Source: Selenomonas dianae (GTDB lineage: Bacteria > Bacillota > Negativicutes > Selenomonadales > Selenomonadaceae). Taken from it: DNA of 64,000 bases. The translations under genes were made by a program, and so were the position numbers. The notes under the pieces were generated by a model that ran no database searches, was not told the origin of the DNA, and was given only the letters and a program-made list of their open reading frames with translations. Positions 1-64,000 of the stretch are shown piece by piece (the first letter of the stretch is position 1; each line of letters starts with the position of its first letter). The stretch covers positions 1,126,001 through 1,190,000 of the forward strand of contig NZ_CP128650.1 in assembly GCF_030644225.1 (NCBI RefSeq). Reading direction: 5' to 3'.

Positions 1-9
1 TATGCTCAT
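1..9 (-). CDS. Start of the next histidine-operon gene (first three codons only)
   Basis: The hisC stop TGA overlaps an ATG at 9-7 (ATGA), and GGAGGAG lies five bases upstream of that ATG. Only ATG AGC ATA is inside the window. The overlap and strong ribosome binding site indicate a translationally coupled downstream his gene; hisB would be a usual next gene in this order, but three codons cannot identify it. Confidence 0.5.
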
Positions 10-1070
10 GGATTCTCCTCCACAAAAAACTTCATAACACGATATACCTCGTCATTTTCATCCGCTCGACCAATGGAAATGCGCAGCATATTCTCCAGCT
101 GCGGAGCTTTTCCAAAACTCCGTACCCCAATGCCGCATTTGATAAACTCTTTATTAAGCGCCTCTGCATGAGGATAATGAAGCAGAATGAAATTCGCATG
201 AGATGGATAGACTGTCACAGAATCGAGTAAACTATACTTTTCCTGCATACGCTCACGCTCCGCACAGATCATCTGAATTTGCGGCTCAAATTCTGAGCGC
301 ATTTGAAAGACTGTATCCGCTGTGACAAGTGACGGAACATTGATATGGTACGGCATATAGGTCTTTGCAACCATATTGATGATATTTTTGTGTGCCAACA
401 TATAGCCAACACGGGACGAGGCAAGTGCATACGCCTTCGAAAAAGTACGTGCAATCATCATATGAGGATATTTTTTTAGAAGCGGAATGGATGTATTTCC
501 ATAAAACTCAACGTATGCCTCATCAATTAGAAAAGCACATGATATACTTTCTGCAATATGCTCAAGCTCTGCCATAGTCAATACCTGCCCTGTCGGATTG
601 TTCGGGTTGCAGATGACCGCGAGAGAAGCGTTGCTCTGATTGACTGCATGAATGAATCTCTCTACGTCCAGTGTATAGTTGTCGTCCAACGGAACAGATA
701 CACCAACGGCATCTGCCACAGCAGCATAGATTCCGTACATGGAAAACGATGGCGTTGGATAAACAATTTTATGCGTATCATCGCCGCCAAAGGCATAAAA
801 CACCTTCTCTATGATCTCACTCGAACCATTTCCAATGATTACATTTTCTTGACGATAGCCGTATGCCTCTCCGATCTGCTCGCAAAGCAGATCGTATTCC
901 TCATTGGGATAGCGTGAAAATGCTATGCGTGACAGGCGTGTCATAACTCGTTCCTCTACCAATGGAGGAAGTCCGACATTCGATTCGTTGGCATTCACCT
1001 TGATGCGCCAATCCTGCTCGCTTGTGTCATAATGCGGCATCAATGCCAATCCATCACGATAGTTCAGCAT
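6..1070 (-). CDS. hisC: Histidinol-phosphate aminotransferase
   Basis: PLP-dependent fold-type I aminotransferase that converts imidazole acetol phosphate and glutamate to histidinol phosphate and 2-oxoglutarate in the cytoplasm. At 354 residues it is family-typical. Visible motifs are the NPNNPTG cofactor loop near residues 155-161, the D183/Y186 pair in LIDEAYVEF, and the Schiff-base lysine K212 in RTFSKAYALASSRVGY. The ATG at 1070 follows GAGGAG. It overlaps the end of hisD by 17 nt and overlaps the next gene by ATGA at its own end, so it is part of a tightly packed his operon. A close aromatic aminotransferase is excluded mainly by this context. Confidence 0.95.
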   Translation of the reverse strand: MLNYRDGLALMPHYDTSEQDWRIKVNANESNVGLPPLVEERVMTRLSRIAFSRYPNEEYDLLCEQIGEAYGYRQENVIIGNGSSEIIEKVFYAFGGDDTHKIVYPTPSFSMYGIYAAVADAVGVSVPLDDNYTLDVERFIHAVNQSNASLAVICNPNNPTGQVLTMAELEHIAESISCAFLIDEAYVEFYGNTSIPLLKKYPHMMIARTFSKAYALASSRVGYMLAHKNIINMVAKTYMPYHINVPSLVTADTVFQMRSEFEPQIQMICAERERMQEKYSLLDSVTVYPSHANFILLHYPHAEALNKEFIKCGIGVRSFGKAPQLENMLRISIGRADENDEVYRVMKFFVEENP

Positions 1071-2409
1071 TCTCTCTCCTCCTCATACGAATTGCACGCG
1101 CATGAGCCTCAAGACCTTCTGTTTCGGCAAGACGAATGATGTCATCGCTGACACTTTCGAGTGCTTCCTGTGTGTAGGATATGATGCTTGTACGTTTCAT
1201 AAAAGTCTCTACATTCAAAACAGAATAGAACCGTGCCGTCCCTCCCGTTGGCAGCACATGATTTGGCCCCGCAAAATAGTCCCCGAGCGGTTCCGGCGAA
1301 TATGCTCCGACAAAGATAGCACCGGCACATCGAATCTGAGGCAGCATATGGAAAGGATCTTTGACAAGAAGTTCCATATGTTCCGGTCCCGATACATTCG
1401 CAAGAATGACTGCCTGTTCCATATTCTCCGTCACGATAATACGTCCATTGTCCTCAATCGAGGCACGCGCAATATCCTTGCGCGGCAGACGTTCCAGCTG
1501 ACACAGCACCTCCTTCATGGATCGCTCCGCCAATATTCGGTCATCGGTAATGAGAATACTCGATGCAAGTGGGTCATGCTCTGCTTGACTGAGCAGATCT
1601 GCGGCTATGTAGGAAGGAGACGCACTGTCATCTGCCAAAATCAGAATTTCACTTGGTCCCGCGAGCATATCAATATCGACGTGACCATATACTTTTTTTT
1701 TGGCAAGTGTCACGAAGATATTGCCGGGACCAGTAATCTTATCGACACGTGGAACGTTCTCTGTTCCATATGCCATCGCTGAAATGGCCTGTGCTCCCCC
1801 CATTTTGAAGATCTTACGGATACCAAGGAAACGTGCCGCAACGAGAACATACGGATTGATCACACCGTCCTTAGTCGGGACAGACATAATGATCTCTCCT
1901 ACTCCTGCAACAAGGGCGGGAATCGCATTCATAAGTACCGATGAAGGATATGCTGCTGTCCCCCCAGGAACATAGATGCCAACGCGTGAGAGCGGAAGAA
2001 TCTCCTGCCCAAGAATTGAACCATGTGCGCGGTAGGTCATCCACGAGCGTGGTTTTTGCTCCTCGTGGTAGGAAAAGATATTATCTGCCGCTTTTTTTAG
2101 CGATGCAACAACCTTCGGGTCGGCACTGTGTTCCGCCACCTGAAATTCTTCCTCAGACACCATCAAATTATCCGATGCCAAATCAACGCAATCCAGTAAT
2201 TTCGTATAGTGGAAGAGTGCCTGATCGCCCTTATGACGTACTTCCTGAACGATACGGTGAACCAGCTCTGTCGCAGAAAGATCTGCGCCGAAAAGTTCTT
2301 TATTGCGTGCGCGAATACGGTCATTCAGTACAACCTCATCAAAGGCCTTCTTCTGAAGCAGTCGCCTCGCTTGTTTCATGCCAACATCTGCAACAGATAC
2401 GATATTCAC
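1054..2409 (-). CDS. hisD: Histidinol dehydrogenase
   Basis: Zinc-dependent NAD enzyme that performs the last two oxidations of histidine synthesis, histidinol to histidine. The 451 residues include the family motifs GPGN (227-230), AGPSEILILADD (about 250-261), the zinc-ligand region SQAEHDP (274-280), the catalytic pair E343-H344 in GPEHMEL, and LGDYFAGPNHVLPTGG (about 375-390) carrying another zinc ligand (D377). It is somewhat longer than many HisD proteins because of an N-terminal extension of about 20 residues. The start overlaps the hisG stop by 4 nt, indicating coupled translation. Confidence 0.96.
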   Translation of the reverse strand: MNIVSVADVGMKQARRLLQKKAFDEVVLNDRIRARNKELFGADLSATELVHRIVQEVRHKGDQALFHYTKLLDCVDLASDNLMVSEEEFQVAEHSADPKVVASLKKAADNIFSYHEEQKPRSWMTYRAHGSILGQEILPLSRVGIYVPGGTAAYPSSVLMNAIPALVAGVGEIIMSVPTKDGVINPYVLVAARFLGIRKIFKMGGAQAISAMAYGTENVPRVDKITGPGNIFVTLAKKKVYGHVDIDMLAGPSEILILADDSASPSYIAADLLSQAEHDPLASSILITDDRILAERSMKEVLCQLERLPRKDIARASIEDNGRIIVTENMEQAVILANVSGPEHMELLVKDPFHMLPQIRCAGAIFVGAYSPEPLGDYFAGPNHVLPTGGTARFYSVLNVETFMKRTSIISYTQEALESVSDDIIRLAETEGLEAHARAIRMRRRENAELS

Positions 2410-3071
2410 CCTATTTCCCCACCTTCCAAAACTTGTTTCAGATCATTTACAATGCGATAAATACGATCAAATTTCAGTTTGAAGCTTACGCGATTGGCAA
2501 TGAGGCGGGCACTGATATTCATAATGTGCGCGATCTCTTCCAAGTCGTTCTCGACAAGCGTAGTTCCTGTTTCCACAATATCGACAATACTCTCAGAAAG
2601 TCCCACAATCGGACCCAATTCAATCGATCCATTCAACTTGATATACTCCATCTGCATTCCCTGCTGTGCAAAAAAATGCTCTGCAATGTGCGGATATTTA
2701 GTCGCCACACGCGTATGTGTATAGTCCAACAGGCGACTGCGCCGTTCTTCTCGTGGAACAGCCATCATCAGACGGCATTTCCCAAAGCCAAGGTCGAGCA
2801 GTTCATAGACATCCTGCCCGGATTCCACCAGAATATCCTTCCCGATGATACCAATATCCGCTGCACCATATTCCACATATGTGGGCACATCCGAAGTTTT
2901 CGTAATAATAAATTGGACCTTGAGTTCGTCATTTGAAATCACGAGTTTACGGGATTTCTCACTGAGATGGTCTGCTGCGATTCCAATTTTCTCAAACAGA
3001 TGCGCGGACAGAGAGAACAGTTTGCCTTTCGGTAAGGCAATTGTTAAATAATCTGCAGCATATTTTTCCAT
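2406..3071 (-). CDS. hisG: ATP phosphoribosyltransferase, short (HisZ-dependent) form
   Basis: Catalyses the first step of histidine synthesis, condensation of ATP with PRPP. At 221 residues it is the short form, lacking the C-terminal allosteric ACT-like domain of the long form; short HisG proteins need HisZ, and a hisZ gene is present 1.6 kb away (4725-5903). The PRPP-binding stretch VDIVETGTTLVEND is near residues 170-183. The ATG at 3071 follows GAGGGGATTCC. It is the first gene of the operon, behind a consensus-like promoter at 3119-3147. Confidence 0.95.
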   Translation of the reverse strand: MEKYAADYLTIALPKGKLFSLSAHLFEKIGIAADHLSEKSRKLVISNDELKVQFIITKTSDVPTYVEYGAADIGIIGKDILVESGQDVYELLDLGFGKCRLMMAVPREERRSRLLDYTHTRVATKYPHIAEHFFAQQGMQMEYIKLNGSIELGPIVGLSESIVDIVETGTTLVENDLEEIAHIMNISARLIANRVSFKLKFDRIYRIVNDLKQVLEGGEIG

Positions 3072-3118
3072 GGAATCCCCTCTTATCCTTTAACCAATTA
3101 AAGAACTAATATGATCGT

Positions 3119-3147
3119 ATACTACCACGTCGGAGATAATAGGTCAA
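3119..3147 (-). promoter_or_regulatory. Promoter of the hisGDC operon
   Basis: Minus-strand -35 TTGACC (3147-3142), 17-bp spacer and -10 TAGTAT (3124-3119). The leader to hisG is only about 40 nt, too short for a T-box or a classical his attenuator, and none is visible. Confidence 0.7.
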
Positions 3148-3164
3148 CCAATCAAAAAGGATTT

Positions 3165-3194
3165 TTTACTCTTATCGCGAATAGTCTTTATTAT
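3165..3194 (+). promoter_or_regulatory. Possible promoter of the 2-hydroxyacid dehydrogenase gene
   Basis: Plus-strand TTTACT (3165-3170), 18-bp spacer, TATTAT (3189-3194), about 30 bp before the start codon. The -10 is good and the -35 is weak. It is divergent to the hisG promoter in the same 155-bp gap. Confidence 0.4.
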
Positions 3195-3226
3195 TGAAAA
3201 TCCGTACGAGCAAAAAGGAGTCGTAG

Positions 3227-4183
3227 ATGACACTTCAAATATTATCATTTGCGAGATTAAGCGATAAACAAATAGATCTCATTCATCAAAGCTATCCGCA
3301 TTGTCAGTGCAGATGTATACGCCCCACAGAAGCCGGTGACGTCCTTTCCGAAGTGGATATTCTGTTGGGCTATGATGCACAAATGGACATGGAGAAGTAT
3401 CTTTCCAAAATGTCGCGCCTCCAATGGATTCATACGTATAGTGCCGGCGTTGAAAAACTGCTGTCAAACGCGATGTTTTCGCAGTCCGATATACTGCTAA
3501 CCAACTCACGCGGTATCCATGGCATCCCCATGGCAGAACACGTTCTAGGAACAATGCTTGCGTCCAGCAGATGTCTGATCGAGGCATGGGAGAATCAAAA
3601 GGCACATACATGGAAGCGACTGACGGAGCCGGACGAACTGTTTGGAAAGACAGCTGCTATCATCGGGTTGGGCAGCATCGGCAGAGAAATTGCAAAACAT
3701 CTCAAAAATATGGGAATGCGTATTGTTGCTGTAAAGCAAAAGACTTCTACCGAGCCGTTTGTAGATCAGTTATTCACTATAGATCATCTGCCGGAGGTAC
3801 TGTCCTGCGCGGACTATGTCATCGTTACGCTCCCCTTGACACCGCAAACAAAAAAATTATTTAATCTCAAAACATTTGATATGATGAAAGAAAACGCATT
3901 CTTCATCAATGTATCCAGAGGAGATGTCATCGAGGAAGCCGACTTGGTGGAGGCTCTAACGACACAGCGCATACGAGGTGCATCCCTTGATGTCTTTACA
4001 ACCGAGCCGCTTCCCGAAGATTCCCCATTGTGGAATGTGCCGAATTTGTTCATCACACCGCACTACTCGGCGATATCCCCCATGTATCTGGATCGATCGC
4101 TCAAAATCTTTCGCAACAATTTGCAGATCTTTCCACAGCGCATTGGGATGCTCAATGTTGTAGATAAAAAGCGCGGGTATTGA
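3227..4183 (+). CDS. D-isomer-specific 2-hydroxyacid dehydrogenase family protein
   Basis: NAD(P)-dependent oxidoreductase of the formate/glycerate/D-lactate dehydrogenase family, 318 residues. The dinucleotide-binding GLGSIG is at 147-152. The catalytic triad is visible as R231 (NVSRGD), E260 (TTEPLP) and H279 (TPHYS). The N-terminal half is divergent and gives no clue to the substrate; hydroxypyruvate/glyoxylate or phosphoglycerate-like acids are possible. The ATG follows AAAAAGGAG. It is one of only two plus-strand genes and is bracketed by histidine genes on the opposite strand. Its terminator lies inside the convergent HD gene. Confidence 0.85.
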   Translation: MTLQILSFARLSDKQIDLIHQSYPHCQCRCIRPTEAGDVLSEVDILLGYDAQMDMEKYLSKMSRLQWIHTYSAGVEKLLSNAMFSQSDILLTNSRGIHGIPMAEHVLGTMLASSRCLIEAWENQKAHTWKRLTEPDELFGKTAAIIGLGSIGREIAKHLKNMGMRIVAVKQKTSTEPFVDQLFTIDHLPEVLSCADYVIVTLPLTPQTKKLFNLKTFDMMKENAFFINVSRGDVIEEADLVEALTTQRIRGASLDVFTTEPLPEDSPLWNVPNLFITPHYSAISPMYLDRSLKIFRNNLQIFPQRIGMLNVVDKKRGY

Positions 4184-4191
4184 TCTGCAGG

Positions 4192-4728
4192 TCAGTTTTG
4201 CGCATCTGCCAGCTTTAATATGGACAGCACCGGAGAATCCTCCGGTGCTGCTTTTTTTTGATGTTGCCGAACAATCTCCGCTTCACGAATATCTCCGATC
4301 CTACGCAGTGCCACCGCTCCGATATAGGGATGCGCAATATGGACATAGAGTGCCATTCCTATGCGTCCAAATACATTACAGGAATCCTTTCGGCGAAGAA
4401 AATAAGAGGTTGCAAAAGGAAAAAAACGATCTGCAAGAACAGCAAGAACTTTTCCCCAGATGTCTGCCGTTCCTTTGACGCGACCAATATCGTGGAGCAA
4501 TGCACACCGTATCAGCAAGATATACGTATCCAAGTCCAAACATCCTTGCCGTGCATAGATTTCTTTTGCCGTGAGTGCAACACGAAAAGCATGATACTGA
4601 TCCGATTGGTGCATTGCATAGAACAGTCTTTGCTCTGCCTCATTTAAATAGCATCGAATGAACGTATGCCCTTCTGCGTCCAATCGACCAAACAAGGCTC
4701 GTAGGAACTGCCTTAGACGCTGTTTCAT
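4192..4728 (-). CDS. HD-domain phosphohydrolase-like protein
   Basis: A 178-residue protein with a metal-dependent HD fold: candidate first ligand H46 (DQYHAFRV), the HD doublet H79-D80 in LLHDIGRVKG, and a later histidine in HIAHPYIG. Such small HD proteins hydrolyse phosphate esters or nucleotides, but the substrate cannot be read from sequence. The ATG overlaps the hisZ stop by 4 nt (ATGA), so it is translationally coupled to hisZ in the yerC-hisZ operon. The last 25 codons coincide with a perfect plus-strand terminator hairpin belonging to the convergent gene. Confidence 0.8.
   Translation of the reverse strand: MKQRLRQFLRALFGRLDAEGHTFIRCYLNEAEQRLFYAMHQSDQYHAFRVALTAKEIYARQGCLDLDTYILLIRCALLHDIGRVKGTADIWGKVLAVLADRFFPFATSYFLRRKDSCNVFGRIGMALYVHIAHPYIGAVALRRIGDIREAEIVRQHQKKAAPEDSPVLSILKLADAQN
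4225..4259 (+). terminator. Terminator of the 2-hydroxyacid dehydrogenase gene, embedded in the HD gene
   Basis: Perfect 11-bp stem CAGCACCGGAG / CTCCGGTGCTG (4225-4235, 4240-4250) with a 4-nt loop, followed by C and eight T residues on the plus strand. It lies 42 bp past the dehydrogenase stop but inside the 3' coding end of the opposing HD gene. Confidence 0.9.
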
Positions 4729-5903
4729 TCAAAATACTCAAGCTGTGCATATCCGAATTCTGCGCGCGAAGATTCTGCCTCCTCAGGGGTTTGCGTACGC
4801 AGCCCAAGCTCCACCGTCTTACCTGCATGACGCAGCTCGGATGCCCGCTGAATCGCGCGTCCGATGGATGATGCAGTATATCCAATATAGATATCCTTGG
4901 ATAGAGGCGGTAGGTGAACTCCCTGCCGTTCAAGCGTCAGGAGAATTCTCTCAATCCCGAGCGCAAAACCTGTTGCCGGCATAGGGTATCCATATTCGGT
5001 CAAAAGGTGATCGTAGCGACCGCCCCCGCACAATGGAAATCCCAATTTGATTGAATACCCCTCAAAGACCATCCCGGTATAGTAATTAAAATCCCGAATG
5101 ATACCGAGATCAAAGCGAACATAATCCGCATAACCGTATGATTGAATCAACGTATAAATCGCAGCCAGATTATCAACAGCAGATCGGCTCTGCAGATTGA
5201 GTGGCAGATCATAAAGGTGTTTCAGGAGATCTTCCCTTCCATTCAGAAGTGGAAGACTTTTTAATGTTTCTTTGTCCTTGCTTGGAAGTGACAAGGTATC
5301 AATCAGCCGATTTAAGCATACAATGTCATGGCGTTCGATCGCGGACTTAATCTCTCGGCATTGATCCTCCCCAATTTCATAATAGGCCATCATTCCATCA
5401 AGGAAAGCAATCTGTCCCATGTGGATCTGAAAATCATTGATTCCACACGTCAGGATGGATTCGATCGCCAGCGATATGATCTCAGCATCTGAGGCGGGTG
5501 TGTTACTCCCCATCAGCTCGACTCCCGCCTGATGGAATTCACATTGACGCCCCATCTGCGTTTGCTCCACGCGAAAAACATTGCCCAAATAGGATAGTTT
5601 CAGAGGAACAGGCGCATCCTTCAAGCGGCTGCTGACCAGTCTTGCAATCGGTGTTGTCATTTCGTTACGCAGAGCAAGTGGCTTATTCTGATTCCCCAAC
5701 AGCAGGAAGAGAGCGTTCGCTTCCGATATGCGAGGTGCCAATGTTTCCAGATGCTCAATGGTCGGAGTAATGACCTCATCATATCCCCACGACCGAAACA
5801 AATCGGACAGCTTATTTTCCATATGACGCATTTCTGCTGTATCTTTTGGGAGCAGATCTCGTGTTCCATATGGTGTTTCCAAAATCAGCTTTTCAGATTT
5901 CAT
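4725..5903 (-). CDS. hisZ: ATP phosphoribosyltransferase regulatory subunit
   Basis: Class II aminoacyl-tRNA-synthetase-like protein (HisRS catalytic-core paralogue) that pairs with short HisG and confers histidine feedback control. Visible parts are the motif 1/2 region TPYGTRDLLPKDTAEMRHME (about 10-29) and VFRVEQTQMGRQCEFHQAGV (about 110-130), and the HisRS-like RFDLGIIRDFNYYTGMVFEG (about 264-283). At 392 residues it is shorter than a true HisRS. The presence of short-form hisG in the window supports HisZ rather than HisRS. It starts at the yerC stop and runs into the HD gene with a 4-nt overlap. Confidence 0.92.
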   Translation of the reverse strand: MKSEKLILETPYGTRDLLPKDTAEMRHMENKLSDLFRSWGYDEVITPTIEHLETLAPRISEANALFLLLGNQNKPLALRNEMTTPIARLVSSRLKDAPVPLKLSYLGNVFRVEQTQMGRQCEFHQAGVELMGSNTPASDAEIISLAIESILTCGINDFQIHMGQIAFLDGMMAYYEIGEDQCREIKSAIERHDIVCLNRLIDTLSLPSKDKETLKSLPLLNGREDLLKHLYDLPLNLQSRSAVDNLAAIYTLIQSYGYADYVRFDLGIIRDFNYYTGMVFEGYSIKLGFPLCGGGRYDHLLTEYGYPMPATGFALGIERILLTLERQGVHLPPLSKDIYIGYTASSIGRAIQRASELRHAGKTVELGLRTQTPEEAESSRAEFGYAQLEYFE

Positions 5904-6220
5904 CAGAGGTTCTCCTCATCAACCAGCGGCGCAGAAATCCCCTTTTCAAGCACGAGTGTATATCCGTCCGCACCATAATTCAGGCATCGTTTGACACGGC
6001 TGATGGTTGCCGTACTGGCTCCGGTTTGTGCAACAATATCGTCGTAGGTATTCCCCTCGTGCAGCATACGGGCAACGTCAAGCCGTTGTGCCATCGCACG
6101 GAGCTCCCCAATCGTACAAACATCCTCAAAGAATTGGTAACATTCTTCCATGTTATCCAATGAAAGGATTGCGCGGCACAGCTGATCGGTCAGATCATCT
6201 CTCAATTTCTCATTTACCAT
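5903..6220 (-). CDS. YerC/YecD family TrpR-like DNA-binding protein
   Basis: A 105-residue all-helical protein of the Trp-repressor superfamily. The core is visible as CTIGELRAMAQRLDVARMLHEG followed by a helix-turn-helix TYDDIVAQTGASTATISRVKRCL (about residues 35-80). It presumably binds DNA in the cytoplasm; ligand and targets are unknown for most YerC proteins. It is first in an operon with hisZ (1-nt overlap) and the HD gene, so a link to histidine or aromatic amino-acid control is possible but inferred only from position. Confidence 0.88.
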   Translation of the reverse strand: MVNEKLRDDLTDQLCRAILSLDNMEECYQFFEDVCTIGELRAMAQRLDVARMLHEGNTYDDIVAQTGASTATISRVKRCLNYGADGYTLVLEKGISAPLVDEENL

Positions 6221-6257
6221 TACAGATCCCTCTCATGAACGCTGTTGCTTCGTTCAC

Positions 6258-6266
6258 AGTATAGCA
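6258..6266 (-). promoter_or_regulatory. Extended -10 promoter element before yerC-hisZ
   Basis: Minus-strand TGCTATACT (-10 hexamer at 6263-6258), with no clear -35 at 17 bp. It has the same TGTGCTATAMT shape as the elements before uppP and gdhA. Confidence 0.55.
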
Positions 6267-6310
6267 CAGAATAACCCGTACGAAAAGTTGGACAGCAATA
6301 CTCGCATCAA

Positions 6311-7249
6311 TCAAGAAGAAAAATGCAATACAATATTCTCTCCGTCGCTTGCCGTTTTATCCAAAGGAACGGATATACGAACCATCTCCTCATTTCCATT
6401 CTCCGGATCTGCGTCAACGATCTCTTCTACCGTTCCCTGCACAGGAATACCATTGAGTTCATATCGAACAATTTGTCCTAGATAAACCCGATCTTTTCCA
6501 TCACTTGGTATTGCTGCCTCAATCCAACAGTTCTCCAAAATGTTCACGGAGAGAATATCATCCCCCTTCTCGATACGGTCTCCTTCTTTTACAAAAATCT
6601 GTGATACCGTGCCCTCCCGTGTGGCAAAGAGATCTGTGGTACTTGTATTGTCACGCACTTTTGCCAGCGCTTCCTCCGCTCTTTTCAGCTGCTCCTCTGC
6701 CGCCTGTATTGCCGCCGGATTCGGTGCTCCCGTATTTTGTTCGCTGCCTACGGTCAAAGCATTTTTTTCCTGCTCGTATGCCGCAACAGCTTCATTCCTT
6801 TTCGCTGCACTGACTGCTCCCATTTCATATAATTCATTCATGCGATCCATACGTACGCGAGCAGCATCCAAACTTTCCGTTTGCAGCGGTATCTTTTGTG
6901 ATACCGCTGCTGCTCCATATCGAATTTGTTCTACATTCGTTTGTGCGAGTTCCACATTCTTTTGCAAACGAGCGTATTCCTCATCCGATAATACATTCTG
7001 CACCGTGACAAGAAGTGTTCCTTGCGCTATATATGCGCCTTCTTCTGTATGCAGTTCCCGGATAATCAGTAGATTGGCCGCCTGTAATGAACTTTGTTCG
7101 CAGACGATATGTGCATTGGATACCGTTAACTCATCCGATCGATCGATACTGTGAAGCAAGAAAAAAGAAGTGCAAAATACAATGACCAGAAAAAAAATAA
7201 TAGCTCGATATATTTTCTTTCTCAGGGATTTTGTGACATCAATTTCCAT
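6311..7249 (-). CDS. HlyD-family periplasmic adaptor / membrane fusion protein
   Basis: A 312-residue protein with one N-terminal membrane anchor (about residues 13-30, IFFLVIVFCTSFFLL), a biotinyl-lipoyl half-motif (TEEGAYIAQGTLLVTVQN), a central alpha-helical hairpin predicted to be coiled coil (about 95-190), the second lipoyl half (ATREGTVSQIFVKEGDRIEKGDDIL) and a beta-barrel domain. This architecture links an inner-membrane exporter to the outer membrane and fits a diderm cell. No ABC or RND pump gene is adjacent, so the partner is unknown. It lies just after the alaS terminator and I see no convincing promoter of its own. Confidence 0.85.
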   Translation of the reverse strand: MEIDVTKSLRKKIYRAIIFFLVIVFCTSFFLLHSIDRSDELTVSNAHIVCEQSSLQAANLLIIRELHTEEGAYIAQGTLLVTVQNVLSDEEYARLQKNVELAQTNVEQIRYGAAAVSQKIPLQTESLDAARVRMDRMNELYEMGAVSAAKRNEAVAAYEQEKNALTVGSEQNTGAPNPAAIQAAEEQLKRAEEALAKVRDNTSTTDLFATREGTVSQIFVKEGDRIEKGDDILSVNILENCWIEAAIPSDGKDRVYLGQIVRYELNGIPVQGTVEEIVDADPENGNEEMVRISVPLDKTASDGENIVLHFSS

Positions 7250-7262
7250 AAGTTATCCCTCT

Positions 7263-7298
7263 AAAAAATTATGGCTGTCAGCAATGTGACAGCCATAA
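7263..7298 (-). terminator. Terminator after alaS
   Basis: Perfect 12-bp stem TTATGGCTGTCA / TGACAGCCATAA (7269-7280, 7287-7298) with a 6-nt loop, followed on the minus strand by T6 (A-run at 7263-7268). It separates alaS from the HlyD-like gene. Confidence 0.88.
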
Positions 7299-7307
7299 TA
7301 CATTCTG

Positions 7308-9935
7308 TTAGACAGAAGCCTGCTGACGTATGACAGCCACTGCCTCTTCAAATGCCTGCGGAAGTTGCTCCGCATTTTTACCGCCGGCCTGTGCCATATC
7401 AGGACGACCGCCGCCTCCGCCGCCGACTGCTTTTGCAGCTTGCTTGATGATATTACCTGCATGAGCCCCCAGCTTCACTGCCGCCTTGTCTGCCTTGACC
7501 ACCAGACTGACCTTATCATCAATGACAGCTCCGAGAATCACAATTCCGGAATCCAGCTTCTCGCAGGTAAGATCCGCAATATTGCGAAGTTCATCCATGG
7601 AATCTACATTGGCTTTTCCGACAACCACATGGAAATTTCCAATCTCCTGAACCCCCATAAGAAGCTTCTGCACATCTGCCTTATCGCGGAATTCGGCAAA
7701 ACTCCGCAGCTGTTCCTGCATAGACTTTCTCTCGCTTATGAACTTATCAACCTGTGCAACAAGCTCCTCGGATCTCGTCTTTAGTTTATGCGAGAGTTCC
7801 TGCACAGTCCGTGCCATTTCTGTCGCATAAGCACATGCAGCACGACCGGTAATCGCCTCGATGCGGCGCACACCCGCCGCAACGCCCGATTCACTGATAA
7901 TCTTGAACAGACCAATTTGCCCGGTATTGGTCACATGGGATCCACCGCAGAGCTCAATACTGAAGTCCGGAACGCAAACAACACGTACCATATTACCGTA
8001 TTTCTCACCGAAGAGTGCCATAGCGCCAAGGGCCTTCGCCTCATCAATCGGCATCATGGAGATATGGAGGTCAATCGAACGCAGTATCTCCTCATTGACA
8101 AGCTCCTCGACATCACGAAGCTGCTGCTCGCTCACAGGTTCAAAGTTCGTGAAGTCAAAGCGAAGTCGCTCCGGTGTAACAAGCGAACCTGCCTGTTGAA
8201 CATGATCGCCGACAACACGCCGAAGCGCCGCCTGCAAGAGATGGGTCGCCGTATGGTTTCGCGCAGATGAGAGTTTTTTTTCTGTATCAAGGCAAATTTC
8301 TACGGAGTCCCCGCGTTGGATCTGTCCTTCCTCAACATAAGCAAGGTGATAGACCGTTCCATCGGGCAGTCGCTTTGTATTGGTGACGGCGAGACAGCCA
8401 AGTTCACTGCGCAGGACACCCTCATCCCCAACCTGTCCGCCGCCTTCTGCATGAAAAGGGGTTGTACTCAGAATAATTCCGGCACTCTCTCCATCACGCA
8501 GCGAATCAACAAGTTTCCCATCGTGCCAGATTGCAACAACAGTCGCTTTCGTCGCCGCGGCATCCTCCATCAGCCTTCCGGTATCGATCCCCGAAAGATC
8601 CGGAACAGAAACTGCCTGATTTTCTCCGCGTGCACTTCTTGCACGGGTACGCTGCTTCTCCATCTCCTGCTGAAAGCCTTCGCCATCCAAGGTGATTCCA
8701 TTCTCGTGGAGAATCTCTTCGGTAAGCTCACGCGGGAAGCCGTAGGTATCATAGAGTTTGAACCCGATTTCGCCGTGGAGAACGGTTTCATTGGCAGATT
8801 TCAAACGTGTAACCTCATCATTCAGAAGCTCGATTCCCTGTGCCAACGTCGTCGCAAAGCGATCTTCTTCCACACGAATCACACGCTTGATATAGTCCTG
8901 TTTTGTCAGGAGATCACTGAAATCCTTCGCATCGCGGAAAATTTCAACGACGGCATCCACCGTATCATCAAGGAAAGGCTTTGTGATCCCGAGCATACGT
9001 CCATGTCGAATTGCACGGCGGAGTGTGCGCCGCAAAACGTATCCGCGCCCCTCATTCGATGGAAGAATGCCATCCATAATCATGATAGCAACAGAACGCG
9101 CATGGTCTGCAACGACCTTGAGTGAAATATCTTTTTTCGGATCTTCGCCATAAGCTACACCCGAAATTTTAGACGTGTATTCGATGATCGGATAGAGGAG
9201 ATCTGTTTCAAAGTTTGTTTTCTTGTTTTGTACAACAGAGGCAAGTCGCTCCAAGCCGCAGCCCGTATCAATGTTCTTGTGCGCAAGAACATTGTACTCA
9301 CCCTCTTCCGTACGATCGTACTGGGTAAAGACAAGATTCCATATCTCAAGAAAGCGGTCGCAATCGCAGCCAATGCCGCATGTTGGTTCACCACAGCCGC
9401 GTTCTTCGCCGAGATCAATGTAGATCTCGGAGTCCGGACCGCATGGACCGGGTCCGATCTCCCAGAAGTTATCTTTCAACGCAACAATATGATCCGGAAG
9501 CACATCGGTCTGTTCCAACCAGATAGCACGAGCTTCATCATCCTCCGGATAGATGGAAACCCAGAGCTTATCTTTGGGAAGTTCGACAACCTCTGTCAGG
9601 AATTCCCACGCCCACGGAATCGCTTCCTTCTTGAAGTAATCGCCGAAAGAGAAGTTTCCAAGCATCTCAAAAAAGGTCTGATGACGTGCCGTACGTCCGA
9701 CATTCTCGATATCTCCTGTACGAACAGAACGTTGACAGGTGGTAATACGAGTACGTGGAGGTTTCACCTTACCGGTAAAAAAAGGCTTCAGAGGTGCCAT
9801 ACCGGCACCAATCAAAAGAAGCGTAGGATCGTTTTCCGGCACAAGGGAGTAACTCGGCAAACGAAGGTGTCCCTTTTTTTCTGCGAAAAACTGCAAATAT
9901 GCTTCTCGCAGTTCGTTCCCGGTCATATACTTCAA
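7308..9935 (-). CDS. alaS: Alanyl-tRNA synthetase
   Basis: Charges tRNA-Ala. At 875 residues it is full length: N-terminal class II catalytic core (from about residue 5, ELREAYLQFFAEKKGH), editing domain with zinc-site HTATHLLQAAL (about residue 565) and CGGSHV (about 665), and a C-terminal coiled-coil/C-Ala domain with AVGGGGGGRPDMAQAGG near the end. The start is TTG at 9935: AGGAGG is nine bases upstream, whereas the next ATG (9926) would be 18 bases away. It is transcribed from its own extended -10 promoter after ftsK. Confidence 0.97.
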   Translation of the reverse strand: MKYMTGNELREAYLQFFAEKKGHLRLPSYSLVPENDPTLLLIGAGMAPLKPFFTGKVKPPRTRITTCQRSVRTGDIENVGRTARHQTFFEMLGNFSFGDYFKKEAIPWAWEFLTEVVELPKDKLWVSIYPEDDEARAIWLEQTDVLPDHIVALKDNFWEIGPGPCGPDSEIYIDLGEERGCGEPTCGIGCDCDRFLEIWNLVFTQYDRTEEGEYNVLAHKNIDTGCGLERLASVVQNKKTNFETDLLYPIIEYTSKISGVAYGEDPKKDISLKVVADHARSVAIMIMDGILPSNEGRGYVLRRTLRRAIRHGRMLGITKPFLDDTVDAVVEIFRDAKDFSDLLTKQDYIKRVIRVEEDRFATTLAQGIELLNDEVTRLKSANETVLHGEIGFKLYDTYGFPRELTEEILHENGITLDGEGFQQEMEKQRTRARSARGENQAVSVPDLSGIDTGRLMEDAAATKATVVAIWHDGKLVDSLRDGESAGIILSTTPFHAEGGGQVGDEGVLRSELGCLAVTNTKRLPDGTVYHLAYVEEGQIQRGDSVEICLDTEKKLSSARNHTATHLLQAALRRVVGDHVQQAGSLVTPERLRFDFTNFEPVSEQQLRDVEELVNEEILRSIDLHISMMPIDEAKALGAMALFGEKYGNMVRVVCVPDFSIELCGGSHVTNTGQIGLFKIISESGVAAGVRRIEAITGRAACAYATEMARTVQELSHKLKTRSEELVAQVDKFISERKSMQEQLRSFAEFRDKADVQKLLMGVQEIGNFHVVVGKANVDSMDELRNIADLTCEKLDSGIVILGAVIDDKVSLVVKADKAAVKLGAHAGNIIKQAAKAVGGGGGGRPDMAQAGGKNAEQLPQAFEEAVAVIRQQASV

Positions 9936-9984
9936 TGTAATCGCCCTCCTAAAACCATGTTCGCAAAGAAGTTGAGTGTGCGTA

Positions 9985-9993
9985 AGTATAGCA
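9985..9993 (-). promoter_or_regulatory. Extended -10 promoter element before alaS
   Basis: Minus-strand TGCTATACT (-10 hexamer 9990-9985), about 50 bp before the start codon. The -35 region is AT-rich without a clear hexamer. There is no T-box motif in this short leader. Confidence 0.55.
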
Positions 9994-10062
9994 TAAAATC
10001 AAAGAAAAATATAGAAATCCCGTCATCTCAAAACGGTATACATTCGCTCACATATTTCAGCA

Positions 10063-12660
10063 TTACATGATACTTTTTACTAATTCTTTTGCCTGTTCTG
10101 ATGTCATAAGGATTTCCCGCGGTTTATTACCGCCGACACTTGGTCCGATGATACGCAGTTCCTCCATTGTATCGACCAGCCGTGCCGCTCGGGTGTACCC
10201 CACGCCCAGTCTGCGTTGAATATTGGATGAGGACGCCTGACCTGTGGACATGACAAGTTCAATGGCATCGGGAAGAAGTTGATCCTGCTTGATCTGCACC
10301 CCATCGTCCTCTGCGCTATCCTCGCCTGCGGCTTCACTCTCCATATAGTCAATGAGTTCCTCATTCTCACTGATCTCTTGTTCCTGTGCACGGATAAAGT
10401 CCAGCAGCATCTCAACTTCTTCATCGCTGATGAATGCGCCCTGCACACGAATCGGCTTGGGAGCTCCCTGGGGAGAGAAAAGCATATCACCTTTTCCGAG
10501 AAGGGTCTCTGCCCCACCGCGATCCAAGATCGTACGCGAATCCACCTGTGACGAAACAGCAAAAGAGATACGGGACGGCAGATTTGCCTTGATGATCCCC
10601 GTGATGACATTCACCGAGGGTCGCTGTGTTGCGAGGATCATGTGAATGCCTGCGGCACGTGCCTTTTGGAGGATGCGGCAGATGGCATCCTCCACATCTT
10701 TCGGCGATACCATCATGAGATCTGCAAGCTCATCGATAACGATGACAATGAGCGGAATCTTTTCCTCCGGATATCGACGGTTGAAGGATTTGATATCGCG
10801 AACACCGTGATTCGCAAAAATAGAATAGCGTTTTTCCATCTCCTGCACCGCCCAGTTCAGCACGGAAGACGCTTTTTTCGGATCGGTCACAACGGGAACC
10901 ATGAGATGCGGAATCCCGTTGTAGTTTGAGAGTTCCACCATCTTCGGATCGATCAGGATGAGTTTTACTTCATCCGGTGTTGCTTTGAACAGGATACTTG
11001 AGATCAAGGTATTGATACACACAGATTTACCGGAGCCCGTTGCACCTGCAACCAGGAGATGAGGCATTTTCCCGATATCTGCAAAAATTGCCTGTCCACT
11101 GATGTCCATTCCAAGGCCAACCGTGAGTTTGGATGACGCCTCTTGAAACTGCGGGTTCTCCAACACCTCGCGAAGCTGAACACTTTCCAACGTACGATTT
11201 GGAATCTCAATACCGATTGCCGCCTTGCCGGGAACAGGCTCTATGCGCACCGAGGAAGTCGCAAGCTGCAGAGCGATGTCTTCCGCAAGATTCGTGATCT
11301 TGCTCACCTTCACCCCGGGCGCAGGTTCCAGATCATAGCGCGTTACTGCAGGTCCATGACAGAAACTGACCACCTTTGCATTCACATGGAAACTTTCAAG
11401 CGTCTGCTGCAAGACATGGGCGTTTTCCTTGATCTCCTGGGCTAAAGTCTCATTCTCTTTCTTGATGTGCTTGGAAAGAATATGCGTAACTTTGGGAAGC
11501 TCATAGGGACGCTCTCCTGTTGTTTCATCGGCGACAGTGGAAGTTGGCGGCACAGGAGGAGGAGAAACGAGCGAAACAGCAGGTTCTTCCACTGAAAGGC
11601 AGTCGGGGACATCCGCATGTTCCTCGACCGCATCGTCCTCCTCTTCCTCCACAGGTATGCACGCATCCATTATGATGGAAGACTGCTCCACAGGCATAAG
11701 AGGCTCATCATCCTGTGCTTCAATTTCCTGTTCATAGTCAAATGGAATCGGTGCGGGAGCTTCCGGCTCTTCCTCTATCGAAGGAGATTCTGTTGTCGAA
11801 GCAAGCACATCATACATCTGCACAGGCTCTGCTTCCTGCACCTCATTTTCTTCGCAGGGAAGGGGTTCTGCGTCCGGTTCAGGAGAAGTCGTTTCCACAA
11901 TCTCCTCGACCTGTGCGGTATCAGTCTTTTTATGTTCCTCTGCAAACATGGGATCATTTACCTGATTATAAGGCACAGCAGACAGTGTATCATGAGCAAT
12001 CGCTGATGTTTTCGTTTCGATTTTCTCTGCCACAGCGCTCACCTTTTCGCGCGTTGTTTGGAGAACAACACCTGCTGCATTTGCGCCCTTTTTTGCCTGT
12101 TCTTTTGTTTTCATATAGCCGGAGGCAAGCGACCATGTCGTAGCCAAAAGAACAGATCCAACAACGATGGTGCTCAATAAAATGATCGCACCATCCACAC
12201 CAAAACAGCTGCGCAGCAGGAAGAGAAGACCGCCGCCGATCAATCCCCCACCGTCCGCGAGATTTTGCGGTAGTATTTCCTCGTCAACAGGAATGACAAA
12301 ATGATGCCATACAGCAAGGAGTGAAACGAACAAGCCGATGACACCAAAGAATTTTTTTGTATAGAGAAGGCCACGATGGTGTATGATGTATTGCAGACTT
12401 ATGAGGGCGATAATCAAAAGCGAGAAAGGTGCGCCCCAACCAAAGAGATAGCGAAAGAAATCCGCGAAAAAGAAGCCTACAAAGCCAACATTCAGTCCAA
12501 GAATTCCGACCCCTGAAATCAGAGCAAACGTAAGAAGGATAAGACCAATGAGTTCATACTTCCGTCCTGATCCGTTCGGCGCCGTACTCCTCCGTTTGGT
12601 GGAAACAGACCGCGACGTTCGTCGGCCAGAACTTTTCTTTCCCAAAAACAATCCCTCCAT
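10063..12660 (-). CDS. ftsK: DNA translocase FtsK/SpoIIIE
   Basis: Septum-located DNA pump that clears chromosomes during division. The N-terminal quarter holds four membrane segments. It is followed by an acidic, proline-rich linker (about residues 200-400), then the RecA-like motor with Walker A GATGSGKS (about residue 536) and the C-terminal gamma winged helix (DAIELVMSTGQASSSNIQRRLGVGY begins about 70 from the end). I chose the ATG at 12660, giving 865 residues. The upstream in-frame codons to 12702 run through a hairpin (12671-12695, arms GCCCCCGCCCT and AGAGCGGAGGC) and lack family character. The hairpin contains the G-rich stretch just before the ATG and might limit translation. Confidence 0.95.
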   Translation of the reverse strand: MEGLFLGKKSSGRRTSRSVSTKRRSTAPNGSGRKYELIGLILLTFALISGVGILGLNVGFVGFFFADFFRYLFGWGAPFSLLIIALISLQYIIHHRGLLYTKKFFGVIGLFVSLLAVWHHFVIPVDEEILPQNLADGGGLIGGGLLFLLRSCFGVDGAIILLSTIVVGSVLLATTWSLASGYMKTKEQAKKGANAAGVVLQTTREKVSAVAEKIETKTSAIAHDTLSAVPYNQVNDPMFAEEHKKTDTAQVEEIVETTSPEPDAEPLPCEENEVQEAEPVQMYDVLASTTESPSIEEEPEAPAPIPFDYEQEIEAQDDEPLMPVEQSSIIMDACIPVEEEEDDAVEEHADVPDCLSVEEPAVSLVSPPPVPPTSTVADETTGERPYELPKVTHILSKHIKKENETLAQEIKENAHVLQQTLESFHVNAKVVSFCHGPAVTRYDLEPAPGVKVSKITNLAEDIALQLATSSVRIEPVPGKAAIGIEIPNRTLESVQLREVLENPQFQEASSKLTVGLGMDISGQAIFADIGKMPHLLVAGATGSGKSVCINTLISSILFKATPDEVKLILIDPKMVELSNYNGIPHLMVPVVTDPKKASSVLNWAVQEMEKRYSIFANHGVRDIKSFNRRYPEEKIPLIVIVIDELADLMMVSPKDVEDAICRILQKARAAGIHMILATQRPSVNVITGIIKANLPSRISFAVSSQVDSRTILDRGGAETLLGKGDMLFSPQGAPKPIRVQGAFISDEEVEMLLDFIRAQEQEISENEELIDYMESEAAGEDSAEDDGVQIKQDQLLPDAIELVMSTGQASSSNIQRRLGVGYTRAARLVDTMEELRIIGPSVGGNKPREILMTSEQAKELVKSIM

Positions 12661-12736
12661 ATCACAGTATGCCCCCGCCCTGAGAGAGCGGAGGCATAGC
12701 AAATGAAATCACCATTGTCTATGGTACATCAGTATA

Positions 12737-14014
12737 CTATTTTGTAAGGCGATCTGCAACTTTTTGTGCTTCAAACAGAATACGCTCTTCATCCATGGTT
12801 GTGAGTGCACCGTTCTCCATGAGAATTTTTCCGTCCACCATCACCGTGTCAATGGATGAGGATTTCGCAGCGTACGCAAGGAGAGACACAGGATTGTAGC
12901 ACGGTGTCCATGCTGCACCACGCATGGAAAAGAGGACAATATCCGCCTTATCCCCTGCCCGAAGTCGACCGACATCGTGCAGGGAAAGTGCCTGTGCACC
13001 ATACTCCGTCCCCATCTTGACTGCAGTGAGTGCCGGAACAGCAAGCGGGTCGAGCGTATGCACCTTGTGCATTAGCGCTGCGAGCTGAACCTCATCCAGC
13101 ATATCCAGATTGTTATTACTGGATGCGCCGTCCGTGCCGAGTGCAACACAAACGCCATCTTCCAACAAACGAGGTACGGGAGCCGTTCCGCTGGCAAGCT
13201 TCATATTGCTGCCGGGATTATGTGCGACACGGATATGATATTTCTTGATAATATCAATGTCCTCATCGTCCAAATGCACACAGTGGGCGGCAAGTGTTCC
13301 ATTCTCAAACAATCCCGTCGAAGCGACATGGGCAAACGGTCGCTTGCCATATTCCTTCAGGCAGTTCTCGATCTCGCCCACAGTCTCCGACATATGGATA
13401 TGAACCTCAGCACCAAGTGCCTGTGCCTTGGCAGCAATTTTTTTCAAGTAGTCCGGCGGACAGGTATAGAGAGCATGGGGGCCAAACATGACGGTGATGC
13501 GCCCCTGTGCCGCTCCATGATAGTTCTCATAGAGTGCGGCATTCTCCTCCAACTTCTTGTCACTGTCAGGCGCAACACCGATCAGACCGCGCGAAAGTAC
13601 ACCGCGCAGACCGGAGACATCAACGACCTCGGCAACGCGCTCCATATCCGGCCCGTACATATCGGCAAATGCCGTCGTACCACTGCGGATCATTTCAACT
13701 GCCGCAAGCATAGCCCCCCAGTAAATATCATCCGAACGCAGTTTTGCCTCAATCGGCCAGATCATCTGCTCCAACCAATCCATCAGCTTCATATCATCTG
13801 CATAGCTGCGCAGGAGTGTCATGGAGGCATGGGTATGCGCATTGACGAATCCGGGAATTGCAAAATGCTGTGTACCATCAATAATTTTTTCTGCCTGAAA
13901 ATCCTCAGGAACATCTCCCACAGCCACAATCCGATCATCGGCAATGGCAATGTTTACAAGGGGGGTCGTCCCATCCGGCAGAAGCGCAATGACATTTTTG
14001 ATCAGCGTATTCAA
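12737..14014 (-). CDS. mtaD: 5-methylthioadenosine/S-adenosylhomocysteine deaminase
   Basis: Zinc amidohydrolase of 425 residues that deaminates SAH, MTA or related nucleosides to the inosyl forms. The metal motif HTHASM is in GFVNAHTHASMTLLRSYADD (about 57-75). HMSETVGEIENC carries another metal histidine, and LGTDGASSNNNLDM the metal aspartate. It lies 11 nt after ahcY, so the two probably act together in clearing S-adenosylhomocysteine. A guanine or cytosine deaminase is less likely because of the LRSYADDMKLMDWLEQMIWP signature and the ahcY context. Confidence 0.9.
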   Translation of the reverse strand: MNTLIKNVIALLPDGTTPLVNIAIADDRIVAVGDVPEDFQAEKIIDGTQHFAIPGFVNAHTHASMTLLRSYADDMKLMDWLEQMIWPIEAKLRSDDIYWGAMLAAVEMIRSGTTAFADMYGPDMERVAEVVDVSGLRGVLSRGLIGVAPDSDKKLEENAALYENYHGAAQGRITVMFGPHALYTCPPDYLKKIAAKAQALGAEVHIHMSETVGEIENCLKEYGKRPFAHVASTGLFENGTLAAHCVHLDDEDIDIIKKYHIRVAHNPGSNMKLASGTAPVPRLLEDGVCVALGTDGASSNNNLDMLDEVQLAALMHKVHTLDPLAVPALTAVKMGTEYGAQALSLHDVGRLRAGDKADIVLFSMRGAAWTPCYNPVSLLAYAAKSSSIDTVMVDGKILMENGALTTMDEERILFEAQKVADRLTK

Positions 14015-14025
14015 TGCAGTCTCTC

Positions 14026-15267
14026 CTATGCCAGTCCGAGGTATTCTTTTTGCTCTGCACTGAGCTCATCAATCCGAATGCCAAGGGAGTTCAACTTGAT
14101 GTTTGCAATCTCGACATTGATCTCATCCGGCATGAGGTGTACGCCCTTCTTCATCTCTTTTCCATGGCGGACAAGATGAAGTGCTGAGAAAAATTGCACG
14201 CCAAACGAGAGATCCATGATCTCCGCAGGATGCCCGTCACCTGCCGCAAGATTGACCAGACGCCCCTCCGCGAGGAGATACAGATGGCGTCCATCCGACT
14301 GCACGAACTCACGGATATTATTACGTACAATCTCATTCGATACAGAACCCGCAGTCAGCTCCGGAATGTTGATCTCAACATCGAAATGACCGGAATTCGC
14401 CATCATCGCGCCGTCTTTCATCACATCAAAGTGACGCTTGCAAAGGATATCCTTATTTCCCGTGAGCGTCAGGAAGATGTCGCCCACCTTTGCCGCCTCG
14501 TCCATCGGCATGACAGAGAAGCCGTCAAAGACCGCCTCAATCGCCTTGATCGGATCGACTTCCGTGATGATGACATTCGCACCAAGACCACGTGCACGCA
14601 TCGCACCGCCCTTGCCGCACCAGCCATAGCCCGCAATAACAACGGTTTTTCCTGCAATAACGAGGTTTGTTGTACGCATGATGCCGTCCCATGTGGACTG
14701 ACCCGTCCCATAGCGGTTGTCAAAGAGATACTTACAATATGCGTCATTTGCTGCAATCATCGGAAACTCAAGTTTTCCTTGACGCTCCAAAGCCTTTAGA
14801 CGGTGCACCCCCGTCGTTGTCTCCTCTGACCCTCCAATCAGTCCGGGAAGAAGATCCCGCCTTGTTGTATGAAGCATATCAACCAGGTCGCCGCCGTCAT
14901 CAATGACAATGTCCGGCTGAATATCAAGTGCCTTATTAAGGAACACAGAATATTCTTCCTCCGTGCAGCCATGCCACGCAAAGACATGAATGCCCTCCTC
15001 AACAAGTGCTGCCGCAACATCGTCCTGTGTGGACAGAGGATTGCTGCCTGTAACGGCAACCTCTGCTCCGGCGTGCTTGAAGATCGTTGCCATGTAGGCA
15101 GTCTTCGCCTCAAGATGCAGGGTAATGACCATCTTGATGCCGGCAAACGGCTTTGTGACTGAATACTCCTTATCGGCTGCGGCCATCACCGGCATAAAAC
15201 GCTTTACCCAATCAATCTTTGCGTGACCGGATGGTGCGAGTGCAATATCCCGAATCATAGATTTCAT
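14026..15267 (-). CDS. ahcY: Adenosylhomocysteinase (S-adenosyl/inosylhomocysteine hydrolase)
   Basis: NAD-containing hydrolase that splits S-adenosylhomocysteine, or the inosyl analogue, to homocysteine and nucleoside. The 413 residues are the short bacterial/archaeal form. The NAD site GYGWCGKGGAMRARGLGANV is near residue 210. The substrate region includes the catalytic LEFPMIAANDAYCKYLFDN and the C-terminal HPAEIMDLSF. The ATG at 15267 follows AAAGGAG. It sits between cobO and mtaD with 11-nt gaps. With mtaD next door, the physiological substrate may be S-inosylhomocysteine (inference). Confidence 0.94.
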   Translation of the reverse strand: MKSMIRDIALAPSGHAKIDWVKRFMPVMAAADKEYSVTKPFAGIKMVITLHLEAKTAYMATIFKHAGAEVAVTGSNPLSTQDDVAAALVEEGIHVFAWHGCTEEEYSVFLNKALDIQPDIVIDDGGDLVDMLHTTRRDLLPGLIGGSEETTTGVHRLKALERQGKLEFPMIAANDAYCKYLFDNRYGTGQSTWDGIMRTTNLVIAGKTVVIAGYGWCGKGGAMRARGLGANVIITEVDPIKAIEAVFDGFSVMPMDEAAKVGDIFLTLTGNKDILCKRHFDVMKDGAMMANSGHFDVEINIPELTAGSVSNEIVRNNIREFVQSDGRHLYLLAEGRLVNLAAGDGHPAEIMDLSFGVQFFSALHLVRHGKEMKKGVHLMPDEINVEIANIKLNSLGIRIDELSAEQKEYLGLA

Positions 15268-15278
15268 GTAAAACTCCT

Positions 15279-15848
15279 TTAATTTTCAATTCCCTTACGC
15301 GCAGGAAGCCCCTGTTCGTAGTAGTGACGTACTTCCTTCATTTCTGTGATAAGATCTGCACGGTCAAGAAGCCATTTAGGTGCATTTCTGCCTGTGCAGA
15401 CGAGTTCCATTTGCACGGGAAGGATTTCCATCAGTTTCTCCATCTGCACTCTCTGCAAGAGATCAAACGAAAGCGCAATATTGACCTCATCCAGAATGAC
15501 AAGCTCCGCTTCTTTTTTTGATATGACCTCCATCACTCGATCAAATCCGAATGTTAGCAAGGAAACATAATCTGCCGGAGGATTTCCCTTGGGAAAGATA
15601 ACAACATCATCGCCCAGCAGTTCCCGTGCTTTTTCATCCATCATCCCCTCTTCTGCGACAAAGAATGGTTTTCCACTGGTTTCTATGGTCATGTTCGGCA
15701 TCTTACGTAAAATCTGTTGCTCACTATAAGCAAAGCTTTTCATGAACTGCATCATGAACACGCGGTATCCCGCACCAAGGGCGCGTATTGCAAGACCGAT
15801 TGCGGCAGTTGTCTTTCCCTTGCCGTTCCCGGTATATACCTGAATCAT
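15279..15848 (-). CDS. cobO: Cob(I)yrinic acid a,c-diamide adenosyltransferase
   Basis: CobA/CobO-type corrinoid adenosyltransferase, 189 residues, that transfers the adenosyl group of ATP to cob(I)alamin or its precursors in the cytoplasm. It begins [20 protein letters not shown] with the P-loop GNGKGKTT at residues 7-14 and has the family region LVILDEVNIALSF. The ATG overlaps the pnp stop by one base (TGATG). It is not next to other corrin genes; its partners here are pnp and ahcY, although a cobalamin riboswitch operates elsewhere in the window. Confidence 0.92.
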   Translation of the reverse strand: MIQVYTGNGKGKTTAAIGLAIRALGAGYRVFMMQFMKSFAYSEQQILRKMPNMTIETSGKPFFVAEEGMMDEKARELLGDDVVIFPKGNPPADYVSLLTFGFDRVMEVISKKEAELVILDEVNIALSFDLLQRVQMEKLMEILPVQMELVCTGRNAPKWLLDRADLITEMKEVRHYYEQGLPARKGIEN

Positions 15849-17917
15849 CAGAGAAGTGCCTTATGACTGACGTTGATGCGCCCCTTATCATCAATCTCAA
15901 CGACCTTGACCTCAAGCTGGTCACCGATCTTCACCACATCCTCGACATTCTCCACGCGATGTTTTGCGAGCTGTGAAATGTGACAAAGTCCCTCTTTGCC
16001 GGGAAGAAGTTCGACAAATGCACCAAACTTCAGGAAGCGCGTGACACGTCCCGTATAGACCTCTCCGACCTCAACTTCACGCACGATGTCCTCGATCATT
16101 TTGCGGGCACGATCCATGGCCTCCATATTCGGAGACGTAATGAAGATGTTTCCATCCTCATGAATATCAACATCCACCCCCGTTTCATCAATGATCTTGC
16201 GGACAACCTTGCCGCCCGTTCCAATGACATCGCGTATTTTATCAACGTCAATGGTGATGACCTCTACACGCGGGGCATATGGCGAGAGCTCTGCAGCGGG
16301 TTTATCAATGCACGCAAGCATCTTCTCAAGGATGAATGCGCGTCCCTGCTTTGCTTGCGCCAGTGCCGAGGCGAGAATATCTCGCGTAATCCCGGCAATC
16401 TTGATGTCCATCTGAATTGCCGTAATGCCTTTCGCTGTCCCGGCAACTTTGAAATCCATATCACCGAGTGCATCCTCCATCCCCTGAATATCTGTCAGGA
16501 TGGAGTAGTCATCCCCATCGCGTACGAGTCCCATTGCGACACCGGACACAGGACGCTTGATTGGAACACCGGCACACATAAGCGACAGCGTACTTCCGCA
16601 GACACTCCCCATCGAACTCGATCCGTTTGACTCAAGAATCTCTGAAACAAGACGGATCGTATAGGGAAAGTCTTCAATCGACGGAATCATCGGGAAAAGA
16701 GCTCGTTCCGCGAGTGCGCCATGCCCGATCTCGCGTCTGCCGGGACTGCGCATGGGACGCGCCTCACCGACACTGTAACCTGGGAAGTTATAGTGATGCA
16801 AATAGTGTTTCGTTGTTTCCGGTCCAAGCCCGTCAATAATCTGCTCGTCTCCAATCGAACCAAGCGTTGTGACAGTGAGTACCTGTGTCTGCCCTCTGGT
16901 GAAGAGCCCTGAACCATGCGCACGCGGCAAAATACCGATCTCGCAGCTGACAGGTCGCACTTCATCCAACGCACGTCCATCCGGGCGAATTTTTTCATGC
17001 GTAATCATATGGCGGACAATGCCCTTTTCAATCTTGTAGAGGATCTGTGAGATCTCCTTCGCAGCTTCCGGATATTCCTCGACGAAATGCTCGATCGTCT
17101 CCGCTTTAATCGCGGCAATATCAGCATCACGCATGAGCTTGTCACTGTTCCGCGTTGCCGCATCAAGACGTTCCTCCGAATACGCACGCACCTTGGATTC
17201 GAGTTCCTCCGACACCGTAAAGATGGCAGGGGTCTGTTTCTCCTTGCCGCATGAACTCTGAATCATCTGCTGAAACTCAACAAGGCGGCGGATTTCAGCA
17301 TGACCAAATAAGATCGCGTCCAACACAACCTCTTCGGAAAGCTCATTTGCTCCCGCCTCCACCATCATCACAGCATCGTATGACCCGGCAACGGTAAGGT
17401 TGAGTTCCGATACTGCACGCTGCTGCTCCGTCGGGTTGATGACAAATTCCCCATCAACATAGCCAACACGCACGCCGGCAATCGGTCCCATAAAAGGAAT
17501 ATCTGATACAGAGAGCGCACAAGAAGCACCGATCATCGCAGCAATTTCCGGAGGATTGTCCTGTTCAACACACAATACGGTCGCAACGATCTGGACATCA
17601 TTCCGAAAACCTTCGGGGAAAAGAGGTCGGATAGGACGGTCAATGAGACGCGCACAGAGCACAGCATCGCTGCTCGGACGCCCCTCACGCTTGATAAAGC
17701 CGCCAGGAATCTTCCCTGCCGCATACATCTTTTCCTCATAGTCCACGGTCAGAGGAAAAAAATCGACTCCTTCACGCGGCGCACTTGAAGCAGTTGCTGT
17801 CACCAAGACAACGGTATCTCCATAACGAACCAAGACAGCACCGTTCGCCTGCTTTGCCATCTTTCCCTGCTCTATGGTAAGTTTTCGTCCGCCCAGCTCA
17901 ATTTCGAAACATTGCAT
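15848..17917 (-). CDS. pnp: Polyribonucleotide nucleotidyltransferase
   Basis: 3'-to-5' phosphorolytic exoribonuclease (PNPase) of the RNA degradation machinery. The 689 residues carry two RNase PH domains with a helical linker, a KH domain ([20 protein letters not shown], about 548-570) and a C-terminal S1 domain ([20 protein letters not shown], about 616-635). AGGAGG lies five bases before the ATG. It follows rpsO, the classical rpsO-pnp order, but a strong terminator stands between them. It leads the cobO-ahcY-mtaD run. Confidence 0.97.
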
Positions 17918-17998
17918 AATATCCTCCTAGATCTCTCTGTTCGTTCCATATGACAAAAGCATTCGACAAAATATCATAGAATCCTTGTCCCGATAGCA

Positions 17999-18021
17999 AA
18001 AAAGCGGGGAATCCCCCGCTC
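17999..18021 (-). terminator. Terminator after rpsO
   Basis: Stem AGCGGGG / CCCCGCT (18004-18010, 18015-18021), loop of 4, followed on the minus strand by a T-run (A-run 17999-18004). It lies 21 bp past the rpsO stop. Confidence 0.85.
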
Positions 18022-18041
18022 TTTCTCTTTGTTCTGAAATA

Positions 18042-18308
18042 TTACTTACGCAGATTGAGCTTCGTGATGATCGAACGATAACGCTCAATATCCGTCTGAT
18101 AGAGATAACTCAAAAGACGCCGGCGATGTCCAACCATCTTCAGAAGCCCCCGGCGTGAGTGATGATCCTTCTTATGTTCCTTCAAATGTTCCGTCAGATA
18201 CTGAATGCGTGCGGTCAGGACAGCAATCTGAACCTCCGGCGACCCGGTATCTCCCTCATGCACTGCATATGCTTTGATGATTTCCTGTTTCTTTTCCTGT
18301 GTGAGCAT
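18042..18308 (-). CDS. rpsO: 30S ribosomal protein S15
   Basis: 88 residues, the standard length. The sequence contains the S15 signature from [16 protein letters not shown] through [29 protein letters not shown]. It binds 16S rRNA in the platform of the small subunit. An 85-bp gap separates it from ribF; no clear promoter is seen in that gap, and S15-type leader autoregulation cannot be judged by eye. Confidence 0.98.
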
Positions 18309-18393
18309 ATAGAATCCTCCTTATTAATTTTCACCACTGACCAAGAAAACGTCGGATTAGTCGCTATCTGAGTCATGGATCTGTCAGCGTTCA

Positions 18394-19353
18394 TCATATT
18401 ACCATAGAAATATTTTCTTGTAAATGAAAATTTTCTGCGAGCACACATACGACGCTTTCCTTATCCTTCTCAATTTGCTGAATCAATGCTTCAGCAGAGG
18501 GGAAATGGCGCTCATTTCGTATTTTTTTATAAAAAGAAACCATGATTTCTGCCCCGTAAAGATCCCCGGAAAAACCCATGATATGAACTTCCAGACGCCG
18601 ATCACAGGCATCAAATGTGGGATTGTTCCCAACATTTGATGCCGCATAATAAAGATGATCTTGATAAAATACCGTTGCAGCATAAACTCCGTTTGGCAGA
18701 TGCTCAAATTCTTCGCGTAATGCCAGATTGGCTGTTGGAAATCCTAGTCTGCGTCCACGTTTCTGTCCATGAATCACAATGCCATTGATGGTAAACGGGT
18801 AGCCGAGATATTCATTGACTTTAGATACCTCTCCATTTGCAATGCATGTGCGAATTCGTGTGCTGCTTACCGGCGCACCGCCGCGCATAACCGAAGGGCA
18901 CACGATCAGAGAAAAACGATATGATGCGGCGTTGTCCTGCAAAAGTTTTGGCGTTCCAAAACCACCTCGGCCAAAGGTATAGTTCTCCCCCACGACAATG
19001 TATTTTGGCGAGAAATGACATTGTAAGAGTTCAATAAAATCCGCTGCACTTATTTCGGCAAAATCCGGTGTAAATGGAATTTCCACCAGGGCATCCACAC
19101 CGAGATTCCGCAGGACATGAAAACGTATGGCGTCGCTTCCGATTCGACGTGGAGCGGTGCTTGGAACAATAACAGAACGCGGGTGATTCGCAAATGAAAA
19201 CACAAGTGCAGTTCCGTTGATTTCCCGCGCCTTTGCGACGGCTTTCCGTATGATTCTCTGATGCCCAATGTGAATCCCATCAAACATACCGAGTGCAATT
19301 ACGATTTTTGGATATTTTGATGAAAAATCAGCAAGTTCTTTATATTTTTCCAT
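18394..19353 (-). CDS. ribF: Bifunctional riboflavin kinase / FAD synthetase
   Basis: Makes FMN and then FAD from riboflavin. The 319 residues carry an N-terminal nucleotidyltransferase domain (GMFDGIHIGHQRII, about 22-35, and the later HFSPKYIVVGENYTFGRGGFG) and a C-terminal kinase domain (GQKRGRRLGFPTANL, about 195-209). Third gene after trmL and murB, 38 nt after murB. No FMN riboswitch precedes it. Confidence 0.96.
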   Translation of the reverse strand: MEKYKELADFSSKYPKIVIALGMFDGIHIGHQRIIRKAVAKAREINGTALVFSFANHPRSVIVPSTAPRRIGSDAIRFHVLRNLGVDALVEIPFTPDFAEISAADFIELLQCHFSPKYIVVGENYTFGRGGFGTPKLLQDNAASYRFSLIVCPSVMRGGAPVSSTRIRTCIANGEVSKVNEYLGYPFTINGIVIHGQKRGRRLGFPTANLALREEFEHLPNGVYAATVFYQDHLYYAASNVGNNPTFDACDRRLEVHIMGFSGDLYGAEIMVSFYKKIRNERHFPSAEALIQQIEKDKESVVCVLAENFHLQENISMVI

Positions 19354-19391
19354 TTGGAAGAACTATTCTCCTCGTATGTGTATTCCGTGAG

Positions 19392-20303
19392 TCAAGGTAC
19401 TCCTATCACGCGTAACTCAGGAAAAAGTTCAACAGAATGTTTTGCATAGACTCGTTTTTGAATTTCTGCAATCAGGCACTGAACATCATTTGCCGTCGCT
19501 TTTCCTATGTTGATAATGAATCCTGCGTGTTTCTGCGAAACTTGTGCGCCACCGACCGTAAGCCCCTTTAATCCCGTCTGATCGATCAATGTTCCGGCAA
19601 AATAGCCTGGAGGGCGCTTGAACGTACTCCCTGCACTCGGATATGACAGTGGCTGCTTACTTTCACGGCGCTGATTCAAATCCGCCATGCGTGCCAGAAT
19701 CAGTGCACAATCATCTTCTTTCAAATGCAGTCGTGTTTCACAAATCGCTTCATCGCGCCCATGAAATACACTGTGACGATAGCCAAAATCAAGATCTGCG
19801 GAAGAATACGTCCGTATCTCACCATCCGGAGAAACCGTTTTGACAGAAATAACGACTGATTTCATATCGTCATCGTAAGCACCCGCATTCATAAAAATTG
19901 CACCGCCGATGCTCCCTGGAATCCCGCAGGCAAATTCAAGCCCCGAAAGTCCATTTTTCTGTGCATATACCGCAATATCACGAAGCAGAGCCCCCGCGCC
20001 AACGATAAGATCCGTGTCTTCGCGCGATACCTCTGCCATCTTTTGACTGAATCGTATCACGAGCCCTCGGATACCTCCGTCACGAACCAGGATATTCGAG
20101 CCATTGCCGAGCAACGTAATCGGCTCACCATATTCCCTTGCAAGACAGATGATCTTCCGTACTTCTTCTGTGTTTTGTGGGTAAAAAAGCAGATCTGCAG
20201 GTCCACCAATCCGAAATGTTGTATGAAAGCGTAAGGGAGCATCCACAAAAAGACATGATGAACCAAATTCTTTGTAACAGATACGAACGAATTCCTTGTT
20301 CAT
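19392..20303 (-). CDS. murB: UDP-N-acetylenolpyruvoylglucosamine reductase
   Basis: FAD-dependent reductase of peptidoglycan precursor synthesis, producing UDP-MurNAc. The 303 residues include HTTFRIGGPADLLFYP, GNGSNILVRDGGIRG, the FAD/substrate segment CGIPGSIGGAIFMNAGAY, and SYPSAGSTFKRPPGYFAGTLI carrying the catalytic serine. Type II (short) MurB. The start overlaps the trmL stop by 4 nt. Confidence 0.97.
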   Translation of the reverse strand: MNKEFVRICYKEFGSSCLFVDAPLRFHTTFRIGGPADLLFYPQNTEEVRKIICLAREYGEPITLLGNGSNILVRDGGIRGLVIRFSQKMAEVSREDTDLIVGAGALLRDIAVYAQKNGLSGLEFACGIPGSIGGAIFMNAGAYDDDMKSVVISVKTVSPDGEIRTYSSADLDFGYRHSVFHGRDEAICETRLHLKEDDCALILARMADLNQRRESKQPLSYPSAGSTFKRPPGYFAGTLIDQTGLKGLTVGGAQVSQKHAGFIINIGKATANDVQCLIAEIQKRVYAKHSVELFPELRVIGVP

Positions 20304-20794
20304 ATGGTATGCACTCCCCCACAGCCCGACCCAGCAAGACGTAAGTCAACAAAAGCGTTTTGACGCAGTGCCTCGTATGCAACAACAGCAACGGCGTTGG
20401 ACAGGTTCAACGACCGCGCGTTATCCTGCATAGGTATGCGAATGGTATAACGTTCATTGGCAGTCAGCAAAGATTCCGGCAGACCTGCCGTTTCCTTGCC
20501 AAATACGAGAAACGTATCCGACGTATAGATCATATCCGAGTAGATATGTGCAGCTTTTGTCGTGCAGAAATAAAAAGGACACCCATCATACTGCTTTTGA
20601 ACTTCAACAAAACTGTCATGATAGTGCACTCTAACAAGATGCCAATAGTCTAGTCCCGCTCGTTTCAAATGCTTATCATCCGTCGAGAATCCAAGTGGTC
20701 GAACCAGATGGAGCTCCATACCGGTTCCGGCACACAGCCGTGCAATATTTCCCGTGTTTCCCGGGATTTCCGGTTCGACCAAAACAATGTGCAT
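20300..20794 (-). CDS. trmL: tRNA (cytidine(34)-2'-O)-methyltransferase
   Basis: SPOUT-fold methyltransferase that modifies the wobble nucleotide of tRNA-Leu. I chose the ATG at 20794, giving 164 residues beginning MHIVLVEPEIPGNTGNIARL; GGAGG is nine bases upstream (20808-20804), whereas the longer reading adds 14 unconserved residues. The knot motif FGKETAGLPESLL and the C-terminal NLSNAVAVVAYEALRQ are intact. First gene of the trmL-murB-ribF set. Confidence 0.94.
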   Translation of the reverse strand: MHIVLVEPEIPGNTGNIARLCAGTGMELHLVRPLGFSTDDKHLKRAGLDYWHLVRVHYHDSFVEVQKQYDGCPFYFCTTKAAHIYSDMIYTSDTFLVFGKETAGLPESLLTANERYTIRIPMQDNARSLNLSNAVAVVAYEALRQNAFVDLRLAGSGCGGVHTI

Positions 20795-20834
20795 ATGATT
20801 GATCCTCCATCCTTTTCCGGAACAATGCAACGTC

Positions 20835-20863
20835 ATTATAGCGAATTACTGTCATAAAAACAA
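20835..20863 (-). promoter_or_regulatory. Promoter of trmL-murB-ribF
   Basis: Minus-strand TTGTTT (20863-20858), 17-bp spacer, perfect -10 TATAAT (20840-20835). The -35 overlaps the T-run of the ilvD terminator, so termination and initiation are packed back to back. Confidence 0.65.
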
Positions 20864-20893
20864 CCCATAGGAGCGGAAACGCCCATGGGTTGT
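20856..20893 (-). terminator. Terminator after ilvD
   Basis: Hairpin with outer arms ACAACCCAT / ATGGGTTGT (20860-20868, 20885-20893) and an inner GCG-GAAA-CGC tetraloop, followed on the minus strand by TTTTT. Confidence 0.85.
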
Positions 20894-20905
20894 AAGATGT
20901 TCTTT

Positions 20906-22558
20906 TTAGCGCAGAACGGCACCTTCATTCGCAGATGTCGTCAGCTTTGCATAACGCGCAAGGTAACCGGTTTTGATTTTCGGTTCCGGCTGAACCCAGT
21001 GCACACGGCGTTTATTGAGCTCTTCCTCGCTGATTTCGAGTTCGATCTTGCGATTCGGAATGTCAATCGTAATCATATCGCCGTCCTCAATCAGCGCGAT
21101 CGGCCCACCTGACATTGCCTCAGGCGATATATGTCCCACACAGGCTCCCTGACTTGCGCCGCTGAATCGTCCATCTGTTATGAGACCGACCTTCAGCCCC
21201 ATGCCTGTGATGACCGCCGTCGGATTGAGCATCTCCTGCATACCGGGACCGCCCTTCGGACCCTCGTAGCGGATGACAACAACATCCCCATCGTGAATCT
21301 TCCCCTCCATAATGGCGTTGACACCGTCTTCCTCAGAGTTAAAGCACCGCGCTGTACCGCGATACGTGAGCATATCATCCGCAACCGCCGATGCCTTGAC
21401 AACGGCACAATCGGGGGCGAGGTTTCCGCGCAGGATCGCAAGACCGCCCTCCGGACGATAGGGATTCTCAACACTGCGAATCACCGTACGATCGAGAACC
21501 TCAGCATGTGCGATGCGGTCACGAACCGTTCCCGTAACAGTCAGCGCATCCAAATGCAGCAGATTCTTCTTGGACAGTTCCTTCATCACCGCCGTGATGC
21601 CGCCTGCCTCATTCAAATCCTGCATATGATGTGTTCCCGCCGGGCTCAGCTTCGTAATATACGGCGTGCGTCTGCTGATCTCATCGAATAACGGCGGTGG
21701 GAGTTCAATTCCCGCCTCGTGTGCAATCGCCGTAAGGTGCAGAACCGTATTCGATGACCCGCCGATGCCCATATCAACTGTGATCGCATTCTCAAATGCC
21801 TCACGTGTCATAATATCACGCGGGCATATGTTTTTTTCAACGAGATCAAGGATGACCGCACCCGCATGCTTTGCCAACAAGCGACGCTCACCCGTATAGG
21901 GAGCGGGAATCGTACCATTGCCGGGAAGCCCCATACCGAGCACCTCGGTGAGGGAGTTCATCGTGTTTGCCGTGAACAGACCGGAGCAAGAGCCGCAGCT
22001 TGGACAGGCGTGCTCTTCAATTGCAGTCATTTCACCGACATCCATCTTACCGGCAGCAAACATCCCCGCTGCCTCAAATGCCTGACTGACACTGATGTCG
22101 CGTCCGCGATGACGCCCGGCGAGCATGGGGCCGCCGCTGACAAGAATCGCAGGAATATTGAGACGTGCCGCCGCCATGAGCATCCCCGGTACAACCTTAT
22201 CGCAGTTCGGAATGAGAACAAGCCCGTCAAATCCCGATGCCATAGCCACAGCTTCGATGGAGTCCGCAATCAGCTCACGGCTCGCGAGGGAGTATTTCAT
22301 CCCCGTATGCCCCATGGCAATACCGTCACAAACGCCGATCGACGGAAATTCAATCGGCGTTCCACCTGCAGCTGCCACGCCAAGTTTCACAGCTTCCGCA
22401 ATCGTATTCAAATGAAAATGCCCGGGGATGATCTCGTTAAACGAGTTACAAACACCAATCAGCGGCTTTTTAAGATCCTCAGTGCCATATCCGTTTGCAT
22501 GAAATAGCGAACGATGTGCACACCGTGTCGCTCCTTTTTTTACAACATCACTTCGCAT
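20906..22558 (-). CDS. ilvD: Dihydroxy-acid dehydratase
   Basis: Iron-sulfur dehydratase of valine, isoleucine and pantothenate synthesis. The 550 residues show the signatures [20 protein letters not shown] (about 118-137) and, near the C terminus, [23 protein letters not shown] (about 462-484). Cluster-ligand cysteines are visible in [12 protein letters not shown] and CPSCGSCSG. It stands alone, with its own promoter and terminator; no other ilv genes are in the window. Confidence 0.97.
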
Positions 22559-22581
22559 AGAACTCTCCTAATCTGTAAAAT

Positions 22582-22610
22582 ATTTATGGAAAATACACAA
22601 ATCCATAAAT
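22582..22610. promoter_or_regulatory. Inverted repeat in the ilvD leader
   Basis: Perfect 9-bp arms ATTTATGGA and TCCATAAAT (22582-22590, 22602-22610) separated by 11 bp, starting 24 bp upstream of ilvD and downstream of its promoter. It could be an operator for a repressor acting as a roadblock, or a leader hairpin; no regulator is identified. Confidence 0.5.
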
Positions 22611-22639
22611 CAACCACATTCCTAAAGGGGATGAAAGAG

Positions 22640-22668
22640 ATTTTAGCTCATTCGATGGTTTTTTTCAA
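22640..22668 (-). promoter_or_regulatory. Promoter of ilvD
   Basis: Minus-strand TTGAAA (22668-22663), 17-bp spacer, TAAAAT (22645-22640). Both hexamers match consensus in five of six positions. Predicted leader is about 75 nt. Confidence 0.7.
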
Positions 22669-22756
22669 TAGCTTACTTAAGCCTGCAAATAAAAACAATA
22701 TAAGACCTCTTTATGAAATACGATGGATGAGATGACACCATATAACTCTAATCCTC

Positions 22757-22785
22757 TTTACAAAATATTGTATTTCATGTAAACT
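22757..22785 (+). promoter_or_regulatory. Promoter of the HD-GYP gene
   Basis: Plus-strand TTTACA (22757-22762), 17-bp spacer, TAAACT (22780-22785). It predicts a leader of about 100 nt that contains the structured element at 22819-22885. Apart from the two promoters, the ilvD inverted repeat and this leader, I see nothing else in the 332-bp gap. Confidence 0.6.
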
Positions 22786-22818
22786 AGACACGCAATATTA
22801 AATAGGAAATCTGTATTT

Positions 22819-22885
22819 GTTCGCAAAGGGGAAACCTGCCAACGCAGGCAGGATGCGACGATACATAATGGATGTAACAAGGGGG
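22819..22885 (+). ncRNA. Structured leader resembling a GEMM (cyclic-di-GMP-I) aptamer
   Basis: The leader folds into P1 (GT-CGCA 22819-22825 with TGCGAC 22854-22859), enclosing AAGGGGAAACC and hairpin P2 (CCTGCC 22835-22840 with GGCAGG 22847-22852), then a small hairpin TACAT/ATGTA (22862-22876) and the ribosome binding site GGGGG. The order AGGG-AAACC-hairpin-GG-A-GC resembles the 5' half of the GEMM-I aptamer, and the downstream gene is of the c-di-GMP class. The second half of the GEMM consensus is not recognisable and the loop is not GNRA, so this may be a degenerate or different motif. Confidence 0.4.
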
Positions 22886-22890
22886 AAAAA

Positions 22891-24102
22891 ATGCTACGAC
22901 TTCCTGTCTCGAAGTTAAAGGACGGTATGGTTCTTGGACAGAGCCTGTTCAATACCGCCGGAGGAAGTTATCTGGTCAAGGGACAACCGGTGACCATCGA
23001 CTACATTCGCAGACTGCGTCAGCTTGGCATTCAGTCGGTCACTGTGACTTCGATGGACCCGAATCATAAGCTTGCACCGCCACCGGATGTCATCGCAGAA
23101 AAGACCAGAGTTAATGCGATCAGTGCTGTCTACAACACATTTCAGTCCATTGAGGAAAATAAAACGTTGGATGCTTCCGCCCTCCAAAAGGTGACGGATG
23201 CCATCGTTTTTGATCTCTTTGACAACCATGAAAACCTCGTTCAGCTCACGGACATACGCACGCACGATGCCTATACATTTGCGCACAGCGTCAATGTCGC
23301 CGTTCTTTCGGCAATGACGGGAATGCTCTGTCACCTGCCGAAGGAAGAACTGTCCCTCATCACACTTGGCGGACTCTTGCACGATCTTGGAAAAATCGAC
23401 GTACATACAGATATTCTCAATAAGAACCGCAGCTTGACGACGAGCGAGTTCGACATCATGAAAAAACACCCCGCCGATGGCGCACGCCGCATCCTCAAAA
23501 TGAGTGATCTGCCAAAGGTAAGCATTCTCGCGGCGATTGCGGGACAGCACCACGAACATGTCGACGGAACCGGCTATCCGCGCGGAATCAAAGGGGAAGA
23601 AATGCATCGTTACGCCAAAATCGCTGCGATTGCCGATGTCTATGATGCACTGACGAGTGAGCGACCGTATAAAAAGGCATACATGCCGAACATTGCCTAC
23701 AACATCATGCACAACATCAACAAGGGGCAATTCGACCAGAAACTTCTTGAAATGTTCTTCAATAACGTTGCCCTCTACCCCGAGGGAGCTGTACTCAAAA
23801 CCACCTACGGTTTTGCAGTGGTGAAGGAAAGTAAGTTCGGACGCACGACGACCCCAATCATTATTCTCTTCGCCGATGTTAACGGCAAACTGCTGGATCA
23901 TCGTACAGTGATCGATCTTTCCGAAGAGCACGACGGTGCCGCCTCCATACAGGTTGTCCCAACGGGGAACGATCTCTACCACTTCATCCACGAACTTGGT
24001 GTGGATCCCTCCTACTACCTTGAAGAAGAGCGTCAAAAGGACAGGGCTGCGGGCATCACATCCTCCGGCGTATCTGCACCGCCACGTATAAGTGCAAAAT
24101 AA
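22891..24102 (+). CDS. HD-GYP domain protein, probable cyclic-di-GMP phosphodiesterase
   Basis: A 403-residue protein. The N-terminal part (about 1-120) is the short DUF3391-like domain often preceding HD-GYP domains (LPVSKLKDGMVLGQSLFNTAGG). The catalytic domain follows with HSVNVAVLSAMTG, the HD doublet in LGGLLHDLGKIDVH (about 163-176), HHEHVDGTGYPRG (about 225-237) and the variant IADVYDALTSERPYKKA. The GYP residues (GYPRG) are present, so phosphodiesterase activity on c-di-GMP is plausible. No membrane segment or receiver domain is visible. It is the second plus-strand gene and stands alone. Confidence 0.88.
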   Translation: MLRLPVSKLKDGMVLGQSLFNTAGGSYLVKGQPVTIDYIRRLRQLGIQSVTVTSMDPNHKLAPPPDVIAEKTRVNAISAVYNTFQSIEENKTLDASALQKVTDAIVFDLFDNHENLVQLTDIRTHDAYTFAHSVNVAVLSAMTGMLCHLPKEELSLITLGGLLHDLGKIDVHTDILNKNRSLTTSEFDIMKKHPADGARRILKMSDLPKVSILAAIAGQHHEHVDGTGYPRGIKGEEMHRYAKIAAIADVYDALTSERPYKKAYMPNIAYNIMHNINKGQFDQKLLEMFFNNVALYPEGAVLKTTYGFAVVKESKFGRTTTPIIILFADVNGKLLDHRTVIDLSEEHDGAASIQVVPTGNDLYHFIHELGVDPSYYLEEERQKDRAAGITSSGVSAPPRISAK

Positions 24103-24165
24103 AGGAGTATGGGGCAAGCCATCTACAGATTAGACGGACTTCGTTGGATCGGTGATCCCGTATAC

Positions 24166-24204
24166 GCATAAGAAAAGCCGGACAATGTCCGGCTTTTCTT
24201 ATGC
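24166..24204. terminator. Bidirectional terminator between HD-GYP gene and ecfA2
   Basis: Perfect 17-bp stem GCATAAGAAAAGCCGGA (24166-24182) with its complement (24188-24204), 5-nt loop. A/T tracts built into the stem serve both strands, fitting the convergent genes on each side. Confidence 0.85.
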
Positions 24205-24207
24205 ACC

Positions 24208-25062
24208 TTATCTGCTTTTTGCCAAAATCTTTGCAGCCATATCCGCGACCGTCATGCAGTCCCCTACGGGGTAGCCGGCCGCCTCAAGCTTTCGTCCAAG
24301 ACACAAAATATGTGGAGCAGCGAGCGCCGCTTGCGTGAGGAGTTCCTCCTGTCGGAAAAGGTCGCACGGTATCCCTTCACCGATGACGCGTCCGCCCGCA
24401 AGGATGACCATGTGATTCGCAACACGCAGGATATCCTCCATGCTGTGTGAAACTAGGATAACACTGACACCGCGTTCGCGATGGAGCATCGTAAGCATGG
24501 TGAGCAGAGCCTCACGTCCCCGCGGATCGAGTCCCGCAGCAGGCTCATCAAGCACGAGATAACGCGGTGCGAGTGCGAGTACACCTGCAATGGCGACGCG
24601 TCTGCGCTCCCCGCCCGAAAGTGCAAACGGCGAGCGATCACGATAGCTGTCTGGCAGACGGGTAAGCTCCATTGACTCCCGCACACGTCTTTCGACTTCG
24701 GCATCCGACAGCCCTTGATTGCGCGGACCGAAGGCGATGTCCTCATACACAGACTCCTCGAAGAGCTGATGCTCGGGATATTGAAAGACCATGCCGACGC
24801 GAAAGCGTGCCGTTCGCGCCGTTTCCTTTTCCTTTTTCGTTGTGCCGTGGAGACTGACACCATCCACAAGAACCTGTCCTGCTGTCGGTACAAGCAAACC
24901 GCCAATCAGCTGCATGAGGGTTGACTTTCCCGCGCCTGTCTCGCCCGCGATTGCAGTAAATGCGTCCTCTCGGATTGTCAGTGTAACATCGTGGAGAGCC
25001 GTATGTGAAAGAGGTGTCTTCTCCATGTAGGTGTACGAAAGAGATTCTATTTCGATAGACAA
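24208..25062 (-). CDS. ecfA2: Energy-coupling factor transporter ATPase EcfA2
   Basis: ATP-binding subunit of group-I/II ECF vitamin or metal importers, 284 residues. Walker A GETGAGKST (about 40-48), signature LSGGERRRVAIAG, Walker B YLVLDEPAAGLDPRG, and the EcfA Q-loop FQYPEHQLFEESVYEDIAFGP are all visible. It overlaps ecfA1 by 16 nt. The transmembrane partner EcfT normally follows, but here the next gene is convergent and unrelated, so EcfT must be encoded elsewhere. Confidence 0.93.
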   Translation of the reverse strand: MSIEIESLSYTYMEKTPLSHTALHDVTLTIREDAFTAIAGETGAGKSTLMQLIGGLLVPTAGQVLVDGVSLHGTTKKEKETARTARFRVGMVFQYPEHQLFEESVYEDIAFGPRNQGLSDAEVERRVRESMELTRLPDSYRDRSPFALSGGERRRVAIAGVLALAPRYLVLDEPAAGLDPRGREALLTMLTMLHRERGVSVILVSHSMEDILRVANHMVILAGGRVIGEGIPCDLFRQEELLTQAALAAPHILCLGRKLEAAGYPVGDCMTVADMAAKILAKSR

Positions 25063-25889
25063 TGCAGCAACTCCTCATCCGTTATAATATCCGACGGAAG
25101 CTCACGCCCGCCGCGCCGCAAATGTTCCGCGAGATCGGCCGCGAGCGGAATATCAAGCCCCAGTGCACGCACCTTTTCCGTCTGTGTGAAGACTTCGTGA
25201 GGTGTCCCATCCATGACGACGCGCCCTGCATCCATCAGGACAATACGATCTGCCGCAATCGCCTCTTCCATAAAATGCGTAATATAAACAATCGTCAGTC
25301 CCTGCTCTTTATGCAGTTTTTGCACAGCATTCAGAACTTCCGTTCTTCCTCGTGGGTCGAGCATCGCCGTTGGCTCATCAAGGACAAGACAATGTGTCTG
25401 CATGGCAATCGCCCCTGCGATGGCGATGCGCTGCTTCTGCCCCCCCGAAAGCAGATGTGGAGCTGCTTGAGCGTATGATTCCATACCGACAAGCGCGAGT
25501 GCATTCTGAACGCGTGCACGGATCTCTGCAGGCGGAACACCAAGGTTTTCAGGACCGAATGCAACATCATCCGCAACTACCGCAGCAATGAGTTGGTTGT
25601 CGGGATTCTGGAACACCATGCTGACCTCCTGTCGAATGTCCCATCGCCGCATCTCATCCTTCGTATCCCATCCGCGCACCAGACACGTTCCCGCACTCGG
25701 AAGGAGGAGGGCGTTCAGATGCCGCGCAAGAGTCGACTTACCCGACCCGTTCGCCCCGAGCACCACTACGAACTCGCCCGCCGCAATGGAAAGCGTAACA
25801 CCGCGCAGTGCCTCGTGTCCCTCACCCTCTCCGCTCCGGTAGACGTGGGTGACATGATTGAGTTCAAAAAAAATATCTGTCATTTCCAT
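25047..25889 (-). CDS. ecfA1: Energy-coupling factor transporter ATPase EcfA1
   Basis: 280-residue partner of EcfA2. Walker A GANGSGKST (about 44-52), signature LLSGGQKQRIAIAGAIAM, Walker B CLVLDEPTAMLDPRG and FQNPDNQLIAAVVADDVAFGP, which is the EcfA-specific Q-loop. It sits 6 nt after the histidine kinase gene, so the ECF ATPases appear to be co-transcribed with a two-component system. That setting is unlike the usual ribosomal-protein location. Confidence 0.93.
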   Translation of the reverse strand: MEMTDIFFELNHVTHVYRSGEGEGHEALRGVTLSIAAGEFVVVLGANGSGKSTLARHLNALLLPSAGTCLVRGWDTKDEMRRWDIRQEVSMVFQNPDNQLIAAVVADDVAFGPENLGVPPAEIRARVQNALALVGMESYAQAAPHLLSGGQKQRIAIAGAIAMQTHCLVLDEPTAMLDPRGRTEVLNAVQKLHKEQGLTIVYITHFMEEAIAADRIVLMDAGRVVMDGTPHEVFTQTEKVRALGLDIPLAADLAEHLRRGGRELPSDIITDEELLHCLSK

Positions 25890-25895
25890 CTCTCA

Positions 25896-27197
25896 CTAAT
25901 TCTTCGTGCGTGCCTTCAACTGGATGCGGAATGTCGTCCCCTTGCCAACCTCGCTCTCAACCCCTATATGTCCCCCGTGCGCTTCGACAATCTCGCGTGC
26001 AATGGCAAGCCCCAAACCATTGCCGCCCATACGGCGTGAACGAGCCTTATCCACACGGTAGAAACGATCAAAGATACGCTCTGTATGCTCCGGTGCAATA
26101 CCGATGCCCGTATCGGAAACAGAAAGCGCCACACTCCCCTTCTCCTCCTGTACGCAGACGGAAATACGTCCGTGTTCGGGCGTGTACTTCACCGCGTTAT
26201 CGACCAAAATCAAGATCAGCTGACGAATCTTCTGTTCATCCGCATAGATCTCCGCACGTTTCGGCAGTTCCTCCACGATGGCAATATCCTTCTTTTCGGC
26301 AAAGGGACGCATAATGCGCACAGTTTGCTGTGCAGCGGCGACGAGATCCATCCGTACAGGTTTTACCTGATTTGCCTTCGCGTCACTGCGCGCAACAGTG
26401 AGGAGGTCGCTGACGAGTTTCGTCATCTTCTTGACCTCGTCACGCACATCCTCGATGACCTGCTTCAAAAAGGGGGATGTGATCGACGGATCGCTCCGCA
26501 GGAGATCTGCCGAGGCAAGTACGACGGCAAGCGGGGTTCGCAGTTCGTGGGAAGCATCCGCAGCAAATTGCCGCTGCTTTTCATACGCCTCTCGCACGGG
26601 CTTCATCGCACCACCCGAGAGCACATAGCCAATGGCGGCGGCAAAGACAAGTGCAAAGCCGCCGAGAATCGCGAGCGCCCATGTCGCCTTTTCCATGCCG
26701 TTATACATAGCAGTGACATCCTTGCCGACGTAGACCGTCTGCATCGGCAGCGGCGGACTGAACACGGTCTGAGCTGTCATCATCACCTTCGTCGGTGCAC
26801 CGCGTTCATTCGTCTTTGTAAAGACGCGCACCTCACGCTCGGGTGCATCCCACCCTGTCACAATGTCCAATACAAACGACTCAATGCGAAAGGAGGCACG
26901 TGAAAAACTGACCAGTCGCCCTTCTCCATCAAATACATAATAGAAAAGACGATCATTCGTACCGCGATAGATTTGAGTTTCATCCGCATCTACCCCGGCA
27001 TGAAGAACTGTGTATGCCTGTGCATCCGCCACACCGTTCGCCGTATCCAAGAGTTCGCGCGCCTGTTCGGACGTGATTGCCCACTCCATCGTCTTGTGCA
27101 TGGCAAAAAGGAGGACGATAACCAGTCCTCCCATGACAAGCGCATAGCGGAGCATGAGCCGCAAACGGCTGCGCCCGAATACATTCTGCTCATTCAA
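25896..27197 (-). CDS. Membrane sensor histidine kinase
   Basis: 433 residues: N-terminal membrane segment (about 11-30), an extracytoplasmic sensor of about 130 residues, a second membrane segment (about 172-195), then a HisKA domain with [19 protein letters not shown] (about 211-229) and an ATPase domain with N box [14 protein letters not shown]1 [20 protein letters not shown] and G2 [19 protein letters not shown]. The sensor has no recognisable ligand motif. It overlaps the response-regulator gene by 4 nt and is followed by ecfA1, so its stimulus may concern a vitamin or metal, but that is positional inference. Confidence 0.92.
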
Positions 27198-27871
27198 CGT
27201 GGTGTCTCCAGTTTGTAGCCAACCCCGCGTATCGTCTTGATCGCGTCACCCTCCCCTGCCGCATCCAGTTTTTTTCGCAGCATCTTCATATAGGAGTCAA
27301 TGTTGTTCGAGCTGACATCCGACTCAAGTCCCCAAATACGGTCGAGAATTATATCACGTGGCACAACGATGCCGATGTTCTGCGCGAGAAGGTCAAAAAG
27401 CTGGAACTCACGTGGAGAGAGTTGGATCATCCTGCCATTTTTTTCAAGAATATTTGCCGTACGGTTCAGCTTAAAGCCACCGATCTCGTCGACCTCATGC
27501 TGAATGCGTTGTGTCGCACGCCGTCCGAGTGCACGCAGACGCGCGAGCAGTTCCGAGAACTCGAACGGCTTTACAAGATAGTCGTCCGCCCCCGCATCAA
27601 GCCCCGTCACGCGATCCTCTACCGAGTCCCGCGCCGTCAACATAAGGATTGCACGGTCATAGCCGCTGCGCCTGAGACGTGCACATGCCTCGACGCCCGT
27701 TTCCCCCGGCATCATCCAGTCCAGAATCAGAATATCGTACTCCGCATAGGTTGCATATTCGTAGATGTCACTGCCGTCCGTCACCCACTCGACCGAGATG
27801 TCGTTCTGTTCGAGCATATATTGAATGAGCTTCCCGAGCCGCAGATCATCTTCCGCCAGAAGCACACGCAT
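27194..27871 (-). CDS. OmpR/PhoB-family response regulator
   Basis: Receiver domain with the acidic pair in MRVLLAEDDLRLG, phosphoacceptor aspartate in ILILDWMMPGETG, and K in YLVKPFEFSELLAR, followed by a winged-helix DNA-binding domain (LSPREFQLFDLLAQNIGIVV to KTIRGVGYKLE). I use the ATG at 27871 because GGGGAG is eight bases upstream; the longer reading adds 14 non-conserved residues. Partner of the adjacent histidine kinase. Confidence 0.92.
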   Translation of the reverse strand: MRVLLAEDDLRLGKLIQYMLEQNDISVEWVTDGSDIYEYATYAEYDILILDWMMPGETGVEACARLRRSGYDRAILMLTARDSVEDRVTGLDAGADDYLVKPFEFSELLARLRALGRRATQRIQHEVDEIGGFKLNRTANILEKNGRMIQLSPREFQLFDLLAQNIGIVVPRDIILDRIWGLESDVSSNNIDSYMKMLRKKLDAAGEGDAIKTIRGVGYKLETPR

Positions 27872-27913
27872 CATATCATCTCCCCGCTGATTGTATTCCA
27901 TTTTTCCTAGCAA

Positions 27914-27919
27914 AGTATA
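27914..27919 (-). promoter_or_regulatory. Possible -10 of the response regulator-kinase-ecfA operon
   Basis: Minus-strand TATACT at 27919-27914, about 45 bp before the start codon; no good -35 at 17 bp. Weak support. Confidence 0.35.
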
Positions 27920-27947
27920 CGAAAGCGAGGTGAAAGATAAATGAAAA

Positions 27948-29135
27948 TCAGCGCATCATGGGATGATCTCCTGCGATCATCCCATAGAAAACAAGTGCGC
28001 CAAGTCCATAGCCACAAAACATAACAAGCCCCATAGGGATTGCCGTGTGATCGCCTGCAATGCCAACCACCGGCATCATGCACGCGCCGAGCAGCATGGA
28101 GAAACAGCCAATCAGCGCGGATGCGCTGCCCGCATTCTTTCCCTGCCGCGAAAGTGCAAGGGAAAAACTCGCCGCCCCCATGACCGAGAGCGGAACAACC
28201 GTGAGAAACAGCAGAATGACAATCACCGCAAGTGGCACGGCAAAGACAAAGCCCGCCATGAGCAGAATACTCCCGAAGAACGGAACCAGTACAGCATATT
28301 TCAGCATCATAATATCCGGAACGCGCCCCGCAAGGCGTGCGGGCAGAATCCCTGCAAGCAGCAACCCGGCTCCGATCACGGCAAATATGAGACTGTACCC
28401 CTGTGCCGAAACTCCATAGACATTTTGAAAGACGAATGACGATCCTGAAAGATAGGAAAAGAACGCCCCGAATACAAAACATTGGAGAAGGCAGTGACCG
28501 AGGAAATAGCGGTCATGCAGAAGCGTCGGAAACTTCTTCAGTGAGTCAGTCATATTGGCACTGCGCGCATCTTTCGGCAACGTTTCCTGATAGAGCAGCG
28601 TCGCCCCCGCGAGTAATACACCAATGATGGTGAGGAGCACGAAGGTCGCGCGCCAGTCGGCAAACAGTAGGATCTGCCCGCCGATAACGGGCGCGATGAT
28701 CGGCGCAAAGCCGTTTACCATCATGAGGATCGCAAAAAATCGCGTCAGCTCCGCTCCCTCGCAGACATCGCGCGCAATCGCACGCGCAATAACAATGCCG
28801 CTTGCCCCCGCAAAGCCCGCGCAGAAGCGGAAGAAAAGGAAGAGATAAATATCCTCGGAAAGTACACAGCCGAGTGTCGCACCGATGAATACGAGCATCC
28901 CAATGAAGAGCGGTATCCGCCGCCCATGGAGATCGCTCAGAGGCCCTGCGAGAATCTGTCCGAGTGCCATGCCGAGCGTCGTCATCGTCAGTGTCAGCTG
29001 GACGAGCGACGTCGAGACACCAAAAGCCGTCTGCACTTCGGGCAGTGCAGGCAGATACATATCCGTTGAAAGCGGTGCAATTGCCGTCATCATACCAAGA
29101 AACACTGTCAGCCAGAGGCGTGTGCGTGTATTCAT
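27948..29135 (-). CDS. Bcr/CflA-family MFS multidrug efflux protein
   Basis: A proton-driven inner-membrane exporter with about 12 membrane segments. The opening LGMMTAIAPLSTDMYLPALPEV and the segment GPLSDLHGRRIPLFIG (motif A) are characteristic of Bcr/CflA drug resistance proteins. I place the start at 29135, 11 bases after the ThrE stop and after AGGGGG; upstream in-frame codons lie inside the previous gene. Actual substrates cannot be inferred. A perfect hairpin (27958-27985) covers its last codons. Confidence 0.9.
   Translation of the reverse strand: MNTRTRLWLTVFLGMMTAIAPLSTDMYLPALPEVQTAFGVSTSLVQLTLTMTTLGMALGQILAGPLSDLHGRRIPLFIGMLVFIGATLGCVLSEDIYLFLFFRFCAGFAGASGIVIARAIARDVCEGAELTRFFAILMMVNGFAPIIAPVIGGQILLFADWRATFVLLTIIGVLLAGATLLYQETLPKDARSANMTDSLKKFPTLLHDRYFLGHCLLQCFVFGAFFSYLSGSSFVFQNVYGVSAQGYSLIFAVIGAGLLLAGILPARLAGRVPDIMMLKYAVLVPFFGSILLMAGFVFAVPLAVIVILLFLTVVPLSVMGAASFSLALSRQGKNAGSASALIGCFSMLLGACMMPVVGIAGDHTAIPMGLVMFCGYGLGALVFYGMIAGDHPMMR
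27958..27985 (-). terminator. Hairpin at the end of the MFS gene, possible weak terminator
   Basis: Perfect 11-bp arms ATGGGATGATC / GATCATCCCAT (27958-27968, 27975-27985). On the minus strand the T-rich stretch begins only about nine bases later, so it may act as a stability hairpin rather than a true terminator. Confidence 0.4.
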
Positions 29136-29145
29136 CGCCATCCCC

Positions 29146-30417
29146 CTATTTCTCTTCGACGGCACAGCATTCCTCCGTGCAAGATGTCCCTTCTTTTTTC
29201 CTGCGACGCATCAGCCATGCCTGTACCGTATCCCAAATCGCCGTCGCTATGACAATCCCTGCCGCTATCGATACGGCATAGAGGAACGTCTTGATCCCCT
29301 GCGTTCCGAACTTCTCCCAATTGGCAGCGACAGCATAGAACATTGTACGATAGAGCGAGCCGCCCGGCACCATCGCGATCACGCCGATGATGAGGAAGAT
29401 CGTCGCGGGACATTTGTAGATACGCGCCAAAATCTCCGCCGCAATCGTTGCAAAGATCGCACCCGCAAAGTAACCCGCAAACTCATTCCAGTCCATCGCG
29501 ACAAAGAGCATTGTAAAGCCCCAAGCCCCCATACAGACCACCGCCCCCATGACAGCATCCTTGAAGTGTCCGTGCCAGAGCAGATGAAAGCAGAAACCGC
29601 CGACAAACGAAGTCAGGAGATAGACCCATCCCGCCGTCTCAAAGGCGATGAGCGTCCCCGTCGCACTGAATGCGAATCCTGTCGCGATGAGAAGACTCAG
29701 GATGAATGCCTCGGCACTTTTGAGCAGCCCCGAAATCGTCTCCTGACTAAACATATCGCGGATGGAGTTCATGAGTGCGAGCCCCGGAATGACGGGCATG
29801 ATATTACCCATATTGATGGCGGCGGGATGGATGTCCATACCGAACCACATGAAAGAGTTTGCAAGTATCCCTCCGACGAAGCTGAGCAGGACAAGCGCAA
29901 AGTACGGATTCAGTTTCGTCTGTCCGAGAAGGTATTGCAAAAGGCGCAGGAGCACCCCAACAATGCCCGCACATACAGCATCCTCGAACCGCCCGCCGAA
30001 GAATGCGGAGAAACTCGCGGCAATCAGTGCCCAATAGAACAACGATGCCTTGAGGGAGATCTCCTCCATCGTGTCGATCTCCCGAATGCGCTGCTTGATC
30101 TCGTCCGAGGTCATGGGATGAGCGCAGATCTCGCGCGAAAGCTGATTCAGTGCCTTGAGCCGCTGAAAGTCGAAGTTCTGCCCCGGCACGCGCCGCATCT
30201 GCGTGAGCACGCCGATATCAGCACCACGCAGCGTCACGATGATACTGGATGTAATGACCATCACATCCACATGACGTACCCCGTACGCACGGCAGATAAA
30301 ATTGATCGTACGCTCCACGCGACTGACCTCCGCGCCCGTCACAAGCATACGCTGACCGATGTCGATGGCGCGTTCAAGGATATTATTGATGTTGATTCGT
30401 GCTGTTTCATTTATCAT
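29146..30417 (-). CDS. ThrE-family threonine/serine exporter (fused DUF1212-DUF3815)
   Basis: Membrane protein of about 423 residues beginning MINETARININNIL. The N-terminal soluble/DUF1212 part has GAEVSRVERTINFICRAYGV. Several membrane segments follow, and the C-terminal DUF3815-like part has GFTMLFVAMDWNEFAGYFAG and IIGVIAMVPGGSLYRTMFY. The family exports threonine and serine. The start at 30417 is preferred because upstream ATG/GTG codons overlap the promoter (30428-30456). There is no Shine-Dalgarno sequence, and the predicted mRNA begins within about 4 nt of this ATG. Confidence 0.87.
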   Translation of the reverse strand: MINETARININNILERAIDIGQRMLVTGAEVSRVERTINFICRAYGVRHVDVMVITSSIIVTLRGADIGVLTQMRRVPGQNFDFQRLKALNQLSREICAHPMTSDEIKQRIREIDTMEEISLKASLFYWALIAASFSAFFGGRFEDAVCAGIVGVLLRLLQYLLGQTKLNPYFALVLLSFVGGILANSFMWFGMDIHPAAINMGNIMPVIPGLALMNSIRDMFSQETISGLLKSAEAFILSLLIATGFAFSATGTLIAFETAGWVYLLTSFVGGFCFHLLWHGHFKDAVMGAVVCMGAWGFTMLFVAMDWNEFAGYFAGAIFATIAAEILARIYKCPATIFLIIGVIAMVPGGSLYRTMFYAVAANWEKFGTQGIKTFLYAVSIAAGIVIATAIWDTVQAWLMRRRKKEGTSCTEECCAVEEK

Positions 30418-30427
30418 AATGAACATA

Positions 30428-30456
30428 GTTATAGCATGAGATGGCGGTCTTGTCAC
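30428..30456 (-). promoter_or_regulatory. Promoter of the ThrE-MFS operon, predicts a leaderless mRNA
   Basis: Minus-strand GTGACA (30456-30451), 17-bp spacer ending TGC, and -10 TATAAC (30433-30428). Both hexamers match consensus in five of six positions, with an extended TGC. Transcription is expected to start near 30420-30421, three or four bases before the start codon at 30417. Confidence 0.65.
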
Positions 30457-30468
30457 GTCTTTTCATAC

Positions 30469-30502
30469 AAAAAGAGCAAAGCCCCCTTGCGAGACTATGC
30501 TC
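30469..30502 (-). terminator. Terminator after glmS
   Basis: Stem GAGCATAGTC / GGCTTTGCTC (30502-30493 with 30483-30474 on the minus strand) with one mismatch, followed by TTTTT. It lies 18 bp past the glmS stop. Confidence 0.7.
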
Positions 30503-30520
30503 CCGTGATAATCTCTACTG

Positions 30521-32350
30521 CTATTCTACCGTAACCGACTTCGCAAGATTGCGCGGCTTGTCCACATCGCAGCCGCGCGTAATCGCCGCATAATAGGCGA
30601 GCAACTGGAGCGGAATCACCGAGAGGATCGGCATGATGAACTCATCCGTCGCCGGGACGTGCATGACGTGATCGACATACTTCTTGAGCTCCGTATCCCC
30701 ATCTGCCGCGATCCCGATGACCACTGCATCGCGCGCCTTGACCTCCTTGATGTTGGAAAGGGTCTTCTCGTAGACATTGCGCTGCGTCGCAAGTGCGATG
30801 ACAGGAACACCCTCGACAATAAGAGCAAGTGTGCCGTGTTTGAGCTCGCCCGCTGCATACGCCTCAGCATGAATATAGGAAATCTCCTTCAGCTTCAGAG
30901 CACCCTCAAGTGACACGGCATAGTCCAGACCGCGCCCGATGTAAAAAACATCCTCGTTGAAGCCGTACTGCTTCGCAAAGGTCTTGATCGGATCCACATC
31001 GGACAAGATCTCCGAAACCTGCGCCGGAATCTCGTGCAGCTGTGCGACCAGCTGCGCCGTGCGCTCCGCCGTAATCGACTGCTTGATCTCCGCCATGTAA
31101 AGTGCAAGCATAAAGAAGAGAACAAGCTGTGTTGTGTACGCTTTCGTCGATGCGACCGCAATCTCAGGTCCTGCCCATGTATAGACAACCTGATCCGCCT
31201 CACGGGCAACCGACGAGCCGACTACATTCGTGATGGCGAGGGTCTTTGCCCCGCGCCGCTTTGACTCCTTAAGTGCGGCAAGCGTGTCACTTGTCTCACC
31301 CGACTGTGATACCACAATCAGAAGCGTGTGTTCGTCGACAATCGGATCGCGATAGCGGAATTCCGAGGCGACATCCACCTCAACAAGCACACGCGCCAGC
31401 TTCTCGATGTAGTACTTGCCGACCAGTCCCGCATGATATGCCGTGCCGCAGGCAACGATGTAGATCTTGTTGAACGAGTTCAGATAGTCTGCATCCCACG
31501 CGAGTTCCTCAAAGGAGATGGCTTTTTTGTCCGCCGTGATGCGTTGACTCATCGTGTCGCGCACCGCCTTCGGCTGTTCATTGATCTCCTTGAGCATGAA
31601 ATGCTCGTAACCGCCCTTTTCCGCTGCCTCAGCGTTCCATGTAACCTCGAACACCTTCTTCGGCACGGGTGCGCCAAGATGGTTTGTCACCTCGACCGCG
31701 TCCTTGCGGACAATGGCAACTTCACCGTCCGCCAGTATATAGGTGCGTCGTGTCTTTGAAATAATGGCGGGGATGTCCGAAGCAATAAAGTTCTCGCCCT
31801 CACCAAGTCCAATGATGAGAGGGTTATCCTGCTTCGTGCAGATGAGCATATCGGGATGCCGACGGCTCATGAACGTGAGCGCATACGATCCTTCAATCCG
31901 CTCCAAAACCGCACGAACGGCGGCGACAAAGTCCCCGCTGTAGACCTCTTCCAAGAGGTGCACAACAACCTCCGTATCCGTCTCGGACTTAAAGACGTGC
32001 CCCTTTGCGATGAGTTCTTCCTTCAGCGAAAGATAGTTCTCGATGATGCCGTTGTGCACGATAGCAAAGTCGCCATGGCAGTCCGTGTGCGGGTGCGAGT
32101 TCACATCCGACGGACGACCGTGCGTCGCCCATCGCGTATGCCCAATGCCGAGGGTACCCACGGGCACATTTCCCTTGATCTTGTCGCGCAGCGCAGCAAG
32201 ACGTCCGACGCTCTTCTCCACGCGAATGTTCTCACCATCGTAGACAGCAATACCCGCTGAGTCATAGCCGCGATACTCAAGCTTCGACAGACCGTCGAGC
32301 AGAAACTCCGCCGCCTGACGATCTCCGACATAACCGACAATTCCACACAT
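30521..32350 (-). CDS. glmS: Glutamine-fructose-6-phosphate aminotransferase (isomerizing)
   Basis: Makes glucosamine-6-phosphate for peptidoglycan and lipopolysaccharide. The 609 residues begin MCGIVGYVGDRQ with the nucleophile C2, followed by the class II glutaminase domain (GIGHTRWATHGRPSDVNSHP), then two SIS sugar-isomerase domains (VSQSGETSDTLAALKESK and LKLKEISYIHAEAYAAGELKHG) and the terminal DKPRNLAKSVTVE. Expression is controlled by a self-cleaving ribozyme in its leader (see 32375-32534). Confidence 0.98.
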   Translation of the reverse strand: MCGIVGYVGDRQAAEFLLDGLSKLEYRGYDSAGIAVYDGENIRVEKSVGRLAALRDKIKGNVPVGTLGIGHTRWATHGRPSDVNSHPHTDCHGDFAIVHNGIIENYLSLKEELIAKGHVFKSETDTEVVVHLLEEVYSGDFVAAVRAVLERIEGSYALTFMSRRHPDMLICTKQDNPLIIGLGEGENFIASDIPAIISKTRRTYILADGEVAIVRKDAVEVTNHLGAPVPKKVFEVTWNAEAAEKGGYEHFMLKEINEQPKAVRDTMSQRITADKKAISFEELAWDADYLNSFNKIYIVACGTAYHAGLVGKYYIEKLARVLVEVDVASEFRYRDPIVDEHTLLIVVSQSGETSDTLAALKESKRRGAKTLAITNVVGSSVAREADQVVYTWAGPEIAVASTKAYTTQLVLFFMLALYMAEIKQSITAERTAQLVAQLHEIPAQVSEILSDVDPIKTFAKQYGFNEDVFYIGRGLDYAVSLEGALKLKEISYIHAEAYAAGELKHGTLALIVEGVPVIALATQRNVYEKTLSNIKEVKARDAVVIGIAADGDTELKKYVDHVMHVPATDEFIMPILSVIPLQLLAYYAAITRGCDVDKPRNLAKSVTVE

Positions 32351-32374
32351 AAAAATACCTCCTGACAGAAAACT

Positions 32375-32534
32375 CTTCTCTCAAGGATTTCGCTCCATCT
32401 GCAGCTTTGTCCGCAGGGTCGCCCCTGCGCTTTGACCGCAGACTCTCGACAGAGCGTGCCGGAAGGCATCCGCTGACGGCTCGACAACCTTCTCCTCGTC
32501 CTCTGAAATACAATCTATTTTCAGAGCCAGCGCT
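32375..32534 (-). ncRNA. glmS glucosamine-6-phosphate-dependent ribozyme
   Basis: Directly upstream of glmS the minus strand reads AGCGCTGG at the 5' end, then a P1 stem CTCTGAAA/TTTCAGAG, then GACGAGGAGAAGGTTGTCGA, and AGCGGATGCCTTCCGGC, the conserved core of glmS ribozymes. Known members cleave just 5' of the GCGC motif, which here predicts cleavage between 32534 (A) and 32533 (G). Binding of glucosamine-6-phosphate then lowers glmS mRNA levels. The 3' boundary is approximate. Confidence 0.92.
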
Positions 32535-32574
32535 AAGAAATACTAGGAAGCTATCTCTTTTCCATAAAAGAAAT

Positions 32575-32599
32575 CCCCATGCACCAACAGTGCATGGGG
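32575..32599 (-). terminator. Terminator of the uppP-pth-radical SAM operon
   Basis: Perfect 10-bp stem CCCCATGCAC / GTGCATGGGG (32575-32584, 32590-32599), 5-nt loop, followed on the minus strand by ATTTCTTTTA. It lies 27 bp past the radical SAM stop, and a glmS promoter is predicted to initiate inside its first arm. Confidence 0.75.
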
Positions 32600-32601
32600 T
32601 C

Positions 32602-32630
32602 ATTCTATCCGATATTGCACAAGAAGTCAA
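32602..32630 (-). promoter_or_regulatory. Predicted glmS promoter overlapping the end of the radical SAM gene
   Basis: Minus-strand TTGACT (32630-32625), 17-bp spacer, TAGAAT (32607-32602). The -35 overlaps the stop of the radical SAM gene. The predicted start near 32595 lies within the terminator hairpin's first arm, so glmS transcripts would lack a complete hairpin. Confidence 0.6.
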
Positions 32631-33904
32631 TTCGTTACGTAATGACTGAAGCTTCCTATCACAAGCTGTGGAAACTCCGCATGAAGTTCGTCCATAAATG
32701 TACGTGTCCCGACAGGCTCACTGACCGCCTCCGGCATAGTATGGAGGAAGAGCGTTGGATCGATGTTCAGATTCCGCATCTGGATCATCTGCACGGGCAG
32801 CGCACGAAAGAACTTCTGCCACGCCGTCAGCTCCTCCGCACGGTCGGTAAAGCCCGGGAAGTGGAGCAAATTCAGCGACACATAGACACCATGATCGAGT
32901 GCATAGCGCAGGGATTCCTTTACATTGTCCAGCGAATAACTCGCACGGTAATATGCGTTATAACTCTCGTCACGTGCACTGATGATGGAAACGCGCAGCG
33001 AGTCCAGCCCCGCATCCACAATTTTCCGCATCCCTGCAGGAAAGCCCGCATTCGAGTTCATATTGATCTGACCACGCGCGGTGACGGCGCGAATCCTCCG
33101 AATGCCCTCTGCGATTCTGTCTGCCGCAAGCGATGGCTCGCCCTCACATCCCTGCCCGAAGCTGATGATCCCATCGGGCGCGATTGAGAGATGGTAGATG
33201 CCGACCTCGGCGATCTCCTCCGCCGTCGGAGAGAATGTGATGCGCTCCTGCGGCGATGGGCAGCACTCCGAGCTCTGCAGCGAGATACAGCCGAGGCAGT
33301 TCGCATTGCATACGGGTGAGGTTGGCACACCGCACTCCCACCGTCGGTAAAACAAATTTTGTGCCGTCAAACAGTGATAGTCCAGCGAGCAGTTCCCCAC
33401 TTGCTCCACGATGCGATTGTTCGGGAGTTCCTTCATCGTGCGGCGCACAAGTTTTTTGAGCTCCTTGCCATTGTAGTTGGCGGGATCCCACTTCTCATTT
33501 TCATCCGTATAGACAGCGGCAACATACAGTTCCCCTCCATACGATACAACAGCGGTATATCCATAGAGTGGCAGAGGTGCGGCATCATCGGTGCGAACGA
33601 ATGCCGGCAGATGCGTGCGCGTATAGCCCTGCGGCAAGATGCCAGCGACCGCCATCCCTGCAATCCGTTTCTCCTCACCGCCTGCCGTCTGTCCCACAGC
33701 CGTATGATCGGGCATAAACATGAGGTCGGCACTCTCGGGCAGCGGAATGAGATCGTCCGGACGAAGCGAAACATTCCGTGCGCCGATGCGCCCCATCGCA
33801 TGAACCCCCGCCGCCTCGCAAATATTTCCGTTTTTATCGGCGTAGACCGCCGTGATCTCGCCGCTATGTCTATGCGGACGTGCCGCCTGCTTCTTGGGCT
33901 TCAT
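32627..33904 (-). CDS. Radical SAM protein of unknown function
   Basis: 425 residues. The cluster motif is C199-x3-C203-x2-C206 (PVCNANCLGCISLQ), followed by features typical of a radical SAM barrel (ISFGQGCEGEPSLAADRIAE, INMNSNAGFPAGMRKIVDAG, LDSLRVSIISARDESYNAYY). The 190 residues before the motif are an N-terminal region I do not recognise; it has only a few cysteines and no known SPASM-like motif. The ATG at 33904 has a strong AGAGGGGAG site and overlaps the end of pth by 35 nt, so it is coupled to pth. Function not inferable; RNA or peptide modification is only a guess. Confidence 0.85.
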   Translation of the reverse strand: MKPKKQAARPHRHSGEITAVYADKNGNICEAAGVHAMGRIGARNVSLRPDDLIPLPESADLMFMPDHTAVGQTAGGEEKRIAGMAVAGILPQGYTRTHLPAFVRTDDAAPLPLYGYTAVVSYGGELYVAAVYTDENEKWDPANYNGKELKKLVRRTMKELPNNRIVEQVGNCSLDYHCLTAQNLFYRRWECGVPTSPVCNANCLGCISLQSSECCPSPQERITFSPTAEEIAEVGIYHLSIAPDGIISFGQGCEGEPSLAADRIAEGIRRIRAVTARGQINMNSNAGFPAGMRKIVDAGLDSLRVSIISARDESYNAYYRASYSLDNVKESLRYALDHGVYVSLNLLHFPGFTDRAEELTAWQKFFRALPVQMIQMRNLNIDPTLFLHTMPEAVSEPVGTRTFMDELHAEFPQLVIGSFSHYVTN

Positions 33905-34493
33905 GACTCCCCTCTTGTTTCTCTTTCTTCTTGTGTGGATTGTACTTGTTCATCGCAAAATCCACACCGTCCGTCACAATGCATTCCACCGCAGGCAGGA
34001 GGTAGTCAATCGCCGCACGAATTTTCGGTGCATCCTCCGACGAAAACGGCGCAAGCACATGGTTGATGACCGTCCATCCTGCGGGCGGGCGGCCGATGCC
34101 GATGCGGACACGCGCGAAGTCCTCACTGCCGACGTGGGCGAGGATGGACTTGATGCCGTTGTGCCCACCTGAACTGCCCTTTCTGCGAATGCGTACCATC
34201 CCCGCAGGGATATCCATATCGTCATGCACAACAATAAGATCGTCCGTATCCATCTTATAGTAGGAAAGCATCGGCCCGAGCGCCTCGCCGCTGTTGTTCA
34301 TATAGGTTAAGGGCTTTACGAGAAAGACTTTCTCCCCGCCAACGCGTACCTCGGTGATGGCAGAGAAAAAATCTTCCTTCCATGCGGGCGCATTCAGATG
34401 CGCTGCGAGTGCATCGACCAGCATAAAGCCGACATTGTGCTTTGTCTGTGCGTACTCCGTGCCGGGGTTGCCCAATCCTGCAATAATTTTCAT
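33870..34493 (-). CDS. pth: Peptidyl-tRNA hydrolase
   Basis: Recycles peptidyl-tRNA released from stalled ribosomes. The 207 residues have N9 (GLGNPG), catalytic H19 (QTKHNVGF), D in VVHDDMDIPAGMVRIRRKGSSGGHNGIKSI and the RVRIGIGRPP segment. The charged C-terminal tail (HKKKEKQEGSHEAQEAGG) extends past the usual end of the fold by about 20 residues and is the part that overlaps the radical SAM start. It lies 3 nt after uppP. Confidence 0.96.
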   Translation of the reverse strand: MKIIAGLGNPGTEYAQTKHNVGFMLVDALAAHLNAPAWKEDFFSAITEVRVGGEKVFLVKPLTYMNNSGEALGPMLSYYKMDTDDLIVVHDDMDIPAGMVRIRRKGSSGGHNGIKSILAHVGSEDFARVRIGIGRPPAGWTVINHVLAPFSSEDAPKIRAAIDYLLPAVECIVTDGVDFAMNKYNPHKKKEKQEGSHEAQEAGGTSA

Positions 34494-34496
34494 GTC

Positions 34497-35342
34497 TCAC
34501 TCCTTCGTCGGATCGCCAATCAGAAAGAGATAGGCAAGCACGACGATGCCGAGCGCGATGCGATACCAGCCGAACGCCGTGAAATCGTTGCGCTTGATGT
34601 AGCGCAGGAGGAATCGGATCGAGAGAATCGACACGATGAACGCCGTCACCATGCCAATGGCGAGGATCACGAGCTCCGCCCCCGTGTAGTTCCAACCAAA
34701 CTTCACGAGCTTCAGAAAGGACGCACCAAACATGACGGGAATCGCAAGAAAAAATGTGAACTCCGTGGCAACATAACGGCTTGCACCGAAGATGATGCCG
34801 CCGAGAATCGTCGCACCCGAGCGGCTCGTCCCCGGAACGAGCGAGAGCACCTGAAACATACCGATGATGAACGCCGTACGGTAGTCCAGTGCGGCAAGAT
34901 CGTCCACGCGTGGTGTGCGCCGCTTGTTGAAGCGTTCCACTACAATGAAGAGCACGCCGTAGAGAATCAGCATCGCGGCGACCACGGGCGCATTCATGAA
35001 ATGTTCTTCCATGTATTTATTGAACGCAAGCCCGATCACGGCGGCGGGCAGACAGGCGACGATGACCTTGCCCCAGAGATCGAACGTCGCGCGACGCTCT
35101 GCCTCTGACTTACTCTTTAGGAATGGGTTGAGCTTTTCGAGATTCAGCACAACAACGGCGAGAATCGCGCCGAGCTGAATCACAACGAGGAACATATCCA
35201 TGAATGCCGTCGACACATCGAGCCGAATGAACTCATCGACGAGGATCATATGCCCCGTGCTCGATACGGGAAGCCACTCCGTCAATCCCTCCACGATGCC
35301 CAGAATGACAACCTTCACCAGTTCCATCAATGAAATATCCAC
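34497..35342 (-). CDS. uppP: Undecaprenyl-diphosphate phosphatase
   Basis: BacA-type integral membrane phosphatase that recycles undecaprenyl pyrophosphate for peptidoglycan and LPS synthesis; loss lowers bacitracin tolerance. The 281 residues hold the two active-site motifs [17 protein letters not shown] (about 18-34) and [19 protein letters not shown] (about 172-190) among about eight membrane segments. A MITE-like element occupies the leader between its start codon and the promoter at 35543-35551. Confidence 0.96.
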
Positions 35343-35367
35343 TGTAAATGTACTCCTCCTCTGCTAG

Positions 35368-35527
35368 GGAAGCACTGATAAATTCAGCCACACCAACTTA
35401 GTGCCTCTTTTTTACCCGTACTTTGTCGTCAAATCCTCCACATGGCCTTTGCTATGCCTCCGGTTTGCCTCCTTAGTTCGGACGAAAAATCTACGCCAAT
35501 CTGAGGGTCTATTTCATCAGCGATTCC
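35368..35527. mobile_element. MITE-like element, copy 1 (160 bp)
   Basis: Begins GGAAGCACTGATAAATTC and ends ATTTCATCAGCGATTCC, so the ends form imperfect inverted repeats (GGAAGCACTGATAAA against GGAATCGCTGATGAA). It is flanked by CTAG (35364-35367) and TTAG (35528-35531), a 4-bp near-duplication. About 80 percent alike to copy 2 at 39920-40081. No coding capacity. The ends resemble IS5-group termini, so mobilisation in trans by an IS5-type transposase is a reasonable inference. No transposase is in this window. Confidence 0.8.
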
Positions 35528-35542
35528 TTAGAAATCTCGCCT

Positions 35543-35551
35543 ATTATAGCA
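35543..35551 (-). promoter_or_regulatory. Extended -10 promoter element of uppP
   Basis: Minus-strand TGCTATAAT with a perfect -10 (35548-35543). The -35 is poor. Transcription would start at about 35536, so the MITE at 35368-35527 lies wholly inside the uppP 5' leader. Confidence 0.6.
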
Positions 35552-35579
35552 CAGTTCCCGCATTTCTGCACGATTTCTA

Positions 35580-35790
35580 TGATAAATGTTACGAGAAAAT
35601 GAGGTCAGCGATGCTCCTAAGCAAACCCTAGTGGAGCAAGCGGGAAAAGTGTGCGGTACGCCCCGTTGGACTTCTTTCGTCCAAGCGCAGCGCGTTTAAG
35701 AAGTCCAGCGGTATTTGAGCGTACAAGCACACGAACGCTTGCGCAACTAAGTGTTTGCGTGGAGCATGCATGTCCGTAAAATTTGACGTA
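35580..35790. repeat. Structured intergenic block, possible dispersed repeat
   Basis: Between the uppP promoter and the gdhA terminator. It holds the inverted repeat GGACTTCTT (35668-35676) / AAGAAGTCC (35698-35706) and the alternative TTGGAC/GTCCAA (35666-35671, 35679-35684). I see no gene in it. Near the left end GTCAGCGATGCTCC is loosely similar to the MITE end, but not close enough to claim a copy. Confidence 0.35.
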
Positions 35791-35800
35791 GACCCCAAAG

Positions 35801-35825
35801 AAAAAAGGCTGCCGAAGCAGCCCTT
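35801..35825 (-). terminator. Terminator after gdhA
   Basis: Minus-strand GGGCTGC-TTCG-GCAGCC followed by TTTTTT (A-run 35801-35806). It begins about 19 bp past the gdhA stop. Confidence 0.88.
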
Positions 35826-35843
35826 CTCTATACAATTCTACGC

Positions 35844-37193
35844 TTACACGAGACCATGTGCGAGCATAACATCCGCAACCTTTGCGAACGCTGTGATGTT
35901 TGCACCCGCGACAAGATCGTCGGGGTCGGCATACAGTTCCGCATTCTTCTTCGCGTCGCGGTAGATGTGCGACATAATCTTGCGGAGACGCTTGTCCACC
36001 TTCTCGAACGTCCACTGACGGCGCTCGGAGTTCTGCGACATCTCCAGTGCGGAGGTCGCAACACCGCCCGCATTTGCCGCCTTTGCCGGTGCAAAGAGCA
36101 CCTTGTGGCTCTGGAAATATGCAATTGCATCGAGTGTCGACGGCATATTTGCGCCCTCGCCGATCGCCTGTACGCCGTTCGCAACAAGCAGTTTTGCAGA
36201 CGCCAGATCAATTTCTCCCTGCGTCGCACACGGAAGAGCAATATCGCACTTCACCGACCAGACACCCGAACAGCCCTCGTGGTACTCGGCATTCGGATGT
36301 GTCGCCGCATACTCCTTGATGCGCGCGCGGCGAACTTCCTTGATCTCCTTGAGTGCTGCGAGGTCGATGCCATCGGGATCGTAGATGTATCCGTTCGAGT
36401 CGGAGCAGGTCACAACCCTCGCCCCGAGCTCCTGTGCCTTCTCAATCGCATACGTCGCGACGTTGCCCGCACCCGAAACGACAATCGTCTTGCCCGCGAG
36501 GTCGATGCCCTTCGCGGCAAGCATATCCTGCACGAAGTACAGGAGACCATAACCCGTCGCCTCCGTACGTGCAAGACTGCCCCAGTAGTCCGTGCGCTTG
36601 CCCGTCAAAACGCCCGCATCATAGGAGTCACGGATGCGTTTGTACTGACCGAAAAGATAACCGATCTCGCGCCCGCCGACACCGATGTCGCCCGCAGGGA
36701 CATCTACATTCGGACCGATGTGGCGATAGAGCTCCGTCATAAAGCTCTGGCAGAAATTCATGACCTCGTTGTCGCTGCGCCCATGCGGATCGAAATCCGA
36801 GCCACCCTTGCCGCCGCCAATCGGAAGCCCCGTCAACGCGTTTTTGAACACCTGCTCGAACGCGAGGAACTTTAGAATATCAAGTGTCACGCTCGGATGG
36901 AAGCGCAAGCCGCCCTTGTATGGGCCAAGTGTGCTGGACATCTGCACACGGAAGCCACGGTTGATCTGAATCTCGCCCTTGTCGTCCACCCACGGCACAC
37001 GGAACGTAATGATGCGATCCGGCTCGATCATACGTTCAAGGATTTTGTGCTGCTTGTACTCCGGATGCTTCTCCAGCAGGGGAACAACCGATGTCAGAAC
37101 CTCGGAGACCGTGTTCTTAAAATGCGTTTGATCGGGATCGCGCTTCGATACCAGATCGAGAATATCATCTACATACTGTTTCATATCAGACAT
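35844..37193 (-). CDS. gdhA: Glutamate dehydrogenase
   Basis: Hexameric enzyme interconverting 2-oxoglutarate plus ammonia and glutamate; about 449 residues from the ATG at 37193, the length of the NADP-type bacterial family. GGGAGG precedes the start at the right distance, and the longer reading adds 20 residues unlike the family. The catalytic loop PIGGGKGGSDFDPHGRSD, the DVPAGDIGVGGREIGYLFGQY segment, and the dinucleotide fold VVSGAGNVATYAIEKAQELG are visible. NADP versus NAD preference is not certain from sequence. Monocistronic. Confidence 0.96.
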   Translation of the reverse strand: MSDMKQYVDDILDLVSKRDPDQTHFKNTVSEVLTSVVPLLEKHPEYKQHKILERMIEPDRIITFRVPWVDDKGEIQINRGFRVQMSSTLGPYKGGLRFHPSVTLDILKFLAFEQVFKNALTGLPIGGGKGGSDFDPHGRSDNEVMNFCQSFMTELYRHIGPNVDVPAGDIGVGGREIGYLFGQYKRIRDSYDAGVLTGKRTDYWGSLARTEATGYGLLYFVQDMLAAKGIDLAGKTIVVSGAGNVATYAIEKAQELGARVVTCSDSNGYIYDPDGIDLAALKEIKEVRRARIKEYAATHPNAEYHEGCSGVWSVKCDIALPCATQGEIDLASAKLLVANGVQAIGEGANMPSTLDAIAYFQSHKVLFAPAKAANAGGVATSALEMSQNSERRQWTFEKVDKRLRKIMSHIYRDAKKNAELYADPDDLVAGANITAFAKVADVMLAHGLV

Positions 37194-37241
37194 TGTAATT
37201 CCTCCCTCTGCTTGCTCGGTGACCCTCATCGAACGTGACTG

Positions 37242-37250
37242 AGTATAGCA
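37242..37250 (-). promoter_or_regulatory. Extended -10 promoter element of gdhA
   Basis: Minus-strand TGCTATACT (-10 hexamer 37247-37242) about 50 bp before the start codon, preceded by a weak -35. Confidence 0.55.
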
Positions 37251-37308
37251 CACGGCGCAAAGGTTTGTATAGGGATTACAGGCATGAATACAATATGCAG
37301 TGGAAATA

Positions 37309-37343
37309 CAAAAAAGAGGCCTCTGCGAAAATGCAAAGACCTC
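37309..37343 (-). terminator. Terminator of the walJ-htrA-rlmH operon
   Basis: Stem GAGGTCTTTGC / GCAGAGGCCTC on the minus strand (37343-37333 and 37326-37316, two G-U pairs), followed by TTTTTTG. It starts just past the rlmH stop at 37349. Confidence 0.8.
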
Positions 37344-37348
37344 TCGTC

Positions 37349-37828
37349 CTACAGATGATACGGCTCTCCCCGACTGATCTTAAACGCGCGGTAAATCTGC
37401 TCCACGAGAAAGAGGCGGATGAGCTGATGCGGAAATGTGAAACGCGAGAAGGAGAGCCGCAGATCGGCACTGCGGCGCAGTTCATCCGACAGCCCGAAAG
37501 GACCGCCGATGAGAAAGGCAATATGACTCTCGCCTGTGACTGCAAGGCGGTCAATCTTTGCCGCAAACTCCTCCGAGGAGAGCTCTGCGCCGCCGACATC
37601 GAGCACAATGAGATATGCCCCCTGCGGCACCTGCGTCAAAAGACGCTCGCCTTCGCGGCGGATGGTCTCCGCCTTTTCCGCAGCCGAAGGCTTCTCCTTC
37701 ATGCGCTCCTCTGGGATTTCGTGTGTGCGCACATCCGCATAGGGACGCATACGCTTCTCATACTCTGCAATCCCGTCGCGCAGATACTTTTCCTTGATTT
37801 TACCCGCACAGACAATCGTGATTTTCAA
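37349..37828 (-). CDS. rlmH: 23S rRNA (pseudouridine1915-N3)-methyltransferase
   Basis: SPOUT methyltransferase of 159 residues acting on helix 69 of 23S rRNA. Begins MKITIVCAGKIKEKYLRDGI and has the family knot FLIGGPFGLSDELRRSADLRLSFSRFTFPHQLIRLFLVEQIYRA. It overlaps htrA by 4 nt; walJ-htrA-rlmH is the usual tail of the walRK operon in Firmicutes. Confidence 0.97.
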   Translation of the reverse strand: MKITIVCAGKIKEKYLRDGIAEYEKRMRPYADVRTHEIPEERMKEKPSAAEKAETIRREGERLLTQVPQGAYLIVLDVGGAELSSEEFAAKIDRLAVTGESHIAFLIGGPFGLSDELRRSADLRLSFSRFTFPHQLIRLFLVEQIYRAFKISRGEPYHL

Positions 37829-38928
37829 CGATCCTCCTGCGGCATCTCTTCGAGTGTGACCTCCGTTTTGCGCTTCGTATCGTTGCGGTCGTAAGTCACC
37901 GTCACCTTGTCTCCGACCTTGTATGAGGCAATCTTATTCCGCAGTTCGGCAACGCTGTTGACTTCCTCACCGTCGATCTCAAGGATGATGTCGCCGCGCT
38001 GGAATCCCGCCTTGCCGCATGGACCGTCAAGCGACAGACGGAAGATGTAGACGCCCTTGTCGATATTCAACTGATAGCCGTAGCGTGCCGCCGTCGTCGG
38101 GTCAAAGACAGATACCCCAAGATATGGACGCGCCACATAACCTTTTTCGATCAGTTCACTCACGATGGTCTGCACCGTGTTGATCGGGATGGAGAACCCC
38201 ATGCCCTCGACGGCAGCAGCCGCCACCTTCGCACTGTTGATACCGATGACCTCACCGTCGGCGTTTACGAGTGCACCGCCCGAGTTCCCCGGGCTGATTG
38301 CTGCGTCGGTCTGCAGCAGCTTCACACGCTTGTCGCTGACATCGAGCGTGCGGTTCAACGCACTGATGACCCCGACGGTTACGCTGCCCTGAAACTCAAG
38401 CCCGAGCGGATTGCCGATCGCAATCGCCGGCTCGCCGACCACGACCCCATCCGAGTTTCCGAATACCGCCGTCGGCAGGTTGCTTTCATCCACCTTCACA
38501 ACGGCGAGGTCGGTGAACTCATCCTTTCCGATGAGTTTTCCCTTAAGACTGCGCCCATCGGAGAGCGAAACAATGATCTCCTTCGCCCCGTCGATCACGT
38601 GATTGTTTGTCACAATGTAGCCGTCGCTGCGAAATATCACACCGGAACCAACGCCCTGCGTCTCAACCGGATTATTGAACCAGTCACGCGCGACCGCCTT
38701 GTTCGTAATGCCGACGACAGCCGGTCCTACCGCCTTTGCCGCGCGGACAACAGGTGTGTTGCGCGCCTCCGAGAGCCCCGAAACATCGACCGTCTGCGCG
38801 GGCTTCGATCCGCCAACCGTGTTATCGGCAGCCGTTCCCAGCGAGCAGCCGCCAAAGATGACAATGGAGGCGAAAACTGCCGCAGCTGCGAGCGCTGCTC
38901 CTTTTTTCTTGTGAAATCGGATGTTCAT
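37825..38928 (-). CDS. htrA: S1C trypsin-like serine protease with PDZ domain (HtrA/DegP family), probable lipoprotein
   Basis: Envelope quality-control protease, 367 residues. The catalytic triad is H110 (TNNHVIDG), D140 (EFTDLAVVK) and S216 (PGNSGGAL). A single PDZ domain follows (about 270-355, with QRGDIILEIDGEEVNSVAELR). The N terminus is a signal peptide ending IFGGC at residue 28, which reads as a lipobox, so the protein may be lipid-anchored rather than a free periplasmic or single-pass protein. That is unusual enough to note. It follows walJ by 13 nt. Confidence 0.93.
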   Translation of the reverse strand: MNIRFHKKKGAALAAAAVFASIVIFGGCSLGTAADNTVGGSKPAQTVDVSGLSEARNTPVVRAAKAVGPAVVGITNKAVARDWFNNPVETQGVGSGVIFRSDGYIVTNNHVIDGAKEIIVSLSDGRSLKGKLIGKDEFTDLAVVKVDESNLPTAVFGNSDGVVVGEPAIAIGNPLGLEFQGSVTVGVISALNRTLDVSDKRVKLLQTDAAISPGNSGGALVNADGEVIGINSAKVAAAAVEGMGFSIPINTVQTIVSELIEKGYVARPYLGVSVFDPTTAARYGYQLNIDKGVYIFRLSLDGPCGKAGFQRGDIILEIDGEEVNSVAELRNKIASYKVGDKVTVTYDRNDTKRKTEVTLEEMPQEDR

Positions 38929-38941
38929 AACGACATCTCCT

Positions 38942-39697
38942 TTATAGTACGATCTCTGCCCCGCCCTCCGGCAGACAACTCTCTACATCAAGCATCATAC
39001 CGCGTGAAGCGAGAATGTCTGTCACTGTATCACACGCGAGTGCGGGACGATTGTTCTCCTCCGAGAGGTGTGCGAGGAAGACCTTGTGCGGCTGTTTCTT
39101 CATGCGCGTAAGTGCCCATGCCGCCTCCCCATTTGCAAGATGTCCGCGATTCGAGAGAATGCGTCGCTTCAGCGGCCACGGATAGCTGCCCCGACGCAGG
39201 AGGTCGGCATCGTGATTTGCCTCAAAGACAAGAACATCTGCCCCCTCCATCGCCTCCTGCACCGTATCGGTCACAACGCCGAGATCGGTTGCAACCGTGC
39301 AGCAGTGCGAGCCCTCGATGCGAAAGCCACATGGATCCGCCGCATCGTGTGAGATCGCAAAGGGCTGTACCATGACATCGCCAATCGTAAACGCCCCCGA
39401 AATGCTCCGCATATCGTCCTCGAATGCCGTGCCTCCGTCAATGCCCGCAAGCGTCCCGCACGTCGCAAGGATCGGCAGATGGTATTGCTTCGCGAGCGTT
39501 TTCAGTCCGCGCACATGATCGATATGCTCGTGTGTGACGAGTACGGCATTGAGGCTCTGGGGGTCTACGCCGCGCGTGCGCAGCCCCTTCGTGATCCGCG
39601 CCGCACTGATGCCCGCATCCACCAAGATCCGCACACCATCCAGCTCAACATAGATCGAATTTCCCTTGCTTCCGCTCGCCAGTATGGATACTTGCAA
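38942..39697 (-). CDS. walJ: MBL-fold metallohydrolase of the WalJ/YycJ type
   Basis: Metallo-beta-lactamase fold hydrolase implicated in DNA-replication or cell-wall coordination in Firmicutes. Metal motif THEHIDHVRGL (HxHxDH), later HDAADPCGF and HLSEENN. I place the start at the TTG at 39697: GGAGG (39710-39706) is eight bases upstream and the protein then begins MQVSILASGSKGNSIYVELD, the usual family start, giving 251 residues. The longer ATG reading at 39724 would place the ribosome binding site inside the gene. The walRK genes themselves are not in the window. Confidence 0.92.
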   Translation of the reverse strand: MQVSILASGSKGNSIYVELDGVRILVDAGISAARITKGLRTRGVDPQSLNAVLVTHEHIDHVRGLKTLAKQYHLPILATCGTLAGIDGGTAFEDDMRSISGAFTIGDVMVQPFAISHDAADPCGFRIEGSHCCTVATDLGVVTDTVQEAMEGADVLVFEANHDADLLRRGSYPWPLKRRILSNRGHLANGEAAWALTRMKKQPHKVFLAHLSEENNRPALACDTVTDILASRGMMLDVESCLPEGGAEIVL

Positions 39698-39724
39698 CGA
39701 ACAATCCTCCTCTCTGTCCCTCAT

Positions 39725-39874
39725 ATTATTCCACTTGTCTGTAAATTGTCTGCATAATTTCTATGGGAAAAATTATGATTCCAACAGCATGACTTCCTGC
39801 TCCATTCACTTGCCTTCATGCAGCATAATACGAATGAGTTCATGCCACGCCGCAAAGTCCTCACTTAAGTTTGC
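39725..39874 (-). other. Gap between walJ and the plsC-side terminator: decayed reading frame only
   Basis: Together with the terminator and MITE 2 this 392-bp gap is accounted for. On the minus strand a frame without a start codon runs from a TAA inside the MITE to a stop at 39806-39808 and ends with protein-like residues (LSEDFAAWHELIRIMLHEGK). It may be a truncated gene tail or chance. No promoter is convincing; walJ lacks a clear -10/-35 pair here. Confidence 0.3.
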
Positions 39875-39911
39875 AAAAAGCCCCCACAAACAACTGCTGT
39901 AATGTGGGAGC
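39875..39911 (-). terminator. Terminator downstream of plsC
   Basis: Stem GCTCCCACA / TGTGGGGGC on the minus strand (39911-39903 and 39888-39880, one G-U-type mismatch), loop of 14, followed by TTTTT. The MITE at 39920-40081 now separates it from plsC. Confidence 0.7.
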
Positions 39912-39919
39912 AAAATAAA

Positions 39920-40081
39920 GGAAGCACTGATAAATTCAGCACCGCCATCTTAGCACATCTTTTTTGCCCGCTTTTCGTTAGCAAATCCTCCACATAGCTT
40001 TGGCTATGCGTCCGGTTTGCTGCCTCAATCGGACGAAAAAATCTGCGCCAATCTGACGGACTTCATTTTATCAGCGATTCC
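39920..40081. mobile_element. MITE-like element, copy 2 (162 bp)
   Basis: Starts GGAAGCACTGATAAATTC and ends ATTTTATCAGCGATTCC, and is flanked by a perfect TAAA duplication (39916-39919 and 40082-40085). The centre holds a hairpin CATAGC-TTTG-GCTATG (39993-40008), degenerate in copy 1. Same family as 35368-35527, and likewise without coding capacity. Confidence 0.85.
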
Positions 40082-40089
40082 TAAATATT

Positions 40090-40704
40090 TCACGAACGTT
40101 TATTTTTTTGTGCGAGTTCATCCTTCATCCGCGCAATATGGGTCATGATCTCAGCAGAAAACGCGTCAAGTGCTTCCTTACTTTTGCGGTCGCCCTGAAA
40201 GGAAATCGGCGTGCCATACATAATGCGCAGCTGCGGAAGCAGCCCGCCGTTTGCGAAGATGCAATGTGTATTGAGGATGGCAACGGGCACAATCGGTGCG
40301 CCCGTCATGGCGGCGATGAGGGCGACGCCCGCCTCCGCCTTTTGCAGCTCACCCGTCTTGCTGCGCGTCCCCTCGGGGAAAAGTCCGAGCACACGCCCTT
40401 CCTTCAAGACCGTAACCGCCGTCTTGATTGCGCCGCGATCGGATTCGCCGCGCTTTACAGGGAACGCATGGCAGCGACGAATTGCCGCGCCAAAAATCGG
40501 ATTCTCGAACAGTTCGATCTTCGCCATATAGCTGACAGGACGCTCGATGAGGCTCGCCATAAGCGGCGGGTCGATATTGCTCGCATGATTCGCGGCAAGG
40601 ATCACAGCCCCCTCTGCGGGGATGTTCTCGCGTCCATAGACACGCGTACGAAAGATGATGTAGAAAAAGAGCCGAAAGACGATTTGCAGAAATCCATACA
40701 GCAT
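40090..40704 (-). CDS. plsC: 1-acyl-sn-glycerol-3-phosphate acyltransferase
   Basis: Membrane-bound acyltransferase making phosphatidic acid. The 204 residues have the catalytic HX4D box H40-D45 (AANHASNIDPP) and FPEGTRSKTG (about 114-123), with one N-terminal hydrophobic stretch. It is the last gene of the dnaE-rluB-yhiN-aroA-cmk-plsC run, 9 nt after cmk. A MITE follows its stop. Confidence 0.94.
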   Translation of the reverse strand: MLYGFLQIVFRLFFYIIFRTRVYGRENIPAEGAVILAANHASNIDPPLMASLIERPVSYMAKIELFENPIFGAAIRRCHAFPVKRGESDRGAIKTAVTVLKEGRVLGLFPEGTRSKTGELQKAEAGVALIAAMTGAPIVPVAILNTHCIFANGGLLPQLRIMYGTPISFQGDRKSKEALDAFSAEIMTHIARMKDELAQKNKRS

Positions 40705-40713
40705 AGTAACCGC

Positions 40714-41367
40714 CTATTCTGAGAGTTTCAAAACATATGTGACAACCTCATCAATCGAGAGCGAGGTCGTGTCGAGCAGAACGGCATCCTCCGCCTGACG
40801 CAGCGGCGAGATTTCGCGCTCGCTGTCCTGCTTGTCGCGCAAAGCAATCTCACGTTTCAGATCGTCGAAATTGACCGCATAGCCCTTTTCCTTCATCTCG
40901 TCGTAGCGACGGCGTGCACGTTCTTCGACAGATGCCGTGAGGAAGATCTTCACATCGGCATTTGGGAGTACATTCGTCCCGATGTCGCGCCCGTCCATGA
41001 CGATCGCGCCATCCGCAGCCATTGCACGCTGCAGCTCCACCATCTTTTCACGTACAGGGCCGAGTGCCGCGACACGGGAAACGATATGCGTAACCTCGGG
41101 CGTACGGATCTCCTGCGTCACATCCGTGCCGTCGACGGTAACACGCGTACCGTTCTCCGTACAGGCAAGACGCACGTCGATCTCCTGCACAGCACGAAGT
41201 ATATCCTCGTCCGTCGCCGTCTGCGACTGCTTGAGCGTCTTCCATGCCACGCCGCGATACATCGCTCCCGTGTCAATGTAGGTATAGCCAAGTTTCTCTG
41301 CCACAATCTTTGCAACAGTGCTCTTTCCCGCACCGGCAGGTCCGTCAATCGCTATCACACGTTTCAT
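40714..41367 (-). CDS. cmk: Cytidylate kinase
   Basis: Phosphorylates CMP and dCMP. The 217 residues begin MKRVIAIDGPAGAGKSTVAKIVAEKLGYTYIDTGAMYRG with the P-loop at 9-17, and include the family segment GRDIGTNVLPNADVKIFLTAS. It lies 17 nt after aroA; the aroA-cmk order is common in bacteria. Confidence 0.97.
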   Translation of the reverse strand: MKRVIAIDGPAGAGKSTVAKIVAEKLGYTYIDTGAMYRGVAWKTLKQSQTATDEDILRAVQEIDVRLACTENGTRVTVDGTDVTQEIRTPEVTHIVSRVAALGPVREKMVELQRAMAADGAIVMDGRDIGTNVLPNADVKIFLTASVEERARRRYDEMKEKGYAVNFDDLKREIALRDKQDSEREISPLRQAEDAVLLDTTSLSIDEVVTYVLKLSE

Positions 41368-41384
41368 ACAAAACTCCTTCTTGT

Positions 41385-42689
41385 TTAGAACCGTTCCATT
41401 TCGGAAAAGAATGTCGGATAGGAAATATTGACGCTGTCCGGCTTCTCGATGATAACCCCCTTCGCCGCCGCACCAAGGACAGCAAGCGACATTGCCATAC
41501 GATGATCTCCGCAGCTGCTCACCTGCGCCCTCTGCATCTTCGCCTGACCGTGAATGACAAGTCCATCCTCACGTTCCTCAATGCTGCCGGGGGCGAGCTT
41601 TTGAAACTCCGTCGCAATCGCGTGCAGGCGATCCGTTTCCTTTACACGCAGTTCCCCCGCCCCCGTGATAACAGTATCCCCCTCCGCAAAGAGCGCGGCG
41701 ACGGCGATAATCGGAATCTCGTCGATGAGGCGCGGCATAATCTCCGCTCCAAAGGATACACCGCGCAGAGCCGCCGTTTCAACCGTAATGTCCGCAACGC
41801 GCTCGCCGCCGCTCGTGCGTTCATTTTGCACGATGATATGTGCGCCCATCTCCATGAGCACATCCAGAATCCCCGTGCGTGTCGGATTGATGCCCACATT
41901 CCGCAGCAGAAGGCGACTGTCCGCGATGATGCTGCCCGCAACGAGGAAATACGCCGCCGAACTGATGTCGCCCGGCACGGTAATCTCCGCAGGTGCACGA
42001 TAGCCGCCCTCCGCCACAGGGAATACGGTTACGCTTGCCCCCGTGCGCTCAAGGTGAACACCGAAGCCCGCAAGCATCTGTTCCGTATGGTCGCGCGAGG
42101 TGTACGGCTCTGTGACCGTCGTCGGCGCATCCGCATAAAGCCCCGCGAGGAGAATGGCCGACTTGACCTGCGCACTCGCAACGGGGCTGTTGTAGTGAAT
42201 TCCGTGCAGCATCTCCCCCGCCGGTATGATCGTAAGCGGAAGATTGTTGTTGTTGTTTCGCCCGTAGATGCACGCGCCCATCTCAGAGAGCGGCAGAAGT
42301 ACGCGCCCCATCGGACGGCGCGTCAGTGAGGCGTCGCCACTGAACACGGAGAGGAACGACTGCGGTGCGAGCAACCCCATCATGAGACGCAGCGTCGTCC
42401 CGGAGTTCCCGGCATCGAGCACAGACAACGGCTCCGTCAGTCCATGAAATCCTCTGCCCGTGACAATCAGTTCGTTTTCATTCAGAAATTCAACATTGAC
42501 ACCGAGCGCACGCATCACACCGACAGTCGAGAGACAGTCCGCCGCATGGAGAAAGTTCCGAATATGCACGGGCGTATCGCCCAGCCCTGCAAACATGACG
42601 CTGCGATGCGAGATGGATTTATCCCCTGGTATATCGATTTTCCCACGCCAGCCACGCCGCGCAGGTTCAATCGTTTTCATCTCAGCCAT
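41385..42689 (-). CDS. aroA: 3-phosphoshikimate 1-carboxyvinyltransferase (EPSP synthase)
   Basis: Shikimate-pathway enzyme joining PEP and shikimate-3-phosphate. From the ATG at 42689 it is 434 residues. The PGDKSISHR substrate motif is about residue 21, LDAGNSGTTLRLMMGLLA about residue 91, and REVKETDRL-like RVKETDRLHAIA about residue 340. I reject the longer start at 42803, which lies inside the upstream flavoprotein gene. The ATG lies 4 nt after the upstream stop, with AGTGAG as ribosome binding site. Confidence 0.95.
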   Translation of the reverse strand: MAEMKTIEPARRGWRGKIDIPGDKSISHRSVMFAGLGDTPVHIRNFLHAADCLSTVGVMRALGVNVEFLNENELIVTGRGFHGLTEPLSVLDAGNSGTTLRLMMGLLAPQSFLSVFSGDASLTRRPMGRVLLPLSEMGACIYGRNNNNNLPLTIIPAGEMLHGIHYNSPVASAQVKSAILLAGLYADAPTTVTEPYTSRDHTEQMLAGFGVHLERTGASVTVFPVAEGGYRAPAEITVPGDISSAAYFLVAGSIIADSRLLLRNVGINPTRTGILDVLMEMGAHIIVQNERTSGGERVADITVETAALRGVSFGAEIMPRLIDEIPIIAVAALFAEGDTVITGAGELRVKETDRLHAIATEFQKLAPGSIEEREDGLVIHGQAKMQRAQVSSCGDHRMAMSLAVLGAAAKGVIIEKPDSVNISYPTFFSEMERF

Positions 42690-42693
42690 GTGC

Positions 42694-43947
42694 TTACTCA
42701 CTTTCCAAATCCGATACACTATGGCAGCCCGCTGCATGCCCCATAGAAAACGCCGCCTGTAAGTTGTAACCGCCCGTATAGGCATCCACATCGACCAATT
42801 CACCCACGAAATAGAGATGCTTTACGAGCTTGGATTCCATCGTGCGTGGGTCGAGCTCACGCGTTGCAACGCCGCCCGCCGTCACAATCGCCTCAGCGAT
42901 GGGACGCGTCCCCGTAATCGTTAGCGGGAGTGCCTGCAGCGTGTACACAAGACGTTCACGTTCCTTGGATGAAACTTGACCGACGACACGCTCCGGCAGG
43001 ATCTCTGCCGTATGCAGTACAATGTCGATCAGCCGCTTCGGCAGGAGGTCAATCATGCCGTTGTGGATCTGCTTCTGCTCGTATGCTGTAAAGTCCCGAT
43101 CCACACGCTCCCGCAGTTTTTCGTGCGTCAGCGCGGGCTTGAGGTTCAGCCGCAGTTCGATCTCCTGTTGCCCATCCATTAGAAGTTCCGATGCGCGGCG
43201 GCTCAGTTGGAGGATGATCGGACCCGTCACGCCAAAATGCGTAAAGAGCATCTCACCAAAGAAGTCCTGCTCCTTCTTCCCCATATGATACAGCGTGGCA
43301 CGCACATTGCGCAGGGAAAGCCCCTGCACGTCCTTAACCCATGTTTCCCGCGTCACGAGGGGAACAAGTGCGGGAAAGATCGGTGTGACCGTGTGCCCCG
43401 CCGCACGCGCGAGCGCATAGCCGTCCCCCGCCGAGCCCGTCGCGGGATAGGATGCACCGCCTGTGGCGAGAATCACGGCAGCCGCCTCGATCTGTAAACC
43501 GTCCGCAAGGCGGACGCCGCGCAGTATGCCATCCTCGATAATGAGTTCATGCACCGCTGTATTCGTACGGATCTCCACATTCTGATCACACAGGTATTTC
43601 AGCATAGCGTCGACCACTTGAGCGGCGCGGTCACTCACGGGGAATACACGATTTCCACGCTCGGTCTTTAGCGGAACGCCCTGCCCCTCGAAAAATGCTA
43701 TCACATCCGCGTTGTCGAAGGCGCGAATCGAGGAGTGAAGGAATCTGCCGTTTCCGACAATGTTCCTGATGATGTCAGGAATCTCGTCCGCGCTGGTGAC
43801 GTTGCAGCGTCCCTTTCCTGTAATCATCATCTTGCGTCCGACGCGCGGCATCTTCTCAAGGAGCAGAACGTGTCCGCCGCACTCCGCCGCTGCCGCTGCC
43901 GCCATCATGCCCGCAGGTCCCGCGCCCACCACGATGATCTTCTTCAC
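42694..43947 (-). CDS. FAD-dependent oxidoreductase of the YhiN/HI0933 family
   Basis: Flavoprotein of 417 residues beginning with a GTG codon at 43947 (AGGGG eight bases upstream): KKIIVVGAGPAGMMAAAAAAE is the FAD-binding fold, followed by GKGRCNVTSADE and, near the C terminus, VTAGGVATRELDPRTMESKL and FVGELVDVDAYTGGYNLQAAF, all hallmarks of this family of uncertain role. Its first 92 nt overlap the end of rluB in another frame. Co-transcribed with aroA. Confidence 0.9.
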   Translation of the reverse strand: MKKIIVVGAGPAGMMAAAAAAECGGHVLLLEKMPRVGRKMMITGKGRCNVTSADEIPDIIRNIVGNGRFLHSSIRAFDNADVIAFFEGQGVPLKTERGNRVFPVSDRAAQVVDAMLKYLCDQNVEIRTNTAVHELIIEDGILRGVRLADGLQIEAAAVILATGGASYPATGSAGDGYALARAAGHTVTPIFPALVPLVTRETWVKDVQGLSLRNVRATLYHMGKKEQDFFGEMLFTHFGVTGPIILQLSRRASELLMDGQQEIELRLNLKPALTHEKLRERVDRDFTAYEQKQIHNGMIDLLPKRLIDIVLHTAEILPERVVGQVSSKERERLVYTLQALPLTITGTRPIAEAIVTAGGVATRELDPRTMESKLVKHLYFVGELVDVDAYTGGYNLQAAFSMGHAAGCHSVSDLESE

Positions 43948-44674
43948 GCTCTGTCACCCCTGCAATCTCACGAAGCTCCCGAATCTCCTTCGACGTCAAA
44001 TGCCGATATGCACCGCAGGCAAGCCCGCGTAAGGTCAGCTGTGCAAAGCGTACACGCCTGAGTCCCGTAACACGGCAGCCGATCGCGGCAAACATCCGCC
44101 GCACCTGTCGGTTGCGCCCCTCATGGATGATGGTCTCGACCACCGTGCGCCCATGTTCTGAACGCAATACGCGCAGCTGCGCGGGCGCGGTTACACCGTC
44201 CTCAAGGAGAACGCCGCGGCGCAGCTGTTCCATCCCTTCTTCCGTGACTTCGCCAAAAACCTCCGCATGGTAGACCTTGTCGATCTCATAACGCGGATGC
44301 AGAAGCCCCTGCGTCAGCCCACCGTCATTCGTGATGAGGAGCAATCCCTCCGTATCGGCGTCGAGCCGCCCCACAGGATAAAGACGCGCGGAAAAATCTG
44401 GCAGGAGATCGAGCACGGTCTTGCGCCCCCGATCATCCCGCACCGTTGAGAGGTAGCCACGCGGCTTGTTGAGCAGGACGTAGTACCGCTTCTCATCAGC
44501 CCGAATACGATTGCCGTCAACGGTAATCTCATGGCACGCCGCCTCATACTTCGCACCGAGCTCCGTCACAACAGCACCATCCACCATAACCCGTCCCGCG
44601 CGGATCATCTTCTCCGCTGCACGACGCGATGCCACCCCCGCACTGCTGAGGATCTTCTGCAATCGTTCTTCCAT
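43856..44674 (-). CDS. rluB: RluB-type 23S rRNA pseudouridine synthase
   Basis: S4 domain at residues 1-60 (RLQKILSSAGVASRRAAEKMI) followed by the pseudouridine synthase domain with catalytic D105 in GRLDADTEGLLL. It also has HEGRNRQVRRMFAAIG. The last about 30 residues (EDHRGGRGTCGHDGGSGSGG to the end) read across the start of the yhiN gene in a different frame and are unlike the family, so the original stop was probably lost or the tail is non-functional. It starts 8 nt after the dnaE stop. Confidence 0.92.
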   Translation of the reverse strand: MEERLQKILSSAGVASRRAAEKMIRAGRVMVDGAVVTELGAKYEAACHEITVDGNRIRADEKRYYVLLNKPRGYLSTVRDDRGRKTVLDLLPDFSARLYPVGRLDADTEGLLLITNDGGLTQGLLHPRYEIDKVYHAEVFGEVTEEGMEQLRRGVLLEDGVTAPAQLRVLRSEHGRTVVETIIHEGRNRQVRRMFAAIGCRVTGLRRVRFAQLTLRGLACGAYRHLTSKEIRELREIAGVTEREEDHRGGRGTCGHDGGSGSGGVRRTRSAP

Positions 44675-44682
44675 TTTATCCC

Positions 44683-47600
44683 CTATCGCATTTTGACGGC
44701 ACGTTCCCCCATCAGCGCCCTGAGTTTCTGCTGTACCTCAGGTGAGCCGTCGATCCAATAGTGTTCCTCAAGCTTTCGCCATCGTCCCTCACTCTGAACA
44801 AAGACGGGATGCTCTCCCCTGTGCGCGGCAAAGAGCGTCCGCATCGCTGTCCACAGTACACGGCGATCTGCATCCGCAGACGGAATCAGGTAAAAGGAAG
44901 ATCGGTACTCATTCATCCGCCAGATCTCGTCGGCAAGCAGTTTTGGCTCCTCGCCCGTCGTATCAACGCGCCCCTGCACAACAATAATACTATCCGGCTC
45001 CAGATCAGACACATGTGCATAGAACACACGCGGGAATACAGTCACCTCAATCTTGCCGCTGAAGTCCTCAAGCTCGGCAAAGAGCATTGTATCGCCCTTC
45101 TTCGTTGTAAAACGCTTCGTACTTGTCAGTATCCCACCGATACGAACAAGCTGACGATCTCTGTGCACGGCGGTTGGAATCTCGCCGATGGAGAGCAGTA
45201 CAGACAGGGTATCACGGTAGTCATCGAGCGGATGCCCTGTGATGTAAAAGCCCGTCGCTTCCTTCTCCCACGTCAGACGCTCACGCGCCGTACTCGGTGG
45301 AATGTCCGTCGAAACGCGAATCTGCTGAACCTCCTCCATCATATCCTCACCAAAGAGCCCTCCCTGCCCGCTCAAAAGATCACGCTGCCGCCGTGCCGCA
45401 TCCTGTATCGCGGGATCGAGTGCGGCAAGCAGTTGATTGCGCTCCGTACCGATGCTGTCAAACGCACCGCATTTGATGAGGCTCTCAATTGCCCGCTTGT
45501 TGACCGTACGCAGATCGACGCGCGTACAGAAATCCACAAGCGAGCGGAATTTTCCGCTAGCGGCACGTACGCGCTCCATGCTCATAATCGCATTCTCCCC
45601 GACGTTGCGAACGGCGGCAAGCCCAAAGCGGATCGCACCATCCTCGATGCCGAACGTCGCTGCACTCGAATTGATGTCGGGCGGCAGGATCTTGATCCCC
45701 ATCTGACGGCAGAGCTGAATGTAGACGGGGATTTTGTCCGTCTTATCCATAATACTCGTCAAAACACCCGCCATAAATTCTACGGGGTAATGCGCCTTGA
45801 GATACGCCGTCTGCCATGCGAGCAGACCGTAGGCGGCACTGTGGGACTTGTTGAATCCATAGTCCGCAAAATGCGTCAAGAGGTCGAAAATATGATTTGC
45901 AAGCGCAGCTTCCAGCCCGTTCTTCGCGCAGCCCTGCAAAAAGATCTCCTTCTGCGCCATTAGAAGATCGTGTTTCTTCTTGCCCATCGCACGCCGCAGA
46001 AGATCCGCCTGTCCGAGACTAAATCCCGCGAGCACCTGCACAATCTGCATGACCTGCTCTTGATAGAGCACAACACCGAACGTTTCCTTTAGGATCGGCT
46101 CAAGCAGAGGGTGCATATAGACAACCTCTTTTTTCCCGTGCAGGCCGTCAATGAAATCCGTCACCATTCCGCTGCCCAAGGGTCCCGGTCGATAGAGTGC
46201 CACGGTCGGAATCAGATCGACAAACCCCTTCGGCTGCAGATCCTTGACAAGATTTGTCATACCCGCCGACTCCATCTGGAACACAGCTCCCGTGTCTCCA
46301 TCGCAGAGCATTTGTGATGTTTTTTCATCCACAAGCGGTATGGCATCGACATCCAACTCAATGCCATGCGACGCACGCACATGATTGACCGTGTCCGCTA
46401 TAATTGTCAGCGTACGCAGCCCGAGAAAATCCATCTTGAGAAGCCCGAGAGCCTCTACGTCGTCCTTATCGAACTCCGTGACAAGCGTCCCCTCAGAAAC
46501 CCAGACGGGCACTTGACCGGACAGCGGATTCTTCGCAATCACAACACCCGCCGCATGGATCGACGTATTACGCGGCAAGCCTTCGATTTTACGCGCGAGA
46601 TCAATCACTCGGCGAGCATTCTCATCCTCCTCGTAGACACGCCTAAAATCCGACGACTCTTTGAGCGCACGCTCCAATGTAATGTTCAGTTCAGCAGGAA
46701 CAAGCTTTGTAATGGCAGACACTTCGCTGAACGACATTTCGAGCACACGCCCGACATCGCGAATTGCCCCCTTTGCCCCCATCGTGCCGAACGTGGCAAT
46801 CTGTGCGACATGATCCTCCCCATAGCGCTCCTTGACATACGAAATGACCCGCCCACGATTCATATCGTCAAAATCAATATCAATATCCGGCATGGACACG
46901 CGTTCAGGGTTGAGGAAACGCTCGAATAGAAGTGCATATTGTAGCGGATCGATATTTGTGATCCCAAGAAGATAGGCGACAATACTGCCTGCTGCCGAAC
47001 CACGTCCCGGTCCTACTTCAACGCCATGTCCGCGTGCGTAGTTGATAAAATCCCACACGATGAGAAAGTAGCTGGCGTATCCCATGCCATGAATGATGCC
47101 CAACTCATAGTCCAGACGCGTACGAACCTCGTCCGTAACATCCGCATAACGTGAGGAAAGCCGCTCCTCGCAAAGGGTACGCAGATAGGCATCGTCGCTT
47201 TCACAGTCCTCGGGGATCGGATAAAACGGCAGCTGCAGTTCGCCGAAAGTAAAATCCACCTGACAGCGTGCGGCAATCCTCGCTGTATTTTCGATGGCAC
47301 CCGGATAGTCTGCAAAGAGCGCAGCCATTTCCTCCTCTGATTTCAGATAGTAATCAGGACCGGAGAAGCGCATACGGTCAGGATCATTGATTGTTCTCCC
47401 GGTCTGCACACAGAGCAGGATGTCATGAAACTCGCTGTCGCCTGCATGGACATAGTGGACATCGTTCGTCGCAACAAGTCCGACATTGTATTTTTTTGCA
47501 AGATCACGCAGTGCACGATTGACCGTCTTTTCCTCGGGCAGTCCGTGATCCTGAATCTCAAGGAAAAAATTTTCCTGTCCAAAAATCTCCACATACTCAG

Positions 47601-48075
47601 AGATCAGAGCCTCTGCACGCTCATTGTTCCCACGCAGGATCGCCTGTGGAATCTCACCCGCCACACAGGCTGAGAGTGCAATAATTCCTTCGCTATATTG
47701 ACGCAGTAATTCTTTGTCAATGCGCGGTTTATAATAATATCCCTCGATATTGGCGAGGGATATTAACTCAACCAAATTGTGGTAGCCGTGTTCATTCTCG
47801 GCAAGGAGAATCAGATGATAATAGCGTGTGCCATCCACCTCTGTACGTTCCTGCCGCATCCCGGGGGCGAGATAGACCTCACAGCCAATGACGGGATGAA
47901 TCCCCTGCGCCTTTGCCTCCTTATAGAATCGGACAGCACCATACATAACGCCATGGTCGGTGATGGCAACCGAATCCATCCCAAGCTCCTTCGTTCGACG
48001 TATGAGTTCCTTGATGCGGCTCGCTCCGTCGAGCAGGCTGTATTCCGTATGCACATGCAGATGGGCAAAGGCCAT
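44683..48075 (-). CDS. dnaE: DNA polymerase III alpha subunit
   Basis: Replicative C-family polymerase, 1130 residues. The N-terminal PHP domain starts FAHLHVHTEYSLLDGASRIKEL (about 3-24). The polymerase core has the catalytic acidic motif PDIDIDFDD (about 396-404), followed by SHSAAYGLLAWQTAYLKAHYP, a helix-hairpin-helix region and a C-terminal OB-fold (LVRIGGILTSTKRFTTKKGD). Firmicutes usually also have PolC; this is the DnaE type. It is the first gene of the dnaE-rluB-yhiN-aroA-cmk-plsC run. Confidence 0.97.
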   Translation of the reverse strand: MAFAHLHVHTEYSLLDGASRIKELIRRTKELGMDSVAITDHGVMYGAVRFYKEAKAQGIHPVIGCEVYLAPGMRQERTEVDGTRYYHLILLAENEHGYHNLVELISLANIEGYYYKPRIDKELLRQYSEGIIALSACVAGEIPQAILRGNNERAEALISEYVEIFGQENFFLEIQDHGLPEEKTVNRALRDLAKKYNVGLVATNDVHYVHAGDSEFHDILLCVQTGRTINDPDRMRFSGPDYYLKSEEEMAALFADYPGAIENTARIAARCQVDFTFGELQLPFYPIPEDCESDDAYLRTLCEERLSSRYADVTDEVRTRLDYELGIIHGMGYASYFLIVWDFINYARGHGVEVGPGRGSAAGSIVAYLLGITNIDPLQYALLFERFLNPERVSMPDIDIDFDDMNRGRVISYVKERYGEDHVAQIATFGTMGAKGAIRDVGRVLEMSFSEVSAITKLVPAELNITLERALKESSDFRRVYEEDENARRVIDLARKIEGLPRNTSIHAAGVVIAKNPLSGQVPVWVSEGTLVTEFDKDDVEALGLLKMDFLGLRTLTIIADTVNHVRASHGIELDVDAIPLVDEKTSQMLCDGDTGAVFQMESAGMTNLVKDLQPKGFVDLIPTVALYRPGPLGSGMVTDFIDGLHGKKEVVYMHPLLEPILKETFGVVLYQEQVMQIVQVLAGFSLGQADLLRRAMGKKKHDLLMAQKEIFLQGCAKNGLEAALANHIFDLLTHFADYGFNKSHSAAYGLLAWQTAYLKAHYPVEFMAGVLTSIMDKTDKIPVYIQLCRQMGIKILPPDINSSAATFGIEDGAIRFGLAAVRNVGENAIMSMERVRAASGKFRSLVDFCTRVDLRTVNKRAIESLIKCGAFDSIGTERNQLLAALDPAIQDAARRQRDLLSGQGGLFGEDMMEEVQQIRVSTDIPPSTARERLTWEKEATGFYITGHPLDDYRDTLSVLLSIGEIPTAVHRDRQLVRIGGILTSTKRFTTKKGDTMLFAELEDFSGKIEVTVFPRVFYAHVSDLEPDSIIVVQGRVDTTGEEPKLLADEIWRMNEYRSSFYLIPSADADRRVLWTAMRTLFAAHRGEHPVFVQSEGRWRKLEEHYWIDGSPEVQQKLRALMGERAVKMR

Positions 48076-48110
48076 TCTTTTCCTCCCTTCTGTTCATTTC
48101 CTCTCCTGCA

Positions 48111-49874
48111 TCACGCAGAAAGGATGGTCTTACAAAATTTTTCCCAAATCTCCCGATAAGCTGATTCCAATTCGTACATATACCCTTGTGCGTCCATCAA
48201 CGGAGAACGCTTCATATTTGCACGCAGACCCATGTGATACGCCTCAAGCAGCTTCGGCGCCCCCGCAAGCTGAACGGCGCGCCGTACATAGTTAATATCA
48301 TTTTCCGCAACGAGTTCACGTACACCCGCATTCGTCAGTATGGATGCACCAAAACGTGCACCATGGGTGCGTCCACGCAAAGAGATGACAGGAACCCCCA
48401 TGTAGAGAGCCTCGCACGTTGTCAGTCCGCCGTTGTACGGTGCGGTATCAAGTGCAATGTCAATATCCCGATACTGTTCCAAATAGTCCGGGCTGTACGG
48501 GCGAAATTCCACACGCCTCAAATCGTAGTTAAGCATAGAGAGACGTTTTTTAGCAAAATGTATGCCGGAATCAATGCTGGCAATTTTGCCCTTGATCACG
48601 AGCTTCGACCCACGAACAGATTCCAAAATTCCACGCCAAAGCAACAGCATTTCATCCGTAACCTTCGCAAAATTATTGAAACTGCCAAATGTTACATATC
48701 CGTTCCGACGCGCGGGAGGTTCATATCCCGCCTCCGGCATCGCACGAATTTCCTCGGGGGCATAACATAGATGAGAGTGCGGCAAACGCAGGACACGTTC
48801 CGTAAAACCATCCTCCGCCTGAAGATCCCCCTTGGGAACACAGATCTCATCCGAGAGAAAATAGTCGATCACGTGAAGTCCGGTCGTGTTTGTATATCCA
48901 ATCCCGGAAACCTGAACAGGAGCCGGACGATATGCCATGATCGGCAGAGCATTGTCCTGTGAGTGACCGGATAGATCAACCAATATGTCGATTTTATCCT
49001 CTGCAATGAGACGCGCCGCCGTCCGTGGCGGCCGTCCGCGCAGATCGCGCCATGTCACACGGCGTGTGCGAAGCCGTTCCGTTACCGCATCACTTCTGCC
49101 TGTCGCATAACAGAATACCATGAACCGTTCACCGTCGAAATGACGGAGCAAAGGTGTTAAAAAATAGGACACAGAATGCTCTCGAAAATCCGGTGAAATA
49201 TAGCCGATACGCAGCTTTTTTTGAGGGGCGCGAGCGCCTTCATCATGTGCATATGGCTGCACTGACCACATACTATTATATACTTCTGCTTTGAGCCGAC
49301 CGTCCTTCGCCCCCAAATAACGATAGTTCCGCATAAAGAGATACTTGCTATAAAGCTCTGCCGCCTCATCCGGTTCATCCGAAAGACGACTTGACATGAG
49401 GAGCTCATGCGCAGCGCCTCTCGCTTCTCCCGCAAGATAGAGCGCATCGGCAAGCCATCCGCGTGCACGCTTTACCATCTGATGATAGATCGCATAGGAA
49501 GGATCCTCTTCTCCAAGAATTTTTGCCTTATAGGAAAGTTCCTCGATCAAATCGGCAAGGAGCGGGATCTCATCATCCAAACGAAACTCCAATGCAGCAA
49601 GTCCCGCCTGTACCATACGGGCACGCGGATGACGCGGCTGAACACGCAAAACCTTCTCTGCAAGAGCCTCCGCCTCATCAATGCGCCCACTGTAGAGCGC
49701 CACTTCGGCATTGACCGCCGTCGCATCGACATCGCCTGCCATGAGGCGATCCACCTCTTTGGCGCAGGCACGCATCCCCTTTAGATCCCCATCTGCTGAG
49801 AATTTCGTCGCAAGTTTCAGCCAATTAATCTTTTCCTCTGCAGCATGTTCAGCCTTTGGCGGCTGTTTTTTCAT
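48111..49874 (-). CDS. GT41-type (SPINDLY/O-GlcNAc-transferase-like) protein glycosyltransferase
   Basis: 587 residues. An N-terminal helical, TPR-like region (about 1-210; NAEVALYSGRIDEAEALAEKVLRVQPRHPRARMVQAGLA) precedes a GT-B catalytic region with IGYISPDFREHSVSYFLTPLL (about 225-245), ILVDLSGHSQDNALPIMAYRPAPVQVSGIGYTNTTGL, and DIALDTAPYNGGLTTCEALYMGVPVISLRG. Such proteins transfer N-acetylglucosamine or related sugars to hydroxyl groups of target proteins. Neighbouring genes suggest flagellin or another surface protein as target (inference). Confidence 0.88.
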   Translation of the reverse strand: MKKQPPKAEHAAEEKINWLKLATKFSADGDLKGMRACAKEVDRLMAGDVDATAVNAEVALYSGRIDEAEALAEKVLRVQPRHPRARMVQAGLAALEFRLDDEIPLLADLIEELSYKAKILGEEDPSYAIYHQMVKRARGWLADALYLAGEARGAAHELLMSSRLSDEPDEAAELYSKYLFMRNYRYLGAKDGRLKAEVYNSMWSVQPYAHDEGARAPQKKLRIGYISPDFREHSVSYFLTPLLRHFDGERFMVFCYATGRSDAVTERLRTRRVTWRDLRGRPPRTAARLIAEDKIDILVDLSGHSQDNALPIMAYRPAPVQVSGIGYTNTTGLHVIDYFLSDEICVPKGDLQAEDGFTERVLRLPHSHLCYAPEEIRAMPEAGYEPPARRNGYVTFGSFNNFAKVTDEMLLLWRGILESVRGSKLVIKGKIASIDSGIHFAKKRLSMLNYDLRRVEFRPYSPDYLEQYRDIDIALDTAPYNGGLTTCEALYMGVPVISLRGRTHGARFGASILTNAGVRELVAENDINYVRRAVQLAGAPKLLEAYHMGLRANMKRSPLMDAQGYMYELESAYREIWEKFCKTILSA

Positions 49875-49904
49875 AGATACCCCCTCCTTTCCTCATGAAT
49901 TTTA

Positions 49905-50594
49905 TCATACCTCCGGATGCAGTTCTGTACCGTATTCACGCAGAAATATCTTCTGATAGCGCTTGTACTCCGGCGCAAGCGGCTTCTCGTGCGGACAGTG
50001 GATGCACCAGAAATCATCTTCCTGATTGGGAACGACAACACGAAAATTACGCCGCTGCATCTCCATGCACATCGACGTATCATAGAGATGCCATCCCGTG
50101 AACAGATCCTCACGCCATGGCAAATCATGCTGTGTCGCAAGAAAAAGACCGTCCACCGCTTCCACGTCAATATACGCCCCATCCGGCTCCATGCAGTGCG
50201 AGTCCACCACGCTCTCGGGTTCACAGTGGTGAAGGACACGCCCATAGGTACGCAGTCCGTCCCACCAGACTCCGGAACGCGGCAGACTGCGGCAACCGAT
50301 CACACCGACAAGTCCAATCGCAGGATCGGAAAAGATGGACAGCAGATCTGATATGATATTCTTATTGACGACGAGCACATCCTGATGCAGATATACTTTG
50401 TATTTTGCATCCGTTGCGCGTGCCCCCTCGTTATAGCCTGCACACATAGAAACAGCATCGCGTACGGGTATATATTCTACAGAAATTCCAGATGGGATAT
50501 GCAGCGATTTCAAATACAGAAGACACTCATTGTACATATCATCGTCATTGATACAAGTGATAAATGCAATCTTGTTACGATCCGGCTCCATCAT
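49905..50594 (-). CDS. Family-2-like glycosyltransferase
   Basis: Cytoplasmic GT-A-type protein of about 229 residues. Visible features are KIAFITCINDDDMYNECLLYLKSL at the N terminus, the metal-binding-like LHQDVLVVNKNIISDLL, GLVGVIGCRSLPRSGVWW and AVDGLFLATQHDLPWREDLFTGWHLYD, an arrangement shared with StrF-like/Glyco_tranf_2 proteins. I use the ATG at 50594, which follows the upstream stop; a GTG at 50612 would overlap it by 14 nt. It follows the methyltransferase-like gene and precedes the GT41 gene. Confidence 0.8.
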   Translation of the reverse strand: MMEPDRNKIAFITCINDDDMYNECLLYLKSLHIPSGISVEYIPVRDAVSMCAGYNEGARATDAKYKVYLHQDVLVVNKNIISDLLSIFSDPAIGLVGVIGCRSLPRSGVWWDGLRTYGRVLHHCEPESVVDSHCMEPDGAYIDVEAVDGLFLATQHDLPWREDLFTGWHLYDTSMCMEMQRRNFRVVVPNQEDDFWCIHCPHEKPLAPEYKRYQKIFLREYGTELHPEV

Positions 50595-50598
50595 ATTT

Positions 50599-51555
50599 CT
50601 ATCTCTTTTCACTCACGATCTCTCTCTGCAAACGACGATACATCTCCCGCTCCATCGGATCGCCACTCTCCGCAATGCTCATCTCCAACATCTCATAGAT
50701 AAAATGTAAGTGTTCGTACGATGTATGCGAGAGATGGTGATAAAACGCTTCTGTATGGATAACGGTCTCGCGAACAAATGACGCAAGATACGCAGGAAAA
50801 ATCCCGACACGAAGTATTATTTCCCACAGAGCTCCTGCTGACTTCGCGCATTCTATATCGTATTCGACCCGATGTATCATGCGCACAATCTGTCTGCGTT
50901 CCTCTTGCGTATACATGGACTTCAGAAGTGCCAGCTCAGGCATGGATCGATCGGCGCATACGAGATAGAACTCTGTTTCAAGATCATCCTGCTCATTTTC
51001 AAATCCGGCTCTGATCAGGCGATCCAACAAGCCATCAGGTGCCTCTCGCTGCTGATGACGCATACGTACACTCTTATAAAAAGATGCGTAGAGAAGGTTT
51101 TCAAACTCGGCACGCGCATAGAGACGAGATACAAAATTGTAGAAATGCCCATCCATCAAGTTTTGAAGCACCGACCAATGCCGTACGTTACGAAAACTCG
51201 TCAATAAAGAACCGGTTTCCTTTAGAAAGGTAGAAAATCCGGAAGCAATATCCTGCGGATTATCCACAGTCTCCAAGGCAAGATCTGAAATGATGTAGTC
51301 AAAATATCCACGCGTATACGGGAGTGGCACGGCAAGATAGTCGAGAATCAGCCAATGCGTCCCTGCAGACGACGCCATCTCCGGCGCATCTGCCTCGGAG
51401 GTAACCGCATAAAGTTCCGCCCGTGGAAACATTCTGCGCAGATCGGATAAATACGTCAGGCTCTCAACCACTAAAATACGCAGCGGAGCAGCATTTGGCG
51501 TAAGAAAAGAGAGCAGATCAGGTCGAATTTGTTCAGCCAAATCATTCTCCTCCAT
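50599..51555 (-). CDS. Methyltransferase-like protein of unknown function
   Basis: 318 residues. A Rossmann-like N-terminal half shows a degenerate SAM-binding pattern: LRILVVESLTYLSDLRRMFPRAELYAVTSE as motif I/II, then DYIISDLALETVDNPQDIASGFSTFLKETGSLLTSFRNVRHW as post-I/III. The C-terminal 120 residues are helical, acidic and unrecognised. The usual GxGxG loop is absent, so catalysis is uncertain. First of three genes that look like a protein-glycosylation set (with 49905-50594 and 48111-49874). Start ATG at 51555; the ribosome binding site GGGGGA is rather far, about 10 bases. Confidence 0.7.
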   Translation of the reverse strand: MEENDLAEQIRPDLLSFLTPNAAPLRILVVESLTYLSDLRRMFPRAELYAVTSEADAPEMASSAGTHWLILDYLAVPLPYTRGYFDYIISDLALETVDNPQDIASGFSTFLKETGSLLTSFRNVRHWSVLQNLMDGHFYNFVSRLYARAEFENLLYASFYKSVRMRHQQREAPDGLLDRLIRAGFENEQDDLETEFYLVCADRSMPELALLKSMYTQEERRQIVRMIHRVEYDIECAKSAGALWEIILRVGIFPAYLASFVRETVIHTEAFYHHLSHTSYEHLHFIYEMLEMSIAESGDPMEREMYRRLQREIVSEKR

Positions 51556-51594
51556 TTTATAGGGATCCCCCAGCTACGTGACATAGACTTTTTT

Positions 51595-51603
51595 ATTATA
51601 TCA
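51595..51603 (-). promoter_or_regulatory. Extended -10 promoter element of the glycosylation cluster
   Basis: Minus-strand TGATATAAT with a perfect -10 TATAAT (51600-51595), about 40 bp before the first start codon. No clear -35. Confidence 0.55.
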
Positions 51604-51647
51604 CAAACTGTAAAGAAGTTGTATCTATCATCCGTCCCTCTTTTCAA

Positions 51648-51673
51648 GGAATCGCTGATCCCGACCCGCAGAT
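51648..51673. mobile_element. MITE end remnant (26 bp)
   Basis: Reading the minus strand, ATCTGCGGGTC, a short gap, and ATCAGCGATTCC match the right end of the MITE at 35368-35527 (ATCTGAGGGTC ... CATCAGCGATTCC). The rest of the element is absent. It abuts the terminator T-run of the nucleoside-kinase-like gene. Confidence 0.55.
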
Positions 51674-51713
51674 AAAAAGAAGCTGCCGCATGTTTGTTTC
51701 GTGCAGCAGCCTC
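51674..51713 (-). terminator. Terminator after the nucleoside-kinase-like gene
   Basis: Stem GAGGCTGCTGC / GCGGCAGCTTC on the minus strand (51713-51703 and 51689-51679, G-U pairs included), loop of 13, followed by TTTTT. Confidence 0.82.
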
Positions 51714-51717
51714 TTTT

Positions 51718-53334
51718 TCATGAGAAGAACACAGATTTTCCAATAAATTCTCTGAGAATGGAGTTATTGGGAATTTCATCAACAGCAGAAATTCCATCGA
51801 CATATTGAAGAAAGCGCAGAAGCAGACGAGCTTCTGTATACCCTTCTTCTCCACATCGAATCTCTTCCAAGAGTGGTACCGCATATTTTTTCAAGACACC
51901 TATTTCGTAAATCAAAGCAGAATTGAAGAGGGTATCTGCTTCCTCCTGAAACGGAAAGATGTACTTCTCCTCTCCTGCCCTCACATCCGGCCATTGTCGA
52001 ATGCTCTTCATCGCTTTTGCACCACGGAATTGGTAGTCACGTACGAGTCTGCGTAAAAAACGGACTTCTGTTGTTGGGATTCTGTTATGAGCATCAATAT
52101 TGAGCTGTGTTAGTGCACTGATGTAGATTTTATATTTGTTGATACGTGGGATGTCTTTTGTCAAGTATTCGTTCAGTCCATGAATCCCCTCAATAATAAT
52201 CGGCTGATTCTTATGAATGGAAAGAAATGCGTCATCTTTCCACTCCCGTCGTCCCGTTATGAAGTTATAACGTGGAATCTGAACTTCTTTCCCGTCAAGA
52301 AGTTCAATCATATTCTGATTGAACAGTTTTGTATCCAGTGCATCCAAGGATTCGTAATCATACTGTCCCTTTTCATTGATGGGAGTATCTTCACGATTTA
52401 AGAAGTAATCATCCAGAGAGATCATCACGGGGCGTAGCCCGGTGACCCGCAGCTGTATGCGCAGTCTTTGAGCAAATGAAGTCTTTCCGGAAGAGGATGG
52501 ACCTGCAATCAAGATCAGACGAACATCTTCCCGGTGCGCAGAGATATGATCTGCAATTTGTGCGATTCTTTTTTCCTGCAGCGCCTCTGAAATGCGAATA
52601 AGTTCTCCTATTGTATTTTCCTTATTGATGCGGTTCAGATCGGAGATAAAACGACACTCCAAAATATCCGCCCAAGCCTTTGATTCAGCAAGAATTGATC
52701 CAAATTTTGGCTGATTGATACGTTCTCTGATTTTTCCGTTAGTCATTTCATCCGGTGTACGAATCAGCACACCGTCCGGCTCGTAGTCCAGTTCAAATCT
52801 GCCAAGTTCTTTTGTCTCAGAAAGCATCGGGCCGTATAGATAGTCCGTATAATCCTCACAAGTATATATACTGATGACAGGCTTTGTGAGTGCAGAAATC
52901 AAGTTTACTTGCCCTGTTCGCCCAAGCATTTGAAATGTTTCTATTGCCTCCTGTCGCGGAATACTGTGCTTGACAATGGGAAGATTGGCTGCAATCATCG
53001 CTCGCATCTGATGATCTATTTCTTTTATGAACGATAGATCAATCGAACAATTTGGTATTTTTATTTCGCAATACAGTCCTTTATTTACCGTGAATTTTGC
53101 AATGACATCGCTGTTTTTCTCAAGTTTATTTACTGCTGCAATCAAAAGAAACAATACGGAACGTCGATAGATGACCCACCCCAATGGTGAGTCCAATTCG
53201 ATGAAATCGATTTGATCTGTATCCTCATGAACGGTTTGAATATCACATACTTCACCGTTAATTTTCGCTGCGACAATCGGGCTGGAATAGGCATTTTGTA
53301 CCTGCTTCGCCATCATTATCAGATTTCTTTCCAT
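51718..53334 (-). CDS. Uridine-kinase-like nucleoside kinase with ThrRS-like N-terminal region
   Basis: 538 residues in two parts. The N-terminal ~250 residues resemble the TGS/second additional domain of threonyl-tRNA synthetase (DHQMRAMIAANLPIVKH, SIYTCEDYTDYLYGPMLSETKELG). The C-terminal kinase has Walker A IAGPSSSGKTSFAQRL (about 275-290), ISLDDYFLNREDTP, and EGIHGLNEYL, as in uridine kinase/phosphoribulokinase. The same fused architecture recurs in Firmicutes annotated only as nucleoside kinase. Substrate unknown. The ATG at 53334 follows AAGGGG. It lies after the pit gene but behind a terminator. Confidence 0.85.
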   Translation of the reverse strand: MERNLIMMAKQVQNAYSSPIVAAKINGEVCDIQTVHEDTDQIDFIELDSPLGWVIYRRSVLFLLIAAVNKLEKNSDVIAKFTVNKGLYCEIKIPNCSIDLSFIKEIDHQMRAMIAANLPIVKHSIPRQEAIETFQMLGRTGQVNLISALTKPVISIYTCEDYTDYLYGPMLSETKELGRFELDYEPDGVLIRTPDEMTNGKIRERINQPKFGSILAESKAWADILECRFISDLNRINKENTIGELIRISEALQEKRIAQIADHISAHREDVRLILIAGPSSSGKTSFAQRLRIQLRVTGLRPVMISLDDYFLNREDTPINEKGQYDYESLDALDTKLFNQNMIELLDGKEVQIPRYNFITGRREWKDDAFLSIHKNQPIIIEGIHGLNEYLTKDIPRINKYKIYISALTQLNIDAHNRIPTTEVRFLRRLVRDYQFRGAKAMKSIRQWPDVRAGEEKYIFPFQEEADTLFNSALIYEIGVLKKYAVPLLEEIRCGEEGYTEARLLLRFLQYVDGISAVDEIPNNSILREFIGKSVFFS

Positions 53335-53357
53335 GGAGATCCCCTTTCCATATTTCT

Positions 53358-53398
53358 ATATAAAAATCCTGCTCTACAGGCGAGCAGGATTTTTATAT
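53358..53398 (-). terminator. Terminator after pit
   Basis: Perfect 17-bp stem ATATAAAAATCCTGCTC / GAGCAGGATTTTTATAT (53358-53374, 53382-53398), 7-nt loop, with the T-run inside the stem. Confidence 0.85.
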
Positions 53399-53406
53399 CA
53401 TTTCCA

Positions 53407-54405
53407 TTAAATAAACAGTGTTACGAATTGATATGTGAGAGCACCCATGACCGCAGTACATGGAATTGTCATCACCCATGCAACAAGCATTTGTTGGGCT
53501 ACACCCCAACGAACGGCATTGATGCGCTTTGCTGCTCCCACCCCCATAATGGAGCCGGAAACAACATGGGTTGTACTTACAGGCAGATGTAAGAGGGTTG
53601 CACCAAATATAATGATGGAAGAATTCAAATCCGCCGCAAATCCGGAAATCGGCTGAAGTTTGAATATCTTTCCACCGATCGTCTTGATGATCCGCCACCC
53701 CCCTACTGCTGTTCCACAAGCCATGGCGGTTGCTGCGAGTACCTTGACATAGGTCGGAACCTCAAATACATCAATATATCCGCCGGCAAGAAGTGCCAGT
53801 GTCATAATACCCATGGATTTTTGTGCATCATTCGATCCATGCGAAAATGCCATTGTCGCCGCTGTTAAAATCTGCATCTTCTTGAATTTACCGTTGATCG
53901 CTGTGGGGCGAAAACGACCAAAGAACCGGAACAAAAGCGTCATGATGACGCAGCCCAATGCCATCCCAACGAGCGGAGAGAGAATCAGGGAAAGAATAAT
54001 TTTACCAATGCCGTAAAAGTTCAGACCGTCCATGCCAGCAGCCGATACCAGTACAGCTCCGATCAATCCACCAATGAGGGCATGGGAACTGCTGGACGGC
54101 AGACCAAAACGCCATGTAATAATGTTCCACACAATAGAGCCGAAGAGCGCTGCAATCAGGATATGCTCATCCACATGGGATGCGGATTTTACAATATCCG
54201 ATCCAATGGTCTTTGCAACCCCCGTGCTATACATTGCACCAAAAAAATTGAGAACAGCCGCCATGATGATTGCGTGCTGCGGATGAATGGCTCGCGTAGA
54301 AACAGAGGTGGCAATCGCATTTGCCGTATCGTGAAATCCATTGATAAAATCGAATAGAAGTGCCAGGAGTATGACCAAGAAGATCAAAAGCTGAAATTCA
54401 GGCAT
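53407..54405 (-). CDS. pit: PiT-family inorganic phosphate transporter
   Basis: Inner-membrane carrier of 332 residues with about ten membrane segments. The two duplicated PiT signatures are visible: FDFINGFHDTANAIATSVSTRAI (about 18-40) and AFSHGSNDAQKSMGIMTLAL (about 192-211), as is WRFGLPSSSSHALIGGLIGAV. It imports phosphate (probably as metal phosphate) driven by ion gradient. It overlaps the DUF47 gene by 8 nt, the usual pit accessory pair. Confidence 0.94.
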   Translation of the reverse strand: MPEFQLLIFLVILLALLFDFINGFHDTANAIATSVSTRAIHPQHAIIMAAVLNFFGAMYSTGVAKTIGSDIVKSASHVDEHILIAALFGSIVWNIITWRFGLPSSSSHALIGGLIGAVLVSAAGMDGLNFYGIGKIILSLILSPLVGMALGCVIMTLLFRFFGRFRPTAINGKFKKMQILTAATMAFSHGSNDAQKSMGIMTLALLAGGYIDVFEVPTYVKVLAATAMACGTAVGGWRIIKTIGGKIFKLQPISGFAADLNSSIIIFGATLLHLPVSTTHVVSGSIMGVGAAKRINAVRWGVAQQMLVAWVMTIPCTAVMGALTYQFVTLFI

Positions 54406-55024
54406 ATTTCATTACCACTCCCCGCAGCATATCCGCAATGAGTTCACAATGATCCAACGTATCCTCTAACTGTTCTAGTACATCTTTCCAACGAATCAGT
54501 TCGATTGGATCTTTTTCATTATCGAATAGATAGGCGACTTCGCTCCGATAGATGAGATCCCCTTCACTTTCATAGCGTTCAATCTTATGCGATGCATCTA
54601 GGATCTGCACTTGATTTTTCCGTATGTTTTCCAGATAGGAAACCGCACGTACAACTTCCTCTGTCGCAGAGATCAGGAGGTTTGTCAAATTAACTGCCCC
54701 CGTCATGGGTTTCCCCATGCGGTACATCTCATATCGCTGCAGGATTCCCTGCAGCAGATCGACACCATCGTCAAGGTTGTTTGCCAAAGCATAGATATCT
54801 TCGCGATCAATCGGTGTGATAAACGTAAGATTCAGCTTGTCGATGATACGGTCATTGACAGCATCTGCTTCATGCTCAATACGGTTGATTTCCTCCACCT
54901 TTACAGCAGCGGAAGTATAATCCTTCATAACGTCATCTAAGACCATTGTTCCTCGTTGAAAATACTTCGCACTTTCCAGAAACAGGTCAAAGAATTCGTC
55001 ATCTTTCTGTTTGAAATTAAACAT
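54398..55024 (-). CDS. DUF47/PhoU-like phosphate transport accessory protein
   Basis: 208-residue, all-helical, acidic protein with PhoU-like repeats (FFDLFLESAKYFQRGTMVLDD, EINRIEHEADAVNDRIIDKLN, LTFITPIDREDIYALANNLDDGVDLLQ). It regulates or stabilises the adjacent Pit carrier. The C-terminal ATG overlap with pit suggests translational coupling. Confidence 0.92.
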   Translation of the reverse strand: MFNFKQKDDEFFDLFLESAKYFQRGTMVLDDVMKDYTSAAVKVEEINRIEHEADAVNDRIIDKLNLTFITPIDREDIYALANNLDDGVDLLQGILQRYEMYRMGKPMTGAVNLTNLLISATEEVVRAVSYLENIRKNQVQILDASHKIERYESEGDLIYRSEVAYLFDNEKDPIELIRWKDVLEQLEDTLDHCELIADMLRGVVMKYA

Positions 55025-55088
55025 AAATCCAGATTCCTCCCTAAGAAGATGTCAATTTGGAGGGATATACACAAAAACCTATAGCACA

Positions 55089-55117
55089 ATAATATCATTA
55101 TTTCAGATTGACAGCAA
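55089..55117 (-). promoter_or_regulatory. Promoter of DUF47-pit
   Basis: Minus-strand TTGCTG (55117-55112), 17-bp spacer, TATTAT (55094-55089). A CTGTCAAT half-site right at the -35 recalls a PhoB half-box but there is no second half, so phosphate regulation is not shown. Confidence 0.5.
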
Positions 55118-55182
55118 GATAAAATTTGAAAAGCCCATATATATCAATTCAATATTTATGCGTCGTTTTCAACAGGAAGATA

Positions 55183-55226
55183 ATATTGTAAAAGAGCAGC
55201 GGTCATACGCTGCTCTTTTACAATAT
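55183..55226 (-). terminator. Terminator after the ABC transporter operon
   Basis: Perfect 19-bp stem (55183-55201 with 55208-55226), 6-nt loop, with the A/T tract built into the arms (AAAAGAGCAGCG / CGCTGCTCTTTT). Confidence 0.88.
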
Positions 55227-55247
55227 GTATGATTATTGAAATGTCAT

Positions 55248-56078
55248 CTAAGCAGGGATTTCCACATCAGGTACAACAATCCGTGGTGCCTTTCCCTTCG
55301 GCAGAAGTGTAAATACAGACGACAGAAGTTTCTGTGTGTATGGATGCTTGGCATGGGCAAGATCCTGTCCATCCAACTGCTCCACAACCTTGCCAAAGTA
55401 CATGACAATGACACGCGTACAGAGACGCGAAACCAATGCCAAATCATGACAAATAAAGAGGATGGTCAAATTGCGTTCCCGTTGAATGCGGACAAGCAAC
55501 TCAACAATCGTCTCCTGAACAGAAACATCCAACGCACTTGTTGCCTCATCGCAGACCAGAATCTCCGGCTCCAATGCCAGAGCGCGTGCAATTCCGACGC
55601 GCTGACGCTGTCCCCCGCTCATATTTGCAGGATAGCGTTCGGCAAATTCCTCGGGCAGATCAACGAGCCGCAGCAGCTCGGCTGCTTTGTCCCGTGCGCT
55701 CCCTTTGAGGAGTCCGAAGTTCCGAAGGGGCTCACAGATGATGTCCTTGATCTTCATCTTCGGGTTAAAGGATGTTGTCGGATCCTGAAACACCATCTGA
55801 ATGTTGCGTCGCATATTGCGGGAATCTTCCCCCGTTAGAGATGTGATTTCCTTCTCCTTGAAGAAAATCTGTCCCTCCGACGGCTTATGCAGCTGCATGA
55901 GCGTACGCACCAGCGTACTCTTGCCACAGCCACTTTCTCCGACAATGCCGAGAATCTCCCCGCGATATACAGGAAATGTCACATCGTTACATGCCGTAAG
56001 CACCTTGCCGTCCTCAAGGGGGAAGCGTTTGGTGATATGCTCGATGCGCAGGATCTCCTCACGCGCCGACTGACTCAT
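55248..56078 (-). CDS. ABC transporter ATP-binding protein, OppF/NikE type
   Basis: Second ATPase of a peptide/metal importer, about 276 residues from the ATG at 56078, which follows GGAGGAG. The longer reading from 56180 adds 34 residues inside the preceding gene. Walker A VGESGCGKSTL, Q-loop MVFQDPTTSFNPKM, signature MSGGQRQRVGIARAL, and Walker B ILVCDEATSALDVSV are intact. It overlaps the OppD-like gene by 20 nt. Confidence 0.92.
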   Translation of the reverse strand: MSQSAREEILRIEHITKRFPLEDGKVLTACNDVTFPVYRGEILGIVGESGCGKSTLVRTLMQLHKPSEGQIFFKEKEITSLTGEDSRNMRRNIQMVFQDPTTSFNPKMKIKDIICEPLRNFGLLKGSARDKAAELLRLVDLPEEFAERYPANMSGGQRQRVGIARALALEPEILVCDEATSALDVSVQETIVELLVRIQRERNLTILFICHDLALVSRLCTRVIVMYFGKVVEQLDGQDLAHAKHPYTQKLLSSVFTLLPKGKAPRIVVPDVEIPA

Positions 56079-56856
56079 AACGTTCTCCTCCAATCTGCGG
56101 TACGGCACGCAGAAGTTTCTTGGTATAGTCCTTCTGTGCGTGCTCAATGATTTCCTCGGCAGTACCATGTTCGACCACATTGCCGTTCTGCATGACCATG
56201 ATCTGATCCGACATATAGGCAGCTACACCGAGATTGTGCGTCACCATAATAATGGACGTACCGTCCTTTTTGCAAATATCCATCATTTCGTTGACGACCT
56301 GTGCTTGTGTTGTTACATCCAATGCCGAGGTCGGTTCATCGGCAAGCAGAAGTGTAGGCTTGAAGAACATCGCCATCGCGACACCGACACGCTGACGCAT
56401 ACCGCCGGAAAGTTCGAACGGAAAGCTCTTCATCACATTCTTTGGGTCCGAAAGGTGCATACGCGCAAGCATATCCTGTGCCTGTGCTGCAGCCTCCTTT
56501 GCTCCAATCGAATCATGCGTCCGGATGTACTCGACAAACTGTTCACCAATCGTACGAATCGGATCCATCATGCTGCCACTGTCTTGAAAGATCATGGCAG
56601 CGGTTTTTCCGCTGACGTGACGCCATTCCTCGGCACTGCACTTCGTCATGTCTTTCCCGTCATAGAGGATCTCCCCCGCCGTGACCCTGCCGACATGAGG
56701 CAGACAGCCAAGCATCGCCCGAATGACGGTGGTCTTGCCGCTGCCGCTTTCGCCGACAATGGTCAGAACCTCACCATCTTTAAGAGTGAAGTCCACACCG
56801 TGCACCATTTCCGTGCCTTCGTATGCGATTTTAAGTCCTCGCACCTCAATCAACAT
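56059..56856 (-). CDS. ABC transporter ATP-binding protein, OppD/NikD type
   Basis: First ATPase, 265 residues. Walker A VGESGSGKTTV (about 36-46), the conserved MIFQDSGSMMDPIRTIGEQ, signature ELSGGMRQRVGVAMAM and Walker B LLLADEPTSALDVT. It carries the usual C-terminal extension only in part. Lies 18 nt after the substrate-binding protein gene. Confidence 0.92.
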   Translation of the reverse strand: MLIEVRGLKIAYEGTEMVHGVDFTLKDGEVLTIVGESGSGKTTVIRAMLGCLPHVGRVTAGEILYDGKDMTKCSAEEWRHVSGKTAAMIFQDSGSMMDPIRTIGEQFVEYIRTHDSIGAKEAAAQAQDMLARMHLSDPKNVMKSFPFELSGGMRQRVGVAMAMFFKPTLLLADEPTSALDVTTQAQVVNEMMDICKKDGTSIIMVTHNLGVAAYMSDQIMVMQNGNVVEHGTAEEIIEHAQKDYTKKLLRAVPQIGGERYESVGA

Positions 56857-56874
56857 TCGGGCATCTCCTCCTTA

Positions 56875-58443
56875 TCAGTTCGCGGGCTTGATCTTGTTCG
56901 TGATCCAATAGTAGTCCGCCGGGTGCATGATGGCACCTGTGATCTTTGTCGAGCTGACGATGTTCGTCTCCGGATAGCCAAGGAACAGCCCTGCTGCATC
57001 GTTGAGCAGGATCTGCTGCATATCGATCATGATCTGACGGCGCTTTGCAGGATCAAACTCGACGGCAAGTTCCGCGCACTTCGCATCGTACGCAGGATTA
57101 CTGTAGCCGGAGCCGTTCTGCGGGTTATCTCCGTTTACATTCGTACGCCAATACCAGTTGAGATAAATCTCAGGATCACCCGTGTTTGCCGTAGTAATGT
57201 TCGAAATCAGCAGGTCATAATCGCCGCTGATACCGATCTTGTCAAGCAGGTTGTAGTCCACCGGCTTGATCTTGACATCAATGCCGACCTTCTTGGCATC
57301 TGCCTGCACTGCCTCTGCGTAGATCGGAAGCTCTGCACGGCTGTTGTAGATGATAAAGTCAACAGACAGTGGCTTGCCGTCCTTATCGCGGATGCCATCT
57401 CCGTCGGTATCCTTCCACCCTGCCTCATCGAGGAGCTTATTTGCACGATCCACATTGTAGGCATTCGGATCGGTCAGCTGATCGAAACCATAGTCGAGGG
57501 ACGGCGGAACCGGAGCCTTGCCCGGAATAAAGGTTCCCTTCAGGATGACCTCGTTATATGCCTTACGATCCGTCATGGAGATAAACGCTGCGCGTACCTT
57601 CGGGTCGCCGAGAACCCCCTTCGTATTGATGCGTGCGAGAACGGTACGCAGAGATGAAATACGGTCGATGTGGAATTTCGCATTGTCATTGAAAAGTCCA
57701 ATATCGCCCGCCGCAATGTTAACAGCCATATCGACTTCGCCCGACTGGAGCGCCATCGCACGCGTATTCGGATCATCAATGGACGGAATTTCGACCGTCT
57801 CATACGGAACTTCCCCATCCCAATAGTTCGGGTTCTTTTTCATGACTGCTTTTTCCTTCACGAAGGATTCACAGACATAGGGACCTGTGCAGATGGGCCC
57901 CTGCTTGGCGAAATCACGCTCCCCTTCACTCGACACATCGACGATAAGGAACAGCGGGTCAGCAAGGAATCCCGGCATACTCGGCGACGGCTTTTCCGTC
58001 TTAATGGTCAACGTTTGACCATCCGCCTTCATCTCTGTGTACTTGAAGAACGTCTCTGCGCGATTGTTCTTCTTGAACGAACGCTCAAGGGAGGCTTTGA
58101 CTGCCTCTGCCGTCAGCGGTTTACCGTTCGAGAACTTGACGTTGTCACGAATCTTGAACGTCCATGTCAGCTTGTCATCGCCGATCTTCCAACTCTCGGC
58201 AAGCCATGGTGTTGGGTTCATCTTCTCGTCGAACTTGACGAGCGTCTCCCCCATGCCGTAACGCATAACAACCCAGCTGAAGTAGTTCTCGGTCGGCTCA
58301 AGCGTGTCCGCAAAGTTCGTTACACCGACCTTGAGTGTCGTCTTGTCCCCTGCGGACTGACTTCCGCCGCCGCATCCCGTAAGAAGTGCTGCGGTCATAC
58401 AGCCGGTCAGCAGTACGCCCACCCATCGTTTGAGTTTACCCAT
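56875..58443 (-). CDS. Family-5 extracellular solute-binding lipoprotein (NikA/DppA type)
   Basis: 522 residues with a signal peptide and lipobox LLTGC (C24), so it is anchored in the envelope. Family features are LKVGVTNFADTLEPTENYFSW, LAESWKIGDDKLTWTFKIRDNVKFSNGKPLTAEAVKASLE and the peptide-binding core. Family-5 proteins bind peptides, nickel-chelates or other metal chelates. Because the operon is behind a cobalamin riboswitch, cobalt or a cobalt chelate is the most likely cargo (inference). No His-rich tract or metal motif decides this by itself. Confidence 0.85.
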   Translation of the reverse strand: MGKLKRWVGVLLTGCMTAALLTGCGGGSQSAGDKTTLKVGVTNFADTLEPTENYFSWVVMRYGMGETLVKFDEKMNPTPWLAESWKIGDDKLTWTFKIRDNVKFSNGKPLTAEAVKASLERSFKKNNRAETFFKYTEMKADGQTLTIKTEKPSPSMPGFLADPLFLIVDVSSEGERDFAKQGPICTGPYVCESFVKEKAVMKKNPNYWDGEVPYETVEIPSIDDPNTRAMALQSGEVDMAVNIAAGDIGLFNDNAKFHIDRISSLRTVLARINTKGVLGDPKVRAAFISMTDRKAYNEVILKGTFIPGKAPVPPSLDYGFDQLTDPNAYNVDRANKLLDEAGWKDTDGDGIRDKDGKPLSVDFIIYNSRAELPIYAEAVQADAKKVGIDVKIKPVDYNLLDKIGISGDYDLLISNITTANTGDPEIYLNWYWRTNVNGDNPQNGSGYSNPAYDAKCAELAVEFDPAKRRQIMIDMQQILLNDAAGLFLGYPETNIVSSTKITGAIMHPADYYWITNKIKPAN

Positions 58444-58456
58444 CTGTTTTCCTCCT

Positions 58457-59269
58457 TTAATTTGCCTTGCGCGGATCCATGATGTCCCGCAAACTATCTC
58501 CCCAGAGATTAAAGACTGCGACTACGGATGCAATCGCAAGTCCCGGGAAAATCATAAGCCACGGCGCTGTCTGAATCAGCTGCCGTCCCTCGTTCAGCAT
58601 GAGCCCCCATTCCGGTGTCGGCGGCTGTGCCCCAAACCCGAGGAAGGAGAGCCCCGCGAGCTCCATCATCAGTGCGCCGATATCAAGTGCCGCTGTAACG
58701 ATGATGATCGGAATGATATTCGGCAGAATATGTCGGCGAATCATATCAATCGGACGTGTCCCGCTGGTAATTGCTGCAGACAGATAGTCCTGCTGCTTGA
58801 CCTTGAGTGTCAGACTGCGGGCAAGACGTGCATATTTCGTCCATCCGACGATGACGACGGCGAGGACTGCGTTGACTGCACTGCCGCCGAGCACACCTGC
58901 GATTGCAATCGCAAGGACAATGCCCGGGAAGGCAAGAAACACATCGGTAAGGCGCATGATAACGTTGTCCACCTTGCCGCCGATGTATGCAGAGATAACA
59001 CCGATCAATGTACCCATTCCACCGGAAATAACGACAACGATCAGAGCCATTGTAATGGAGATACGTGCGCCATAGAGGATGCGTGTAAAGATGTCACGTC
59101 CCAGCTTATCCGTGCCGAAATAATGTTCGGCAGAAGGCGGAAGAAGCGAGTTCTGAATCTGCGACGTATACGGATCGTATGGTGAAATCAAGGGAGCACA
59201 GATGGCGACGAGCACGATCAACAGGATAATTCCCGTATATAGACGAAAGAGCAGTTGATCCCGCGTCAT
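58457..59269 (-). CDS. ABC transporter permease, DppC/NikC type
   Basis: 270 residues with about six membrane segments. The EAA-like loop is KQQDYLSAAITSGTRPIDMIRRHILPN (about 167-195). The N terminus has the DppC domain ICAPLISPYDPYTSQIQNSLLPPSAEHYFGTDKLGRDIFTRILYGARIS. It overlaps the DppB gene by 4 nt. Confidence 0.92.
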   Translation of the reverse strand: MTRDQLLFRLYTGIILLIVLVAICAPLISPYDPYTSQIQNSLLPPSAEHYFGTDKLGRDIFTRILYGARISITMALIVVVISGGMGTLIGVISAYIGGKVDNVIMRLTDVFLAFPGIVLAIAIAGVLGGSAVNAVLAVVIVGWTKYARLARSLTLKVKQQDYLSAAITSGTRPIDMIRRHILPNIIPIIIVTAALDIGALMMELAGLSFLGFGAQPPTPEWGLMLNEGRQLIQTAPWLMIFPGLAIASVVAVFNLWGDSLRDIMDPRKAN

Positions 59270-60210
59270 GACTTCGCCCCCTTTCTGAGTCTTGGATCAA
59301 GATAGTTGTAGGATATATCAACGATCAGATTGACAAACATGTAGAGCGTTGCAATCCACAGGACAAATCCCTGGAGGAGTGGATAGTCACGCATCTCAAT
59401 CGCACGAACGGCGACACGTCCGATGCCGGGCCACGAGAATACGATCTCAATGACGGCAACGCCGCCGAGCAGCCAGCCAATCGCAAGACCAAGTAAGGTG
59501 ATGAGTGGCAGGAAGGCATTTGGCAGAACGTGACGCAGGAGAATCCGTGACATGGACATACCGCGCGCCTTGAGTCCCGTGACATAGTCCTGTCCAAGTT
59601 CTTCGAGCACTGCCGTACGCACCTGACGAGTGTACTTGGATGAGAGCAGGATAGCCAGTGTAAATGCGGGAAGTACCATACGATCAAAGGAAACCTCGCC
59701 GCCCGCAATCGGAAACAACCCCAATTTCAGCCCGAACACATAGAGCAGGATAAGCCCGACCCAGAAGCTCGGCATGGAAACCCCGAGAAAAGTAAAGCAT
59801 CGGATGATCTGATCCGGAAGCCGGTTGCGGTAGATTGCCGATATGACCCCCGCAGGCAGTGAGATCAGCAGCATCATGATAACGGCTGTCCCCGCCAGAA
59901 GGAGGGTACCCGGAAGATTCTGCAGGAGTTTTTCCTGCACGGGCATCTTTGCCGAGTAGGAGCGTCCCATATCTCCATGGACAACACCGCTCAGCCAGCT
60001 AAAATACTGTTCGTGAAACGGTCGATCCAACCCCAACTCGTGCCTCGTCTGCTCAATGGTTTCCTGGGATACAATGGTATCTCCTGTTTCGAGGATTGCA
60101 TCCACAGGATCGCCCGGGGCAATAAAGGTCAGACTGAACGTCAAAAAACTGACGCCCAATAATGTGATGACCATTTGCACCAGACGCATCAAGATTGCTT
60201 TTGCACTCAA
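59266..60210 (-). CDS. ABC transporter permease, DppB/NikB type
   Basis: 314 residues with six membrane segments and the EAA loop EELGQDYVTGLKARGMSMSRILLRHVLPNAF (about 204-234). The N terminus has FLTFSLTFIAPGDPVDAIL. First gene of the five-gene operon dppB-dppC-SBP-oppD-oppF-like, immediately downstream of a terminator hairpin and the cobalamin riboswitch. Confidence 0.92.
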   Translation of the reverse strand: MSAKAILMRLVQMVITLLGVSFLTFSLTFIAPGDPVDAILETGDTIVSQETIEQTRHELGLDRPFHEQYFSWLSGVVHGDMGRSYSAKMPVQEKLLQNLPGTLLLAGTAVIMMLLISLPAGVISAIYRNRLPDQIIRCFTFLGVSMPSFWVGLILLYVFGLKLGLFPIAGGEVSFDRMVLPAFTLAILLSSKYTRQVRTAVLEELGQDYVTGLKARGMSMSRILLRHVLPNAFLPLITLLGLAIGWLLGGVAVIEIVFSWPGIGRVAVRAIEMRDYPLLQGFVLWIATLYMFVNLIVDISYNYLDPRLRKGAKS

Positions 60211-60230
60211 CTCCCCAACTCCTTTTACAG

Positions 60231-60265
60231 AAAATAAAAAACGTCTGCCTCAAAAGAGGAAGACG
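60231..60265 (-). terminator. Riboswitch-associated terminator
   Basis: Stem CGTCTTCCTC / GAGGCAGACG on the minus strand (60265-60256 and 60251-60242, one mismatch) with a TTTT loop, followed by TTTTTTATTTT. It lies between the riboswitch and the first gene, so cobalamin binding can act by premature termination. Confidence 0.85.
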
Positions 60266-60331
60266 GTGAAATGCATACAAAAACTTTAGCATCCATCTCC
60301 CCATCTCTCGTGAGTCCATCAATGAATCTTA

Positions 60332-60541
60332 TTGCGAGCAGGCTTTCCGGCTCATAGATCAGCGTGTTCTTCCGCCTTCCCGAGATTTCTTACTCCCAGT
60401 GACTTTACAGGCACAGGCTCTGCGCCTGTGGAAGAACACTCCCTATTTACGGCTGCGGGACAGCATGGGCATCGCACCCATTTTCCTCTTATCGCACAAC
60501 AGATGTCTCACACAGGAGATTTCCTGTTGACACTCGCAACG
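60332..60541 (-). ncRNA. Cobalamin riboswitch
   Basis: The minus strand carries the conserved core in order: GGGTGCGATGCCCATGCTG, TCCCGCAGCCGTAAATAGG, GTCACTGGGAGTAAG, TCGGGAAGGCGG and GCCGGAAAGCCTGC, closed by P1 arms TTGCGAG (60539-60533) and CTCGCAA (60338-60332). Adenosylcobalamin-type aptamers turn off downstream genes when B12 is plentiful. Here it controls the metal/peptide-type ABC transporter. Confidence 0.92.
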
Positions 60542-60573
60542 TATTTTATTCAGTTTTTAATACATCTTAACGT

Positions 60574-60602
60574 AGTATATCCATATCAGATATACTTGTC
60601 AA
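60574..60602 (-). promoter_or_regulatory. Promoter of the cobalamin-riboswitch ABC operon
   Basis: Minus-strand consensus TTGACA (60602-60597), 17-bp spacer, TATACT (60579-60574). Start expected near 60567, giving a leader of about 355 nt that includes riboswitch and terminator. Confidence 0.8.
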
Positions 60603-60669
60603 GACATTTATTTCAGATTATTTTGTTGGGCTAGTCAATAAGTCCTTTCAAAGCTGTTTTCATTCATTT

Positions 60670-62007
60670 TCAGCATAGGTGCAATGAACCATTGTCATTC
60701 TTCGTCTGATATACTCTGCGTAGAAGAAGGGCGGCACAGGCAGCACGCATGGTCTGATCCAAAACCAGCGACATCCATGCTCCCTCAAGTCCCATATTGA
60801 GTTCGTAAAGGAATATATACGTGATGATGGGTCGAAGCACCGTAATACTCACAAAGGAATATGCTGCTACCTGTGTTGTTTTTCCACTGGCGCGCAGAAT
60901 TCCGGCGCAGACCATCTGATATGCCTCCGGAAAACTCACAATGGCGACGTATGCGATAATCAAACTGCCAAGAGGCATAAGGGCCGAATCGTGAGCATAG
61001 ATACCAAAGATCTCCTCACGCAGAAGAAAGGTTATGAGAAATGCCGCAGCGGAAAAAATCAAGCTCCAACGCATTCCCCTCCAGAGATAGCATCTCCACT
61101 CATCCTGCTTATGTATGTCACGATTGTGTCCTGCGAGAACCGTGCTTGCCTTTCCCATACCATTGCAAAAACTATAATAGAAATCGCAGAAATTCATCGC
61201 AATCGCGTGTACAGCGTATGGGATCGTTCCGAGTTCGGCAACCATGCGCGTATAGACGACCATACCGATGCGCTCAAAGCCCTGCTCACTGAAGATGCCG
61301 CCGAATACGCCGAGAAATTCGCTGAGGTATTCTCGTGTTAAACGATAATTCCCCTGACTGAATATTCCCCACGTGTACAAGATCTGTACGGTCAAAATCA
61401 ATGACCATACAGCTCCGCCCACCGTTCCGAGCGCTGCACCAAGCACCCCAAGTGCCGGAAATGGTCCAAGCCCAAAGATCAGAAGTGCGTTAAGCACAAC
61501 GTTAACGACGTTGCCCTGTATATTGATGGACAGAACACGCATGGATTCTCCGCGTCCAAACATCACCGCCTGCATGAGTGTGGTGACGGACGTAAGAAAG
61601 ACGGCAGGAAGTGTCCAAAGTCCATAGGTCATTGCATCGGCGAGATAGTCCTGCTGCGCTCCCATCCAGAGAAGAATGGAATCGAGACAGATAAAGAAGC
61701 CGATGTGTGCAAGTCCCAAGAAAACAATGACCAAGACCATTGTCTTTTTGAGAATATCGCCGTATGTATTGTGTTGATCCCGTCCGAAACGTTCCGCAAT
61801 CAATATGGTCACCGCTGCGGCAACAGAGCGTGCAACGGTGAGGAGCATCATGCGCGGCTGCGTAAAGATGCTGACGGCAGCAATCGCAGCTGTTCCCAAT
61901 GTTCCGACCATGATAATGTCTGCATTGCTCAGAAAAATCATGAGGACACCCTCAAGTGCGGCAGGCAGTCCGATCCGCAGGTAACTTTTATCGTAGGATG
62001 TCAGCAT
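60670..62007 (-). CDS. MATE-family efflux transporter
   Basis: 445 residues, about 12 membrane segments. The MATE fold is recognisable from SYLRIGLPAALEGVLMIFLSNADIIMVGTLGTAAIAAVSI and the internal duplicate GFERIGMVVYTRMVAELGTIPYAVHAIAMN. Exports cationic compounds against an ion gradient; substrate unknown. Start ATG at 62007 (AGGGAG eight bases upstream) is better than the GTG at 62010. Its promoter contains a Fur-like palindrome, suggesting an iron-linked substrate such as a siderophore (inference). Confidence 0.9.
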   Translation of the reverse strand: MLTSYDKSYLRIGLPAALEGVLMIFLSNADIIMVGTLGTAAIAAVSIFTQPRMMLLTVARSVAAAVTILIAERFGRDQHNTYGDILKKTMVLVIVFLGLAHIGFFICLDSILLWMGAQQDYLADAMTYGLWTLPAVFLTSVTTLMQAVMFGRGESMRVLSINIQGNVVNVVLNALLIFGLGPFPALGVLGAALGTVGGAVWSLILTVQILYTWGIFSQGNYRLTREYLSEFLGVFGGIFSEQGFERIGMVVYTRMVAELGTIPYAVHAIAMNFCDFYYSFCNGMGKASTVLAGHNRDIHKQDEWRCYLWRGMRWSLIFSAAAFLITFLLREEIFGIYAHDSALMPLGSLIIAYVAIVSFPEAYQMVCAGILRASGKTTQVAAYSFVSITVLRPIITYIFLYELNMGLEGAWMSLVLDQTMRAACAALLLRRVYQTKNDNGSLHLC

Positions 62008-62046
62008 CACATCATCTCCCTATTTATCCCCATATTCCAATTCAAC

Positions 62047-62076
62047 AAACTACCACAGAATGATAATTCTTGTCAA
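62047..62076 (-). promoter_or_regulatory. MATE promoter with Fur-like box
   Basis: Minus-strand TTGACA (62076-62071), 18-bp spacer, TAGTTT (62052-62047). The box TGATAATTCTTGTCA (62061-62075, plus strand) matches the Fur/PerR 7-1-7 palindrome TGATAATnATTATCA in 12 of 14 positions and spans the -35 and spacer. Confidence 0.55.
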
Positions 62077-62115
62077 TGATATGTGAATATGACTGGACAA
62101 ATCGGCGGTAAACAC

Positions 62116-62156
62116 AAAAAATCGGGGAACCGAAAGATAACGGCATCCCCGATTTT
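62116..62156 (-). terminator. Terminator after purD
   Basis: Long hairpin with outer arms AAAATCGGGG / CCCCGATTTT (62117-62126, 62147-62156), inner CCG/CGG pairs and a T-run on the minus strand. It starts 8 bp past the purD stop. Confidence 0.85.
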
Positions 62157-62163
62157 GAAATCA

Positions 62164-63423
62164 TCAGCGATGAAGCGCACGATGCGCAATGTCCTTGCGA
62201 TGATACGCATTCCTGAAGGATATTTTTTCAACTGCCGCGTAGGATTTTTTTACCGCAGATGCGATGCTCTCTCCCATGCCAACTACGCCGAGTACACGAC
62301 CGCCATTCGTGACAATTTTACCATCCTGCTCCGCCGTACCCGCATGGAACACGAGCGCGCCCATTGCCTCAGCATCTGTGATCCCAAAAATTTCATCCCC
62401 TTTTTCATAGGATGTGGGATATCCACCTGCCGCGAGAACCACACAGACGGCCGCCCCGCTCTTCCAATGAATTGGGACATCCGCCAGTGTACCCTCAGAA
62501 CAGGCACGCATGATCTGAACGAGATCCCCATCGAGGAGCGGCAGGACGACCTGCGTTTCAGGATCGCCAAAACGTGCATTGAATTCGACTACCTTTGGGC
62601 CGTCCTTCGTAATCATCAGACCGAGATAAAGACAGCCGCGGTAGACTCTGCCTTCGTTTGCCATAGCGGCAATCGTCGGTTTTAGGATCTCCTCCGTTGC
62701 GCGTTCGATCATCTCGTGCGTCATAACAGGTGCGGGCGCATAGGTACCCATGCCGCCCGTATTGGGGCCTCTATCTCCATCAAGAGCTCGCTTATGATCC
62801 TGCGCACTGATCATGGGACGAATGATCTTCCCGTCGGTGAAAGCAAGCAACGACGCTTCCTCCCCCTCCATAAACTCCTCGATGACGATGCGTGCACCAG
62901 CATCTCCGAAGGAACTCCCCTCCATGATCGCATCTACAGCCTCAAGAGCCTCACGCTCCGTCATGGCAACGATGACACCCTTCCCCGCAGCAAGTCCGTC
63001 CGCCTTGACAACGATTGGTGCGCCCTCTTTACGAATATACGCGCGCGCGGGTTCTGCCTCGTTAAAGACTTCATAGCGTGCCGTTGGAATCCCATACTTC
63101 TTCATGAGATCCTTCGCAAATGCCTTCGAGCCTTCAATCTCTGCTGCGTTTGCGCGGGGTCCAAACGCACAAATCCCAGCCTCCTCAAGATCGTCGACCA
63201 GTCTGTTTGTGAGAGGAATTTCCGGACCGACAACCACAAGCCCGATTTCTTTCTCCTTGGCAAATTTCAGAATCGCGTCGTTGTCTGTCACGGAGATGTT
63301 GATCTGCTTCCCCATGCCCGGATTGCCCGGGATAGCATAGATATTGTCCGTCTGCGGGCTCTCCATGAGTTTCCAATAGAGTGCGTGTTCACGCCCGCCC
63401 GATCCAATTACGAGAATGTTCAC
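62164..63423 (-). CDS. purD: Phosphoribosylamine-glycine ligase
   Basis: ATP-grasp enzyme making glycinamide ribonucleotide in purine synthesis, 419 residues. The GTG at 63423 is the best start: GAGGAAG is six bases upstream and the protein then begins MNILVIGSGGREHALYWKL, while the longer reading lies inside purH. ATP-grasp signatures VVKADGLAAGKGVIVAMTE and NARFGDPETQVVLPLLDGDL are visible. Starts 10 nt after the purH stop. Confidence 0.96.
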   Translation of the reverse strand: MNILVIGSGGREHALYWKLMESPQTDNIYAIPGNPGMGKQINISVTDNDAILKFAKEKEIGLVVVGPEIPLTNRLVDDLEEAGICAFGPRANAAEIEGSKAFAKDLMKKYGIPTARYEVFNEAEPARAYIRKEGAPIVVKADGLAAGKGVIVAMTEREALEAVDAIMEGSSFGDAGARIVIEEFMEGEEASLLAFTDGKIIRPMISAQDHKRALDGDRGPNTGGMGTYAPAPVMTHEMIERATEEILKPTIAAMANEGRVYRGCLYLGLMITKDGPKVVEFNARFGDPETQVVLPLLDGDLVQIMRACSEGTLADVPIHWKSGAAVCVVLAAGGYPTSYEKGDEIFGITDAEAMGALVFHAGTAEQDGKIVTNGGRVLGVVGMGESIASAVKKSYAAVEKISFRNAYHRKDIAHRALHR

Positions 63424-63433
63424 GTTATCTTCC

Positions 63434-64000
63434 TCATTTTTCCAACTGCCCGGCAAGATATGCATTGATTGCACTGTCATAGTCGGAGGTATGGGCAAAA
63501 GCCTCATGGGCAAGCTTCATGCGTGTCATACCATCGACTGCGCCGTCCTTTTCAATCTTCTCCGCAATTTCTGCATAACGTGCCGGATTTGTAATTACAG
63601 TGACAAATTTGAAATTCTTTGCCGCCGCACGAATCATGGCGGGACCTCCGATGTCGATCTGCTCAACTGCCTCGGCAAGTGTCACATTCGGATTTGCAAC
63701 CGTCTCCTTAAACGGATAAAGATTGACGGCGACGAGGTCAATCGGTGTGATCTTCAGCTCACGCAAAGCCTTTTCATGCGTCTGATTGCCGCGAACAGCA
63801 AGAATACCTCCATGCACAAAGGGATGCAGTGTCTTGACGCGCCCATCCATGATCTCGGGGAAGCCCGTCACATCGCTGACGTAGATGACCGGGATACCTG
63901 CTTCACGGAGGGTCCTCATCGTTCCCCCCGTGGAAACGATTTCGATCCCGGCTTTATGCAGCACGCGTGCAAACTCCACTACACCGGTTTTATCGGATAC
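63434..64000 (-). CDS. purH: IMP cyclohydrolase (PurH N-terminal domain only), 5' end outside window
   Basis: The visible 188 residues run from [18 protein letters not shown] through the family signature [39 protein letters not shown] (about 20-57) and [24 protein letters not shown] to a stop after [10 protein letters not shown]. That is the whole inosine monophosphate cyclohydrolase domain, apart from about eight residues beyond the right edge. The AICAR formyltransferase half of bifunctional PurH (total about 510 residues) is absent: purD begins 10 nt later. The transformylase must be encoded elsewhere. Confidence 0.92.

Follow-up and report, generated by a model that had tools for sequence, protein, structure and literature searches.

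We analyzed a 64,000-nucleotide stretch of the Selenomonas dianae genome (contig NZ_CP128650.1), hereafter the window, and examined two short elements, one beside uppP and the other in a remnant of the Wadjet gene jetA. The features are as follows.

34497-35342: uppP (BacA), assigned by PF02673
35353..35360, minus strand: AGGAGGAG, likely ribosome-binding site of uppP, from the sequence
35364..35367, unstranded: CTAG, left target copy of element 1, with one mismatch to the right copy of what is family-wide a 4-bp duplication
35368..35527, minus strand (the folding strand): element 1, a 160-bp MITE and decayed copy (-46.3 vs -33.0 kcal/mol)
35528..35531, unstranded: TTAG, right target copy of element 1, from the sequence
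35543..35548, minus strand: TATAAT, -10-like, in a putative promoter block upstream of uppP that is kept in 10 aligned relatives
39859..39919, minus strand: jetA remnant hosting element 2, with 83.6-94% identity over 50-61 bp to six related loci
39916..39919, unstranded: TAAA, left target copy of element 2; a single TAAA stands at the empty site in all six relatives that keep the left flank
39920..40081, minus strand: element 2, a 162-bp MITE whose minus strand folds at -75.0 vs -44.7 kcal/mol
40082..40085, unstranded: TAAA, right target copy of element 2, from the sequence

Both elements were present where the preliminary description had placed them, and its estimate by eye of about 80 percent likeness compares with 82% identity in the genome-search alignment. 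They share GGAAGCACTGATAAATTCAG at the left end and ATCAGCGATTCC at the right, and the ends are inverted repeats as had been described, although imperfect ones (GGAAGCACTGATAAA / GGAATCGCTGATAAA). The end motif had 8 matches in the window at two or fewer mismatches, including all four element ends, as compared to a shuffled mean of 1.33. The flanks were also as noted before, TAAA/TAAA being exact around element 2 and CTAG/TTAG carrying one mismatch around element 1, and none of the ORFs of at least 80 aa listed for the window overlapped either element, in line with the earlier view that neither codes for protein. Element 1 sits between the conserved promoter-like block (TATAAT) and the ribosome-binding site and start of uppP, and is missing from the 10 aligned relatives, in which its boundaries are not exact to the base. 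For element 2 the relatives presented a clean empty site, and the ORF in one of the six related loci was that of JetA. A nested copy was likewise flanked as TTAA-element-TTAA while other copies of its host repeat carried a single TTAA, again a clean empty site. The preliminary description had made its reading depend on such empty sites, and relatives without the insertions were found.

Occurrence at these two loci alone would also have refuted that reading. With a covariance model, however, the family was located at 83 places in the genome (2.39 Mb), and 74 of these measured 140 bp or more. Full copies measured 154-163 bp with the TIR GGAANCNCTGATAAA at both ends, and the end motif had 93 forward and 94 reverse matches genome-wide at no more than one mismatch while the reversed-pattern control gave 0. 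Among 167 copies with readable ends, drawn from the genome itself and its relatives, 102 had an exact 4-bp duplication (14.2 when shuffled, maximum 24), mostly of the YTAR/TNNA type, and duplications of 6-9 bp occurred in none. In the window's own genome the exact duplication was found at 36 of the 83 places. Shortened derivatives of 30-102 bp also exist, 7 of 17 with exact 4-bp flanks, and at least some of these may be deletions that arose after insertion. Three groups of orthologous copies were left out of the analysis, being too few and one masked by N. Both elements belong to a MITE family that has spread within a single bacterial family, judged from named relatives to be the Selenomonadaceae. 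The sequences show the MITE features that can be read from them, namely short non-coding units with TIRs, a duplication of fixed length, multiple copies, empty sites and an autonomous partner in relatives. Plasmids and phages searched with element 2 gave no match, and literature searches gave no description of this repeat.

Mobilization by an IS5-type transposase had been proposed from the window, where a transposase gene with the same termini was to identify the parent. Relatives were found to carry ISs of 1235-1263 bp with the same ends, both ends being found at 7 loci, and the terminal 15-18 bp were nearly the same in the MITE and these ISs. Six relatives had such a matching-end partner. 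Four of the IS transposases scored 294-318 bits on NF033581 (cut-off 140), while on the IS1182 model they reached about 101-103 bits against a cut-off of 270. This 1.24-kb IS, with its matching ends and IS5-family transposase, is likely the helper, and the proposal is supported by these scores, by the same-end ISs and by the duplications; from the matching ends and targets we infer mobilization of this kind. In such a scheme an IS5-type transposase (DUF772 + DDE_Tnp_1) would recognize the ends and, acting in trans, move the element by cut and paste to YTAR/TNNA targets. PF01609 had no match at E<=1 in the window's genome, so that its copies look orphaned, the transposase there being presumably gone or unrecognized by PF01609. 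Counting against this helper, exactly matching 4-bp flanks were seen in only 2 of the 7 ISs having both ends, and seven copy-rich genomes including the window's own were without PF01609 while G002, one of the six relatives and with an intact IS, had 1 match. Two other candidate parents were rejected. A TIR pair spanning 1676 bp in a related locus proved to be two distinct copies, of which one is shortened, flanking host ORFs, and a pair about 1.38 kb apart in the window's genome enclosed a 426-aa ORF that we read as not a transposase. Of the 100 TIR sites listed (187 in all), 26 fell outside the 83-place catalogue; tblastn with the IS transposase was run on the window and on 20 regions surrounding sites of this kind, and no match reached an E below 0.06. 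When the MITE interior was compared by blastn with 6 ISs, the best E was 0.10-0.36 over 12-16 bp, nothing beyond chance. By this comparison the interior is not IS-derived, and an origin by internal deletion from IS5 is not borne out.

A share of the copies lies next to stop codons. In 41 of 205 copies a stop codon was at a distance of 0-1 bp, whereas target-weighted non-genic sites would predict 5.2% (p = 1e-13); in 17 more of the 205 it lay inside the end repeat. The copies could accordingly be read as targeted to gene ends, where they would adjoin stop codons as functional terminators or mRNA-end stabilizers. However, the YTAR target itself contains TAA/TAG, so motif preference together with gene avoidance explains the peak, the 0-1 to 2-10 bp ratio being 41:13 observed and 0.052:0.021 expected. 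There was also no U-tract 3' of the hairpin, and orientation was unbiased, with 57 sense and 51 antisense copies in tandem gene pairs. We regard gene-end targeting as very unlikely. The same counts gave no sign of a host mRNA role by orientation, and a role tied to the replication strand was likewise not indicated (27/65, p = 0.21).

The interior forms a hairpin of 156-164 nt. Within the bacterial family we detected it in 60 of the 121 genomes and in 17 of the 30 genera, and copies may be as little as 56% identical to the consensus from the window's own genus. The same strand folded better in all 175 copies found by sequence (mean -73.9 vs -46.6 kcal/mol). It also did so in 76 of 76 copies from 15 other genera (-87.8 vs -61.3 kcal/mol), a set gathered with a model of the hairpin itself, which favours well-folded matches. 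A 150-nt piece of element 2 had a fold z of -6.5 on the minus strand vs -1.3. No Rfam covariance model exceeded its gathering score on elements 1 and 2 or on the hairpins of 20 loci from other genera. The outer ends differ among genera, starting with GGAA and having 4-bp YTAR targets in most and being GGGCGTGTTGATTAA elsewhere; of 8 copies of the latter kind, from four genera, 6 were flanked by TA on either side. No parent IS for the GGGCG ends was found among the matches listed for 8 genomes, 7 of them with the motif. An IS in another genome has ends loosely similar to the GGGCG ends. The preliminary reading as MITEs is supported; the lack of a PF01609 match in the genome, the strand-specific hairpin kept across the bacterial family, the unrelated interior and the gene contexts could not be seen at that stage.

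The stem of this hairpin covaries, 54 of 63 pairs being changed on both sides. Cells were paired at 93.8%, as compared to 79.0% when shuffled and 37.6-46.4% when slid, and double-change cells numbered 639 vs 172. G·U pairs filled 462 cells and A·C 42; the excess was seen in 16 of 16 genera, and pair columns at four rows or more stood at 24 vs 2. Tandem GA/GA internal loops occurred in 59, 61, 68, 43 and 34 of 73 rows with a spacing of 10, 11 or 20 nt, about one helical turn apart. Their mismatches were the most conserved columns (0.92 vs 0.79 for paired columns), the loop columns having been picked after viewing the alignment. Covariation and strand-specific wobble pairs, both expected of a structured RNA, are thus present. 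Alternatively, this could be an ordinary IS5-derived MITE whose inverted repeats happen to yield a hairpin; the symmetry would then stem from gene conversion or from arm-templated repair (quasi-palindrome correction), without selection on the folded strand. Compensatory changes are the expected product of such repair, which could by itself yield covariation, and the unbiased orientation and the single-copy mutations described below fit this account as well. Yet repair would erase mismatches while the GA/GA mismatches are the best-conserved columns, repair acts alike on both strands while G·U far exceeds A·C, and the interior has no IS match beyond chance. We regard this alternative as quite improbable.

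Alleles present in at least 10 copies kept pairing in 37 of 46 cases as compared to 18 of 72 private alleles (p = 5e-9). Single-copy transitions across all copies kept pairing in 10 cases and broke it in 13 (p = 0.68). For alleles in up to 3 copies the figures were 34 kept vs 21 broken over all copies (p = 0.10) and 28 vs 14 in the own genome (p = 0.044), and private G·U and A·C changes stood at 10 to 15. Selection on individual copies was not seen. Single-copy mutations look unconstrained, which together with the unbiased orientation relative to genes speaks against a host role.

The selected strand might be DNA rather than RNA: replication, transformation or transposition would extrude or expose the hairpin strand, which a protein would then bind, as in REP/RAYT. 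A DNA substrate would be in keeping with strand-specific folding that shows no gene bias; in DNA, too, tandem G·A mismatches are stable, and single-stranded REP recognition is known. On the other hand, the candidate helper, a DDE transposase, goes with target duplications, and its own IS lacks the hairpin; replication strand was unbiased. The apical stem, moreover, seems dispensable for movement, since short derivatives with exact 4-bp flanks exist, some of which may be later deletions. We consider the DNA reading unlikely.

Across genera, compensatory changes have preserved the imperfect hairpin of ~160 nt on one strand only, in a way that tolerates G·U pairs but avoids A·C. This suggests that what counts is the folded single strand, and the hairpin data agree best with selection acting on a single strand that is probably RNA. 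We think it probable that this is a MITE family with an IS5-type helper whose interior hairpin is selected for single-strand folding while it propagates, most likely as RNA. Folding of one strand would be under selection during propagation and individual copies, once inserted, would drift. For co-directional insertions, element 1 among them, the hairpin would form part of the leader RNA; in other places it would depend on transcription of its own. A sequence near the 5' end, TGATAAAAT, resembles an extended -10 and lies within the TIR region. A bolder idea, possible but doubtful, is that a conserved structured RNA or ssDNA module is the cargo of the MITE, the ~160-nt rod being the unit of selection with exchanged outer ends and different transposases. 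On this view the family would consist of mobile genes for a non-coding RNA, present in 17 of the 30 sampled genera and serving its own function. The usual view of bacterial MITEs is that of shrunken ISs with an incidental hairpin; here the hairpin is older, its shape is better conserved than its sequence and on one strand only, and that shape is kept in spreading lineages while single copies decay. Whether a selected structured RNA can be carried by a parasitic element can now be tested, as can the question of which host or element factor reads the GA/GA loops at their one-turn spacing. Oral Selenomonas/Centipeda genomes gain an annotated repeat family, and a caution that inserted hairpins are present in leaders, for example the one of uppP.

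Among known systems, IS5-family ISs (NF033581; DUF772 + DDE_Tnp_1) have GGAA-starting ends and a 4-bp YTAR-type target as the MITE does, but the MITE has no gene and its interior of ~125 bp does not match them beyond chance. REP/REPIN sequences are high-copy intergenic hairpins with strand-specific features, like the Selenomonas MITE. REPs, unlike it, are 20-40 bp long, linked to RAYT proteins and not known to carry 4-bp duplications. ERIC/IRU and BOX/RUP are described, in the parts of the accounts drawn on here, as small mobile repeats whose transcripts are extensively base-paired, with transcription of BOX shown in 5' and 3' operon extensions; BOX is modular, and phased GA/GA loops as in the Selenomonas hairpin are not described for it in those parts (PMC2229807; PMC3049150). 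The Correia/NEMIS elements of Neisseria are, in the portions of the reports used, mostly intergenic MITEs of 100-200 bp with a long RNA stem-loop, and their hairpins are reported as RNase III targets (PMC2229807; PMC2649163). Cross-genus covariation is not reported for them in the text consulted (PMC2229807), unlike the Selenomonas hairpin. As far as these accounts go, the two families differ in ends and host and are alike in size, in their mostly intergenic position, in MITE nature and in their long stem-loop.

The preliminary description had proposed two MITE-like elements, element 1 (160 bp, 35368-35527) and element 2 (162 bp, 39920-40081); both are real and are members of a high-copy family. 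With either element as the query, a DNA search of the window's own genome (G000; 2,391,311 bases, one contig) returned at least about 40 places, and the end motif occurred there 93 + 94 times versus 0 for the reversed control. R1, a covariance model of the hairpin built from 35 own copies (alignment A3), gave 90 matches in this genome at 83 distinct places, 74 of which were at least 140 bp long and 7 of which were 56-65 bp. A few of the lowest-scoring places have no recognisable ends and may be chance matches or ruins. A wider scan for the end motif yielded at least 120 stretches; the named relatives among them were oral Selenomonas species and Centipeda periodontii, along with a single match in a Lachnospiraceae MAG. 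Across the bacterial family, 121 genomes from 30 genera were searched with R1, scoring no more than 24 candidates in each; 60 genomes and 17 genera contained the element.

The loci retrieved contained 175 distinct copies, and we analyzed their flanks: 167 had readable GGAA...TTCC ends and flanks, and 8 were dropped. The 4-bp flanks were identical in 102 of the 167 copies (shuffled mean 14.2, maximum 24), while 39 had one mismatch and 26 had two or more. The most frequent duplications were TTAA (23) and TAAA, TATA and TTAG (10 each), and no duplication of 6-9 bp was found among these copies. Within G000 alone, exact 4-bp flanks were present at 36 of 83 places. For element 2, we compared 12 loci of relatives. 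In 6 of them the left flank ...GAGCAAAATAAA was uninterrupted by the element and contained a single TAAA, followed by TATTTT in four of the six (own flank, TATTTC). Element 1 was absent from 10 aligned relatives that retained both flanks, with a few bases differing at the junction. A further copy is nested within a second repeat at locus L003 of the own genome; its flanks end and start with TTAA, and other copies of the second repeat carry one TTAA at that point.

This second repeat (~221 bp, 35575-35795) also adjoins element 1 and represents another MITE-like family. Copies were found in the own genome (L207, 93%), G011 (L214, 94%) and G004 (L215, 93%), with partial copies elsewhere. Its ends are GGTTCTATGATAAATGTTACG and, inverted, GGGTCTACGTCAAATGTTACG-like, and it folds at -96.5 kcal/mol versus -85.5 on the other strand. 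The nested arrangement (L003 1421-1721, G000:C1 near 2154667), with a first-family copy in a second-repeat copy at TTAA, is a natural filled/empty site pair.

For all 175 copies found by sequence, the more stable fold was on the opposite strand from that of the finding, namely the minus strand for elements 1 and 2 (mean -73.9 vs -46.6 kcal/mol). The same strand was favored in 76 of 76 copies from 15 other genera (at least 24 genomes; 156-164 bp; identity to own-genus consensus 0.56-0.91), a set that is biased to good folds because it was found with R1. A plain MAFFT alignment of 73 rows (A5; 6 own copies and 67 of the 76) was scored by RNAalifold at -141.0 for the folding strand versus -99.4 for the other. 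Paired cells amounted to 93.8%, relative to 79.0% after shuffling and 37.6-46.4% when slid by 1-3 columns, and the covariation score was 0.457 (shuffled 0.185, slid at most 0.109); 54 of 63 pairs changed on both sides. G·U cells outnumbered A·C cells by 462 to 42 and did so in 16 of 16 genera; pair columns with at least four such rows numbered 24 versus 2. Predicting the structure on the folding strand favors G·U, but no column in register was persistently A·C. GA/GA internal loops were present in 59, 61, 68, 43 and 34 of the 73 rows, at spacings of 10-12 or 20.

Starts of the GA/GA internal loops (element positions)
One arm: 18, 29, 39, 59, 70
Other arm: 92, 103, 123, 133, 145

An allele analysis of 203 full copies (65 from the own genome and 138 from relatives) indicated when pairing is maintained. 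Of 72 once-seen alleles, 18 kept pairing (with G·U 10 and A·C 15), versus 37 of 46 for alleles in at least 10 copies (Fisher p = 5e-9), and G·U:A·C was 31:15 for alleles in at least two copies versus 10:15 for private ones (p = 0.04). Since common alleles keep pairing and private ones mostly break it, the fold is kept in spreading lineages and single copies drift. Seventeen shortened copies of 30-102 bp, listed from the own genome and relatives, are missing the apical part; 7 have exact 4-bp flanks, and three 56-bp copies from different genomes have a similar interior in common. They suggest that the apical stem is dispensable for movement, though some may be deletions after insertion.

With genes predicted by a home-made codon model, none of the 175 copies lay inside a gene. 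A stop codon lay within 30 bp at 81 of 170 element-facing gene ends and a start at 21 of 162. Among 205 copies from the own genome and relatives, 41 had a stop codon ending 0-1 bp from the element, largely because of the YTAR target. TGATAA in the end repeat can itself serve as the neighboring predicted gene's stop, which lies within the repeat in 17 of 205 copies. Element 1 has a conserved TATAAT block, which we infer to be a promoter, on one side and the uppP (BacA) start on the other (35328-35548), with its folding strand in the leader sense; the leader would therefore contain the hairpin. Element 2 lies in a jetA (Wadjet) remnant (39859-39919, at the element border), where relatives have a JetA ORF of at least 387 aa. 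Elsewhere in G000, two half copies without matching flanks, ends facing outwards, enclose a 426-aa ORF that looks glycosyltransferase-like by eye (L416 501-1881, C1 1523993-1525373). At L336, a divergent copy lies immediately upstream of a tmRNA gene, with another partial match behind it.

Among the results of a PF01609 search of 31 genomes were insertion sequences (ISs), 1235-1263 bp long, that carry the ends of the MITE; they lie in G001, G002, G005, G006, G007 and G015. Both ends were of the MITE type at 7 loci, including two copies in G001 with one in-frame stop in each; at L160 of G011 a single IS end was seen. The 4-bp flanks were exactly equal in 2 of the 7, the rest being mismatched YTAR-like pairs. 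Four tested transposases matched NF033581 (IS5 family) at 294-318 bits, and also PF05598 and PF01609. The left end of the MITE matches the transposase-side IS end as far as AAATTC, and its right end matches the other IS end. PF01609 had no match at E<=1 in the window's genome, and likewise none in the copy-rich G003, G004, G008, G009, G010 and G012. IS copies can drop out of draft assemblies. GGGCGT... ends occurred in 8 of the 76 cross-genus copies (four genera), with TA on both sides in 6 of the 8 and an exact 4-bp duplication in none; no helper for such ends was found among the matches listed. In genus g3 the IS ends are GATTAA, and its 12 MITE copies start with GGAAAC[AG]CTGATTAAA (5), GGGCG (5) or GATAAA (2), a partial agreement. 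Across the outer stem, the sequence changes while the pairing stays.

Rfam 15 gave no match over threshold for the elements, and we found no description of this MITE family in the portions of the literature searched. MITEs that fold as RNA are known in kind; the literature consulted includes PMC2229807, PMC3049150, PMC10969869, PMC2267715 and PMC8632094.
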